Source of the DNA: a virus
IMG/VR virus record: IMGVR_UViG_3300024946_000001
Location: 1 to 37,471 of that record
DNA length: 37,471 nucleotides
Direction: 5' to 3' (one strand)
Shown: positions 1 to 37,471 of the stretch, piece by piece
Layout: each line of letters begins with the position of its first letter
How positions within the stretch are numbered: position 1 is the stretch's first letter
The notes under the pieces: model-generated
The model's input: only the letters and a program-made list of their open reading frames with translations
Databases searched by the model: none
Told to the model about the DNA's origin: nothing
Translations under genes and position numbers: made by a program

Positions 1-127
1 ATGGTTCACTCACACATCAATTCACTAATGAGGATTTTGTCAAAGACCCTGGCTACCAATTTAGGCTTGATGAAGGTAGCAAAGGAATTGACAGAGCGGC
101 TTCTGCTCGTGGTGGATATGATTCAGG
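1..127. repeat. Terminal overlap, copy 1 (identical to 37345-37471)
   Basis: These 127 bases match the last 127 bases of the window without a mismatch. The length equals a common maximum k-mer in short-read assemblers, and the interrupted gene reads through cleanly when one copy is removed. This is best explained as assembly closure of a circular or circularly permuted molecule, not as a biological terminal repeat. Confidence 0.95.
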
Positions 128-506
128 CTCTACTTTAAAAGCTTTAGCTAAGTACAGCCAAGATTATGCAAGCAATGAATTTAACAACGCATTTACGCGC
201 GATTCAAGCAATAAAAATCAATTGTATAACTTCTTATCTGGCACATCTGGACAAGGGCAGAATGCAGCCACATCTTTAGCAACTGGTGGCGCTCAAGCTG
301 CAACAAATAACGCCAATACTATTGCTAATACTGCAAATAATATTCAGAACCAACAGAACTATGCTAATGCAAATTTAAACAACTCTTTGCAATCTGGCAT
401 TAGCAACTCTTTGTATGCCTATCTTAAAAATCAAAATCAAGGTACAACTGGTACGCCATTGTATGGCACTTCACAAGCCACTGGTCAAACATCATGGTAC
501 GCATAG
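1..506 (+). CDS. DNA ejection (transfer) protein, C-terminal part; gene continues from 36921
   Basis: The frame is open from base 1 to a stop at 504-506. It continues the gene that starts at 36921, because bases 1-127 equal 37345-37471 and the frames agree. The joined protein is 309 residues. This part holds the blocks DPGYQFRLDEG and ASARGG, then KYSQDYASNEFNNAF, a signature I associate with podovirus DNA transfer proteins. The last ~100 residues are a low-complexity Ala/Asn/Gln-rich tail. The inferred role is a virion-internal protein released at infection to help DNA cross the envelope, like the P22 ejection proteins. It is the first of three consecutive candidates (next 515-1831 and 1831-3888). 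Confidence 0.75.
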   Translation, partial: GSLTHQFTNEDFVKDPGYQFRLDEGSKGIDRAASARGGYDSGSTLKALAKYSQDYASNEFNNAFTRDSSNKNQLYNFLSGTSGQGQNAATSLATGGAQAATNNANTIANTANNIQNQQNYANANLNNSLQSGISNSLYAYLKNQNQGTTGTPLYGTSQATGQTSWYA

Positions 507-514
507 GATAAATT

Positions 515-1831
515 ATGGCTGAATTGAATAATATTAACTTAGCTCAAATCTATGGTGCTGTAGATGATGCTAATGCACGCAAGCAACAGATTGCTATACA
601 ACAGCAACAATTGCAACGCCAAGGCATACAAGACCAACGCGCAGACCAAGAGTATGGCAGACAGCAACAGTTAAGAGATATTTACGCTGGTGCGATTAAA
701 CCTGATGGTACGCTTGATGAAGATGATGTATTTAAAAAGTCATTAGCGGTTGACCCTGCATCGGCATTACAGTTTAAGCAAAGCCAACAGAAACAACGCA
801 TGGAAGCTGACAAGTTAAAGCGTGAGAACTCTGCGGCTGATTTAACGCAGAAGACTGCAACAGCTAAATACTTACGTGACCAGCTAGCCAATGTTACAGA
901 CGAGCCAAGTTATCAAGCTGCGATTGCCGAGGCTAAGTCATTAGGCGGTCAATTTGCTAACAGTGCACCGCCGACTTTTAATCCTGATTGGGTTCGCTCT
1001 CATGTGATGGATGCTGACAAATTCCTCACACAGACAACGCCTAAATATGAAAAAGTTGATTTAGGTGGAAAGATTCAGATTGTCGATATGAATCCAGTGA
1101 CTAATCCTGCGGTTGCTAAGATGAATTTGAATAAGACGCAAACTCCTGATTCTATAGCTTCAGGACAAATACAGATGCGCGGCCAAAATATGGCTAATCA
1201 AAGAGCTTCAGAAGCCAACTATTTAAAAAGCCAAGAAAACGAAATTAAACGTGGAGAGAAAGTACCAGAAAACTCTACAGGTATTCGTAAAGAGTTTGAT
1301 CAATTACCTGAGGTAAAAAACTATAAACAAGCATTGCCAGCATATAAAGGAATTGAGGAGGCTGTTAATCGCAATACTCCACAATCCGACATTAACTTGG
1401 TTTATGGCATTGCTAAATTATATGACCCTAATTCTGTGGTGCGTGAGGGCGAATATGCAACGGTAGCTAATAGCCCAAATATCCCAGATAAAATTAAAGG
1501 TTATGCTCAATATATTGCTGGTGGATCTAAATTAACGCCAGACGTTAAACAGCAAATATTGCGCGAAGCTCAAGGTCGTATGAAAGGTTTTGAAGACCAG
1601 TACAGCACAGCCAGAACTAACTATTCAGACATAGCAAAAAGGTCTAATGCAGACCCTACTCTAGTGTTGCCAGGTGAATTTAAATCTGCAATCACTGCGC
1701 CAATAAAAGATAAAGAAACACCAAAAGCAAATACAGCAATAGTACCTATCAAGTCTGATGCAGATTTTAACAAATTACCTAAAGGCACTCGCTTTAAGGC
1801 TCCTGATGGCACAATAAGGATTAAACAATAA
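515..1831 (+). CDS. Internal virion / ejection protein candidate (coiled coil)
   Basis: The product is 438 residues, starting 8 bases after the preceding stop. Residues ~20-65 are strongly Gln/Arg-rich and helical (for example QQIAIQQQQLQRQ), followed by another charged helical stretch at ~85-125. No enzymatic motif is visible. The position between the DNA transfer protein and the large 1831-3888 product matches the ejection-protein block of P22-like podoviruses. The function is inferred from position and composition only. Its stop overlaps the next start by one base (TAATG), so translation is probably coupled. Confidence 0.6.
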   Translation: MAELNNINLAQIYGAVDDANARKQQIAIQQQQLQRQGIQDQRADQEYGRQQQLRDIYAGAIKPDGTLDEDDVFKKSLAVDPASALQFKQSQQKQRMEADKLKRENSAADLTQKTATAKYLRDQLANVTDEPSYQAAIAEAKSLGGQFANSAPPTFNPDWVRSHVMDADKFLTQTTPKYEKVDLGGKIQIVDMNPVTNPAVAKMNLNKTQTPDSIASGQIQMRGQNMANQRASEANYLKSQENEIKRGEKVPENSTGIRKEFDQLPEVKNYKQALPAYKGIEEAVNRNTPQSDINLVYGIAKLYDPNSVVREGEYATVANSPNIPDKIKGYAQYIAGGSKLTPDVKQQILREAQGRMKGFEDQYSTARTNYSDIAKRSNADPTLVLPGEFKSAITAPIKDKETPKANTAIVPIKSDADFNKLPKGTRFKAPDGTIRIKQ

Positions 1832-3888
1832 TGGGATGGAAAGATGCACCACTGGCAGACGACACTCCTGCATGGCAATCTGCGCCTATTGAGCAAGCCG
1901 ATAGAACTATGCCTGAACGATTGGAACGTGCCACAGGTTTAACGGCTCGCGTAGGATTGGAAGCTATTCCTGAAACTGTAGGTGGCTTAGCTGGATTGGC
2001 TGACACTGTGATGAAATTTTCACCAGTTGGCAAAGTAATCAATGCTGGCATGAACTATATCAATCCTAATTATGATCAGAATAAACAGGCGGCTATCAAT
2101 GCAGTAAGCAATAGTGGGAATATGGCATCTAATGCCATAGGATTGCCTACACCTGAAACTAAAGCAGAGCGAATCATCTCTAGTGGTGGTAAGTTAGCTG
2201 CTGGCACTGCGGCGATGGCTGGTGCTGCTGGCGCTGTTCAAAAGATGGCGTCTAGTCCGTCAGCTATTAAGATATTAAACTTTCTATCAAGCTCACCAAC
2301 ACAACAAGTGACAAGTGCGGCTGGTGCTGGCGCTGCTGGACAGTATGCTAAAGAAGAAGGTGCTGGATTTGGTGGTCAATTAGCGGCTTCTGTGGCTGGC
2401 GGTTTAACTGCCGGTGGTTTAGCTTCATTAGCTAGTACCGTTGGCAATGGCATAAAATCTATCGTATCGCCAAATAATCTACGCAATGATGCTCTTGATG
2501 CATTATCTAATGCCAAAGTAGAGATTGGCCAACTATCACCACAAGTGCAAAAAGCCATTACTGATGATGTAGAAAAAGCTCTGCAAACAGGTAATCAATT
2601 ATCACCTGATGCGGTTAGACGTTTAGCCGATTATCACACTACTGGTTTAACACCAATGGCATCAAGTTTAAATCTTAATCCTGCTCAAGTAACACAAGAG
2701 CGAAACTTAGCAAAAATGAGTGCTAACAGTAGCGACCCTGCTGCACAGAAGCTTGCTAATTTACAGCGCGATAACGACATTAAATTAATTGGTGGACTAA
2801 ATACTATAGGCGCACAGACAGATGATGCTGTAAGCGCTGGGAATAAGCTTATCGGGGCATTAAACGTTAAAGATGAAGCTACCAAGAAAGTAATCAATAA
2901 CTTTTACTCACAAGCTAGAGCTACTAATGGCAGAAGTGCAGCGCTAGACCCTCATGACTTTACTAATCAAGCAAATAACGCTTTAGATGAAGCCTTGCTT
3001 GGTGGTGTATTGCCCTCTGATGTCCGCAATAAATTAAACTCTATCGCACAAGGTAAAACGCCATTGACTGTTGATGTGGCTGAACAACTCAAGACCAATA
3101 TTGCAACCTTACAAAGAAACTCTAATGAGCCAAATGTTAGACTGGCACTTGGCAAGGTAAGAGAGGCTTTAGACAATACAAATTTGCTAGAAGGACAGGG
3201 GCAAGAAGCTATCAATGCCTTTAATAAGGCACGTAGCGCACACAGAGCCTATATGCAGATTGTAGAGAAAACTCCAGCATTAAAAGCCGTTCGAGATGGT
3301 GTAGAACCTGATAAATTTGTGCGTGATTACATTGTCGGAAATGGTTCTAAATCAAATATTGCTGACGTTCAGTCTCTGAAAGAGGCGTTAAAAGATAATA
3401 ACGAGGCAGTCGGAACTATTCGTGGACAGATTGCTGCATTTCTTAAAAACAAAGCCACAAGCGGCAACGCTGACGAAGTAGCTAACTTTTCACCTAAATC
3501 ATATAACGATGCATTAAAAAATATTGGCGATGAGAAACTTGGAATGTTCTTTAGTTCAGAAGATGTAAAGATGCTGAAAGCGATTGGCAGAGTTTCAAGT
3601 TATGAGAAATTCCAGCCGACTGGTTCAGCCATCAATAACTCTAATACATCATCAGCCTTATTGACTGCTGTATTAGATAAGGTCGCAAATAGCCCATTGG
3701 TGAGGAAGATACCATTAGGCGGCGCGCTGGTCGCTAATCCTGCAAAAGATGTATCCAATGCGATAGGTGCAAGGAAAGCGCTTGATACTGCTAAAGGCTT
3801 GACTGTTAAATCAGCTAAGAAGCCAGCTAACTTGCCTATATCTGCACTATTGGGATTAGGGGCGGCTACGGAAAATAATACGAACTAA
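1831..3888 (+). CDS. Large internal virion / ejection protein candidate
   Basis: The product is 685 residues. The N-terminus is rich in short W-x-D/S-A-P elements (WKDAPLADD, AWQSAPIEQ), a style I know from the starts of podovirus ejection proteins. Residues ~100-210 are Ala/Gly-rich and hydrophobic (AAGTAAMAGAAGAV, GGQLAASVAGGLTAGG), which could insert into or cross a membrane. The rest is mostly helical and charged. It sits last in the three-gene ejection block, like P22 gp16, and is followed by a terminator at 3952. There is no obvious lysozyme motif. Assignment is by position and composition. Confidence 0.6.
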   Translation: MGWKDAPLADDTPAWQSAPIEQADRTMPERLERATGLTARVGLEAIPETVGGLAGLADTVMKFSPVGKVINAGMNYINPNYDQNKQAAINAVSNSGNMASNAIGLPTPETKAERIISSGGKLAAGTAAMAGAAGAVQKMASSPSAIKILNFLSSSPTQQVTSAAGAGAAGQYAKEEGAGFGGQLAASVAGGLTAGGLASLASTVGNGIKSIVSPNNLRNDALDALSNAKVEIGQLSPQVQKAITDDVEKALQTGNQLSPDAVRRLADYHTTGLTPMASSLNLNPAQVTQERNLAKMSANSSDPAAQKLANLQRDNDIKLIGGLNTIGAQTDDAVSAGNKLIGALNVKDEATKKVINNFYSQARATNGRSAALDPHDFTNQANNALDEALLGGVLPSDVRNKLNSIAQGKTPLTVDVAEQLKTNIATLQRNSNEPNVRLALGKVREALDNTNLLEGQGQEAINAFNKARSAHRAYMQIVEKTPALKAVRDGVEPDKFVRDYIVGNGSKSNIADVQSLKEALKDNNEAVGTIRGQIAAFLKNKATSGNADEVANFSPKSYNDALKNIGDEKLGMFFSSEDVKMLKAIGRVSSYEKFQPTGSAINNSNTSSALLTAVLDKVANSPLVRKIPLGGALVANPAKDVSNAIGARKALDTAKGLTVKSAKKPANLPISALLGLGAATENNTN

Positions 3889-3951
3889 CACGATAGCAAT
3901 AACAGCGCCTAGAAATATTGGGTTCACATTCATATTTATAAATTTAACACA

Positions 3952-3977
3952 ATAACCCACTTATGTGGGTATTTTTT
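3952..3977 (+). terminator. Intrinsic terminator after the ejection block
   Basis: A stem ACCCAC (3955-3960) / GTGGGT (3965-3970) with loop TTAT is followed by ATTTTTT. It separates the ejection genes from the tail fibre gene that starts 18 bases later, so fibre expression must rely on read-through or antitermination. Confidence 0.8.
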
Positions 3978-3994
3978 CGCCTAAAGGAATCAAG

Positions 3995-5707
3995 ATGGCA
4001 AAGCTGGCACCTATCTTCAACGATGCACAATTTATTAATGCAATACCAGCCACAGGCGCAAAACTATTCACGTATGCTGCTGGATCTACAACTAAACAGG
4101 CAACTTATACTGGCATTGATGGGTTAACGCCACAAGCAAACCCTATCATTCTAAACTCAAGAGGTGAGCCAGCAAATCCTATTTGGTTAACAGAGGGATT
4201 GGTCTATAAATTCGTATTTGCGCCATCAACTGATACCGACCCTCCATCTAGCCCTATACGCACTATTGACAATATTACAGGTGTGAATGATGCCTCTATT
4301 ACCATTGATCAATGGGTTTCATCTGGCGTTGTTCCTACTTATGTTTCGCCTACATCATTTACATTGCCTGGTGACCAAACATCTGCTTTTCAAGTTGGTC
4401 GTAGATTAAAGCTCACAATTACTGCTGGCACTGTTTACGGAACGATTACTAACAGTGTATTTGGTGCTGTCACTACAGTCACAGTTTTACTTGATAGCGG
4501 CGTACTTGATAGCGGATTATCTAGTGTTAGCTACGGTCTTATTAATCCGACTAGCGGCTCACTGCCTTACGACATATCAGCACAGAATATTCAAGCGCAG
4601 AAATATACAGCATTTACTACAGCAGGTATTTTGACTGCTTATACTCTTGCTCCATTGCCAGAAATCACAAGCAATGTATTAAATGCAAGATTTAATATAG
4701 CTTTACACGTTGCCCCTGGCACATCGCCTACATTATCAGTTTCAGGACAGACAGCTAAGAATCTTAAATATTATGATGCCACAGGTGTTAAGCAATTTAT
4801 TACGGCTGCGGTAGCTCCTGCTGGCTGGATTTCAGACATTTTATATGATGGCACTGATTGGCTAGTTCTAAACATATTGCCATCTAATATTACGAACTCT
4901 GTAGTAGCTACACGTCAATCTATCCTATATGGTCCAATTGCATCAGGTATAGCAGACCTAATACCACAATCACAAATTGGCAATACTTTAGCTGCTGGCG
5001 TGACGCTTAAAGGTAGCACTGCTGCATTCTTGGCAAGTGTTGGCAATGGCTTTAATACTGATGGCTCACAGCGTAATGTCAATAAGATTCGCTCAACTGA
5101 TTTAAACATTCCAAATTTAACCGCATCTACTACCAATTACATCTGGTATGACACGCTTGCCGACACAGCAGGATTTGTGACAGTAGCCGATGTATTCCAA
5201 TATGGCGGCTCAATTCCAGTCACAAATAACCAATATACCTATGATTATCTAAATCACATTATGTATCTAGGCAGTGGAGCAGTAGCAGCACAGTCAAACA
5301 GAATAATTGTTGCAGAGGTTGATACTAGCGGAACGCTTGTGACAGCTATTCGAGTACGCGCCTATGCTGGGCAATATGATTCAGGCTATACAGCCACACT
5401 TGTAGCAGCTAATGCAGCTTACACAAAGAATCACAATATAGGCACAAAAGAAATAGACGTAACTGAAACTATTATTTGCACAACGAATGACAATGGCTAT
5501 GTAGTAGGTGACACGCTAGATAATCAACAAAGTGGTAATACTGCGAACTATTGCTTTATGCCAGCCGCTAATAAGCTAAAAAATACCGTAGTCATGCGTA
5601 GAGGTGCAAACAACTCGTACTTCGTAGCGAATGCAACTACAGGAGTACAAACAGCGCTTACCATTGCCTCTTGGTCATACAAAATCACTGCGAAAAGGAA
5701 ATTCTAA
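3995..5707 (+). CDS. Tail fibre / host-recognition protein
   Basis: The product is 570 residues. I chose the ATG at 3995 because it follows AAGGAAT and gives the usual MAKLAPIFND start; an upstream in-frame GTG lies inside the terminator. Residues ~1-90 look like the head/tail-binding domain of podovirus fibres and spikes (FINAIPATGAKLFTYAAGST, then NPIILNSRGEP). The rest is Thr/Ser/Val/Gly-rich and beta-like, without an SGNH, pectate-lyase or other depolymerase motif that I can recognise. It presumably sets host range. No reverse transcriptase or variable-repeat pair is nearby, so it is not a DGR target. Confidence 0.75.
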   Translation: MAKLAPIFNDAQFINAIPATGAKLFTYAAGSTTKQATYTGIDGLTPQANPIILNSRGEPANPIWLTEGLVYKFVFAPSTDTDPPSSPIRTIDNITGVNDASITIDQWVSSGVVPTYVSPTSFTLPGDQTSAFQVGRRLKLTITAGTVYGTITNSVFGAVTTVTVLLDSGVLDSGLSSVSYGLINPTSGSLPYDISAQNIQAQKYTAFTTAGILTAYTLAPLPEITSNVLNARFNIALHVAPGTSPTLSVSGQTAKNLKYYDATGVKQFITAAVAPAGWISDILYDGTDWLVLNILPSNITNSVVATRQSILYGPIASGIADLIPQSQIGNTLAAGVTLKGSTAAFLASVGNGFNTDGSQRNVNKIRSTDLNIPNLTASTTNYIWYDTLADTAGFVTVADVFQYGGSIPVTNNQYTYDYLNHIMYLGSGAVAAQSNRIIVAEVDTSGTLVTAIRVRAYAGQYDSGYTATLVAANAAYTKNHNIGTKEIDVTETIICTTNDNGYVVGDTLDNQQSGNTANYCFMPAANKLKNTVVMRRGANNSYFVANATTGVQTALTIASWSYKITAKRKF

Positions 5708-6027
5708 TGTACGTAAATAATGTAATAGGTTATTACGTTGGCGATAGGATTTCACCTGATGATAGAGAGGCTACTCAGCCAGAGATAGCATCTTTGCAAC
5801 TATCTAAGGCTAAAGCATCCAAGCAAGCTGAAATTGACGCTATTGAATCTAAAGCTTATATGCGTAGAGGTCAGCGCGAGACATGGCTATTGAACGTAAC
5901 TGACAAGTTCACATTGGCAGGTTATACACATGCTCAAGTCTATTCTACTAATCCTGAATATAAGCGCGTATATGACGAAAACGTACTAGCTACACAGTAC
6001 CGTGCCGAGTTGAAAGCCATCGTATGA
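5707..6027 (+). CDS. Small tail-associated protein, possibly fibre assembly factor
   Basis: The product is 106 residues, starting at the ATG that shares its A with the fibre stop (TAATG). A longer in-frame start inside the fibre gene lacks support. The centre (ASKQAEIDAIESKAYMRRGQ) is helical and charged, and the C-terminus resembles small proteins found directly after tail fibre genes. The tight coupling suggests a chaperone or fibre-associated protein. I do not recognise a defined family. Confidence 0.6.
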   Translation: MYVNNVIGYYVGDRISPDDREATQPEIASLQLSKAKASKQAEIDAIESKAYMRRGQRETWLLNVTDKFTLAGYTHAQVYSTNPEYKRVYDENVLATQYRAELKAIV

Positions 6028-6299
6028 TTTGGATAATTAACCCTGTCACTTTGCTACTTGTTTACATCATCTACACGCGCTCAAGTGGACTATTTCTAAA
6101 GCTGGTCACTGTGATAGGTGGCTTGCTTGATGTAGCAGTGAATCTGACTTGGTTCACTTTGATATTCGCAGACATTCCGCAAGAACTATTACTTACTAAA
6201 CGCATTGAACGTCTCAAGTCATCTACTGGCTATCGCGGATGGCTGGCTAATCTACTTTGCAAACTTCTTAACTACTTTCAGGAATCGCACTGTGCTTAA
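6024..6299 (+). CDS. Small membrane protein of the lysis region
   Basis: The product is 91 residues, with an ATGA overlap with the previous gene. The first ~50 residues are almost continuously hydrophobic (two probable membrane segments, INPVTLLLVYIIYT and VTVIGGLLDVAVNLTWFTLI). The C-terminal half has GYRGWLANLLCKLLNYF and ends in a His-Cys pair. Similar small proteins with a GWR..A..I/LC..L pattern sit just upstream of holins in many proteobacterial podoviruses and siphoviruses. Function is unknown. Confidence 0.65.
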   Translation: MIWIINPVTLLLVYIIYTRSSGLFLKLVTVIGGLLDVAVNLTWFTLIFADIPQELLLTKRIERLKSSTGYRGWLANLLCKLLNYFQESHCA

Positions 6300-6519
6300 C
6301 TTTCTCTTATCAATTTTATGCGCTTCTGGCGCGTTAATTACGTTACTTGGTGCATATCTATTCATCAAGGTATTAATCATGCCTAACGCAGCTCCTGCTG
6401 ACCGTACAAACCGTATTAATCACATTCGCGTGGTGTTCTTTGCCATACAGCACCCTGAGAAGTTTATCGAGCTATATCCATGGCTTGCTTATGACGAACT
6501 AGAGAATGTGAGCAAATAA
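6292..6519 (+). CDS. Small membrane-anchored phage protein next to holin
   Basis: I chose the GTG at 6292, after CAGGAAT, giving 75 residues and an 8-base overlap with the preceding gene; an upstream ATG at 6205 lies deep inside that gene. One N-terminal membrane segment (NFLLSILCASGALITLLGAY) is followed by IMPNAAPADRTNRINHIR and PWLAYDELENV. This IMPN..P.D..NR.NH pattern is familiar from small proteins paired with the preceding type in lysis regions. Role unknown. Confidence 0.6.
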   Translation: MLNFLLSILCASGALITLLGAYLFIKVLIMPNAAPADRTNRINHIRVVFFAIQHPEKFIELYPWLAYDELENVSK

Positions 6520-6710
6520 TGGAACAGCACGAACTCGCAGCTACAGTCGCAAGCAAAGCAACATACACATTATCGGGGGTACTTATGTTATTCGGTTTCA
6601 CCTTGAATGATTTAGCCCTCATTCTAGGTATGGTACTTGGTGTAGCGACATTCTTTCTAAATTGGTATTACAAACATCAAGCATTAAAAATAAAGAAGGA
6701 TGAAGAATGA
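6519..6710 (+). CDS. Holin (class II, HP1-type)
   Basis: The product is 63 residues with two predicted membrane helices (YTLSGVLMLFGFTL and DLALILGMVLGVATFFLNWY) and the NWYYKHQALK cytoplasmic end typical of small HP1-family phage holins. It would form holes in the inner membrane and time lysis. The start shares a base with the previous stop, and the next gene overlaps by ATGA. A second holin candidate lies at 7054-7257. Confidence 0.7.
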   Translation: MEQHELAATVASKATYTLSGVLMLFGFTLNDLALILGMVLGVATFFLNWYYKHQALKIKKDEE

Positions 6711-7057
6711 AACTACATCAAGACTTAGACAAGCCAATTGGCTATCAAGGGTTATCTTTTTACTGTAATGGCTGTAAGCGCACTCATACAGTCAACTTTC
6801 ACCCTAGCAATCAATGGGGGTTTAATGGTGATTTTGATAAGCCAACGTTAACGCCATCTGTTCTTACTAAGTATAGGCATCCTAAAGGCTATTCAAATGA
6901 TAATCCAGCACCTCATGGATATGATGGTGAATATGTGACAGAAGTTTGCCACTCATTTGTCACTGATGGAAACATTCAATATTTAGGAGACTGCACGCAC
7001 GAACTTGCTGGACAAACTATCGAGTTGCCCGAATTTAAATGGGGTGATGAAGAATGA
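6707..7057 (+). CDS. DUF6527-like protein
   Basis: The product is 116 residues. It has a Cys-x2-Cys pair (FYCNGCKRTH), then WGFNGDFDKPTLTPSVL, and near the end CHSFVTDGNIQYLGDC and LAGQTIELPEF. These blocks match my recollection of the DUF6527 family, common in phage lysis or late regions. The conserved Cys and His suggest metal binding. No function is established that I can cite. ATGA overlaps on both sides place it in the lysis operon. Confidence 0.65.
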   Translation: MKLHQDLDKPIGYQGLSFYCNGCKRTHTVNFHPSNQWGFNGDFDKPTLTPSVLTKYRHPKGYSNDNPAPHGYDGEYVTEVCHSFVTDGNIQYLGDCTHELAGQTIELPEFKWGDEE

Positions 7058-7257
7058 AACTCCGTGAAGATTGGCGCAAGTGCCTAAAGTTTATCAGCGT
7101 GTGGTCTATTGCAGCCAATACAGCACTTAATTCTGCATGGGTATTAATTCCACCTTCATGGCAGGCAACCATTCCTGATGGCACATTGAAGGTACTTACT
7201 TACGTGTTACTTGGATTAACTTTCATAGGCATCATGATTAAGCAGGAGTTGAAATGA
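7054..7257 (+). CDS. Second holin-like membrane protein
   Basis: The product is 67 residues. A charged N-terminus (MKLREDWRKCLKF) is followed by one hydrophobic stretch with a conserved W (ISVWSIAANTALNSAWVLIP), then a second (LKVLTYVLLGLTFIGIMI) ending in KQELK. This resembles the small holin-like DUF7940 proteins found upstream of endolysins. It is immediately upstream of the endolysin candidate, with an ATGA overlap. It could be the main holin, with 6519-6710 as antiholin, or the reverse. Confidence 0.6.
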   Translation: MKLREDWRKCLKFISVWSIAANTALNSAWVLIPPSWQATIPDGTLKVLTYVLLGLTFIGIMIKQELK

Positions 7258-7649
7258 AGCTAAAACTCAGCCGAGTACATGGCACAAAAAACTTTACTGA
7301 CGGAACGCTATCGATTGATGGCATTTTTTTTTGCGACACCTGTGAAGATCAAGAGCGCGATTCAAAGATAGCAGGTAAGACAGCTATTCCACTAGGCACG
7401 TATAAAGTCATCATAAATCAATCTGTACGCTTTAGAAAGATGATGCCATTGCTATTGAACGTACCTAATTACGAAGGTGTGCGGATTCATTCAGGTAACA
7501 CAGCAGAAGATACAGAAGGCTGCATTCTAGTCGGCATGAAGTTTAAATACGGCTTCATCACTAAGTCGCGCGATACCTTCGCAGCATTAATGGAAGTATT
7601 AAACGAGGCTGTAGCTAAACAAGACCCTATCACTATCGAGATTGTTTAA
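7254..7649 (+). CDS. DUF5675 protein, candidate endolysin
   Basis: The product is 131 residues and matches the DUF5675 pattern: FFCDTCEDQERDSK, KTAIPLGTYKV, VPNYEGVRIHSGNTAEDTEG and CILVG. The IHSGN...T-E-GCI arrangement (residues ~77-92) resembles the H...S-x-GC-I/V motif of YkuD L,D-transpeptidases, suggesting a Cys/His catalytic pair acting on peptidoglycan. No lysozyme, transglycosylase, amidase or other endolysin is visible between the holins and spanins, so this is the best endolysin candidate. The role is inference. Its stop is coupled to the next start by TAATG. Confidence 0.65.
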   Translation: MKLKLSRVHGTKNFTDGTLSIDGIFFCDTCEDQERDSKIAGKTAIPLGTYKVIINQSVRFRKMMPLLLNVPNYEGVRIHSGNTAEDTEGCILVGMKFKYGFITKSRDTFAALMEVLNEAVAKQDPITIEIV

Positions 7650-8893
7650 TGAGCCGAAAAATAGATGAAGCATTTATCGCAGAAATCCAACTCACTGTAG
7701 AAGCTTATAAACGACTACATAATTGTGCAAAAGTAGCCAAGTTACTCAATGTAAATGCATCAACTATATCAAGGCGCTTAGACATGGCGCATAAGTATGG
7801 AATTAATGTCGAAACTGACCGAGAAATAGTCGTTGAAACAGTCAAGCTGGCAAAACAGAAACAAGGCTTGCAAGATGTTCAGCGCATCGAGCGCAAGTCA
7901 TTTCGTGAATCAGCACGTATAGAAAACGCTGTAGAAGCGTTGAATGTTGAGATAGTCAATATCTTAGGCTCAACTAAGTTTAACGCGCCTAAAGCCTCAT
8001 ATAGCCACTTTAACGGCAAGGCTTGCCTAATATTACACATATCAGACAACCACTTGAATGAGCAGGTAGATTTACCGCACAACCAATTCAACTGGAATAT
8101 AGCAGGGCAGAGATTAAAGAAGCTGGCAGATAGAGCTATTCAGATTGGTAACGCTTACGGCATAAAGAACCTATTTATCGCTTTCACTGGTGACTTGCTT
8201 AACTCTGATAGACGCCTAGATGAAATGCTCTCTAACGCCACCAATCGTGCATCAGCCTGTATTTTGGCAGTGTATATGTACGGTCAGATGCTGCAACATT
8301 TAGCAAGTCACTTTAAGGTCAGCGTGGCATCAATTAGCGGTAATGAATCACGTATTCAGAAGGATGTAGGCTGGGCTAAAGAAGTGGCAAGCGATAACTA
8401 TGACGCGCTGATATTCAACATATTAAGAATGCAGCATAGCCATTACATTGACTTTTCACATTCTACAGAGCCAAGCGAACAAGTGGTGATGGTAGCAGGG
8501 CAGAACGTGCTACTCATTCACGGTCATGGCGCTAAAGGCACTGGACAGATAAACATTCAAGCGGTTAAAGGCAAGTACCTGGCGCGTGGCATCGTGATTG
8601 ATTTTGTTATCAGTGGACATTACCACGAAACACACATTGCAGACTTCTATGCTCGTTCTGCTTCATTGGTTGGCTCTAATGCCTATTCAGAAGATGCTCT
8701 CAATATGTCTGGTCGAGCTAGTCAGAACTTATACATCGTGCATGAAGGTGGTGGCTTCGATGGATTAAAGGTAGACCTACAGCATACAGACGATGTTGAA
8801 GGCTATGACATTCAAGAGCATCTAGTCACCTATAACACCAAGTCGGCTAAAAAATGCCATAACTCTCAAACAATATTCAGCGTTGTTATTTAA
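7649..8893 (+). CDS. Calcineurin-like metallophosphoesterase with N-terminal HTH
   Basis: The product is 414 residues. Residues ~10-45 form a helix-turn-helix (AKVAKLLNVNASTISRRL). From ~125 onward come metallophosphoesterase motifs in order: SDNHLN (D-x-H), FTGDLLNS (GD), ISGNES (GN), LIHGHG and SGHYHE (GHxH). The substrate is unknown; candidates are nucleic acid or cyclic nucleotides. Related HTH-phosphoesterase fusions occur in phages, usually near replication or terminase genes, so a place in the lysis operon is unusual. Confidence 0.8.
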   Translation: MSRKIDEAFIAEIQLTVEAYKRLHNCAKVAKLLNVNASTISRRLDMAHKYGINVETDREIVVETVKLAKQKQGLQDVQRIERKSFRESARIENAVEALNVEIVNILGSTKFNAPKASYSHFNGKACLILHISDNHLNEQVDLPHNQFNWNIAGQRLKKLADRAIQIGNAYGIKNLFIAFTGDLLNSDRRLDEMLSNATNRASACILAVYMYGQMLQHLASHFKVSVASISGNESRIQKDVGWAKEVASDNYDALIFNILRMQHSHYIDFSHSTEPSEQVVMVAGQNVLLIHGHGAKGTGQINIQAVKGKYLARGIVIDFVISGHYHETHIADFYARSASLVGSNAYSEDALNMSGRASQNLYIVHEGGGFDGLKVDLQHTDDVEGYDIQEHLVTYNTKSAKKCHNSQTIFSVVI

Positions 8894-8905
8894 GGAGCAT
8901 TGCTA

Positions 8906-9262
8906 ATGAAACTTATTAAACCTGTATTAACCATCTTAATGATTGTTTTATCGCTAATTCCCTATTCTAGAATAGCGAATGCAGCCCAGCCTAATGAAAT
9001 GTTTATTATGGTTGATAAAGACAACATGATAACAATCAGCCTAGACGAGCCTTGCACAAAGTTTGCAGTGCCAGCAGGTCACAAGGTAATGAAAGCCAGT
9101 GTCACTAACTCAGTCGAGAATAAGACAGCTTTAGGCTGCTGGGAACTAGAAGACAGTCCACTAGGCGCAATGGTGCATATTGATATTGTGCTACCAAGTG
9201 AAAAGAGCTTTTTCTCTTATCGCTATCCTGCTGAACAATTCGCAGTAAAGGCTAATCTATGA
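8906..9262 (+). CDS. Exported small protein of unknown function
   Basis: I chose the ATG at 8906, which follows AAGGAGC with good spacing, over the upstream TTG. The product is 118 residues. It opens with a signal peptide (MKLIKPVLTILMIVLSLIP) and a probable signal peptidase I site after ANA, and the mature part has two Cys. It has no lipobox. It is probably periplasmic, and its place between phosphoesterase and spanins suggests a late or envelope role. No family recognised. Confidence 0.6.
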   Translation: MKLIKPVLTILMIVLSLIPYSRIANAAQPNEMFIMVDKDNMITISLDEPCTKFAVPAGHKVMKASVTNSVENKTALGCWELEDSPLGAMVHIDIVLPSEKSFFSYRYPAEQFAVKANL

Positions 9263-9468
9263 GTGAGATAGACGCGCATTATACCAAGCTAAAGATACAG
9301 CCTATCGACTTCTCAATGGCTAATAACCTAGATGCTATGCAACACACAATCATCAAGTATGTGGTTAGATTCCGAGATAAAAATGGAATGCGTGACTTGC
9401 TAGCTGCTCGGCATACGATTGATTTACTTATAGCGCATGAGGGCAAAAAAAATGATGATACTGAGTGA
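9259..9468 (+). CDS. DUF3310 protein
   Basis: The product is 69 residues. The pattern HYTKLKIQPIDF...IIKYVVRFRDKNGMRDLLAA fits DUF3310, which has HY..iqPi.. followed by iKYv.R...K.g..DL.ka. The family includes proteins related to the T7 gp1.7 region and is usually found among early nucleotide-metabolism genes. Here it lies in the late operon immediately before Rz, with ATGA overlap upstream and a 17-base overlap with Rz downstream. Function unclear. Confidence 0.7.
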   Translation: MSEIDAHYTKLKIQPIDFSMANNLDAMQHTIIKYVVRFRDKNGMRDLLAARHTIDLLIAHEGKKNDDTE

Positions 9469-9949
9469 GTTATTTAAAGCCTATTGGAAGCCTCTTTGTG
9501 CTGTTTTGGTAGTGATATCTATCTATTGGCATGAACATTCGCTGTATAGCGATATTGCACGTTTAAACGGCATTATTGAACAATCCAAAGTAGTTGCACA
9601 AATCCAAATTGAAGCCAACAAGAAAGAAATCATCAAACGGGAGGCAATCACCAAAGATGTGGTCAACTCATACGCAGATTCAATCAACAAGGTAAATGAA
9701 TATTATGCTAAAAATCCTACTACTAAGTTTAAGCCTTTCGGCGTGTGCCTCAGTACAGCCAGTAGCGGTGGAGTGCGTACCGAGACAGACAGCACCGAAG
9801 GAACTGACACAGAAACCAGCGGAGCTAATCAAACTACTGCCGCCGAGCCTGCAAGAGAAGTACAAATAGACATGGATAAACTTTCCAAAGAGATAGTACA
9901 ATTGCTAGAGTTGCGAGAGTTTGAATTAAAGCAGGATAATGTTAAGTAA
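9452..9949 (+). CDS. Rz: Rz-like inner-membrane spanin
   Basis: I chose the ATG at 9452 after GAGGGC, giving 165 residues. It has one N-terminal membrane helix (PLCAVLVVISIYW), then a periplasmic coiled coil (residues ~30-90, rich in Lys/Glu/Ala/Ile) and a single Cys in FGVCLST. The C-terminus is Thr/Glu-rich and ends in a helical segment. Together with the nested Rz1 it should bridge the inner and outer membranes and fuse them at lysis. It is the last gene of the late operon, before attP. Confidence 0.75.
   Translation: MMILSELFKAYWKPLCAVLVVISIYWHEHSLYSDIARLNGIIEQSKVVAQIQIEANKKEIIKREAITKDVVNSYADSINKVNEYYAKNPTTKFKPFGVCLSTASSGGVRTETDSTEGTDTETSGANQTTAAEPAREVQIDMDKLSKEIVQLLELREFELKQDNVK
9696..9869 (+). 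CDS. Rz1: Rz1-like outer-membrane lipoprotein spanin, nested in Rz
   Basis: A second frame inside Rz gives 57 residues starting MNIMLKILLLSLSLSACASV. It has a signal peptide and lipobox L-S-A-C, so the mature lipoprotein begins at Cys17. The rest is Pro-rich (VQPV, VPRQTAPK, LLPPS), as in Rz1 o-spanins. The start may be 9696, or 9705 (MLKILLL), which is better spaced from AAGG at 9689. The gene lies wholly within Rz, as in lambda, and ends TAG at 9867-9869. Confidence 0.85.
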   Translation: MNIMLKILLLSLSLSACASVQPVAVECVPRQTAPKELTQKPAELIKLLPPSLQEKYK

Positions 9950-10162
9950 GCCACAAATTACGCCACACAAAAACTAAAAGCCTTACAGCCCCCGTAGCTC
10001 AGTGGATAGAGCATCCCCCTCCTAAGGTTATGCTTTAATTTTAATTTACGGTTAAAGCCTTATTTAACGCCATTTCTTAATATGTTCACGAAGCTAATTT
10101 CGCTAACATCACGCCACAACACGCCACAATATAGCTACACTATGCCACAAAATGCGCCACAC
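9950..10162. other. attP region with tRNA-Arg(CCT) 5'-half core
   Basis: Bases 9988-10027 read as the 5' part of a tRNA-Arg: acceptor strand GCCCCCG, D-arm GCTC-AGTGGATA-GAGC, anticodon stem TCCCC and loop CTCCTAA (anticodon CCT), then GG. After that the similarity stops; there is no T-arm or 3' acceptor. It sits between the late operon and the 3' end of the integrase gene. This is the expected attP core for integration at a tRNA anticodon loop. A 9-base direct repeat AAAGCCTTA occurs at 9977-9985 and 10054-10062, and GCCACA repeats flank the core. Integration would rebuild the tRNA with phage DNA as its new upstream region. Confidence 0.75.
9950..10162 (+). repeat. Integrase arm-type sites (GCCACA repeats)
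   Basis: Six same-direction copies of a GCCACA(A/C) element flank the core: GCCACAA at 9950, CGCCACAC at 9961, ACGCCACAA at 10111 and 10121, ATGCCACAA at 10142, and GCGCCACAC at 10153. Two lie on the left arm and four on the right, the last two inside the integrase 3' end. Number, orientation and position fit arm-type binding sites of a tyrosine recombinase. Confidence 0.65.
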
Positions 10163-11138
10163 TATTTGAGGCATATTTTGTTAGGTGGTCTGGTGATAAA
10201 TGAGCATATCTCATAACCATAGAAATATCATGCCATGCGCCTAGTTCTTTCAATACTGGAAGTGGCGTTCCATTCATAACATGCCAACTCGCCCAAGTGT
10301 GGCGTAAGTCATGCCAGCGAAAAGTAGACTTATAAATAGGCTGATTCTTTTTATCTTTTTCATCAGTATCAACTAAATCAATCTTAGCGCGTATTAATGA
10401 CTTATTCCATGATGTTTTAACGCTGCCTACGGGGTTTTTCTTATAGGTGAATACAAATACATCATGCTTACCTTCTTGAGCCTTTAGCACGTCTACCGCG
10501 TATTGTGAGAGTGGTACAGGAATAGATTTATCGCCTTTTGTTTCTGGCGAGTCGACCCATGCAACGGCACGATCTAAATCTACCTCAGCCCATTTAAGAT
10601 TAAATACGTTGGATTGTCTTAGACCTGTAGAAATGGCGAACTGTGCCATTGGTTTGATATGTGGTGCTAGTAGAGGTTCTAGTCTTGCCCACTCTGCCTT
10701 AGATAAAAATCTAGTCTTTGAGCTTTTTACTTTCTTACGTGGGATTTCAATAGCATCGCACCATTTTCGACTATGTGCCATATTAATAGCAGAGCGCACA
10801 TTATTGGCTGTTCTATTGTAGGTTGATGCAGACTTGCTTGATAGGGCATCTTGTATATCATGCCCATTTACCTGTGATAGCGGTCTTGATGGGTAAACTT
10901 GTAATAATGTTCTTAGTGCTGATTGTTCACTTGCTGTGCGTGGCGATTCTTTAAGCCATAGTTTAAAAGCATCTGATAACGTCTTACCCGATTCTTTCTT
11001 CTTCCGTAGCTCTATCTTACGATCGTCATGGATGGCTTCTGCTTTCTTTTTGTCACTGGTGTGAGTAGATTCTCTAACTCTTTGTCCATTGACCGTGAGA
11101 TAGTAGTACCAGATTTCACCTCGTTTATAGAGTGACAT
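10140..11138 (-). CDS. int: Tyrosine-recombinase integrase
   Basis: The product is 332 residues. The N-terminal ~55 residues (MSLYKRGEIWYYYLTVNGQR) are an arm-binding-type domain, followed by a SAM-like core-binding domain. The catalytic residues are visible in order: Arg in STGLRQSN, a beta-hairpin Lys region at PETKGDKS, H-x-x-R in WHDLRHTWAS, the second His in LGAWHD, and nucleophile Tyr in MVMRYAHLS. Its 3' end abuts attP. The start overlaps the upstream excisionase-like gene by 127 bases, so int and xis share a transcript from the left operon. Confidence 0.92.
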   Translation of the reverse strand: MSLYKRGEIWYYYLTVNGQRVRESTHTSDKKKAEAIHDDRKIELRKKKESGKTLSDAFKLWLKESPRTASEQSALRTLLQVYPSRPLSQVNGHDIQDALSSKSASTYNRTANNVRSAINMAHSRKWCDAIEIPRKKVKSSKTRFLSKAEWARLEPLLAPHIKPMAQFAISTGLRQSNVFNLKWAEVDLDRAVAWVDSPETKGDKSIPVPLSQYAVDVLKAQEGKHDVFVFTYKKNPVGSVKTSWNKSLIRAKIDLVDTDEKDKKNQPIYKSTFRWHDLRHTWASWHVMNGTPLPVLKELGAWHDISMVMRYAHLSPDHLTKYASNSVAHFVA

Positions 11139-11320
11139 TTTTTAGCCTTTTGATTAGAGGCATATTTTGAACGAACATACTCTATTAAGTCAATGTCTAT
11201 AAATACCCACTTACGCCCAATCTTAGTCGCTGGCAATTCATCACTTGCTACAAGTTCAAGAACTGTGCTTTCGCTGGCATACAGCATTTTAGATGCTTCT
11301 TCTAAATCTAATGTTTTCAT
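11012..11320 (-). CDS. Excisionase-like HTH protein
   Basis: The product is 102 residues. Residues 1-52 form an HTH_17/MerR-like DNA-binding domain: LEEASKMLYASESTVLELV then LPATKIGRKWVF and LIEYVRSKY. This is the usual shape of phage recombination directionality factors and related excisionases. It lies directly upstream of int and overlaps its first 127 bases, an overlap that is long but not rare for xis/int pairs. Excision function is inferred from domain and position. Confidence 0.7.
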   Translation of the reverse strand: MKTLDLEEASKMLYASESTVLELVASDELPATKIGRKWVFIDIDLIEYVRSKYASNQKAKKCHSINEVKSGTTISRSMDKELENLLTPVTKRKQKPSMTIVR

Positions 11321-11352
11321 CTAATATCCTTTATCTATTTAGTTAGCATTGG

Positions 11353-11703
11353 TTAGGCTTTAAAATGTGCTGTTGCATCATTCCATCTTTCAATAGCGAG
11401 CTTCATACATTCTTCGCTAGTCGTAGCAAAGTATTCAGTTCTAAATTCAAGCTCCCAATCATTGCAACAATTTCCACATACATGCGCCCATTTTCCACCT
11501 TGACCAGAATCGTTGATGCATAATTTTGTTGGTGTTTTACCGCATGGGCATTGGTTGTATTTTCCTTTTGTACGTTTTGCATGTTCATCAGCAGTTCCAA
11601 ATACAACTCTTTCAGGATGACCTGTCTGAGCTTCTATGCAATATTTATTATTGTGTGGAAATTCTTTACTGCCACAGCATAACCAATACTTTTCATCACT
11701 CAT
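11353..11703 (-). CDS. Lar-like zinc-finger protein
   Basis: The product is 116 residues. The C-terminal half has a CPCG knuckle, then VCGNCCNDW, and ends EECMKLAIERWNDA. This matches the Lar restriction-alleviation family pattern: CPxCG, C..C, then A...WN. Additional Cys lie in the N-terminus (WLCCGSKEF). Lar proteins modulate host type I restriction, but family members are often annotated without proof. It is in the left operon. Confidence 0.6.
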   Translation of the reverse strand: MSDEKYWLCCGSKEFPHNNKYCIEAQTGHPERVVFGTADEHAKRTKGKYNQCPCGKTPTKLCINDSGQGGKWAHVCGNCCNDWELEFRTEYFATTSEECMKLAIERWNDATAHFKA

Positions 11704-11705
11704 AA

Positions 11706-11891
11706 TTAACCTTTACCTTTCATGGCTTGGAATGCTTCAAATGCCATCTTTTCTTTTTCTTCTTGCCATTTTATAAGATTGCGCCATTTTTCAGCATCCC
11801 CCTTATAGCTATCAACTAATGCGGTTAATCGGGTGATTTCGGCTTGCAATTGCTCTGTTTCAGTTAAGCCTTTTACACTTCCAATATTCAT
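11706..11891 (-). CDS. Small coiled-coil protein
   Basis: The product is 61 residues, helical throughout, with heptad-like spacing (LQAEITRLTALVDSYKGDAE). It sits two bases upstream of the Lar-like gene in the left operon. No family or function recognised. Confidence 0.5.
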   Translation of the reverse strand: MNIGSVKGLTETEQLQAEITRLTALVDSYKGDAEKWRNLIKWQEEKEKMAFEAFQAMKGKG

Positions 11892-11910
11892 ATATTTTCC
11901 TTAAATTAGT

Positions 11911-11940
11911 TGGTGGCTTTTTATCGGATTCGCGCCACCG
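11911..11940. repeat. Inverted repeat GGTGGC/GCCACC
   Basis: GGTGGC (11912-11917) and GCCACC (11934-11939) form a 6-bp stem with a 16-base loop, within a 116-base stretch (11892-12007) without a gene. There is no U-run on either strand, so it is not a standard terminator. Purpose unknown. Confidence 0.4.
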
Positions 11941-12007
11941 TTACGAACTGAGAATAATTTAACTATAGAGAATCGCTAAATTAACCGATGTTTCTTTAAT
12001 ATCCATA

Positions 12008-12163
12008 TCACTCACCAGCTTTCGTAAGGGCTTGGATTGCGTTGGCGAATAGTTGTATATCTTGCTCTGTAAAAGTAAATTCTTTTTTTCCATTTATTAA
12101 AATTGTAAAATCGCTGCACTTTTCAGTAGCCAGCTTTAATATTTCATCTTGTGATAAGTTCAT
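12008..12163 (-). CDS. Small hypothetical protein
   Basis: The product is 51 residues (MNLSQDEILKLATEKCSDF to IQALTKAGE). It is acidic and helical, and lies collinear with other small genes of the left operon. The ribosome site is weak. Function unknown. Confidence 0.5.
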   Translation of the reverse strand: MNLSQDEILKLATEKCSDFTILINGKKEFTFTEQDIQLFANAIQALTKAGE

Positions 12164-12169
12164 GGTTGA

Positions 12170-12340
12170 TTAATCCCAATTAGTTAAATCTTCATCGACA
12201 CAACCTTCAGGGTCGTTTTCATAATACTCGCGCCCATCATCGTATGATGTTTTAGCAAATTCTTCACATGATTGGTCATGCCATCCAAGTCTATTTGCGT
12301 ATCGCATTGTTGCTCTTTGTACCCATTCAAATTCAGTCAT
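12170..12340 (-). CDS. Small acidic hypothetical protein
   Basis: The product is 56 residues (MTEFEWVQRATMRYANRLGW to DEDLTNWD). A strong ribosome site GAAGGAG lies ~9 bases upstream of the ATG on the minus strand. The C-terminal half is rich in Asp/Glu. Acidic small proteins in phage left operons are sometimes host-enzyme inhibitors, but nothing here shows a target. Confidence 0.6.
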   Translation of the reverse strand: MTEFEWVQRATMRYANRLGWHDQSCEEFAKTSYDDGREYYENDPEGCVDEDLTNWD

Positions 12341-12345
12341 TTAAT

Positions 12346-12675
12346 TCACTCCTTCTCATTTTTAGATTGGTAGGTGGCTAGGGATTGTGTTGCAATATCT
12401 CTAACAAAAGTTGTTGATAAAGTACCGTAGCCAAATCCATCAGCATCATTAGAAGTGTCAATAAGTCTTTTCAAAGCCTCCACCAACAAATCAACCTTTG
12501 GCTGCTCTGCAAGCTGCTTATTATTTAGAGTGAGTTCTAAGTTAGCTTCACTTAGCTTCACTGCCATTGCTGCTATTGACTCTTTATCTTTAAGTGTTTC
12601 TGCAAGCTGTTGGCGTAGGGTGGTGATTTCTTCTTTAGCTAAATTAAGTTCTATTATTATCTTTGTAACATCCAT
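12346..12675 (-). CDS. Coiled-coil hypothetical protein
   Basis: The product is 109 residues. Residues 1-60 are a continuous helix with heptad-like Leu/Ile spacing (NLAKEEITTLRQQLAETLKD). The C-terminus contains FGYGTLSTTFVRDIATQSLA. It is packed between other small left-operon genes. Function unknown. Confidence 0.55.
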   Translation of the reverse strand: MDVTKIIIELNLAKEEITTLRQQLAETLKDKESIAAMAVKLSEANLELTLNNKQLAEQPKVDLLVEALKRLIDTSNDADGFGYGTLSTTFVRDIATQSLATYQSKNEKE

Positions 12676-12676
12676 C

Positions 12677-12922
12677 TCATTCCCCTTTGTTTGGTGTGGT
12701 AGGCGGAGTTAAACTTTTTATAAATGGTTCTAATGCCGCTTTTAGCCATTCTGTATTTTCGGGTTGTTTTGGTAATGGGCCAAAGGTAGGTTCAGGATAC
12801 CATGTGTTTTGTTTGTAGGGGCTTTGAGTGCATTCGTAGTGATAAGCAACACCATTAATGTGCGTTGGCATTCCACCAATAGGGCGCTTACAGTGTCCAC
12901 AAAAATAACTTATTCCATTCAT
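12677..12922 (-). CDS. Small zinc-knuckle protein
   Basis: The product is 81 residues. A Cys-x2-Cys...His-x2-Cys set is visible: FCGHCKRPI then YHYEC at residues ~8-31, probably a single zinc-binding site. The rest is Pro-rich. It lies 2 bases upstream of the next gene in the left operon. Possibly a nucleic-acid or protein adaptor, but no family recognised. Confidence 0.55.
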   Translation of the reverse strand: MNGISYFCGHCKRPIGGMPTHINGVAYHYECTQSPYKQNTWYPEPTFGPLPKQPENTEWLKAALEPFIKSLTPPTTPNKGE

Positions 12923-12925
12923 CCC

Positions 12926-13255
12926 CTAACCCTCACTTTCGTCATGCTCGATTAGGGCGTCAACGTATACAGGAATATTTCTAGTTTCTGACTGATAACT
13001 TAGGCTTGGGTATGCAAAAGGAAAAGTCAAATCTGATTCAGAAACATAGCCAATAATCCTAATATTACCTGTAGCCTCACCATTCACCACAGGTGCAGAG
13101 TTGATTAGGCGCAATATGTCTTTTTGGTGAGATTCAGTAAATTCAGCAGCGCTTGAATGTCCATTATCACGCATCAATTTAACTGCATACTCTTGCTGCT
13201 CTTTGATAGCATCAATCAAAGCTGACTTACTTATTAAATCATTGGTCATTATCAT
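12926..13255 (-). CDS. Hypothetical left-operon protein
   Basis: The product is 109 residues, opening MIMTNDLISKSALIDAIKEQ. The start shares a base with the stop of the upstream gene. The third-codon ATG (13249) is better placed after the GGAG site and may be the true start. The N-terminal half is helical, and the C-terminal half has short beta-like stretches. Phages often carry proteins starting in this DLISKSALIDAI style, but their function is not known to me. Confidence 0.5.
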   Translation of the reverse strand: MIMTNDLISKSALIDAIKEQQEYAVKLMRDNGHSSAAEFTESHQKDILRLINSAPVVNGEATGNIRIIGYVSESDLTFPFAYPSLSYQSETRNIPVYVDALIEHDESEG

Positions 13256-13404
13256 TACTCCTTCATCTTAGCAATACGCCATCCAGCCTCGAAAGCTATC
13301 CATGACAGTATCTTTAAATAGCCGTTATTCTTTGGTAATCTTGGCTTGCAATCATCATCAAACCATTGATCGAACTTTAGTCTTAGTTGGCGGCGTGTCA
13401 TCAT
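13255..13404 (-). CDS. Small hypothetical protein
   Basis: The product is 49 residues (MMTRRQLRLKFDQWFDDDCK to WRIAKMKE), preceded by GGAGT at good distance. It is compact, with a basic start and a WIAFEAGWR segment. It is translationally coupled to 12926-13255 by a one-base stop/start overlap. The W-x-AFEAGW pattern occurs in small phage proteins of unknown role. Confidence 0.55.
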   Translation of the reverse strand: MMTRRQLRLKFDQWFDDDCKPRLPKNNGYLKILSWIAFEAGWRIAKMKE

Positions 13405-13422
13405 TACTCCGTTCATCTGTTA

Positions 13423-13578
13423 TCAGTTAAAAATATAATCTTCTGGTGATTGATTAAATTCATACTTGAAATCTGATTCACTAATGTCAATGTAATCAAG
13501 AAATAATTGCACTGCTTTTTCTTTATCATTTGGATAAGCTTCAAGTGCAGCTTGTTTTGCGTCATATGCTCTGCTCAT
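13423..13578 (-). CDS. Small acidic hypothetical protein
   Basis: The product is 51 residues from the second ATG (13578), which is 6 bases from AAGGAA; the ATG at 13584 touches that site. The sequence MSRAYDAKQAALEAYPNDKE to SPEDYIFN is acidic and helical. Function unknown. Confidence 0.5.
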   Translation of the reverse strand: MSRAYDAKQAALEAYPNDKEKAVQLFLDYIDISESDFKYEFNQSPEDYIFN

Positions 13579-13598
13579 ACTCATTTCCTTTAGTTAAA

Positions 13599-13710
13599 TA
13601 TTCCTGCCAGTTCAATTGGTGCGCCACGAGGGATTTGAACCCATCTATCTATCGGTTATGAGCCGATTGCTTTTACCATTTAAGCTAGAGGCGCGTTATT
13701 CCTGCCAGTT
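13599..13710. repeat. 14-bp direct repeats flanking the tRNA
   Basis: TATTCCTGCCAGTT occurs at 13599-13612 and again at 13697-13710, immediately either side of the tRNA. A perfect 14-mer pair at that distance is unlikely by chance and looks like the scar of an insertion or a short duplication that brought the tRNA in. Confidence 0.7.
13617..13694 (-). tRNA. tRNA with CAU anticodon (Met or lysidine-Ile), imperfect T-arm
   Basis: On the minus strand the acceptor is GCGCCTC...GTGGCGC (one T-T mismatch). The D-stem is GCTT/AAGC, the anticodon stem ATCGG/CCGAT with loop CTCATAA (anticodon at 13658-13660), and the T-loop TTCAAAT with only three G-C pairs in its stem. The discriminator A and CCA are encoded. 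The D and anticodon arms are perfect, while acceptor and T-arm carry mismatches, so it may be partly decayed. It is the only complete tRNA seen, inside the left operon and flanked by a direct repeat. Confidence 0.75.
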
Positions 13711-13733
13711 TTAAGTGTATGGCGCACTGGTGG

Positions 13734-13940
13734 TTAAAGTTTTAACGCTGCAATTAAGCTATCAACCTCTGCATTAAACGTATTTCTATAGGCTTCTACG
13801 GCTTCAAATCCATCTGCATGACCTATCATTACCGCCATGTCTCTAATTGATTGTTGTGCGTCTCTGATAGCCTTAAACTTTGCACAAGTTCTGCCATACT
13901 TAGCCATTGCTTTGTCATCGTTATAGTTGTCTATCATCAT
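13734..13940 (-). CDS. Small helical hypothetical protein
   Basis: The product is 68 residues (MMIDNYNDDKAMAKYGRTCA to VDSLIAALKL), mostly helical. The second ATG may be used. It lies between the SSB-like gene and the tRNA in the left operon. Function unknown. Confidence 0.5.
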   Translation of the reverse strand: MMIDNYNDDKAMAKYGRTCAKFKAIRDAQQSIRDMAVMIGHADGFEAVEAYRNTFNAEVDSLIAALKL

Positions 13941-14003
13941 GTGTCCTTTACGCGACTTATTGACGTTGCGCGTGTGGTTGGTTAATCTGCGTTGGTTAGG
14001 CTG

Positions 14004-14663
14004 TTATCGCTCAGCCTGACTAAAAGGTATGTCATCTTCAAAATCATCAAAGCCTGAACCAGTAGAAGGCGCTGAATTTGTCGCTGCTGTTTTATTTGTG
14101 CGTCTATCGTTGTATGGTTTTGCCATTAATACTGTTAGCATCTTTTCTAGTTTTTCAGCTTTAGTTGCTTTATCCAAAATTTCACTAGCTGTAAAACCTG
14201 TATCGGCTTCAAATACACCATAAACAACAACTCGATCATTTGGTTTGCTTGAATCTTTTGGATTGTCTGCTAGCTCACGTTGCAATAAGAATCCAATACG
14301 CTTACCAATTAATTCAGGGTATCCAAGCGTAGTTTTATCAACTTCTTTTTTTTGTGTTTTATCCCATGCTTTAAATGTGATATTTCCTTCATTTGCTGAC
14401 TTAGTCTTAGTGCAACATAAGATAGCTTGAACAGTTGCCATGCTAGGCAATTTCTCACCTTTAGCATTAATTGTGTATAAATCAAGATAGTTAGCTGTTG
14501 AACCATCATCTGTTTTAAATGAAATTCCCAATCCCTCTGTATTTTTTTCGCTAAGTAATTTTTCAGCGCGTGTAATAATCCCCACGTATTTACCTGATTC
14601 ACGGATTGATGAATTGATACGGTCTGCTTGTCTTGCATCATTAGTGTTTAAATCTAAACTCAT
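14004..14663 (-). CDS. Single-stranded DNA-binding protein
   Basis: The product is 219 residues. It ends with a disordered acidic tail containing DDFEDDIPF, the hallmark of SSB C-termini that recruit partners. Ahead of that, residues ~20-175 have alternating hydrophobic beta-like stretches (YVGIITRAEKLL, RIGFLLQREL, RVVVYGVFEA) consistent with an OB-fold. It is directly downstream of the Sak4-like ATPase, a common phage recombination pair. Role: coat ssDNA during replication and annealing. Confidence 0.75.
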   Translation of the reverse strand: MSLDLNTNDARQADRINSSIRESGKYVGIITRAEKLLSEKNTEGLGISFKTDDGSTANYLDLYTINAKGEKLPSMATVQAILCCTKTKSANEGNITFKAWDKTQKKEVDKTTLGYPELIGKRIGFLLQRELADNPKDSSKPNDRVVVYGVFEADTGFTASEILDKATKAEKLEKMLTVLMAKPYNDRRTNKTAATNSAPSTGSGFDDFEDDIPFSQAER

Positions 14664-14688
14664 TTTAAAGTCCTTTACTCTAGTTAAA

Positions 14689-15327
14689 TTATGCTGCTTG
14701 TTTTAAGTCGTAATACTCTTTGATAGCTTTATCGACTGCTAACAAGTCGTTTTCAATATGGTCATCAGCGAATAGTCCAATTGGTGTTTTAACGGTATCT
14801 GAGCCGTTATTTTTGGTGCTGAAAACATACTGTCCGTTGATAACGTGAGTGCGTAGAACGATGGTTAAAAGCCCTTCTATGGTTATCTTTTCATCTAGTA
14901 GCTTGCCGATTGTTTTAGCTTTAACTTGTCCATGCTCACTAACATCAGTATGAGATAACAGATACACACGTTTAAAGTCAGGTAGGTTATTTGCTGCTGT
15001 AATTACATCAAAGTAATGTCTAGCCATTTCAGTAAATTTAGCAAATCCAGTTTCATGCGCTCTAGTCATAAACTCATTGGCGAGTAAATATTGCAGGTCA
15101 TCAATAACAATGATCTCGCGCGTAGTCTTTTGCATGGCTTTAATTATGCTTTCCCAATTGTCAGAGTGGTATATGTTTCCACCATCATTAACTGACTTCC
15201 AATTTGATTTAAAAGGGAGGGGCTTTTTCACCACTTGAATTAGCAATGTGTCTGCTGGATTCATATTGCGTAGGCTTGTTGATTTCCCTGTTCCTGATGT
15301 TCCTAGTACCATGCTCGTTATGCTCAT
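14689..15327 (-). CDS. Sak4-like RecA-core ATPase (recombination)
   Basis: The product is 212 residues. A Walker A motif GTSGTGKST lies at residues 9-17 and a Walker B-like IIVIDDLQYLL at ~72-82. Length, P-loop form and pairing with an SSB fit Sak4, the minimal RecA-like single-strand annealing ATPase of phages. The start follows AGGAGTTAAAA. The upstream gene 15209-15436 overlaps its first 119 bases in another frame. Confidence 0.75.
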   Translation of the reverse strand: MSITSMVLGTSGTGKSTSLRNMNPADTLLIQVVKKPLPFKSNWKSVNDGGNIYHSDNWESIIKAMQKTTREIIVIDDLQYLLANEFMTRAHETGFAKFTEMARHYFDVITAANNLPDFKRVYLLSHTDVSEHGQVKAKTIGKLLDEKITIEGLLTIVLRTHVINGQYVFSTKNNGSDTVKTPIGLFADDHIENDLLAVDKAIKEYYDLKQAA

Positions 15328-15436
15328 TTTTAACTCCTAAAGTCTGTAATTCGTGTAAATAAAGTTGATACTCTTGCTCGTTTAATCTTGCCAACTCTTC
15401 TTCGTTGCCATCATCGCAATACGCATCATTAGCCAT
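15209..15436 (-). CDS. Small hypothetical protein overlapping the Sak4-like gene
   Basis: The product is 75 residues from the ATG at 15436, after AGGTGA. The first ~40 residues (MANDAYCDDGNEEELARLNE onward) are acidic and helical and use their own DNA. The rest, rich in Asn/Arg/Glu, is read from DNA that also encodes the Sak4-like N-terminus. The N-terminal part looks real; the overlapping tail is less certain. Confidence 0.5.
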   Translation of the reverse strand: MANDAYCDDGNEEELARLNEQEYQLYLHELQTLGVKNEHNEHGTRNIRNREINKPTQYESSRHIANSSGEKAPPF

Positions 15437-15560
15437 TGCTATCACCTACGTTTTCATGCTCATCAATAGTCGGCACAACTCGGTCACCGAAATATGCAAA
15501 TACAAACATCAAAACTATTAGCGCTATTAAAATCAGTATTGCGTAGTGGTAAAGTTGCAT
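15429..15560 (-). CDS. Tiny membrane protein
   Basis: The product is 43 residues. One strong membrane helix (AILILIALIVLMFVFAYF) precedes an acidic tail DEHENVGDSNG. It overlaps the next gene start by 8 bases. Function unknown; a left-operon membrane peptide could affect host envelope or exclusion. Confidence 0.55.
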   Translation of the reverse strand: MQLYHYAILILIALIVLMFVFAYFGDRVVPTIDEHENVGDSNG

Positions 15561-15561
15561 A

Positions 15562-15678
15562 TCACACACTCAACAAGTAAGCTGGCAACACAAAGAAAAC
15601 TACGATGAAACATGCAGCCGATAAAACATCTATTGCGGTCATTGGCTCTGTTACTTTGCTATCTCTGTAATCAGTCAC
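15562..15678 (-). CDS. Tiny membrane protein
   Basis: The product is 38 residues from a GTG after AGGAGTTGCAAAA. A charged start (VTDYRDSKVTEP) is followed by one membrane helix (CFIVVFFVLPAYLL). The start overlaps the previous stop as GTGA. Function unknown. Confidence 0.5.
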   Translation of the reverse strand: MTDYRDSKVTEPMTAIDVLSAACFIVVFFVLPAYLLSV

Positions 15679-15806
15679 TTTTGCAACTCCTCATATTTAT
15701 TCGTATAAACAATCCTGCATAGCTCAGCCATGATTCGCTGTAGATCTAGCTGCTTCTTGTCTGCGTTTTCTTTTCTATTTGCTTCTAGTTGTTCGGTGAA
15801 CGTCAC
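15675..15806 (-). CDS. Small helical protein
   Basis: The product is 43 residues from GTG at 15806 (VTFTEQLEANRKENADKKQL to YEELQK), charged and helical. It starts 3 bases after the previous stop and ends in a GTGA overlap with the next gene. Start codon and overlaps support it; function unknown. Confidence 0.45.
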   Translation of the reverse strand: MTFTEQLEANRKENADKKQLDLQRIMAELCRIVYTNKYEELQK

Positions 15807-15808
15807 GG

Positions 15809-16099
15809 TTAGTACAACCTTTCTAGTTCAGCAGGAATGCGTTTTTGAATTAAAACTTCTAATTTCTGTGCTAATTCAGCTTTATATTCATCAACCCATT
15901 TTTGGAGTGTGTGGCGATTTGATGTAGCCATTTTTGTCATTAAGAAGGATAGGCGTGCGTTATTGCCAAACTCACCACTTAGCACATCAAGCATTGCGTT
16001 TTCGCTTCCTAGCACGTAGTCAATAGCGTTATCGCGCGCTTCTGCTTTGTCTGCTTCGGTGTATTCGATTGCATGTAAGTCATATGCTAGGTTATTCAT
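15809..16099 (-). CDS. First gene of the left operon, unknown function
   Basis: The product is 96 residues, with a strong AAGGAG site upstream. It is acidic at the start (YTEADKAEARDNAIDYVLGS) and helical later (VDEYKAELAQKLEVLI). As first gene behind the leftward promoter it would be made earliest after infection or induction. No family recognised; an anti-host or antirepressor role is conceivable but unsupported. Confidence 0.6.
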   Translation of the reverse strand: MNNLAYDLHAIEYTEADKAEARDNAIDYVLGSENAMLDVLSGEFGNNARLSFLMTKMATSNRHTLQKWVDEYKAELAQKLEVLIQKRIPAELERLY

Positions 16100-16112
16100 C
16101 TTCCATCTCCTT

Positions 16113-16211
16113 AAACACGTTGTTTTGCTGCGATGTATGTATTAAACACTATGTTTATTATAGTGTCAACACCTTGTTTAAAAATAATTGTAAATATTTC
16201 ACATGATGTTT
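16113..16211. promoter_or_regulatory. Left operator cluster (four AAACA-N3-TGTTT sites)
   Basis: Sites lie at 16113-16125 (AAACACGTTGTTT) and 16144-16156 (AAACACTATGTTT), both perfect for the 5+5 palindrome, at 16167-16179 (CAACACCTTGTTT, one mismatch), and at 16199-16211 (TCACATGATGTTT, two). The middle two overlap the leftward promoter, the pattern expected of a lambda-type OL. Confidence 0.8.
16141..16169 (-). promoter_or_regulatory. Leftward early promoter (PL)
   Basis: On the minus strand -35 is TTGACA (16169-16164), with a 17-base spacer and -10 TTTAAT (16146-16141). Transcription would begin near 16134 and give a ~35-base leader with AAGGAG before the ATG at 16099. One operator covers the -35 and another the spacer and -10. 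Confidence 0.75.
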
Positions 16212-16222
16212 ATTTGTAGACG

Positions 16223-16248
16223 AAAAAAAACCACCCGAAGGTGGCTTG
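16223..16248 (-). terminator. Terminator of the repressor-lipoprotein operon
   Basis: Minus-strand GCCACC-TTCG-GGTGGT is followed by a run of seven or more T. It lies 14 bases past the lipoprotein stop and separates it from PL. The TTCG loop is of the extra-stable type. Confidence 0.9.
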
Positions 16249-16261
16249 ATTTATATTTAAC

Positions 16262-16708
16262 TTATTGTGTACTACAATTTACAGTATTTCCGTATGAGGT
16301 GCATTGAGTTCTCACTGGCGGCTTATATTGATAGACTGGTGGTGGTTTATCGTTGGCATGTTGTGCCTGATAATCTCTTATTGATTGACTGCGTGCAGAT
16401 TCGTCAGCTTGTGCGGCTTTCGCTTTTATTGCTCTAGTAGCTGAATCATATTGTTCTGTATTAATAGTCCCAGCTTCATAACTTAGTGATAAATCAATCA
16501 TATTGTTAATCTGCTCTAACTGTGCGCCAGTTCCAATGAGGTTCTGCTTACTCATTGCATCATATAGACCTTTGTAGTAATCAGACCATTTCATGCTGCC
16601 AGTATTAGCTAATTCTTTATTTGCATTTATATAATTAGTAACAGGTGATGGCTGAATGGTAGTGCATCCAGTACTAAGTACAAATAATGCAATCAATAAA
16701 TATTTCAT
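16262..16708 (-). CDS. Lipoprotein co-transcribed with the repressor
   Basis: The product is 148 residues. The signal peptide MKYLLIALFVLSTGC contains lipobox L-S-T-G-C, so the mature protein is lipidated at Cys15. The middle is helical and charged, and the end is Pro-rich (KPPPVYQYKPPVR) followed by TQCTSYGNTVNCS, a two-Cys motif also seen in other bacterial lipoproteins. It overlaps the repressor stop as ATGA, so it should be expressed in lysogens. That suggests a lysogenic-conversion or superinfection-exclusion role, which is inference. Confidence 0.75.
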   Translation of the reverse strand: MKYLLIALFVLSTGCTTIQPSPVTNYINANKELANTGSMKWSDYYKGLYDAMSKQNLIGTGAQLEQINNMIDLSLSYEAGTINTEQYDSATRAIKAKAAQADESARSQSIRDYQAQHANDKPPPVYQYKPPVRTQCTSYGNTVNCSTQ

Positions 16709-17145
16709 TGTTGAGCCTTTTCTTTAACTTTGATTTTTTTACCATTAGACCTGGTATCAGTCGGCTGGTCTTGATCTAACATTTTATTCGCCAACAATTG
16801 CAATAACTCTCTATTTTTTTCACTCACTGACATAAAAACCTCTGCAAGCTTGTTAGCCATCCCTTGCAACGGGTCATTAACCATTAGTTCAACAATAGAC
16901 ATATTTTTAACGTGATTCTTGCCTACTGCATGCTTGATAGGGCGTCGCTCGCCTGTCTTTATGTAATATATATCCAAGTCAATCACTAAAGCCGCTTTAA
17001 CAAGCCCCTCGTTAGATATACCTCTATTTTCCCAGTTCTTAATTGTTTGCGGCGATTCTGAAAACAGCACCGCCATCTCGCTAGGCGTTTTTTCGCCCAC
17101 AAGTCTTGTGACCTCTTTATATAGTCTTTCTGTAGTTTCTATCAT
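16705..17145 (-). CDS. CI-type repressor without peptidase domain
   Basis: The product is 146 residues from ATG at 17145 (a GTG one codon earlier is also possible). Residues ~5-70 match the phage CI N-terminal HTH: KTPSEMAVLFSESPQTIKNW, RGISNEGLVKAALVI, DIYYIKTGERR. The rest is a helix (LAEVFMSVSEKNRELLQLLA) and a basic tail. No S24 Ser/Lys autoproteolysis domain follows. It is divergent from the Cro-like gene and should bind the AAACA-N3-TGTTT operators. The ATG has little or no ribosome site. Confidence 0.8.
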   Translation of the reverse strand: MIETTERLYKEVTRLVGEKTPSEMAVLFSESPQTIKNWENRGISNEGLVKAALVIDLDIYYIKTGERRPIKHAVGKNHVKNMSIVELMVNDPLQGMANKLAEVFMSVSEKNRELLQLLANKMLDQDQPTDTRSNGKKIKVKEKAQQ

Positions 17146-17179
17146 CACTTTATTTTAACAACTATGAATAAAAATAGTT

Positions 17180-17257
17180 ACACATGATGTTTGTAACATA
17201 TTAAACATGGTGTTGACTTTAATTAAAACATGGTGTTTAATGTTAAACATGATGAAT
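17180..17257. promoter_or_regulatory. Right operator cluster (four AAACA-N3-TGTTT sites)
   Basis: Sites are 17180-17192 (ACACATGATGTTT), 17203-17215 (AAACATGGTGTTG), 17226-17238 (AAACATGGTGTTT, perfect) and 17245-17257 (AAACATGATGAAT). The second touches the -35 and the third the -10 of the rightward promoter. The fourth covers the transcription start and the Cro-like start codon. This is the OR counterpart of the left cluster. Confidence 0.8.
17213..17241 (+). promoter_or_regulatory. Rightward early promoter (PR)
   Basis: -35 TTGACT (17213-17218), 17-base spacer, -10 TTTAAT (17236-17241): the same -10 and spacing as PL. The predicted start is ~17247-17249, at or next to the ATG of the Cro-like gene, so the mRNA would be leaderless. 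Confidence 0.75.
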
Positions 17258-17434
17258 AAAACTAAAGACCAACAAATTATTGCTGATTTAGGCGGTGTGA
17301 CACAAGTCGCCAAGCTTCTCAAATATGACATTGAAAACGGTGGCGTACAAAGAGTTAGTAATTGGAATACACGCGGTCGCATACCTGCACAGGTAAAGGT
17401 CGATTTTCCGAAACTATTTTTAAATAAAAAGTAA
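17249..17434 (+). CDS. Cro/YdaS-like repressor
   Basis: The product is 61 residues from the ATG at 17249 (60 from the adjacent ATG at 17252); longer in-frame starts lie upstream of the promoter and are excluded. The domain DLGGVTQVAKLLKY...RVSNWNTRGRIPAQ is the YdaS/Cro-type HTH in which a GG turn precedes the first helix and IPA ends it. It is divergent from the CI-like gene. No ribosome site is visible. Role: antagonise the repressor at shared operators in the lytic decision. Confidence 0.75.
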   Translation: MMNKTKDQQIIADLGGVTQVAKLLKYDIENGGVQRVSNWNTRGRIPAQVKVDFPKLFLNKK

Positions 17435-17441
17435 TTCATAG

Positions 17442-17470
17442 CTGCATCTTAAACGGTGCAGTATTTTTTT
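17442..17470 (+). terminator. Terminator directly after the Cro-like gene (tR1-like)
   Basis: CTGCATC (17442-17448) pairs with GGTGCAG (17455-17461), 7 bp with one wobble and loop TTAAAC, followed by TATTTTTTT. It begins 7 bases after the Cro stop, so early right-operon genes require read-through, like lambda tR1. Confidence 0.85.
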
Positions 17471-17480
17471 AGCAAATTTC

Positions 17481-17497
17481 GAGTGTCACCAACACTC
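17481..17497 (+). promoter_or_regulatory. Hairpin in the intergenic leader
   Basis: GAGTGT (17481-17486) and ACACTC (17492-17497) form a 6-bp perfect inverted repeat with loop CACCA, and no T-run follows. It may be an operator for the next gene product or an RNA hairpin upstream of it. Low certainty. Confidence 0.4.
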
Positions 17498-17527
17498 ACC
17501 AAGTAGCACAAAGAAAGTGAGTAACCC

Positions 17528-17902
17528 ATGCAGAAGCAACTATTAACGCCACATCTAGCCCAGTCGCAGGTTATGGAATTAATCAACCCTGTATTGCTTA
17601 AAGGTACTAATAACGCATTGCAAGCATTACAAACAAGCATGACGTTATCAGGGATTACTCATGAATCTTTAGGTGAATGTATCGGCAAGCCAAGAGAAAC
17701 GGTTACACGCTTTCTAAATGGCAATGGTGGGCTTTCTGCTAAGGCTTTAGAAAGTCTTATTGATGAATCAGGCAACTTATTCTTTATTCAATACATGGCT
17801 AAAAAGTATGGCTATGAAATGAAAAAGATTGATACGCAATCATTAAAGATCATTGCGCTTGAAGAAGAGTTAGCTAAAGAAAAAGCAAGGTTAGCAGCTT
17901 AA
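17528..17902 (+). CDS. HTH regulator in the CII position
   Basis: The product is 124 residues. Residues ~40-75 look like an HTH (ITHESLGECIGKPRETVTRF, LSAKALESLI), followed by LFFIQYMAKKYGYEM and a C-terminal coiled coil (LKIIALEEELAKEKARLA) that could tetramerise it. The position between the Cro-like and O-like genes is where lambda has cII. The function as an activator of repressor synthesis is inferred from synteny; it has no strong CII family signature. Confidence 0.6.
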   Translation: MQKQLLTPHLAQSQVMELINPVLLKGTNNALQALQTSMTLSGITHESLGECIGKPRETVTRFLNGNGGLSAKALESLIDESGNLFFIQYMAKKYGYEMKKIDTQSLKIIALEEELAKEKARLAA

Positions 17903-18019
17903 ATGTCATACAGCCAATACGAGTTTATGAAAGCTGAATGGATAGCTAAACATCCAACGGCTACGCATATTCAATATCAACAAGCGATGCAACGCATAGC
18001 TAAATTGTGCAAAGTTTAA
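17903..18019 (+). CDS. Small conserved-type phage protein
   Basis: The product is 38 residues starting immediately after the previous stop: MSYSQYEFMKAEWIAKHPTA to RIAKLCKV. The pattern YE..KA.W...HP.AT..QYQ.AM.RIA is familiar from small phage early proteins. It overlaps the start of the O-like gene. Function unknown. Confidence 0.6.
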   Translation: MSYSQYEFMKAEWIAKHPTATHIQYQQAMQRIAKLCKV

Positions 18020-18741
18020 CTGTGGATAACGTAATTGAATTTGCATCGCCTCAAAAAGAGAATGGTTACACACCTATTGCGAATGAATTACTTGAACAAA
18101 TTATCAGCTTTGATTTTTCTAAAAGGCAGCTTGTTGTAATTATGGCTATTGCTCGAATGACTTATGGATATAACCGTAAATCTGATGCTTTATCAGGTTG
18201 GCAGATTGCTCAAATGACAAATTTAGATAGATCAAATGTTTCAAAAACAATAGCTGAATTAATAGCAATGAATGTAGTTACTAAACATGAAAATGGAAGA
18301 GAAAGCCATGGAGTTTTAGTTAATGAAATATCAATTAATAAACATTATACAAACTGGTTAACCGTTGTTAATTCAACCACCGTTGTTAAAACACCAACAG
18401 TTGTTAAAACAACCACTGTAACCGTTGTTAAAACAACCACAAAACCGTTGTTAAAACAACCCACACTAGAAAGCAATAAAACAATAAAACAAGTATTGCA
18501 AAAAAACACTAATAAAACCTCACTTCCTAATGATTTCTCTATTAGCGAAAGAGTTAAGACTTGGGCAGATAAAAACGGCTATGACCAATTAGAAAAGCAT
18601 CTTGAAAATTTCATTATTTCTTGTGAAAAACATTCGTACAAATATGCAAATTGGGATAGCGGATTTATGGATGCAATTAGAAAAAATTGGGCGCAAGTTA
18701 CTGCGGTTAAAAAAACAAAACCTGACTGGCTGAAAGTTTAA
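18007..18741 (+). CDS. O-like replication initiator
   Basis: The product is 244 residues from GTG 18007; GTG 18022 is an alternative and neither has a clear ribosome site. Residues ~20-110 match phage replication protein O: GYTPIANELLEQIISFDFSK, ARMTYGYNRKSDALSGWQIA and a winged-helix segment NLDRSNVSKTIAELI. Residues ~118-152 are a Val-Lys-Thr repeat encoded by the origin iterons. The C-terminal ~70 residues probably contact the helicase. It would bind the repeats in its own gene and load the replisome. Confidence 0.8.
   Translation: MQSLTVDNVIEFASPQKENGYTPIANELLEQIISFDFSKRQLVVIMAIARMTYGYNRKSDALSGWQIAQMTNLDRSNVSKTIAELIAMNVVTKHENGRESHGVLVNEISINKHYTNWLTVVNSTTVVKTPTVVKTTTVTVVKTTTKPLLKQPTLESNKTIKQVLQKNTNKTSLPNDFSISERVKTWADKNGYDQLEKHLENFIISCEKHSYKYANWDSGFMDAIRKNWAQVTAVKKTKPDWLKV
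18361..18461 (+). repeat. Replication origin iterons inside the O-like gene
   Basis: Five copies of ACCGTTGTTAAAACAACC start at 18361, 18379, 18397, 18421 and 18444. Each is itself a near-palindrome GTTGTT-AA-AACAAC. Spacing is 18, 18, 24 and 23 bases. The flanking 18462-18530 stretch is AT-rich, suitable as an unwinding element. Iterons inside the O gene parallel lambda ori. Confidence 0.8.
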
Positions 18742-18743
18742 TT

Positions 18744-19172
18744 ATGAGCGTAGATAAATTACTTAATGGATTAGACAAAGTTAAACGCACAAGCAATAGC
18801 TCATGGATGGCATGTTGTCCAGCACATGCAGACCGTTCACCTAGCCTTTCTATTAAAGACACAGGCGATGGTAAGTTAATTTTGAAATGCTTTGCAGGTT
18901 GCGAAACGATAGATGTACTCAGCGCACTTGGTCTTGATTGGGAAGATGTTATGCCACCTAAAGAAGCACTGGAAAGAGTGCAAACAGTTAAACCAATGAA
19001 ACACACAATCTACGCTACTGATGCGCTACGTGTGATTAAAAACGAATCAAGAATTATCACCATGGCAGCCATGGATGTAACTAAGGGGCGCGTGATAACT
19101 GATGCTGAATTAGCTCGCGTTAAATTAGCAATGGAAAGAATTAACACAGCATCGGATAGCGCAAATGTCTAA
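18744..19172 (+). CDS. Primase zinc-binding domain protein
   Basis: The product is 142 residues. Residues ~20-55 contain the CHC2-type zinc ribbon CCPAHADRSPSLSI...LKCFAGC, which recognises primase start sites. No TOPRIM catalytic domain follows; the C-terminal ~60 residues are helical. In T7 gp4 and DnaG, zinc and TOPRIM domains are joined. Here the product must cooperate with a host or missing partner. It overlaps the helicase start by 8 bases. Confidence 0.75.
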   Translation: MSVDKLLNGLDKVKRTSNSSWMACCPAHADRSPSLSIKDTGDGKLILKCFAGCETIDVLSALGLDWEDVMPPKEALERVQTVKPMKHTIYATDALRVIKNESRIITMAAMDVTKGRVITDAELARVKLAMERINTASDSANV

Positions 19173-20085
19173 CAGATACGACCAACTACTAGCCAAGATT
19201 GATGGCATAGCAATGCCAAATATTGACTATGCAAAGTATTACGAAGAAAGCCAAGAAGATAACGACAAGGTGAAAAGACCCGTTGACTTCATCGAGGAAA
19301 TATTCGCTCGCATGAATGGTACACACCAGCAATTAGGCTCACCTTTACCATGGGGCAAGACACAAGACAAGATTAGATTTCGCAGTGGTGAGGTAACACT
19401 TTGGAGTGGCTACAACGGACATAAAAAATCCATGGTACTTGGTTATGTGTCACTAGGTTTTATTCGCTCAAACGAGGCTGTATGTATCGCTAGTTTTGAA
19501 ATGAAACCAGCCGACACGATTGTGAGAATGTTCAAGCAAGCAAGTGGTAAAGCTAAGCCGAGCGATGATGATATGGAAGCATTCATGCTATGGACAGATA
19601 AGCGTTTATGGCTTTATGACCACATGGGTTCGTTATCAGCAGCAAGACTATACGGCGTTATCTACTACGCATCTAAAGAGCGTGGAGTTAAGCATTTTGT
19701 GATTGATAGCTTAATGCGTGTTGTTGGTGGTGAGCAGGGCGCAGATGTAATGAACGCACAAAAAGACTTTGTTACTAGGCTTTGCGATATTGCCAAAGAG
19801 CTAGACATTCATATTCACCTCGTACACCACACCAAAAAAGGTAACGAATCAGAGCCTAGCAGCAGATATGACGCTAAAGGTTCAGGAGCGATCTCGGACA
19901 ACGTGCATAACAGCATGATTGTATGGAGTAACAAAGACGCAGAAAACCATGCTGTGCCAGACACTATTTTGAAGTGTGACAAGCAGCGCAACGGTGAGTG
20001 GGAAGGAATGATTCCGCTATGGTTTAGGGAAGGTTCAATCCAATTCGTATCAAATCCAACAGACACAGAATGGGCATGGATATGA
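19165..20085 (+). CDS. DnaB/T7-type replicative helicase with altered Walker A
   Basis: The product is 306 residues. The RecA-like core shows GEVTLWSGYNGHKKSM (Walker A at ~85-92), CIASFEMKPADTIVRM, FVIDSLMR (Walker B) and HIHLVHHTKKG...DAKGSGAISDN (motifs H3/H4). Homologues of this type normally have GHGKS; here it is GHKKS, so the conserved Gly before the catalytic Lys is replaced by Lys. The N-terminal helicase-loader domain is short. It would unwind at the fork with the separate primase domain protein. Confidence 0.8.
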   Translation: MSNRYDQLLAKIDGIAMPNIDYAKYYEESQEDNDKVKRPVDFIEEIFARMNGTHQQLGSPLPWGKTQDKIRFRSGEVTLWSGYNGHKKSMVLGYVSLGFIRSNEAVCIASFEMKPADTIVRMFKQASGKAKPSDDDMEAFMLWTDKRLWLYDHMGSLSAARLYGVIYYASKERGVKHFVIDSLMRVVGGEQGADVMNAQKDFVTRLCDIAKELDIHIHLVHHTKKGNESEPSSRYDAKGSGAISDNVHNSMIVWSNKDAENHAVPDTILKCDKQRNGEWEGMIPLWFREGSIQFVSNPTDTEWAWI

Positions 20086-20267
20086 CTGAAAAATCGTGCA
20101 ATGAGTTTATCAAAGAAATGGCAGATGCAGGTTTTGATTTTAGCTTTAGAGCCACTAATGGAAATGATGTTTATTTAGGTGATTGCAAGGATGGAGTTGT
20201 GAAGTCAAGACGCCAACTAACAGCAGAGCAGCTTAAAACACGTATTACAGAAAGGTTAGCTAAATGA
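20082..20267 (+). CDS. Small hypothetical nin-region protein
   Basis: The product is 61 residues from the ATG overlapping the helicase stop (ATGA): MTEKSCNEFIKEMADAGFDF to RITERLAK. It is compact, with a beta-like centre NDVYLGDCKDGVV. Function unknown. Confidence 0.55.
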   Translation: MTEKSCNEFIKEMADAGFDFSFRATNGNDVYLGDCKDGVVKSRRQLTAEQLKTRITERLAK

Positions 20268-20896
20268 GAACTTGGACACCAGCACAAGATGATATGTTTC
20301 GCGAGTTTTACCCTAATTGCACTATGGCTGAAATGAAAGTGATGCTTGGCAATAAGTCTGAATGTGCGATTTATAACCGTTCTGAATCATTGAACGTACG
20401 CAAATCACAAGAGTACCTAGATAGCCCTAAAGCGCAACATCTAAGACGTGGTGATGAAGTTGGCAAAGCTTTTAGATTCCCTAAAGGACATGTACCAGCT
20501 AACAAGGGAATTAAGGGTATTTGTTATGAAGGCTCAAAAGCCACACAGTTTACCAAAGGAAGCAAGCCGCCTAATTACAGACCAGTAGGCACTATCCGCT
20601 TCATACGCGACAAAACAGACGGCTATTATGAAATAAAAATGGCAGAAGGTATGCGCCAATGGAAGCTATTGCATCGCGTTATTTGGGAACGATTAAACGG
20701 TGAGATTCCAGCCAATCACATTGTTATTTTCTTAGATGGCAACCCGAAAAACCTAAACATTAAAAACATGGCGCTAATGACAAAAGCGCAAAACATGAAA
20801 CGCAACACAGTACACAACTACCCTAAAGAGATCGTGCATTTAGTACAACTTCAAGCAGCACTTAACCGCCAAATTAATAAAAGGACACAGCCATGA
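20264..20896 (+). CDS. HNH endonuclease
   Basis: The product is 210 residues. A Myb/HTH-like N-terminus (WTPAQDDMFREFYPNCTMAE) precedes an HNH core: LLHRVIWERLNGEIPANHIV, FLDGNPKNLNIKNMALMT. The Asn-His pair and downstream N-x-x-N fit the phage HNH nuclease pattern. These are often free-standing mobile nucleases, though this one is tightly coupled by ATGA overlaps on both sides. Confidence 0.75.
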   Translation: MRTWTPAQDDMFREFYPNCTMAEMKVMLGNKSECAIYNRSESLNVRKSQEYLDSPKAQHLRRGDEVGKAFRFPKGHVPANKGIKGICYEGSKATQFTKGSKPPNYRPVGTIRFIRDKTDGYYEIKMAEGMRQWKLLHRVIWERLNGEIPANHIVIFLDGNPKNLNIKNMALMTKAQNMKRNTVHNYPKEIVHLVQLQAALNRQINKRTQP

Positions 20897-21156
20897 CTAG
20901 CAATGAATTAAGAGAATATCTATCTGCAACTTTAAAAGGCATTCAAGACGACAGCATCAGCCTAGAGAAAGCTAAAGCCATGGGTGACACCATTCAAGTG
21001 GCTATCAATCTGGCAAAGGTGGAGGTTGATTTTGTACGCGCTAATGGTGGTGGTAAATCTGACTTTTTCACAAGCAATACAAAACAAGTAGGCCAGACAC
21101 CAACAGGCAATCTCTCTGTAATCGGTAACGTTACAACTCATGCGCTACGTGGCTAG
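20893..21156 (+). CDS. Hypothetical nin-region protein
   Basis: The product is 87 residues, ATGA-coupled to the HNH gene. The N-terminal half is helical (NELREYLSATLKGIQDDSIS), and the C-terminal half is Gly/Thr/Asn-rich and ends in VTTHALRG. Similar short proteins accompany nin genes in phages; function unknown. Confidence 0.55.
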   Translation: MTSNELREYLSATLKGIQDDSISLEKAKAMGDTIQVAINLAKVEVDFVRANGGGKSDFFTSNTKQVGQTPTGNLSVIGNVTTHALRG

Positions 21157-21217
21157 CATGAACACTAAAAGCCAAATATACAGCATTAACAGGTAGTAAA
21201 TTTTAATCAAAGGAGAA

Positions 21218-21319
21218 ATGAAAATGAATGAAGAAATCAGATTATTAGTAGGCTTTCCAATTATTGAAACATGCACTGTGTTTTCAGATTTAGCCGCATT
21301 AGATCAAGTGAATATGTAA
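21218..21319 (+). CDS. Very small protein
   Basis: The product is 33 residues from ATG 21218, or 31 from 21224, which is better spaced from AAAGGAG. The sequence MNEEIRLLVGFPIIETCTVF to DQVNM is compact with one Cys. The strong ribosome site in a 166-base gap argues it is translated. Function unknown. Confidence 0.45.
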   Translation: MKMNEEIRLLVGFPIIETCTVFSDLAALDQVNM

Positions 21320-21322
21320 ATA

Positions 21323-21781
21323 ATGGACTTCACCAAATACACCGTCAACCTAGTAGGCGAACTACAGCGCGAGACAGTTATTGCAAAGGCAAGAAATATG
21401 CCGTTAGGTCAAGGCTTACAAGTTGTATTTCAGAAAGTTCCGAAAGCTAGAACGCCTGACCAAAATTCGCTGATGTGGTCTAGCGGATGCCTCACTTGTA
21501 TTGCTGAACAATTCTTTGTTGAAGGTAAGTTGTTTAGTGCAGAAGCATGGCATGAACACTTTAAGCGTGAGTATCTGCCAGAGCTAGACGAGCCATATCT
21601 ATTCGAGTTAGTGAAAAATCCTGACACATATAAAAAATGGGATTACTTACCTAACGGAGACAGAGCATTAGTTGGCAGCACAACAGACCTGACTAAATAC
21701 GGCTTCGGATTGTATATCGAGCAGATTTATGCAGAGGCGGCTGGGGCTGGCGTTGTATTTGAGCAGAGGATTGCGGCATGA
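21323..21781 (+). CDS. ninB: NinB recombination protein
   Basis: The product is 152 residues. The diagnostic NinB blocks are present: ARTPDQNSLMW, EAWHEHFKREYLPE, LVGSTTDLTKYGFGLYIEQI and AAGAGVVFE. NinB (lambda Orf) binds ssDNA and acts as a recombination mediator that can replace RecFOR. Length is as usual. Its stop overlaps the methyltransferase start (ATGA). Confidence 0.9.
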   Translation: MDFTKYTVNLVGELQRETVIAKARNMPLGQGLQVVFQKVPKARTPDQNSLMWSSGCLTCIAEQFFVEGKLFSAEAWHEHFKREYLPELDEPYLFELVKNPDTYKKWDYLPNGDRALVGSTTDLTKYGFGLYIEQIYAEAAGAGVVFEQRIAA

Positions 21782-22356
21782 GAGTTTTAGTAGCTTGTGA
21801 ATATTCAGGTGTTGTTCGTGATGCATTTACAGCATTAGGACACGATGCTATGAGTTGCGATTTATTACCAACAGATGCGCCAGGTAATCACTATCAAGGT
21901 GATGTACGCGATGTGATTGATGGCTGCTGGGATTTAATGATTGCTCACCCACCATGTACACACTTGAGTGTATCGGGAGCTAAACATTTCGCAGAAAAGC
22001 GTGTAGATGGTCGCCAACAATCAGCAATCAGTTTTTTCATGATGCTGGTTAAGTCAGATATTCCAATGATAGCTGTAGAAAACCCAGTTTGCATTATGTC
22101 TAGCTTATATCGCAAGCCTGATCAAATTATACAGCCTTGGCAGTTTGGGCATGGTGAAACTAAATCTACATGCTTATGGCTTAAGAGCTTACCAATTCTA
22201 CAGGCTACTAACATTGTAGAAGGTCGTTCAGATCGCATTCATAAAATGCCACCTGGGCCTGATAGATGGAAAGAGCGCAGCAAAACCTATCAAGGCATAG
22301 CAAATGCAATGGCAAATCAATGGGGCGGTAATCGCCAGATGGAGTTAGCAGCATGA
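21778..22356 (+). CDS. Compact C5-cytosine methyltransferase-like protein
   Basis: The product is 192 residues. It shows an opening SAM-site strand (RVLVACEYSGVVRDAF), a catalytic PPC loop (AHPPCTHLSVSG), an ENP motif (AVENPVCIMSSL) and a final helix resembling motif X (YQGIANAMANQW). C5 methyltransferases normally exceed 300 residues; the target-recognition domain between motifs VIII and IX is missing. Related short phage proteins are annotated as DNA cytosine methyltransferases, but activity is unproven. Confidence 0.7.
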   Translation: MRVLVACEYSGVVRDAFTALGHDAMSCDLLPTDAPGNHYQGDVRDVIDGCWDLMIAHPPCTHLSVSGAKHFAEKRVDGRQQSAISFFMMLVKSDIPMIAVENPVCIMSSLYRKPDQIIQPWQFGHGETKSTCLWLKSLPILQATNIVEGRSDRIHKMPPGPDRWKERSKTYQGIANAMANQWGGNRQMELAA

Positions 22357-22646
22357 GCAAAATCACAGATAGCGCAAGAGGTGAAAGCTGCACAGTTAGA
22401 TTGCCAGGTATATGCAATCACAACAATGACACAGTAGTTTTTGCTCACATAAACAGTGTGAGATTAGGTCACGGCACAGGAATTAAAAATAAAGATATTC
22501 ATGGAGCTTATGCCTGTTCAGCTTGCCATGACTGGATAGATGGTCGCGTAAAAAGTCACCAAGACCCTAACCAGATAAAACTAGCCCATTACGAGGGCGT
22601 ATTTGAAACTCAACTTAAATTACTAGCGAAAGGGTTAATGAAATGA
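22353..22646 (+). CDS. YbcO-like (DUF1364) nuclease
   Basis: The product is 97 residues. The pattern ARGESCTVRLPGICNHNNDT, VVFAHINS, GTGIKNKDIHGAYACSACHD and WIDGR matches DUF1364/YbcO, a small HNH-type putative nuclease of lambdoid nin regions. Two Cys pairs are consistent with metal or structural sites. ATGA overlaps lie on both sides. Confidence 0.8.
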   Translation: MSKITDSARGESCTVRLPGICNHNNDTVVFAHINSVRLGHGTGIKNKDIHGAYACSACHDWIDGRVKSHQDPNQIKLAHYEGVFETQLKLLAKGLMK

Positions 22647-23083
22647 GATGCACATATCAAGCAGTACAAGAGCGCTACAAGTTAATTTTAGCTTTCCTAT
22701 CCACTAAGCACACTATTGATGAAATCCTGCCAGTAGTTGAAGTGAGCGACAAGATGATGCGTAGATACATCAATGCGCTAATCGAGAATGGCAATGTTGA
22801 ACGTGTTGGCAGCTATAAGAAAAACATTCAAGGTCGCCATGTTAGCTATTACCAAACAGTCAGCCATAACATTAGCAATCTAAAGCGAGTGTTAAAGCCT
22901 CGCACTGACTATGTGCCAGTAAAAGAGAGAGAAGAGTATGAAGCAATGGAAAACCACAAGCCTGACCGAGTAATTGTGCAAGGCAACGTAACAACCTACA
23001 ACCTTTCACATCACGACAACTACAGCCATAGACGTGCGCCAGCTAAGCCGACTATTGGTGCTGGTTCGATGGCGATGTTTTAA
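22643..23083 (+). CDS. Winged-helix protein
   Basis: The product is 146 residues. Residues ~1-75 look like a winged HTH (YKLILAFLSTKHTIDEILPV, SDKMMRRYINALIENGNVER) and the C-terminus is His/Pro/Ala-rich and disordered. It probably binds DNA, in the nin region ahead of a nuclease. No family named. Confidence 0.6.
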   Translation: MRCTYQAVQERYKLILAFLSTKHTIDEILPVVEVSDKMMRRYINALIENGNVERVGSYKKNIQGRHVSYYQTVSHNISNLKRVLKPRTDYVPVKEREEYEAMENHKPDRVIVQGNVTTYNLSHHDNYSHRRAPAKPTIGAGSMAMF

Positions 23084-23380
23084 ATGAGAGTACGCGCAAG
23101 AAAAGACAGTAACCATGTTGAGATAGTTAAAGCATTCCGCGATATGGGTGCTTGCGTATTGGACACAGCACAGCTAGGTAATGGCGCACCAGACTGTTTT
23201 ATTGCAATGAATAAGCAATGTGTCGCAGTAGAAATTAAAGACGGTTCAAAGCCCCCTAGCGCAAGAAAGCTAACACCTGATGAAGTGAAGTTCCACGATG
23301 AATGGAGTGGCTGGATAGAGATTGTTTGCAATGTTGATGATGTGGTTAATTTAGTTAATCGGATAAGGAGCGGTAGATGA
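23084..23380 (+). CDS. VRR-NUC / PD-(D/E)xK nuclease-like protein
   Basis: The product is 98 residues. The active-site pattern GNGAPDCFIA...VAVEIKDG gives D...E-x-K of a PD-(D/E)xK nuclease, in the size range of phage VRR-NUC or DUF1064-like proteins. Such enzymes act as structure-specific endonucleases and may take the Holliday-junction resolvase place of RusA in the nin region. Confidence 0.75.
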   Translation: MRVRARKDSNHVEIVKAFRDMGACVLDTAQLGNGAPDCFIAMNKQCVAVEIKDGSKPPSARKLTPDEVKFHDEWSGWIEIVCNVDDVVNLVNRIRSGR

Positions 23381-23673
23381 AACTTGATCTTAGGGCGCAA
23401 AGAAACATATTTTCCAATTCTATTGATATTTTAATAATTAGTAAGTTTGGGAATATAAATTCCATTGCAAAGCCAATTGAGTTTGAGAGCGCTCCTACAG
23501 GTGAATGGTATGAGCCTCAATTAAGGTTAAAGAATGATGAAGCGCAAGCGTTAATGGATGAGCTTTGGCAGTGTGGATTAAGACCATCAGAAGGTAGTGG
23601 CAGCGCAGGAAGTTTGGCAGCTACAGAGAGACACTTGGAAGATATGCGTAAGTTAGTGTTTAAGGGTAAATGA
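23377..23673 (+). CDS. Conserved-type phage hypothetical protein
   Basis: The product is 98 residues. The C-terminal half LKNDEAQALMDELWQCGLRP, EGSGSAGSLAATERHLEDMR is a pattern seen in small proteins of many phages near NinB and Q. Function unknown. ATGA overlaps lie on both sides. Confidence 0.6.
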   Translation: MKLDLRAQRNIFSNSIDILIISKFGNINSIAKPIEFESAPTGEWYEPQLRLKNDEAQALMDELWQCGLRPSEGSGSAGSLAATERHLEDMRKLVFKGK

Positions 23674-23852
23674 TGGCGTTAGAGAAATCAGCCTACAAAG
23701 ACCCTGAGAAATGGCTCATGGAAAAGCAAGAACGTAGCTGTAAAGGCTGTGTACACAATAAGCCATTTGTAATGCTAGGGAAAAGTTACGATGCGTGTGC
23801 GAAGGGTCGGAAATTTGGAGTTAAGTGTAAACTTTATAAGGAGCAAGAGTAG
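23670..23852 (+). CDS. Small Cys-rich protein
   Basis: The product is 60 residues (59 from the second ATG). Four Cys are spaced as SCKGCVHN...DACAKGRKFGVKC, likely one zinc site. It is like small NinE/NinF-type proteins in size and place. Function unknown. Confidence 0.6.
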   Translation: MMALEKSAYKDPEKWLMEKQERSCKGCVHNKPFVMLGKSYDACAKGRKFGVKCKLYKEQE

Positions 23853-24206
23853 ATGGAATTTGACACACTAGAAGCAACAAAAGACCGTCTATTAAACTGG
23901 CAACGTGCCTATCGTGACCATAAGAGCAAACGTGTCACTATGAGCCTAGAAGGTCGCTACAAATCACCACAGCATTGGGATGAAAAAGAAGTACATGCCG
24001 TAGTCAACTTACTAGATGCTCACAAGGTTGAATCAGCCTGGTTAGGATTGCCAGCGCATAACAAAGCGATACTGAAATATAACTACTTCACGCCATACAT
24101 ACCATTGCAAATATTCTGCCGTAAGATTAACAGAATGAGGGCAGATCATTTTGAATTGGAATTGGCGTTGAGTATTAGGATGATGGACAACAGGCTTAGA
24201 GGATAA
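23853..24206 (+). CDS. Q-like late antiterminator
   Basis: The product is 117 residues. LLNWQRAYRDHKSKRVTMSL, EGRYKSPQHWDEKE, VVNLLDAHKVESAWLGLPAH and KAILKYNYFTPYIP resemble the small Q-type antitermination proteins that end the early operon. It is immediately before the late promoter at 24465 and the terminators at 24571 and 24774, the exact place for Q. Role: modify RNA polymerase so it reads through into late genes. Assignment relies on position plus the general pattern. Confidence 0.65.
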   Translation: MEFDTLEATKDRLLNWQRAYRDHKSKRVTMSLEGRYKSPQHWDEKEVHAVVNLLDAHKVESAWLGLPAHNKAILKYNYFTPYIPLQIFCRKINRMRADHFELELALSIRMMDNRLRG

Positions 24207-24207
24207 T

Positions 24208-24438
24208 ATGAGCAATCATGCGACAGAAATTATTGGCAAAAAATTTTGCTTGAATCATGAGCATAAGAATTATCACATGGCACACTTTGATGATTCAAAT
24301 AGAGCTTATCTATGCGGATGTATGCCGTGGATAAGAACAAAAACATTAAATATTTCATTAAGTAATAAACGCAATAAAACTAGACGTATTAAATACTTTT
24401 TTACTAGAAATACTTTATGGAATAGAACTCACAACTAA
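24208..24438 (+). CDS. Small hypothetical protein
   Basis: The product is 76 residues, starting 2 bases after the Q-like stop with AGGATAAT upstream. It has Cys at positions 14, 36 and 38 and a basic C-terminus (SLSNKRNKTRRIKYFFTR). It may be real, with possible metal or nucleic-acid binding; no family recognised. Confidence 0.45.
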   Translation: MSNHATEIIGKKFCLNHEHKNYHMAHFDDSNRAYLCGCMPWIRTKTLNISLSNKRNKTRRIKYFFTRNTLWNRTHN

Positions 24439-24464
24439 ATCACTAAATATTGTTATTTTACCCA

Positions 24465-24493
24465 TTGACACACACAAAATATAGGCGTATAAA
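24465..24493 (+). promoter_or_regulatory. Late promoter (PR'-like)
   Basis: -35 TTGACA (24465-24470), 17-base spacer, -10 TATAAA (24488-24493); predicted start near 24500. It is the best sigma70-type promoter in the window and lies right after the Q-like gene. It would drive the whole late operon around the circle to 9949 if the downstream terminators are overcome. Confidence 0.8.
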
Positions 24494-24570
24494 TATGTTT
24501 ACAACTTAATACCACTTCAATGTGAGATGACAGCTACCGTTTGGTAGCGTTGTCTACGGTAAAAGAATTG

Positions 24571-24600
24571 AAGCTCACATCTAACCATGTGGGCTTTTTT
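24571..24600 (+). terminator. First late-leader terminator (tR'-like) with competing helix
   Basis: AAGCTCACAT (24571-24580) pairs over 10 bp with ATGTGGGCTT (24587-24596), loop CTAACC, followed by T. About 70 bases of leader precede it. An upstream ATGTGAG (24520-24526) can pair with CTCACAT of the terminator stem, and CTTCAAT (24515-24521) with ATTGAAG (24567-24573), so alternative antiterminator folds are possible. A hairpin GCTACC-GTTT-GGTAGC (24533-24548) sits between. Confidence 0.85.
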
Positions 24601-24610
24601 ATTAAGATAC

Positions 24611-24763
24611 ATTAAGGCGTGGGTGTGCAAGTGACCCATATGCAGCACACATCTTGCCCAACAATCAAAGCGTCTGATGAGAGAGTAACGCCTCGAAACT
24701 GAAAAGTAGCGCGGAGTGTCCCATGTTGGGGAATAACTGGACACCAGTGGGTCACGCCTTAAT
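24611..24763 (+). ncRNA. Structured RNA candidate: four-way junction with pseudoknot
   Basis: The closing helix is ATTAAGGCGTG (24611-24621) with CACGCCTTAAT (24753-24763), 11 bp perfect. Inside are three further helices: GTGTGC/GCACAC (24623-24628/24645-24650), CCCAACA/TGTTGGG (24657-24663/24724-24730) and ACTGG/CCAGT (24736-24740/24744-24748). The loop of the first carries ACCC, which can pair with the junction linker GGGT (24749-24752). The third-helix interior holds CTGATGA and GAAA blocks like a hammerhead core. No credible gene lies here on either strand. Folding was done by eye. Confidence 0.55.
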
Positions 24764-24773
24764 ATATTTTATA

Positions 24774-24806
24774 CAGCCTCATTCTTAAGTGCGTGGGGCT
24801 TTTTTA
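24774..24806 (+). terminator. Second late-leader terminator
   Basis: AGCCTCA (24774-24780) pairs with TGGGGCT (24794-24800), 7 bp with one wobble, loop of 13 bases, followed by TTTTTA. Its 3' part (GTGGGGCTTTTTTATT) resembles the end of the first leader terminator (GTGGGCTTTTTTATT), as if duplicated. Confidence 0.7.
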
Positions 24807-24807
24807 T

Positions 24808-25140
24808 TGCCTATACGCACGCTGCTTAGTGCTACGAGTCTGTAGCGAGAGAGTAATGGTTAGCCATTTCGCACCTTAGTTGGTGAATAGGCGGTGTCCG
24901 TATATACAATTTTGCAAGAGTGCAGTTCGAGGGTCTGCACTTAAAACATTCCTCGAGCCAATTTACTATTTTGCACAGCGTAATTAGCGCATACCAAGCC
25001 AAAACAGAAATCAGGATATAACGCCTGACTGTGCAAATCCTAATTCTGCATCGTACGCGATATAAAAAGCAGATAGCTACCTTAGAGAGAACGTACAACT
25101 CTGCATCGTCTGTGGCGCGGTAGTAGTGAAAGCCACTTAC
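24808..25140 (+). ncRNA. Second structured RNA stretch with cloverleaf-like and pseudoknot elements
   Basis: No convincing gene is present. Helices seen: GCCTAT/ATAGGC (24809-24814/24887-24892) enclosing GCTAC/GTAGC, GCGA/TCGC with AATGG/CCATT, and CACC/GGTG. Then AGTGCAG/CTGCACT (24919-24925/24935-24941), whose loop TCGAGG pairs with CCTCGA (24951-24956), an H-type pseudoknot. Next TTTGCACAG/CTGTGCAAA (24970-24978/25029-25037) stacked on TCAGG/CCTGA, then TCTGC/GCAGA with ATCG/CGAT inside (25045-25073), and GCTACC/GGTAGT with GTGGC/GCCAC. It ends just before the ribosome site of 25155. It may be a 5' leader or a large ncRNA. Confidence 0.45.
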
Positions 25141-25154
25141 TTATAGGAATACAC

Positions 25155-25328
25155 ATGAAATTCACTGAACAAGAATTTTTAGATGCTTTATTACTTGCTG
25201 TTAATGAAGCTCAAGCATGGGCTGAAGAATCTAATGGCTACACAGAAAGAACCCATGAACTTGCACCATGCTACAAAATACTTGATAGCTATGGAATAGA
25301 CACAAGGGCAAAAGATGGCAGCACATAA
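25155..25328 (+). CDS. Small late-operon protein
   Basis: The product is 57 residues with AGGAAT 7 bases upstream: MKFTEQEFLDALLLAVNEAQ to DTRAKDGST. It is acidic and helical. It is the first gene after the structured leader and overlaps the next start by 14 bases. Function unknown. Confidence 0.6.
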   Translation: MKFTEQEFLDALLLAVNEAQAWAEESNGYTERTHELAPCYKILDSYGIDTRAKDGST

Positions 25329-25473
25329 CGAACATACTGGCGACTTAATACAGACTAAGCCTAGCGCTAAGTATGCTGATAATTACGATGCTATATTCCG
25401 CAAAGAACAACCTAAACAAGACCACTTAAACCATCTATTGAAAGATGAAGAGATGGGATTCAATGATAGATAA
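25315..25473 (+). CDS. Small pre-terminase protein
   Basis: The product is 52 residues after AAGGGC: MAAHNEHTGDLIQTKPSAKY, ADNYDAIFRKE. The HNEHTGD...K.SAKYADNYD.IF pattern is one I recognise from small genes just upstream of podovirus terminases. Function unknown. Confidence 0.6.
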   Translation: MAAHNEHTGDLIQTKPSAKYADNYDAIFRKEQPKQDHLNHLLKDEEMGFNDR

Positions 25474-25843
25474 ATTCACAGTAGGTAAAGCCAGCTGCAA
25501 CTTAGAGCCATTCAATGAAAAAGGCTTTGGTCGCAACTCTAGCTTAAAGTGGGTTACTCACTTACACGTACCAGAAGAACACCGCAAACAAGGTCTAGCT
25601 AAAGCATTGCTTAAACAATTAGGCAAAGAAGCTGACGAAGCACAGATAAGTTTAATCCTTGAGTGTAGATCATACGAAGAATCAATTGATGAAAATGCGC
25701 TTGATAGGTTATATCGTCAATTTGGCTTTGTAGAGATACAAGAAGAGCCAAAGTTGATGTTACGCATACCAGTTCCACCAGCATTATTTGAATCACTCAA
25801 ACAAAAGCCAGCAAGCAGAATAATTCAAAGCATATATCAATGA
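25463..25843 (+). CDS. GNAT-family acetyltransferase-like protein
   Basis: The product is 126 residues from ATG 25463; ATG 25445 would add 6 residues but overlaps more of the previous gene. The acetyl-CoA site appears as LHVPEEHRKQGLAKALLKQL, with the R-x2-G-x-A loop, followed by LILECRSYEE and ALDRLYRQFGFVEIQ. The target is unknown. GNAT genes just before the small terminase occur in some podoviruses. Confidence 0.75.
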   Translation: MIDKFTVGKASCNLEPFNEKGFGRNSSLKWVTHLHVPEEHRKQGLAKALLKQLGKEADEAQISLILECRSYEESIDENALDRLYRQFGFVEIQEEPKLMLRIPVPPALFESLKQKPASRIIQSIYQ

Positions 25844-26019
25844 ACATGGTCAATGAAGAATCATTCAAGCTCGAGAGACTAGCCAACAGTTTAGGCTTTG
25901 GTCTTTACGTTGATGTTAAAAGTAAAACATATTCATTATGTGAGTATGGAACAAACCCTAGAATATACGAATCAACCGATTTAAATGAGTTAACTGTTAC
26001 TTTAAACAGTGTTATCTAA
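25840..26019 (+). CDS. Small hypothetical protein
   Basis: The product is 59 residues, ATGA-coupled to the GNAT gene: MNMVNEESFKLERLANSLGF, GLYVDVKSKTYSL to LNSVI. It has mixed alpha/beta character. It lies 10 bases before terS. Function unknown. Confidence 0.55.
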   Translation: MNMVNEESFKLERLANSLGFGLYVDVKSKTYSLCEYGTNPRIYESTDLNELTVTLNSVI

Positions 26020-26029
26020 GGATAAATAA

Positions 26030-26473
26030 ATGTCAGGCGTAACAACATATAAACAATCAACAGCAGATGCTATCTGTGAACTTATTGCAGATGGTAAGAG
26101 CTTGCGTGAGATATGTTTAAGCAAGGACATGCCTTCAAGAGCAACCGTGTTCAAATGGCTAGGTGAGCAGAAGATATTCTCTGACCAATACGCACGCGCA
26201 CGCGAAGAACAAGCAGAAACATTAGCCGATGAAATCATTGGTATTGCTGATGAATCACAGACTACCGTGAGAGAACAGGATGGCTTCACAGAGGTTACAT
26301 TTGATAACGTAGCCGTAGCAAGAAACAGATTGCGCGTTGAGTCTCGCAAATGGGTAGCAAGTAAATTGAAGCCTAAAAAATACGGCGACAGAATACAAAC
26401 AGAAATTAGTGGCGAGCTTAATGTAGGCTTCCATGAGATATTGACTAAAGCCCGTGAACGCGCTGGAAGTTAG
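26030..26473 (+). CDS. terS: Terminase small subunit (Sf6 gp1-like)
   Basis: The product is 147 residues. The N-terminal HTH (ADAICELIADGKSLREICLS, MPSRATVFKWL), the helical middle (YARAREEQAETLADEIIGIA) and ARNRLRVESRKWVASKLKPK with KYGDR follow the Sf6/P22-type small terminase pattern. It recognises the pac site and regulates packaging. It overlaps terL by 20 bases. Confidence 0.88.
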   Translation: MSGVTTYKQSTADAICELIADGKSLREICLSKDMPSRATVFKWLGEQKIFSDQYARAREEQAETLADEIIGIADESQTTVREQDGFTEVTFDNVAVARNRLRVESRKWVASKLKPKKYGDRIQTEISGELNVGFHEILTKARERAGS

Positions 26474-27887
26474 TTTAATAGAAGACATTGCAGTCTTTTA
26501 TGATAATCCGCTAGGCTTCGTTAAATACATATTCCCATGGGGCGAAGGTTCACTTAAAGATTCATATCCTGACAAGTGGCAGATAGAAACATTAGAAACT
26601 ATCGGGCAAGCTGTTAAAGATGGTGCAACACTTGGCGAGGCAATCAGAATCGCAGTAGCTTCTGGTCATGGTATTGGAAAGACTGCATTTGTAAGCTGGA
26701 TTATATTGTGGTTCATCTCAACTAGAGAATTCCCACAGATTGTTGTTACATCTAACACAGCTAATCAGCTAAGCGCAAAGACATGGCGAGAGTTAGCAAA
26801 GTGGCATCGTTTAGCAATCAATAAGCATTGGTTCGAGTGGACTGCGACTAAGTTCTACCATAAAGAATATCCTGATACATGGTTTGCCTCTGCAATCCCT
26901 TGGTCAATTAATAACAGTGAAGCTTTTGCTGGTACGCATGAAAAGCATGTGTTAGTGATCTACGATGAAGCATCAGGTATTCATGACCAAATATGGGAAG
27001 TGACAGAAGGCGCAATGACCACAGCAGGTGCGATGTGGGTAGCTTTCGGAAATCCTACAAAGAATACTGGTCGATTCCGTGAATGCTTCGGTAAGTTTAA
27101 GCATCGCTGGATAACAAGACAGATTGATTCAAGAGAAGCAAAGCAAGCCTCACTATCGCAAATACAGCAATGGGTTGATGACTATGGTGAAGACAGCGAC
27201 TTTGTGCGCGTACGTGTTCGCGGTGTGTTTCCTAGGGCTGGTTCTAATCAGTTTATCGGTGCTGACATTGTAGAAGCATGTCGCAGATATGTGGCTCAAG
27301 GTTATGAAGGCTTAGAGCGCGTTATTGGCGTTGATGTGGCTAGGTTTGGAGATGACCAATCAGTCATTATTAAGCGACAAGGGCGAAAGGTGTTTGAGCC
27401 AGTGAAGTATCGAGGCTTAGACACAATGTCCTTAGCCTCGCGAGTAGTGGAAATGATAGACGAATATAGACCAGACGCCATCTTCATCGATGGCGTTGGC
27501 GTAGGTGGGGGTGTGATTGATAGAGTTAAGCAACTCAGACCATCAGCCAACATCATTGATGTGGTTGCAGGTTCAACCGCTAGCGATTCAGCTAAATACT
27601 TTAACAAGCGTGCAGAAATGTGGGGATTAGTTAGAGATTACCTCAAAGCTGGTGCTGAACTGCCATCCGATAACGAACTACTCGAAGAACTTCAAGCCGT
27701 TGAATATGGCTTTAGTCCTAAACAACAAATTCAGATAGAGAAAAAGGAAGATATGAAAGCACGCGGACTTAGCAGCCCAGATGTTGCAGATGCACTCTGT
27801 CTGACTTTTGCAGAGATTATCATGCGTAAAGAAGAATCGCATCAGCATGTGCCTTCGTATGTGGGTGAAATGGGCTGGGGCTTCTAA
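26454..27887 (+). CDS. terL: Terminase large subunit
   Basis: The product is 477 residues from a GTG inside terS. ATPase motifs: Walker A ASGHGIGKT (residues ~71-79) and Walker B LVIYDEASG (~166-174). Nuclease motifs: VIGVDVARFGDD, AIFIDGVGVGGG and SPDVADALCLTF. Length and motifs match headful-packaging terminases of the P22/Sf6 class. It pumps and cuts DNA at the portal. It is coupled to the portal gene by TAATG. Confidence 0.92.
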   Translation: MNALEVSLIEDIAVFYDNPLGFVKYIFPWGEGSLKDSYPDKWQIETLETIGQAVKDGATLGEAIRIAVASGHGIGKTAFVSWIILWFISTREFPQIVVTSNTANQLSAKTWRELAKWHRLAINKHWFEWTATKFYHKEYPDTWFASAIPWSINNSEAFAGTHEKHVLVIYDEASGIHDQIWEVTEGAMTTAGAMWVAFGNPTKNTGRFRECFGKFKHRWITRQIDSREAKQASLSQIQQWVDDYGEDSDFVRVRVRGVFPRAGSNQFIGADIVEACRRYVAQGYEGLERVIGVDVARFGDDQSVIIKRQGRKVFEPVKYRGLDTMSLASRVVEMIDEYRPDAIFIDGVGVGGGVIDRVKQLRPSANIIDVVAGSTASDSAKYFNKRAEMWGLVRDYLKAGAELPSDNELLEELQAVEYGFSPKQQIQIEKKEDMKARGLSSPDVADALCLTFAEIIMRKEESHQHVPSYVGEMGWGF

Positions 27888-30094
27888 TGGCTAAAAGTAA
27901 ATCAGTGAGCAACACATCAACCAAAGTTGAAATGACTGTTGTTGAGCGTGCCAAAGCATTCTATGCGCGTGCTAAAGCTTATGAAGCAGATCAACGCAAA
28001 GAAGAGTTAGACGACATTCGCTTTGTTGGCTTGTTAGAGCAATGGCCTGAACAGCTTAAAGCTATCCGTGAAAGCGACCCGCAAGGCGCACGACCATGTT
28101 TAGTGGTTGATAAGGTCAATCAATACAAGAATCAAATTGTTAATCAGATGCGTCAAGCTCGACCAGGCATTAAAGCTCGACCTGTTGATGATGCTGGTGA
28201 CGTTGAAGTGGCAGAGGTTTATCAAGGCATCATTCGTCACATTGAAGATGCTAGTAAGGCTGACATTGCCTATGATTGGGCTGGTGAAGGTGCTGTTACA
28301 AGTGGCACGGGTTACTTCCGCATCATCACTGAATATGTGGGTGACAGCTTCCAACAAGAAATACGCATAGCACGTATTCGCAATCGCTTCACTGTGTTCT
28401 TTGATCCTAATGCCAAAGAGCCTGACGGTTCAGACCAAACAGAATGCTTAATCACCACAATGATTCCGCGCAAAGAGTTTGAAGAACAATATCCTGACAT
28501 TGAGCTATCAGAGTGGAACGCTTCAACTGGTGACAGTGATTGGTATGACATAGATAATGTCCGCATTGCTGAATACTTCTATATTGAGAAAGAAAAGACC
28601 AAGCTATACCTGTTAGAAGATGGCAACTCAATATTTAAAGACGAGTACGAAGAAAAGTATCAGTCTGCACCAAGTGAAGAAGTGCAAGAGACTGACATGG
28701 AGCCAGCGCAAGAAGCTATCGCTATGCCTGAACCAGCACCAGCTATCCTAAAGACACGTGATGGCTACAAGACTATTGTTAAATGGTGCAAAGTAACAGG
28801 ATCAGAAACAATAGAGGAAACTGTTGTTGCTGGTATGTTCATACCTGTCATTCGCGTGATTGGCATTGAGACAGACATTGATGGTAAGTTATATCTACGT
28901 GGCATTGTGCGTGGCGTTAAAGATGCACAGCGCATGTATAACTACCAACGCTCTACTGTAGTGGAAACATTAGCACTTGCATCTAAAGCCCCTTGGGTTG
29001 CTGCGGCTGGTCAGATTGAAGGCTTTGAAGGTGAATGGGCAAGTTCTAACCGTGTTAATCGTGCCGTGCTTAAATACAAGCCAGTCAATATAAACGGTAC
29101 ATTAGCACCACCACCACAAAGACAAGGTTATTCAGGTGTTCCTACTGGCTTGATTCAAGACATGGAAACATCAGAGCATGATATCCAATCAGCTTTGGGT
29201 ATGTATCAAGCCTCTATCGGTCAAGATGGTAACGCCAAGTCTGGTCGTGCGATGAATGCACAACAGAAACAAGGCGACATGGCAACATTCCAGTTCCCTG
29301 ATAATCAGTCTAAGTCTATCCGTCATGCTGGCCGCATAATCATGGGTATGATTCCAGTGATATACGACACGCCACAAGTCATTCGCATACTCGGTGAAGA
29401 TGGCACAGCAAGTTATGCCAAGATTGATCCGGAGCAAAAAGAAGCGGTAGTCAAGCAAAAAGACATGAATGGCGCTATTAGCAAAATCTATAATCTTGGC
29501 GTTGGTAAATACGATGTAACGATTACAACAGGATCTAACTATGCGACTAAACGCATGGAAGGTGCTGACTTCTTAACTCAACTTGTGCAATCTAGCCCTG
29601 ACTTAATGCCAGTGATTGGTGACTTACTATTCAAGTCAATGGATATGCCTTATGCAGAAGAAATCAGCGAGCGCATGAAAAAAATGATGCCTCCACAACT
29701 GCAAGATGGTGAGGATGGCGAAAGTCCAGAAGTACAGCAAGTCAAACAACAAGCTAAACAAGCAGTAGACCAACTATCTCAACAGTTAGATGCAGCTCAC
29801 CAAGCGATGCAAGAAGCTGAACAGGAAGCCAAAGAGCTTAAGAATAAAGCTGACAGCGTAGAAGGTAAGCTTGATTACGACAACAAGAAGCTTGAAATAG
29901 ACTGGTACAAAGCCGAGACAGACAGGATAAAAGTTGAATTAGATGCAGCTCAACAAGAAGCTTTAGACCCATCAAGAATACAAATGATTGAGGATGCTGT
30001 GGCGAGGATGATTGATATGATGCCTCCCACGGAATCACAAGAACAAACACAGCCGCCTACGGGCGGTTTTTCTTTGCCTGAAGGAAATGAATAA
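27887..30094 (+). CDS. Portal protein (P22 gp1-like)
   Basis: The product is 735 residues, close to the 725 of P22 gp1. The opening region, GRAMNAQQKQGDMATFQFPD and PQVIRILGEDGTASYAKIDP are typical of this family, and the C-terminal ~120 residues are a long Gln/Glu-rich coiled coil (the barrel) ending in a Pro-rich tail. It forms the dodecameric vertex for packaging and tail attachment. The last ~40 bases encode a terminator hairpin (30051-30072). Confidence 0.9.
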   Translation: MAKSKSVSNTSTKVEMTVVERAKAFYARAKAYEADQRKEELDDIRFVGLLEQWPEQLKAIRESDPQGARPCLVVDKVNQYKNQIVNQMRQARPGIKARPVDDAGDVEVAEVYQGIIRHIEDASKADIAYDWAGEGAVTSGTGYFRIITEYVGDSFQQEIRIARIRNRFTVFFDPNAKEPDGSDQTECLITTMIPRKEFEEQYPDIELSEWNASTGDSDWYDIDNVRIAEYFYIEKEKTKLYLLEDGNSIFKDEYEEKYQSAPSEEVQETDMEPAQEAIAMPEPAPAILKTRDGYKTIVKWCKVTGSETIEETVVAGMFIPVIRVIGIETDIDGKLYLRGIVRGVKDAQRMYNYQRSTVVETLALASKAPWVAAAGQIEGFEGEWASSNRVNRAVLKYKPVNINGTLAPPPQRQGYSGVPTGLIQDMETSEHDIQSALGMYQASIGQDGNAKSGRAMNAQQKQGDMATFQFPDNQSKSIRHAGRIIMGMIPVIYDTPQVIRILGEDGTASYAKIDPEQKEAVVKQKDMNGAISKIYNLGVGKYDVTITTGSNYATKRMEGADFLTQLVQSSPDLMPVIGDLLFKSMDMPYAEEISERMKKMMPPQLQDGEDGESPEVQQVKQQAKQAVDQLSQQLDAAHQAMQEAEQEAKELKNKADSVEGKLDYDNKKLEIDWYKAETDRIKVELDAAQQEALDPSRIQMIEDAVARMIDMMPPTESQEQTQPPTGGFSLPEGNE
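30051..30072 (+). terminator. Intrinsic terminator inside the end of the portal gene
   Basis: CCGCC (30053-30057) and GGCGG (30062-30066) close a TACG loop, giving the extra-stable C(UACG)G tetraloop, followed by TTTTTC. It sits in coding sequence (reading PPTGGF), so translating ribosomes or Q-type antitermination could modulate it. Confidence 0.75.
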
Positions 30095-31617
30095 TGCCAA
30101 CTGGACAACCTTTAACCTGCACGATTATCAAAGCAGGTCGCTCTGATGCTTATGGGATTGCCTTAGTTGTTGGCAATACTTATTCGCTTGATTTCAACCT
30201 TGTTAAAAGCCTATATCAATCAGGCTATGCGACTGTTGCAGACATTACAGTGTTTGATGATGACTTCACCCCATTGGGGCAGACATTAGCGCAGCTTAAT
30301 CAAGTACAGACAGCTCTAGTTAGTCCTACTACTGGATTGCCTATTAGCTTGGGTGGTGGTTCAATATCCGCAAAAAGCTCAACCTCAGTTGTAGGTGATA
30401 GTAGATTCGCTTATGGGTTCACCACTGGCTCAGTTGGTATTACAGGTGTGCGCTCAATGAATCCTATTATGTGGATGAATGACTTATTAGCTAGTCAGGG
30501 AGTTGGGTTTGACTTCATTGCCATGTGGGCGCAGGGCGGTGAAACATTAGCTTCATCACTAGGTAGTGGTCGCTGGGCTTCATTCTTGGCTGATGGTGCT
30601 GAAATTGGTCACATGATATTCATGCATAATGACTTAAATCCTGCTGGCACGGCAGATATGACTCCTCAGACATTCTTGGACTTATACGAAGCTAGACTGA
30701 TTGAAGCAGTTGCAGTTAAGAAAGTTGTTTATGTTTGGTCTGGTACTCCTCTAGTTTCATCCGTATCAACTACATATTTAAATCAGTGGTATCAGTTCCC
30801 AGCCATCAATGCAGGACTTAAAGCCCTTTGCGCTAAGTATCGTAATGCTATTTATGTTGATGCTTACAATCCGATTCTTGATACTACAAGCGCAACCCTA
30901 GATGCTGTTACTGGAATGATTCAAGAGGATGATGGTGTCCATGAAACAACTCGCGGTGCTAATAAGATGGGCTATGCAGGAGCATTGCAAACAGCCGACA
31001 AAGTAAATATCACTCGCTATAAAACAAAAGGCTCAAACATTCTCCCAGCCTTTACTGGCACAGGTGGGGCTAAAGGCACTGGCACATTCACAGTGACTAA
31101 CCCAACTAATCTTCCTTTGAATTGGGAAATCATAGCCACTGCTGGGGTGATAGGTACTACTGTGACAATCACTCAAATTGATGGCGGTCGTGTACGTTTA
31201 GCCATGGATAACACGGCAAATGCTGCTGACTGCACCATATCAATTAGACCTAACTCAACAGCAAGAACGGCTATGCTAGCTTTATTAAATTCATCTGGTG
31301 GCGACACACTTCAAGCACAGTTTGATTATCAAATGTTCGGTATCGGTGGAATACAAGGATGTAATCTTGGGGGATATTGGCAAGTAAATGCAAGCACTAA
31401 CTATTCTGGATTTATGGGTGGTAAATCTACACAAGAGGATAATACTTCACTTGCTTGGATGATATTTGGTCATGGTGGCAAGAGAAAATCAACAGTATTA
31501 ACAATACCAGCCATTACAGTTACAGCCATTACTTTCTCAGTTGATATTACTCTACCTGCTTTAACTGGAGTTTGCACTTTTGATTTATGGACTCCTGAAT
31601 TATATAAATTAACTTAA
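30094..31617 (+). CDS. SGNH-type hydrolase, virion-associated candidate
   Basis: The product is 507 residues. Residues 1-60 are a small module (AYGIALVVGNTYSLDFNLVK then SGYATVADI). An SGNH domain follows: block I VVGDSRFAYG (Ser), block II QGGETLAS (Gly), block III MHNDLNP (Asn), and block V EDDGVHETTRGA (Asp/His). Residues ~310-507 are beta-rich (Thr/Gly/Ile), probably a jelly-roll or trimerisation region. It likely deacetylates or de-esterifies surface polysaccharide. The location between portal and scaffold, bracketed by terminators, is unusual. Confidence 0.75.
   Translation: MPTGQPLTCTIIKAGRSDAYGIALVVGNTYSLDFNLVKSLYQSGYATVADITVFDDDFTPLGQTLAQLNQVQTALVSPTTGLPISLGGGSISAKSSTSVVGDSRFAYGFTTGSVGITGVRSMNPIMWMNDLLASQGVGFDFIAMWAQGGETLASSLGSGRWASFLADGAEIGHMIFMHNDLNPAGTADMTPQTFLDLYEARLIEAVAVKKVVYVWSGTPLVSSVSTTYLNQWYQFPAINAGLKALCAKYRNAIYVDAYNPILDTTSATLDAVTGMIQEDDGVHETTRGANKMGYAGALQTADKVNITRYKTKGSNILPAFTGTGGAKGTGTFTVTNPTNLPLNWEIIATAGVIGTTVTITQIDGGRVRLAMDNTANAADCTISIRPNSTARTAMLALLNSSGGDTLQAQFDYQMFGIGGIQGCNLGGYWQVNASTNYSGFMGGKSTQEDNTSLAWMIFGHGGKRKSTVLTIPAITVTAITFSVDITLPALTGVCTFDLWTPELYKLT
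31580..31608 (+). promoter_or_regulatory. Possible weak promoter before the scaffold gene
   Basis: TTGATT (31580-31585), 17-base spacer, TATAAA (31603-31608) within the end of the SGNH gene. It could supply scaffold and coat mRNA, but two hairpins follow it and the DNA is AT-rich, so chance matches are common. Confidence 0.3.
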
Positions 31618-31623
31618 CCAAAC

Positions 31624-31646
31624 AGCCCCTTAACTGCGGCTTTTTT
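31624..31646 (+). terminator. Weak terminator-like hairpin
   Basis: AGCC (31624-31627) pairs with GGCT (31638-31641) and is followed by TTTTTA. Only 4 bp, so weaker than the hairpin at 31675. Confidence 0.5.
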
Positions 31647-31674
31647 ACGTCTATCGGCAGACTTTTACCGAGCC

Positions 31675-31699
31675 AAAGCCCATTAATTTGGGCTTTTTT
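31675..31699 (+). terminator. Terminator between SGNH and scaffold genes
   Basis: AAAGCCC (31675-31681) pairs with GGGCTTT (31690-31696), loop ATTAATTT, followed by further T. It is followed within 20 bases by the scaffold start. Confidence 0.85.
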
Positions 31700-31717
31700 C
31701 ATTTCTAAGGATGAAAA

Positions 31718-32521
31718 ATGTCAGAAGAATTGCCCGTAATTGAAACATCACAAGGCGAAGTGATTGAAACCGCCGAACAAGCACCTGTACTTGAAAATGC
31801 AGAGGACACAGCGAAGCCCGCTGACCAAACGGCTGATAAGACATTCACGCAAGCAGAGCTTGATGAGATTGTTCAAAAAAGATTAGTAAAGCTTGAGAGA
31901 AAGTTAGAAAAGCAGCGCATTGAAACTGAAACACGCGCCAAGGTATTGCAAGAAGTAGCAGCTAAACCTACACCGGCAGCAGACAAGCCAAAGATAGAAG
32001 ATTATGCGGATTATTCTGAGTTTATCGAAGACTTAACCGACTGGAAAACAGACCAAAAGATTAAAGGTTTGAAAGACAGTGAAGTTCAAGAGACTGAGCG
32101 TAAATCACAGCAATCTGAGCAAGAAAGACGAGCAGAAAAGCAACAAGAGTTATTAGAGAACGGTGAGCGTAAATACGAAGATTTTGAGGATGTTGTTAAG
32201 TCCGATAAAACTGTTTATTCACAAGCTGCCTATCTGTCAATTCTTGAGAGTGATATCTCTTCTGACATCGTTTATCACCTTGCTAAGAATCAGGATGAAG
32301 CCAAACGCATTGCAGCCTTGCCAGCTTACGCTCAAGCCAAAGAAATAGGCAAGCTAGAGGACAAACTCTCAGCTAAAGCCCCAGTAAAAACCTCCAACGC
32401 ACCAACGCCAATCAAGCCCATAGAAGGTGGTAAGAACATCACCAAGAAGCTTGAGGAAATGACCTATGAAGAAATGATAGAGCATGACCGTAAGCGCGGT
32501 GCGAGATACATCAACCGATAA
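31718..32521 (+). CDS. Capsid scaffolding protein
   Basis: The product is 267 residues, acidic at the start (EELPVIETSQGEVIETAEQ) and strongly helical with charged coiled coil at ~45-75 and 120-150. A basic C-terminus ends DRKRGARYINR, suiting the coat-binding helix-turn-helix of P22-type scaffolds. It lies directly upstream of the coat gene. Role: guide procapsid assembly, then leave. Identified by position and composition. Confidence 0.8.
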   Translation: MSEELPVIETSQGEVIETAEQAPVLENAEDTAKPADQTADKTFTQAELDEIVQKRLVKLERKLEKQRIETETRAKVLQEVAAKPTPAADKPKIEDYADYSEFIEDLTDWKTDQKIKGLKDSEVQETERKSQQSEQERRAEKQQELLENGERKYEDFEDVVKSDKTVYSQAAYLSILESDISSDIVYHLAKNQDEAKRIAALPAYAQAKEIGKLEDKLSAKAPVKTSNAPTPIKPIEGGKNITKKLEEMTYEEMIEHDRKRGARYINR

Positions 32522-32530
32522 GGAATCAAT

Positions 32531-33748
32531 ATGTCAAACGTACTCGCAACGTCCAGCATTGTCGCTAAAAAGACACTTGCTATTTTAGAAAATAGTCTCT
32601 CATTTGCCTCTAATGTTAACCGCACATGGGAAGACGAATACACAGGCAATATGTCACGTGGTTATGCTCCTGGAGCAACTATCAACATCAAACGCCCATC
32701 TCGCTACACTTACCGTGCTGGTCGCGTATCAGTGCCACAAGCATCAACAGATACCACAGTTCCATTAACACTTTCTCAAGGTGGTTGTGACTTAAACTTC
32801 ACCAGCTTTGAGCGCACAGTCGGCATCACTGAAGATTCATTAGACATGAAGATTCAAGCTGCTATCGCTTCTGTAGTGAATGAAATTGACCGCCAAGGTT
32901 TAGAAATGGCTAAGTTCAACTCATTTAATACATTGAACCCAACAGGTGCTTTACCTACAACTCAATTGCAAGCTGTGCAAGTTTACACAGATGCAATGCG
33001 CCGCTTAAATGAAATGGCTGCACCAACTAACCGTGGTGAGAAAGCATTCATTATGGGTCCCGGTCTTAACGGTGCTTCTGTGGCTGGTTTATCTGGTCTT
33101 TTCAACTCAGCAGAAAAGATTAATAAACAGTACGGTAACGGCATGATGGTCGATTCATTAGGCTTCGTTGTTGGCATGGATCAGAACGTATCTACATTGA
33201 CCTTAGGCGCTGCAACTGCGACTAACATCAATGGTGCAAACCAAGTTGGTTCAGCTATCACTGTAGTTGCTGTGGCTGGTGGTACTTTGGTTCGCGGTAC
33301 ATCTATCACATTGCCGGGCGTATTTGCAGTTAACCCACAAACACGTCAATCAACAGGTGTTCTAGCTGACTTTATCGTGACTGCTGACGCTTTGGTAGGT
33401 GCTACTACTATCAATATCAGTCCTGCGATTGTCACAACTGGTGCCTTCCAAAACGTAACAGCATCACCAACAACAGCAACGCCTTACATCATCAAAGGCG
33501 CGGTAAATACATCATACCAATCAAACATCGCATTCCATAAAGATGCGTTCACATTGGCTATGGTTCCGATGGAATTACCTCCTGCTGGCACTGGCGCTCG
33601 CGCACATCAAGAATCACGCAACGGCTTCACAGTGAAGGTGACTGATGGTTACGACTTCATCAATGACAACAGCTTAATGCGGATTGATGTGTTGTTCGGC
33701 TGGGCTGCGACTTACCCAGAGTTGTCAACTCGTTACTTAACTGTTTAA
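32531..33748 (+). CDS. Major capsid (coat) protein, P22 gp5-like
   Basis: The product is 405 residues with AAGGAATCA upstream. The N-terminal half has NRTWEDEYTGNMSRGYAPGA, INIKRPSRYTYRAGR and FTSFERTVGITEDSLDMKIQ, the P22-coat family pattern of an HK97-fold subunit. A Gly/Ala/Thr/Val-rich central portion (~220-330) may correspond to the inserted I-domain. The C-terminus (DGYDFINDNSLMRIDVLFGW) is typical. It forms the icosahedral shell. Confidence 0.9.
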   Translation: MSNVLATSSIVAKKTLAILENSLSFASNVNRTWEDEYTGNMSRGYAPGATINIKRPSRYTYRAGRVSVPQASTDTTVPLTLSQGGCDLNFTSFERTVGITEDSLDMKIQAAIASVVNEIDRQGLEMAKFNSFNTLNPTGALPTTQLQAVQVYTDAMRRLNEMAAPTNRGEKAFIMGPGLNGASVAGLSGLFNSAEKINKQYGNGMMVDSLGFVVGMDQNVSTLTLGAATATNINGANQVGSAITVVAVAGGTLVRGTSITLPGVFAVNPQTRQSTGVLADFIVTADALVGATTINISPAIVTTGAFQNVTASPTTATPYIIKGAVNTSYQSNIAFHKDAFTLAMVPMELPPAGTGARAHQESRNGFTVKVTDGYDFINDNSLMRIDVLFGWAATYPELSTRYLTV

Positions 33749-33759
33749 GGAAAATCATC

Positions 33760-34158
33760 ATGGCTATTACATTACTTAGAGCTTATCAAGGCTTTCCTGC
33801 TGGTCAAATCGTTGAGTTAACCAATGAGCTTGAAACGGCTCTTATCGCTCAAAACATCGCTACTGCTGCGGTAATTGCTAACACAACTACAGGCGCATAT
33901 ACGTCATATGCATACTCTGGCGTTGCTGCAATTGCTGCTGGTGCATCTAGCGTTGTTATCACAAATCCTCTTGTTACAGCTAATACAAAAGTGTGGGCGG
34001 TTGTTGCTCAGGCTACGGCTGACGGTACGTTGCTTCGTGTTGAGCGTGTTGTTACGGCAGCAGGTTCATTCACCATCTACGGTACAGCCAATGCTACCGC
34101 AACCACTCTGATTGACTGGGCAGTATTGCCAGCAATTGGTTACACACCAGCGCAATAG
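33760..34158 (+). CDS. Small virion protein, possible head decoration
   Basis: The product is 132 residues, after AAGGAAAATCATC. The first ~40 residues (TLLRAYQGFPAGQIVELTNE then ETALIAQNIATAA) form a small module that resembles the first 50 of the SGNH protein. The remainder is Ala/Thr/Val-rich and beta-like (SVVITNPLVTANTKVWAVVA). The position between coat and gp4 suggests decoration or a neck component; unproven. Confidence 0.55.
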   Translation: MAITLLRAYQGFPAGQIVELTNELETALIAQNIATAAVIANTTTGAYTSYAYSGVAAIAAGASSVVITNPLVTANTKVWAVVAQATADGTLLRVERVVTAAGSFTIYGTANATATTLIDWAVLPAIGYTPAQ

Positions 34159-34216
34159 TTGGTTTTTAGCGCCCATTTGAAAGAGTGGGTGTAATAAAGC
34201 TTATTAGGGGTACAAA

Positions 34217-34915
34217 ATGGCAACTGGTTTAGACATTGTTAAAAAGGCTATGAAAATAGCTGGCGTATTAGGGCAGAACGAAACGCCTAGCTCTAGTGAA
34301 GCCGATGATGGGTTTGCATCATTGAATAACATGCTTGCGCTATGGGCTAACGATAGAACCTTTGCTTATACAACTGTACGCAATAGCTCACCATTAACCA
34401 ATGGCGTTAATTCTTACACAATCGGCACTGGTGGCGTTATTAATGTGCCTAGACCTGTGACTATTGATTATGCGTTTATTCGTCTTAACAGCGTAGATTA
34501 CCCGCTACAAAAGATTAATAACCAAGATTACGATTCAATCCCATTTAAGAGTAATCAAGGCTTTCCACAATACTTCTACTTTGAAGATTCATTTCCTCTA
34601 GCAACGATTTATCTATATGGCGTACCACAAGCCAACATGACATTGTTTTTTGATACGTGGGTTCAGTTAACACAGTTCGCCAATCTATCTGACAATCTAA
34701 CATTCCCTCCCGGTTATGAGCTTGCAATTCAGTACAACCTAGCTAAGTTTATCTGCCCTGAATATGGTACATCACTGACACCAGAAGCGGCAGAGATAGC
34801 AGTCACATCGCTTGCTATGGTACGTGAGAGAAATATGCCTAACCTAGTCATGAAAAATGAAGTAGGACAGATTAGTGGTCGAGTGCCTTACGGTTACGGA
34901 GCTTGGAGTTATTAA
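34217..34915 (+). CDS. Tail accessory factor gp4-like (head completion)
   Basis: The product is 232 residues. DIVKKAMKIAGVLGQNETPS, LASLNNMLALWANDRTF-like opening, then TIYLYGVPQANMTLFFDTWV and FPPGYELAIQYNLAKFICPE are the features of P22 gp4-type packaged-DNA stabilisation proteins. It binds under the portal and starts tail assembly. Its length is larger than P22 gp4 (166) but usual for many relatives. Its stop overlaps the gp10-like start (TAATG). Confidence 0.85.
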   Translation: MATGLDIVKKAMKIAGVLGQNETPSSSEADDGFASLNNMLALWANDRTFAYTTVRNSSPLTNGVNSYTIGTGGVINVPRPVTIDYAFIRLNSVDYPLQKINNQDYDSIPFKSNQGFPQYFYFEDSFPLATIYLYGVPQANMTLFFDTWVQLTQFANLSDNLTFPPGYELAIQYNLAKFICPEYGTSLTPEAAEIAVTSLAMVRERNMPNLVMKNEVGQISGRVPYGYGAWSY

Positions 34916-36324
34916 TGCCTAGCATGAATTTATTTGGCATAGGTCAATTCGGGAAGAGCCACAACGTCACATCGCAAGAGAGATTGAACTGTTACCTTGA
35001 AGTTCAGCCCGGTGATGATAGGTCGAAAGTCGCTATTTATGGAACCCCCGGACTAGACCTATTTACAAGCTTTGGTGATACGCCTATCCGTGGCATTTAT
35101 CAGCGTACAGACTTCTTATATCTTGTTCATCGTGGCACGTTTTATGAAGTGAATAATGCTGGCGTAAAGACTGCAAGAGGCACAATCGGCACAACAATCG
35201 GCAAGGTTTACATGTGGGATAACGGCACTCAGTTAATGCTTACTGATGGCGTAGCAGGGTATATCTACAATTTCAACACATTAGCATTCACGCAGATTAC
35301 TGACCCTGATTATCCAAATGCTGGCTCTGTCACATGGCAAGACGGATATTTTATTATCAGCAAGCCTAATACACAGCGTTTCTATGTTTCAGCTATTAAT
35401 GATGGGTTCACATGGGATGCTTTGGACTTTGCAAGTGCAGAATCAAACCCTGACAACATAATCTCAATCTGGTCTGACAACTCAACGCTTTATCTGTTCG
35501 GCTCAGTATCAACAGAGTTTTGGACTAACAGTGGCGCTCAAGACTTCCCCTTTGCCAAAATATCTGGCGGCTCAACAGAATGGGGATGTGCTGCTGTTAA
35601 TAGCATTGTTAAGTATGACAATACGCTTGCATTCTTAGCCAAGAATAGAATGGGGCAAGTCATTGTTGCTAAGTTTAACGGCTATCTACCGCAACGCATA
35701 TCAACTCCAGAGCTAGAGTACATCATCAATAATTACCCATCAATATCAGATGCAACATGCATTTCTTATATGTTGAGTGGTCACCCGATGTTGCAGATTA
35801 ACTTTCCTACAGGTCAATCAAGTTGGTTATACGATGGCTTAACTAACTGCTGGTCTAAATTACAAAGCTACGGAATAGAAAGACACCTAGCTGAGATTGG
35901 TGTCAATTACCTAGACAAAATCATGGTGACTGATTATGCCAATGGAAACCTATACCGACTTAATCCATTAAGTAATACAGATAACGGGCAAGAGATAGCC
36001 TTTGAAGTTATCACAAAGCACATTTCTAACGATGATAAACGCATAATCATTGACATGCTACAACTTGATATGGAAACAGGTGTTGGTCTGCAAAATGGTC
36101 AAGGCTCCAATCCACAAATCATGCTGTCTATATCAAAAGATGGCGGGCATACCTATGGCACAGAGCAATGGGTAAGTATAGGAGCGGTCGGTCAATATAA
36201 ATCTCGTGCTATCTGGCGCAGACTTGGACAGGCAAGAGACTGGACATTTAAGTTCCGCATCACTGACCCTGTAAAGCGCGTGATATTCGGCTCAAGTCTA
36301 GATGTAAGGGTGAATAAATCATGA
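34915..36324 (+). CDS. Tail accessory factor gp10-like (packaged DNA stabilisation)
   Basis: The product is 469 residues from the ATG sharing a base with the gp4 stop, close to the 472 of P22 gp10. SMNLFGIGQFGKSHNVTSQE, LEVQPGDDRSKVAIYGTPGL and repeated beta-strand motifs with Trp/Tyr fit its propeller-like fold. It caps the gp4 ring and binds the needle and spikes. Confidence 0.88.
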   Translation: MPSMNLFGIGQFGKSHNVTSQERLNCYLEVQPGDDRSKVAIYGTPGLDLFTSFGDTPIRGIYQRTDFLYLVHRGTFYEVNNAGVKTARGTIGTTIGKVYMWDNGTQLMLTDGVAGYIYNFNTLAFTQITDPDYPNAGSVTWQDGYFIISKPNTQRFYVSAINDGFTWDALDFASAESNPDNIISIWSDNSTLYLFGSVSTEFWTNSGAQDFPFAKISGGSTEWGCAAVNSIVKYDNTLAFLAKNRMGQVIVAKFNGYLPQRISTPELEYIINNYPSISDATCISYMLSGHPMLQINFPTGQSSWLYDGLTNCWSKLQSYGIERHLAEIGVNYLDKIMVTDYANGNLYRLNPLSNTDNGQEIAFEVITKHISNDDKRIIIDMLQLDMETGVGLQNGQGSNPQIMLSISKDGGHTYGTEQWVSIGAVGQYKSRAIWRRLGQARDWTFKFRITDPVKRVIFGSSLDVRVNKS

Positions 36325-36614
36325 TCTCACCACCACCAGTTAAATCACCAATCATTACCAACTTACGCAATATTTTTATGAAGCTTGGCGTGACAGAAAG
36401 CGAACAGATAGATGCTAACTGGATTCAATTTATATCGACTGTTTATTTTGGAATCAAGTACACGCAAACGTCAGGAACGACAGCACAGCGCCCAACTTCT
36501 GACTTATTCGCTGGCAGGTTTTATTTTGATACCTCATTAGGTGCAAGAGGTAAGCCAATTTGGATATCAAAAGATGGCAGTACTTGGATAGATTCTACAG
36601 GAGCGATTGTTTAA
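36321..36614 (+). CDS. Small virion protein
   Basis: The product is 97 residues, ATGA-coupled to gp10. The C-terminal half TTAQRPTSDLFAGRFYFDTS, KPIWISKDGSTWIDSTGAIV is a short domain common in phage tail and virion proteins (RP...L..GR.YFDT...KPIW...W.D..G). It is possibly a needle or structural adaptor. Confidence 0.6.
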   Translation: MISPPPVKSPIITNLRNIFMKLGVTESEQIDANWIQFISTVYFGIKYTQTSGTTAQRPTSDLFAGRFYFDTSLGARGKPIWISKDGSTWIDSTGAIV

Positions 36615-36919
36615 TGATTGACGGAATATCACACCACTTTAGTGATGGTCTTTATGCAAAAGAAATGTTCTTGCCAAAAGGCTACGCAGCGCTATCACAC
36701 AGCCATAAATATTCGCACTTGAGCATCTTAGCTAAGGGGAAAGTAATTGTCAGTGTGAACGGCTTAGAAACCATTTATACAGCACCGACTTGCATCAATA
36801 TTGAAGCGCATATCAATCATGAGATTACCGCTTTAAAAGATGCTACTTGGTTTTGCATTCATGCAACGGAAGAAACAGATATTAATAAGGTTGATGAAAC
36901 CTTGATTGAAAGGAAATAA
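36614..36919 (+). CDS. Cupin-fold protein
   Basis: The product is 101 residues from the ATG overlapping the previous stop; a longer in-frame start lies in the preceding gene. The motif LSHSHKYSHLSILAKGKVIV with a later INHEITALKD gives His residues for a small cupin barrel. It sits between head completion and ejection genes, a location where cupins occur in other podoviruses. Whether it is a virion component is unknown. Confidence 0.75.
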   Translation: MIDGISHHFSDGLYAKEMFLPKGYAALSHSHKYSHLSILAKGKVIVSVNGLETIYTAPTCINIEAHINHEITALKDATWFCIHATEETDINKVDETLIERK

Positions 36920-36920
36920 T

Positions 36921-37471
36921 ATGCCATGGGCTAGTATAGGGGCAAGTGTTGCGGGTTCTGTAGTATCAGGGCTAATGGGCGGCGGAGGTGGTAAGTTAGA
37001 AGCTAAAGACGCACAAGCGGCTCAAATAAGACAGCAACAAGACGCGCAAAGGCAAGCACAGGCATATCTATCGCCTTACATGAATACTGGGCAGCAAGCC
37101 AATCAAGCGCTTGCAGAAGCCCTTGGTATTGCCGACCCTAAAGGATATGCAGCTAGACCAACATATCAGCAAATCAGCGACCAAGTAGACAATGAGCATT
37201 TCCAATGGGCTGGTCGTGGCTATAACCGTAACTCAAACATTGCTGGTCAAAATGTTATTAAAGAGCAACGATATAAAGATGCTTTGGCTAAGTGGGAAGC
37301 TGGCAAAGCTGACTATGTAGCACAGAATCCCAATTCTCAAGGCGATGGTTCACTCACACATCAATTCACTAATGAGGATTTTGTCAAAGACCCTGGCTAC
37401 CAATTTAGGCTTGATGAAGGTAGCAAAGGAATTGACAGAGCGGCTTCTGCTCGTGGTGGATATGATTCAGG
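36921..37471 (+). CDS. DNA ejection (transfer) protein, N-terminal part; continues at 1-506
   Basis: This is the N-terminal part of the gene that wraps across the window ends. It opens MPWASIGASVAGSVVSGLMG, a hydrophobic Gly-rich segment that could insert in membrane. Then comes a Gln/Ala-rich helix and YLSPYMNTGQQANQALAEAL, followed by a Tyr/Gln-rich central part. The last 127 bases repeat the first 127 of the window. The intact product is 309 residues and is the first of three ejection-type genes. Confidence 0.75.
   Translation, partial: MPWASIGASVAGSVVSGLMGGGGGKLEAKDAQAAQIRQQQDAQRQAQAYLSPYMNTGQQANQALAEALGIADPKGYAARPTYQQISDQVDNEHFQWAGRGYNRNSNIAGQNVIKEQRYKDALAKWEAGKADYVAQNPNSQGDGSLTHQFTNEDFVKDPGYQFRLDEGSKGIDRAASARGGYDS
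37345..37471. repeat. Terminal overlap, copy 2 (identical to 1-127)
   Basis: Exact 127-base repeat of the window start. Deleting one copy gives a 37,344-bp circle in which the ejection gene is intact. Confidence 0.95.

Follow-up and report, generated by a model that had tools for sequence, protein, structure and literature searches.

A structured phage RNA family with a double-pseudoknot core and a hammerhead module at a fixed joint

Introduction

The gene-free segment at positions 24611-24763 of IMG/VR virus record IMGVR_UViG_3300024946_000001 (37,471 nt, the whole stretch of DNA that was analysed, hereafter the window) raises the question of whether it encodes a functional RNA and, if so, of what kind. 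An initial annotation of the letters had read it as a compact four-way junction with a pseudoknot in the late leader, either regulatory or an independent phage ncRNA. Homologues and covariation back a phage-encoded RNA at this position that is structured and functional and contains a pseudoknot, with a conserved fold other than a four-way junction.

Results

The locus and its surroundings

The segment is flanked by two intrinsic terminators on the + strand, which share repeat D3. Terminator 1 (24570-24602), found by the terminator scan, lies directly upstream; terminator 2 (24775-24805), an AGCCUC/GGGGCU stem followed by a U run, was identified directly downstream from the sequence and by the scripted terminator scan. 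The absence of a gene and the presence of an upstream promoter, both described before, were confirmed. The promoter, of near-consensus sigma-70 type (TTGACA-17 nt-TATAAA, 24465-24493, + strand), was read from the sequence upstream of the leader and is not in the list of the promoter scanner because the scanner demands T at the sixth -10 position. Since NinB and other recombination genes lie upstream, and the genes for both terminase subunits (small and large) and the portal lie downstream, "late leader" is a fair label. No Q or Q-like antiterminator protein was recognised just upstream in the window. The window's only tRNA (13617-13694) is far from the RNA, and the window copy is thus not within a few nucleotides of a tRNA. 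Beyond terminator 2 we observed a further 350-nt gene-poor stretch with hairpins (24810-25155), in which the repeat GAGAGAGTAA, present at 24679 (hammerhead stem II, below), occurs again at 24847.

The 11-bp helix said to close the segment (24611-24621 with 24753-24763) is there as claimed. It extends into a stalk, P1, whose 5' strand (24603-24620, + strand) and 3' strand (24754-24771, + strand) form the inverted repeat I1 (19 nt, 89% complementary), and 0 of 200 shuffles were as good as this 18-nt stalk. The folding energy was better than that of shuffled controls but not extreme (-48.3 versus a shuffle mean of -40.8 kcal/mol, z -2.25, four of 200 as good).

Homologues and distribution

A blastn search of the region matched Dickeya/Pectobacterium phages, an Enterobacter phage, Acinetobacter plasmids and E. 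coli prophages, each match covering part of the element only, and these relatives carry the halves of the element in reverse order relative to the window. Searching with a 20-base pattern built on the conserved GGGGAAUAACUGG...CCAG retrieved 41 viral-contig stretches from IMG/VR, and two more patterns added others. A core-B pattern with loose gaps gave many chance-like matches without a parsable core and was tightened. Parsing yielded 55 distinct elements, later 68, from IMG/VR contigs, phage isolates, E. coli prophages and one Acinetobacter plasmid. Similar, though not identical, core-A patterns retrieved 41 IMG/VR stretches compared to two in 84,980 species genomes. One Pseudomonas genome and one Patescibacteria genome carry the element, and it was absent from all 24 further genomes checked in the genus of Pseudomonas nitroreducens. 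Since it is otherwise absent from the genomes searched, the RNA is mainly viral. Named members infect Enterobacteriaceae and their relatives, Mycobacterium, Arthrobacter and Microcystis. A model built from 27 sequences recovered members outside its training set (L176, L080, L166 and phages Constance, Gaia and Mwe-JY26).

The Rfam search proposed in the initial annotation returned no family for the core at gathering or permissive thresholds. The core has no Rfam 15 family, and no description of the RNA was found in the open-licence PMC literature. No co-conserved protein partner of the elements was found.

Two other features were observed among these genomes. A second conserved late-leader module, CAACAGGTAAGAGCA-insert-TGCTCTTTCCGTTGTGGTGAATGCGCAGG, occurs in enterobacterial phages (L012:554-600, L192, L193, L194); up to 189 phage records match its 3' half, and its inserts vary, one containing a T-arm-like GGGTTCGAATCCC. 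Near this module, L192 has weak matches to permuted tmRNA and beta-tmRNA (E=0.025). The int-alpA RNA (Rfam RF02996) was found at L007:7680-7742, in an E. coli prophage that also bears the RNA described here.

The core fold

Comparison of the members gives good support to a predicted core of two hairpins, P2 and P4, in which each loop pairs with the 3' flank of the other hairpin to form a nested double pseudoknot. The core is ~95 nt long, has the helix order P2, PK1, P2', PK2, P4, PK2', P4', PK1', and contains dozens of nucleotides that are invariant in an alignment of 27 sequences. Each half starts with an invariant motif on the + strand: core B with CGUGG (24618-24622) and core A with CGCGGA (24710-24715). 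The P2 hairpin (24623-24650, + strand; stem 24623-24628/24645-24650) is paired in 97.5% of alignment cells, with double changes in five of its six pairs, and the P4 hairpin (24716-24744, + strand; stem 24716-24721/24739-24744) in 100%, with double changes in four of six. PK1 joins 24631-24639 in the P2 loop to 24747-24755 (both + strand; 96.3% paired, double changes in eight of nine pairs). PK2 joins 24657-24663 to 24724-24730 (both + strand; double changes in three pairs, three invariant G-C pairs), and its 3' strand shares the P4 loop with the conserved GAAUAACU (24731-24738, + strand). The window carries CGUGG, CGCGGA and GAAUAACU together with P2, P4, PK1 and PK2, the features that define the family, and scores 131.7 bits with model R1, being itself among the R1 members. 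Because both PK1 and the closing helix, at its inner end, use 24753-24755, the two compete there.

Over the 32 pairs of the 27-sequence alignment, 95.6% of cells were paired, compared to 70.8% after shuffling and 33-42% with partners slid. Double changes were seen in 209 cells, and 0 of 500 shuffles were as good. The covariation score was 0.636, against 0.140 for shuffled alignments and at most 0.10 with partners slid. Since the parser demanded P2 and P4 pairing when elements were picked, the unbiased structural evidence comes from the two pseudoknots. At fixed offsets, 86% of PK1 cells paired over 50 distinct pairs, compared to 56% when shuffled (maximum 61%), and 94% of PK2 cells paired, compared to 75%. 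Both pseudoknots were found by RNAalifold unprompted. The homologues carry compensatory base changes, the lack of which would have refuted the initial annotation. The RNA is on the + strand, as fixed by an invariant U-G pair that closes PK1 and by the strand of the hammerhead. Small ORFs are annotated across the element in phages Pappous, Taid and Constance; a coding function was rejected on the strength of the base-pair covariation. In Arthrobacter phage Constance (L201:2342-2541), the small "hypothetical proteins" 67/68 are annotated over an apparent unannotated tRNA 3' end and this RNA.

The ACCC/GGGT complementarity noted earlier is genuine and is the middle of PK1, a 9-bp helix larger than the one proposed. 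Among the three helices placed inside the closing helix, one is the conserved P2 and the second is the conserved PK2. The third is a hairpin of the energy fold (CUGGA...CCAGU); it is not conserved and clashes with the covarying P4. A four-way junction is therefore not the conserved fold. The earlier reading had missed P4, PK2 as a pseudoknot, the hammerhead and the circular permutation described below.

The hammerhead module

The segment between the core halves of the window is a predicted hammerhead ribozyme (24670-24712, + strand). It comprises stem I (24670-24673/24709-24712), CUGAUGA (24674-24680), stem II (24681-24694), GAAA (24695-24698) and stem III (24698-24700/24705-24707), all on the + strand, with a predicted cut at 24708^24709, a site that in most members lies just 5' of the invariant CGCGGA. 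The window module, GCGU-CUGAUGA-GAGAGUAACGCCUC-GAAA-CUGAAAAGU-A^GCGC, has CUGANGA, GAAA and stems I-III in the type I / CGS order and the cleavage triplet GUA. The general joint sequence is GCGY-CUGANGA-stem II-GAAA-stem III-U-H^N-CGCGGA, and the homologous module keeps the catalytic nucleotides, U16.1 and H17. The last two were not imposed by the search, yet U16.1 is U in every hammerhead-bearing element of the fixed-offset set and H17 is A, C or U, never G. The module is present in 50 of the 68 elements, always at one fixed place between the core halves. The hammerhead consensus and the placement of the elements are well supported.

Matches to Rfam were weak. Hammerhead_1 matched L007 (E=4e-4) and HH9 matched L031 (E=3.5e-4), both below gathering scores, and a sub-threshold match was obtained in L012 (E=0.003). 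The window copy had no Rfam hammerhead match under any threshold, gathering included, and was filed as a putative hammerhead-bearing element by homology rather than by Rfam score. This copy retains the catalytic nucleotides. Its stem II has 3 bp and a bulge, its stem I ends in G-U, and its hammerhead fold is predicted at -3.4 kcal/mol, compared to -6.0 kcal/mol for an alternative local fold. Because the stems are short and the alternative fold is more stable, activity of the window copy is uncertain; this copy may be cleaved at 24708^24709. Catalytic residues are mutated in the hammerheads of Gaia and L188, and a joint of 3-4 nt takes the place of the module in L011, L015, L097, L173 and L179. 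L010 and Mwe-JY26 are hammerhead-less as well. About a quarter of the elements have no intact hammerhead, and cleavage is therefore not essential to the core. Stem I uses core nucleotides, the CGC of CGCGGA, so that folding of the core and of the ribozyme is coupled.

Circular permutation of the core halves

Two gene orders of the halves exist, circular permutations of each other: BA in 49 elements and AB in 19. Constance has the BA order and L007 the AB order. In the BA order, that of the window, P1 is the closing stalk and the hammerhead lies inside; in the AB order the hammerhead is at the 5' end and P1 is an internal hairpin. The hammerhead is present in 32 BA elements and missing from 17; it is present in 18 of the 19 AB elements, and the remaining one (L006) has a relic. 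P1 of BA elements is long in most, usually 15-23 bp, and its sequence differs from phage to phage. P0, a further helix that encloses the AB copies of E. coli, was considered as part of the RNA and rejected, since this scaffold also occurs in phages without the core. In L080/G003 (L080:11189-11447, G003:C1:1-102) a BA unit is tandemly duplicated with a 224-bp period across contig ends, and P1' is opposed to the following P1 in just the way seen in the AB hairpin. A duplication route to permutation predicts this arrangement, which may also be an assembly effect at the contig ends. Collectively, comparison of the sequences gives good support to the homology, strand and fold of the elements, their circular permutation and the hammerhead consensus at its fixed joint.

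Placement beside late genes and tRNAs

Many members lie between late genes of the same direction, in terL-portal (L040, L060) and scaffold-capsid (L011/L041) intervals or before terS (L027, L057), and the copies in the window and in E. coli occupy late leaders, with Q-region genes upstream of them. These sites would suit a cis-acting element for mRNA processing or stability, in which the hammerhead splits the late mRNA and the new 5'-hydroxyl end, capped by the double pseudoknot, resists 5'-end-dependent decay. In L060 (L060:3500-3560, minus strand), the P1 stalk covers an AAGGAG ribosome-binding site, runs up to the start of the next gene downstream and could thus affect translation there. 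The tight placement between head genes and this stalk both count against a discrete trans-acting ncRNA. However, mRNA halves of the BA order would remain joined via PK1, PK2 and P1 after the cut, the core is unchanged in members without the hammerhead, and members in tRNA arrays have no adjacent mRNA to protect. We therefore regard a cis-acting element as unlikely.

The RNA is often wedged between tRNA genes, at 1-9 nt from them in tRNA arrays. In four cases called by ARAGORN (L010, L015, L030, L034), the 3' end of a tRNA is followed after 1-2 nt by CGUGG, and the next tRNA starts 3-5 nt past PK1 in L010, L015 and L030; in AB elements of tRNA arrays it starts 6-9 nt past PK2. Gaia and Constance show the same tRNA abutment, as judged by eye. 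The tRNA flanks and P1 mark the same ends, which suggests an excised RNA. As an observation in its own right, this RNA shares the 7-kb viral contig L010 (L010:2407-7126) with 27 tRNA genes and a full bacterial RNase P RNA (266 bits).

Theta ribozymes cut tRNA 3' trailers and lie within 5 nt of tRNAs (PMC10879173), and the abutment of CGUGG on tRNAs, together with a double pseudoknot of dozens of invariant nucleotides, would also fit a core that is itself an uncharacterised ribozyme cutting its own 5' boundary, the hammerhead being a second cutter. We consider this improbable, as the topology differs from that of HDV-like ribozymes and no Rfam HDV model matched, many BA elements pair the CGU of the putative site within P1, and in the AB order the site would sit inside the molecule. 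Least probable of the alternatives is a natural aptazyme, a ribozyme-based riboswitch of the late leader in which ligand sensing by the double pseudoknot would govern the hammerhead: stem I is indeed made of core nucleotides, but the core is equally conserved where the hammerhead is missing or its catalytic nucleotides are mutated (L015, L097, Gaia, L188) and the downstream gene is not constant.

Discussion

Of the two options raised at the outset, regulatory or independent, an independent phage ncRNA is the better one, because copies in other phages lie between tRNAs or head genes and rarely in a leader. We give a probability of roughly 60% to the reading that the segment codes for a discrete, structured ncRNA of the phage, belonging to a widespread, non-Rfam family, excised from late transcripts, nicked or 5'-trimmed by a hammerhead, and probably acting in trans. 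The RNA would be transcribed late, after read-through of terminator 1. Its excision would fall to host RNases that attack the long P1 stalk (RNase III-like) or, in tRNA arrays, to tRNA processing. In most members the embedded hammerhead would break one phosphodiester just 5' of CGCGGA. The cut would yield, in the BA order of the window, a two-piece RNA held by PK1, PK2 and P1, and in the AB order it would trim the 5' end. The product would most likely act in trans as a stable RNA particle, and candidate targets common to many bacteria are a host RNA, the translation machinery or an RNA-targeting defence. Self-cleavage, excision, trans action and target are inferred.

More tentatively, the elements may form a virus-borne class of trans-acting RNA that is a two-piece particle, with a target common to bacteria as different as gamma-proteobacteria, actinobacteria and cyanobacteria. 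A self-made hammerhead break would create new termini, evolution could then close the old ones, and natural circular permutants would arise in different phages, with the L080/G003 tandem duplicate as the expected intermediate. We hold this to be possible but doubtful.

The elements appear to be a structured RNA family, spread over phages of distantly related bacteria, that is undescribed in the open-licence PMC literature and Rfam 15. No known family fits the core, and the label "hammerhead" would cover one removable module only. The family gives a concrete setting for the open question of the role of hammerheads in prophages and an example, with a plausible route, of natural circular permutation in an RNA larger than a small ribozyme. 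If it acts in trans, many phages would exploit a conserved host RNA target. Testable isolates carry members (Constance, Gaia, Pappous, Taid and Mwe-JY26).

Comparison with known systems

Permuted tmRNA functions as two pieces, is encoded in circularly permuted order and is broken by host tRNA processing. The likeness is by analogy only: both RNAs are two-piece and permuted in gene order, whereas the RNA described here has no tRNA-like or tag module and would be broken by a ribozyme.

GOLLD and ROOL are phage ncRNAs of unknown function that are often near tRNA islands and rich in pseudoknots (PMC12286853), features shared by this RNA. They are several hundred nucleotides long, whereas this RNA has a core of ~95 nt plus the hammerhead, and their Rfam covariance models matched neither the window nor any homologue scanned; the initial annotation, which assigned the segment to neither, was right in this.

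Theta ribozymes are HDV-like, tRNA-associated ribozymes of gut phages (PMC10879173). Like them, this RNA is phage-borne, tRNA-adjacent (1-2 nt in members in tRNA arrays) and a double pseudoknot. The helix order differs, however, and the recognised self-cleaving motif here is a hammerhead; no HDV-like catalytic-cytosine junction was recognised and the HDV-like Rfam models gave no match.

With the hammerheads of bacteria and prophages (Perreault 2011, PMC3088659; RF00163, RF02275) the elements share CUGANGA, GAAA, three stems, an NUH triplet and the association with phages. The hammerhead reported in phage PaP3 (PMC3088659) was considered as a family member and rejected, as it lies in another context without the core. 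In contrast to these hammerheads, the window copy scores below Rfam thresholds, and the ribozyme here is one part of a larger conserved RNA, inserted as a module at a fixed joint.
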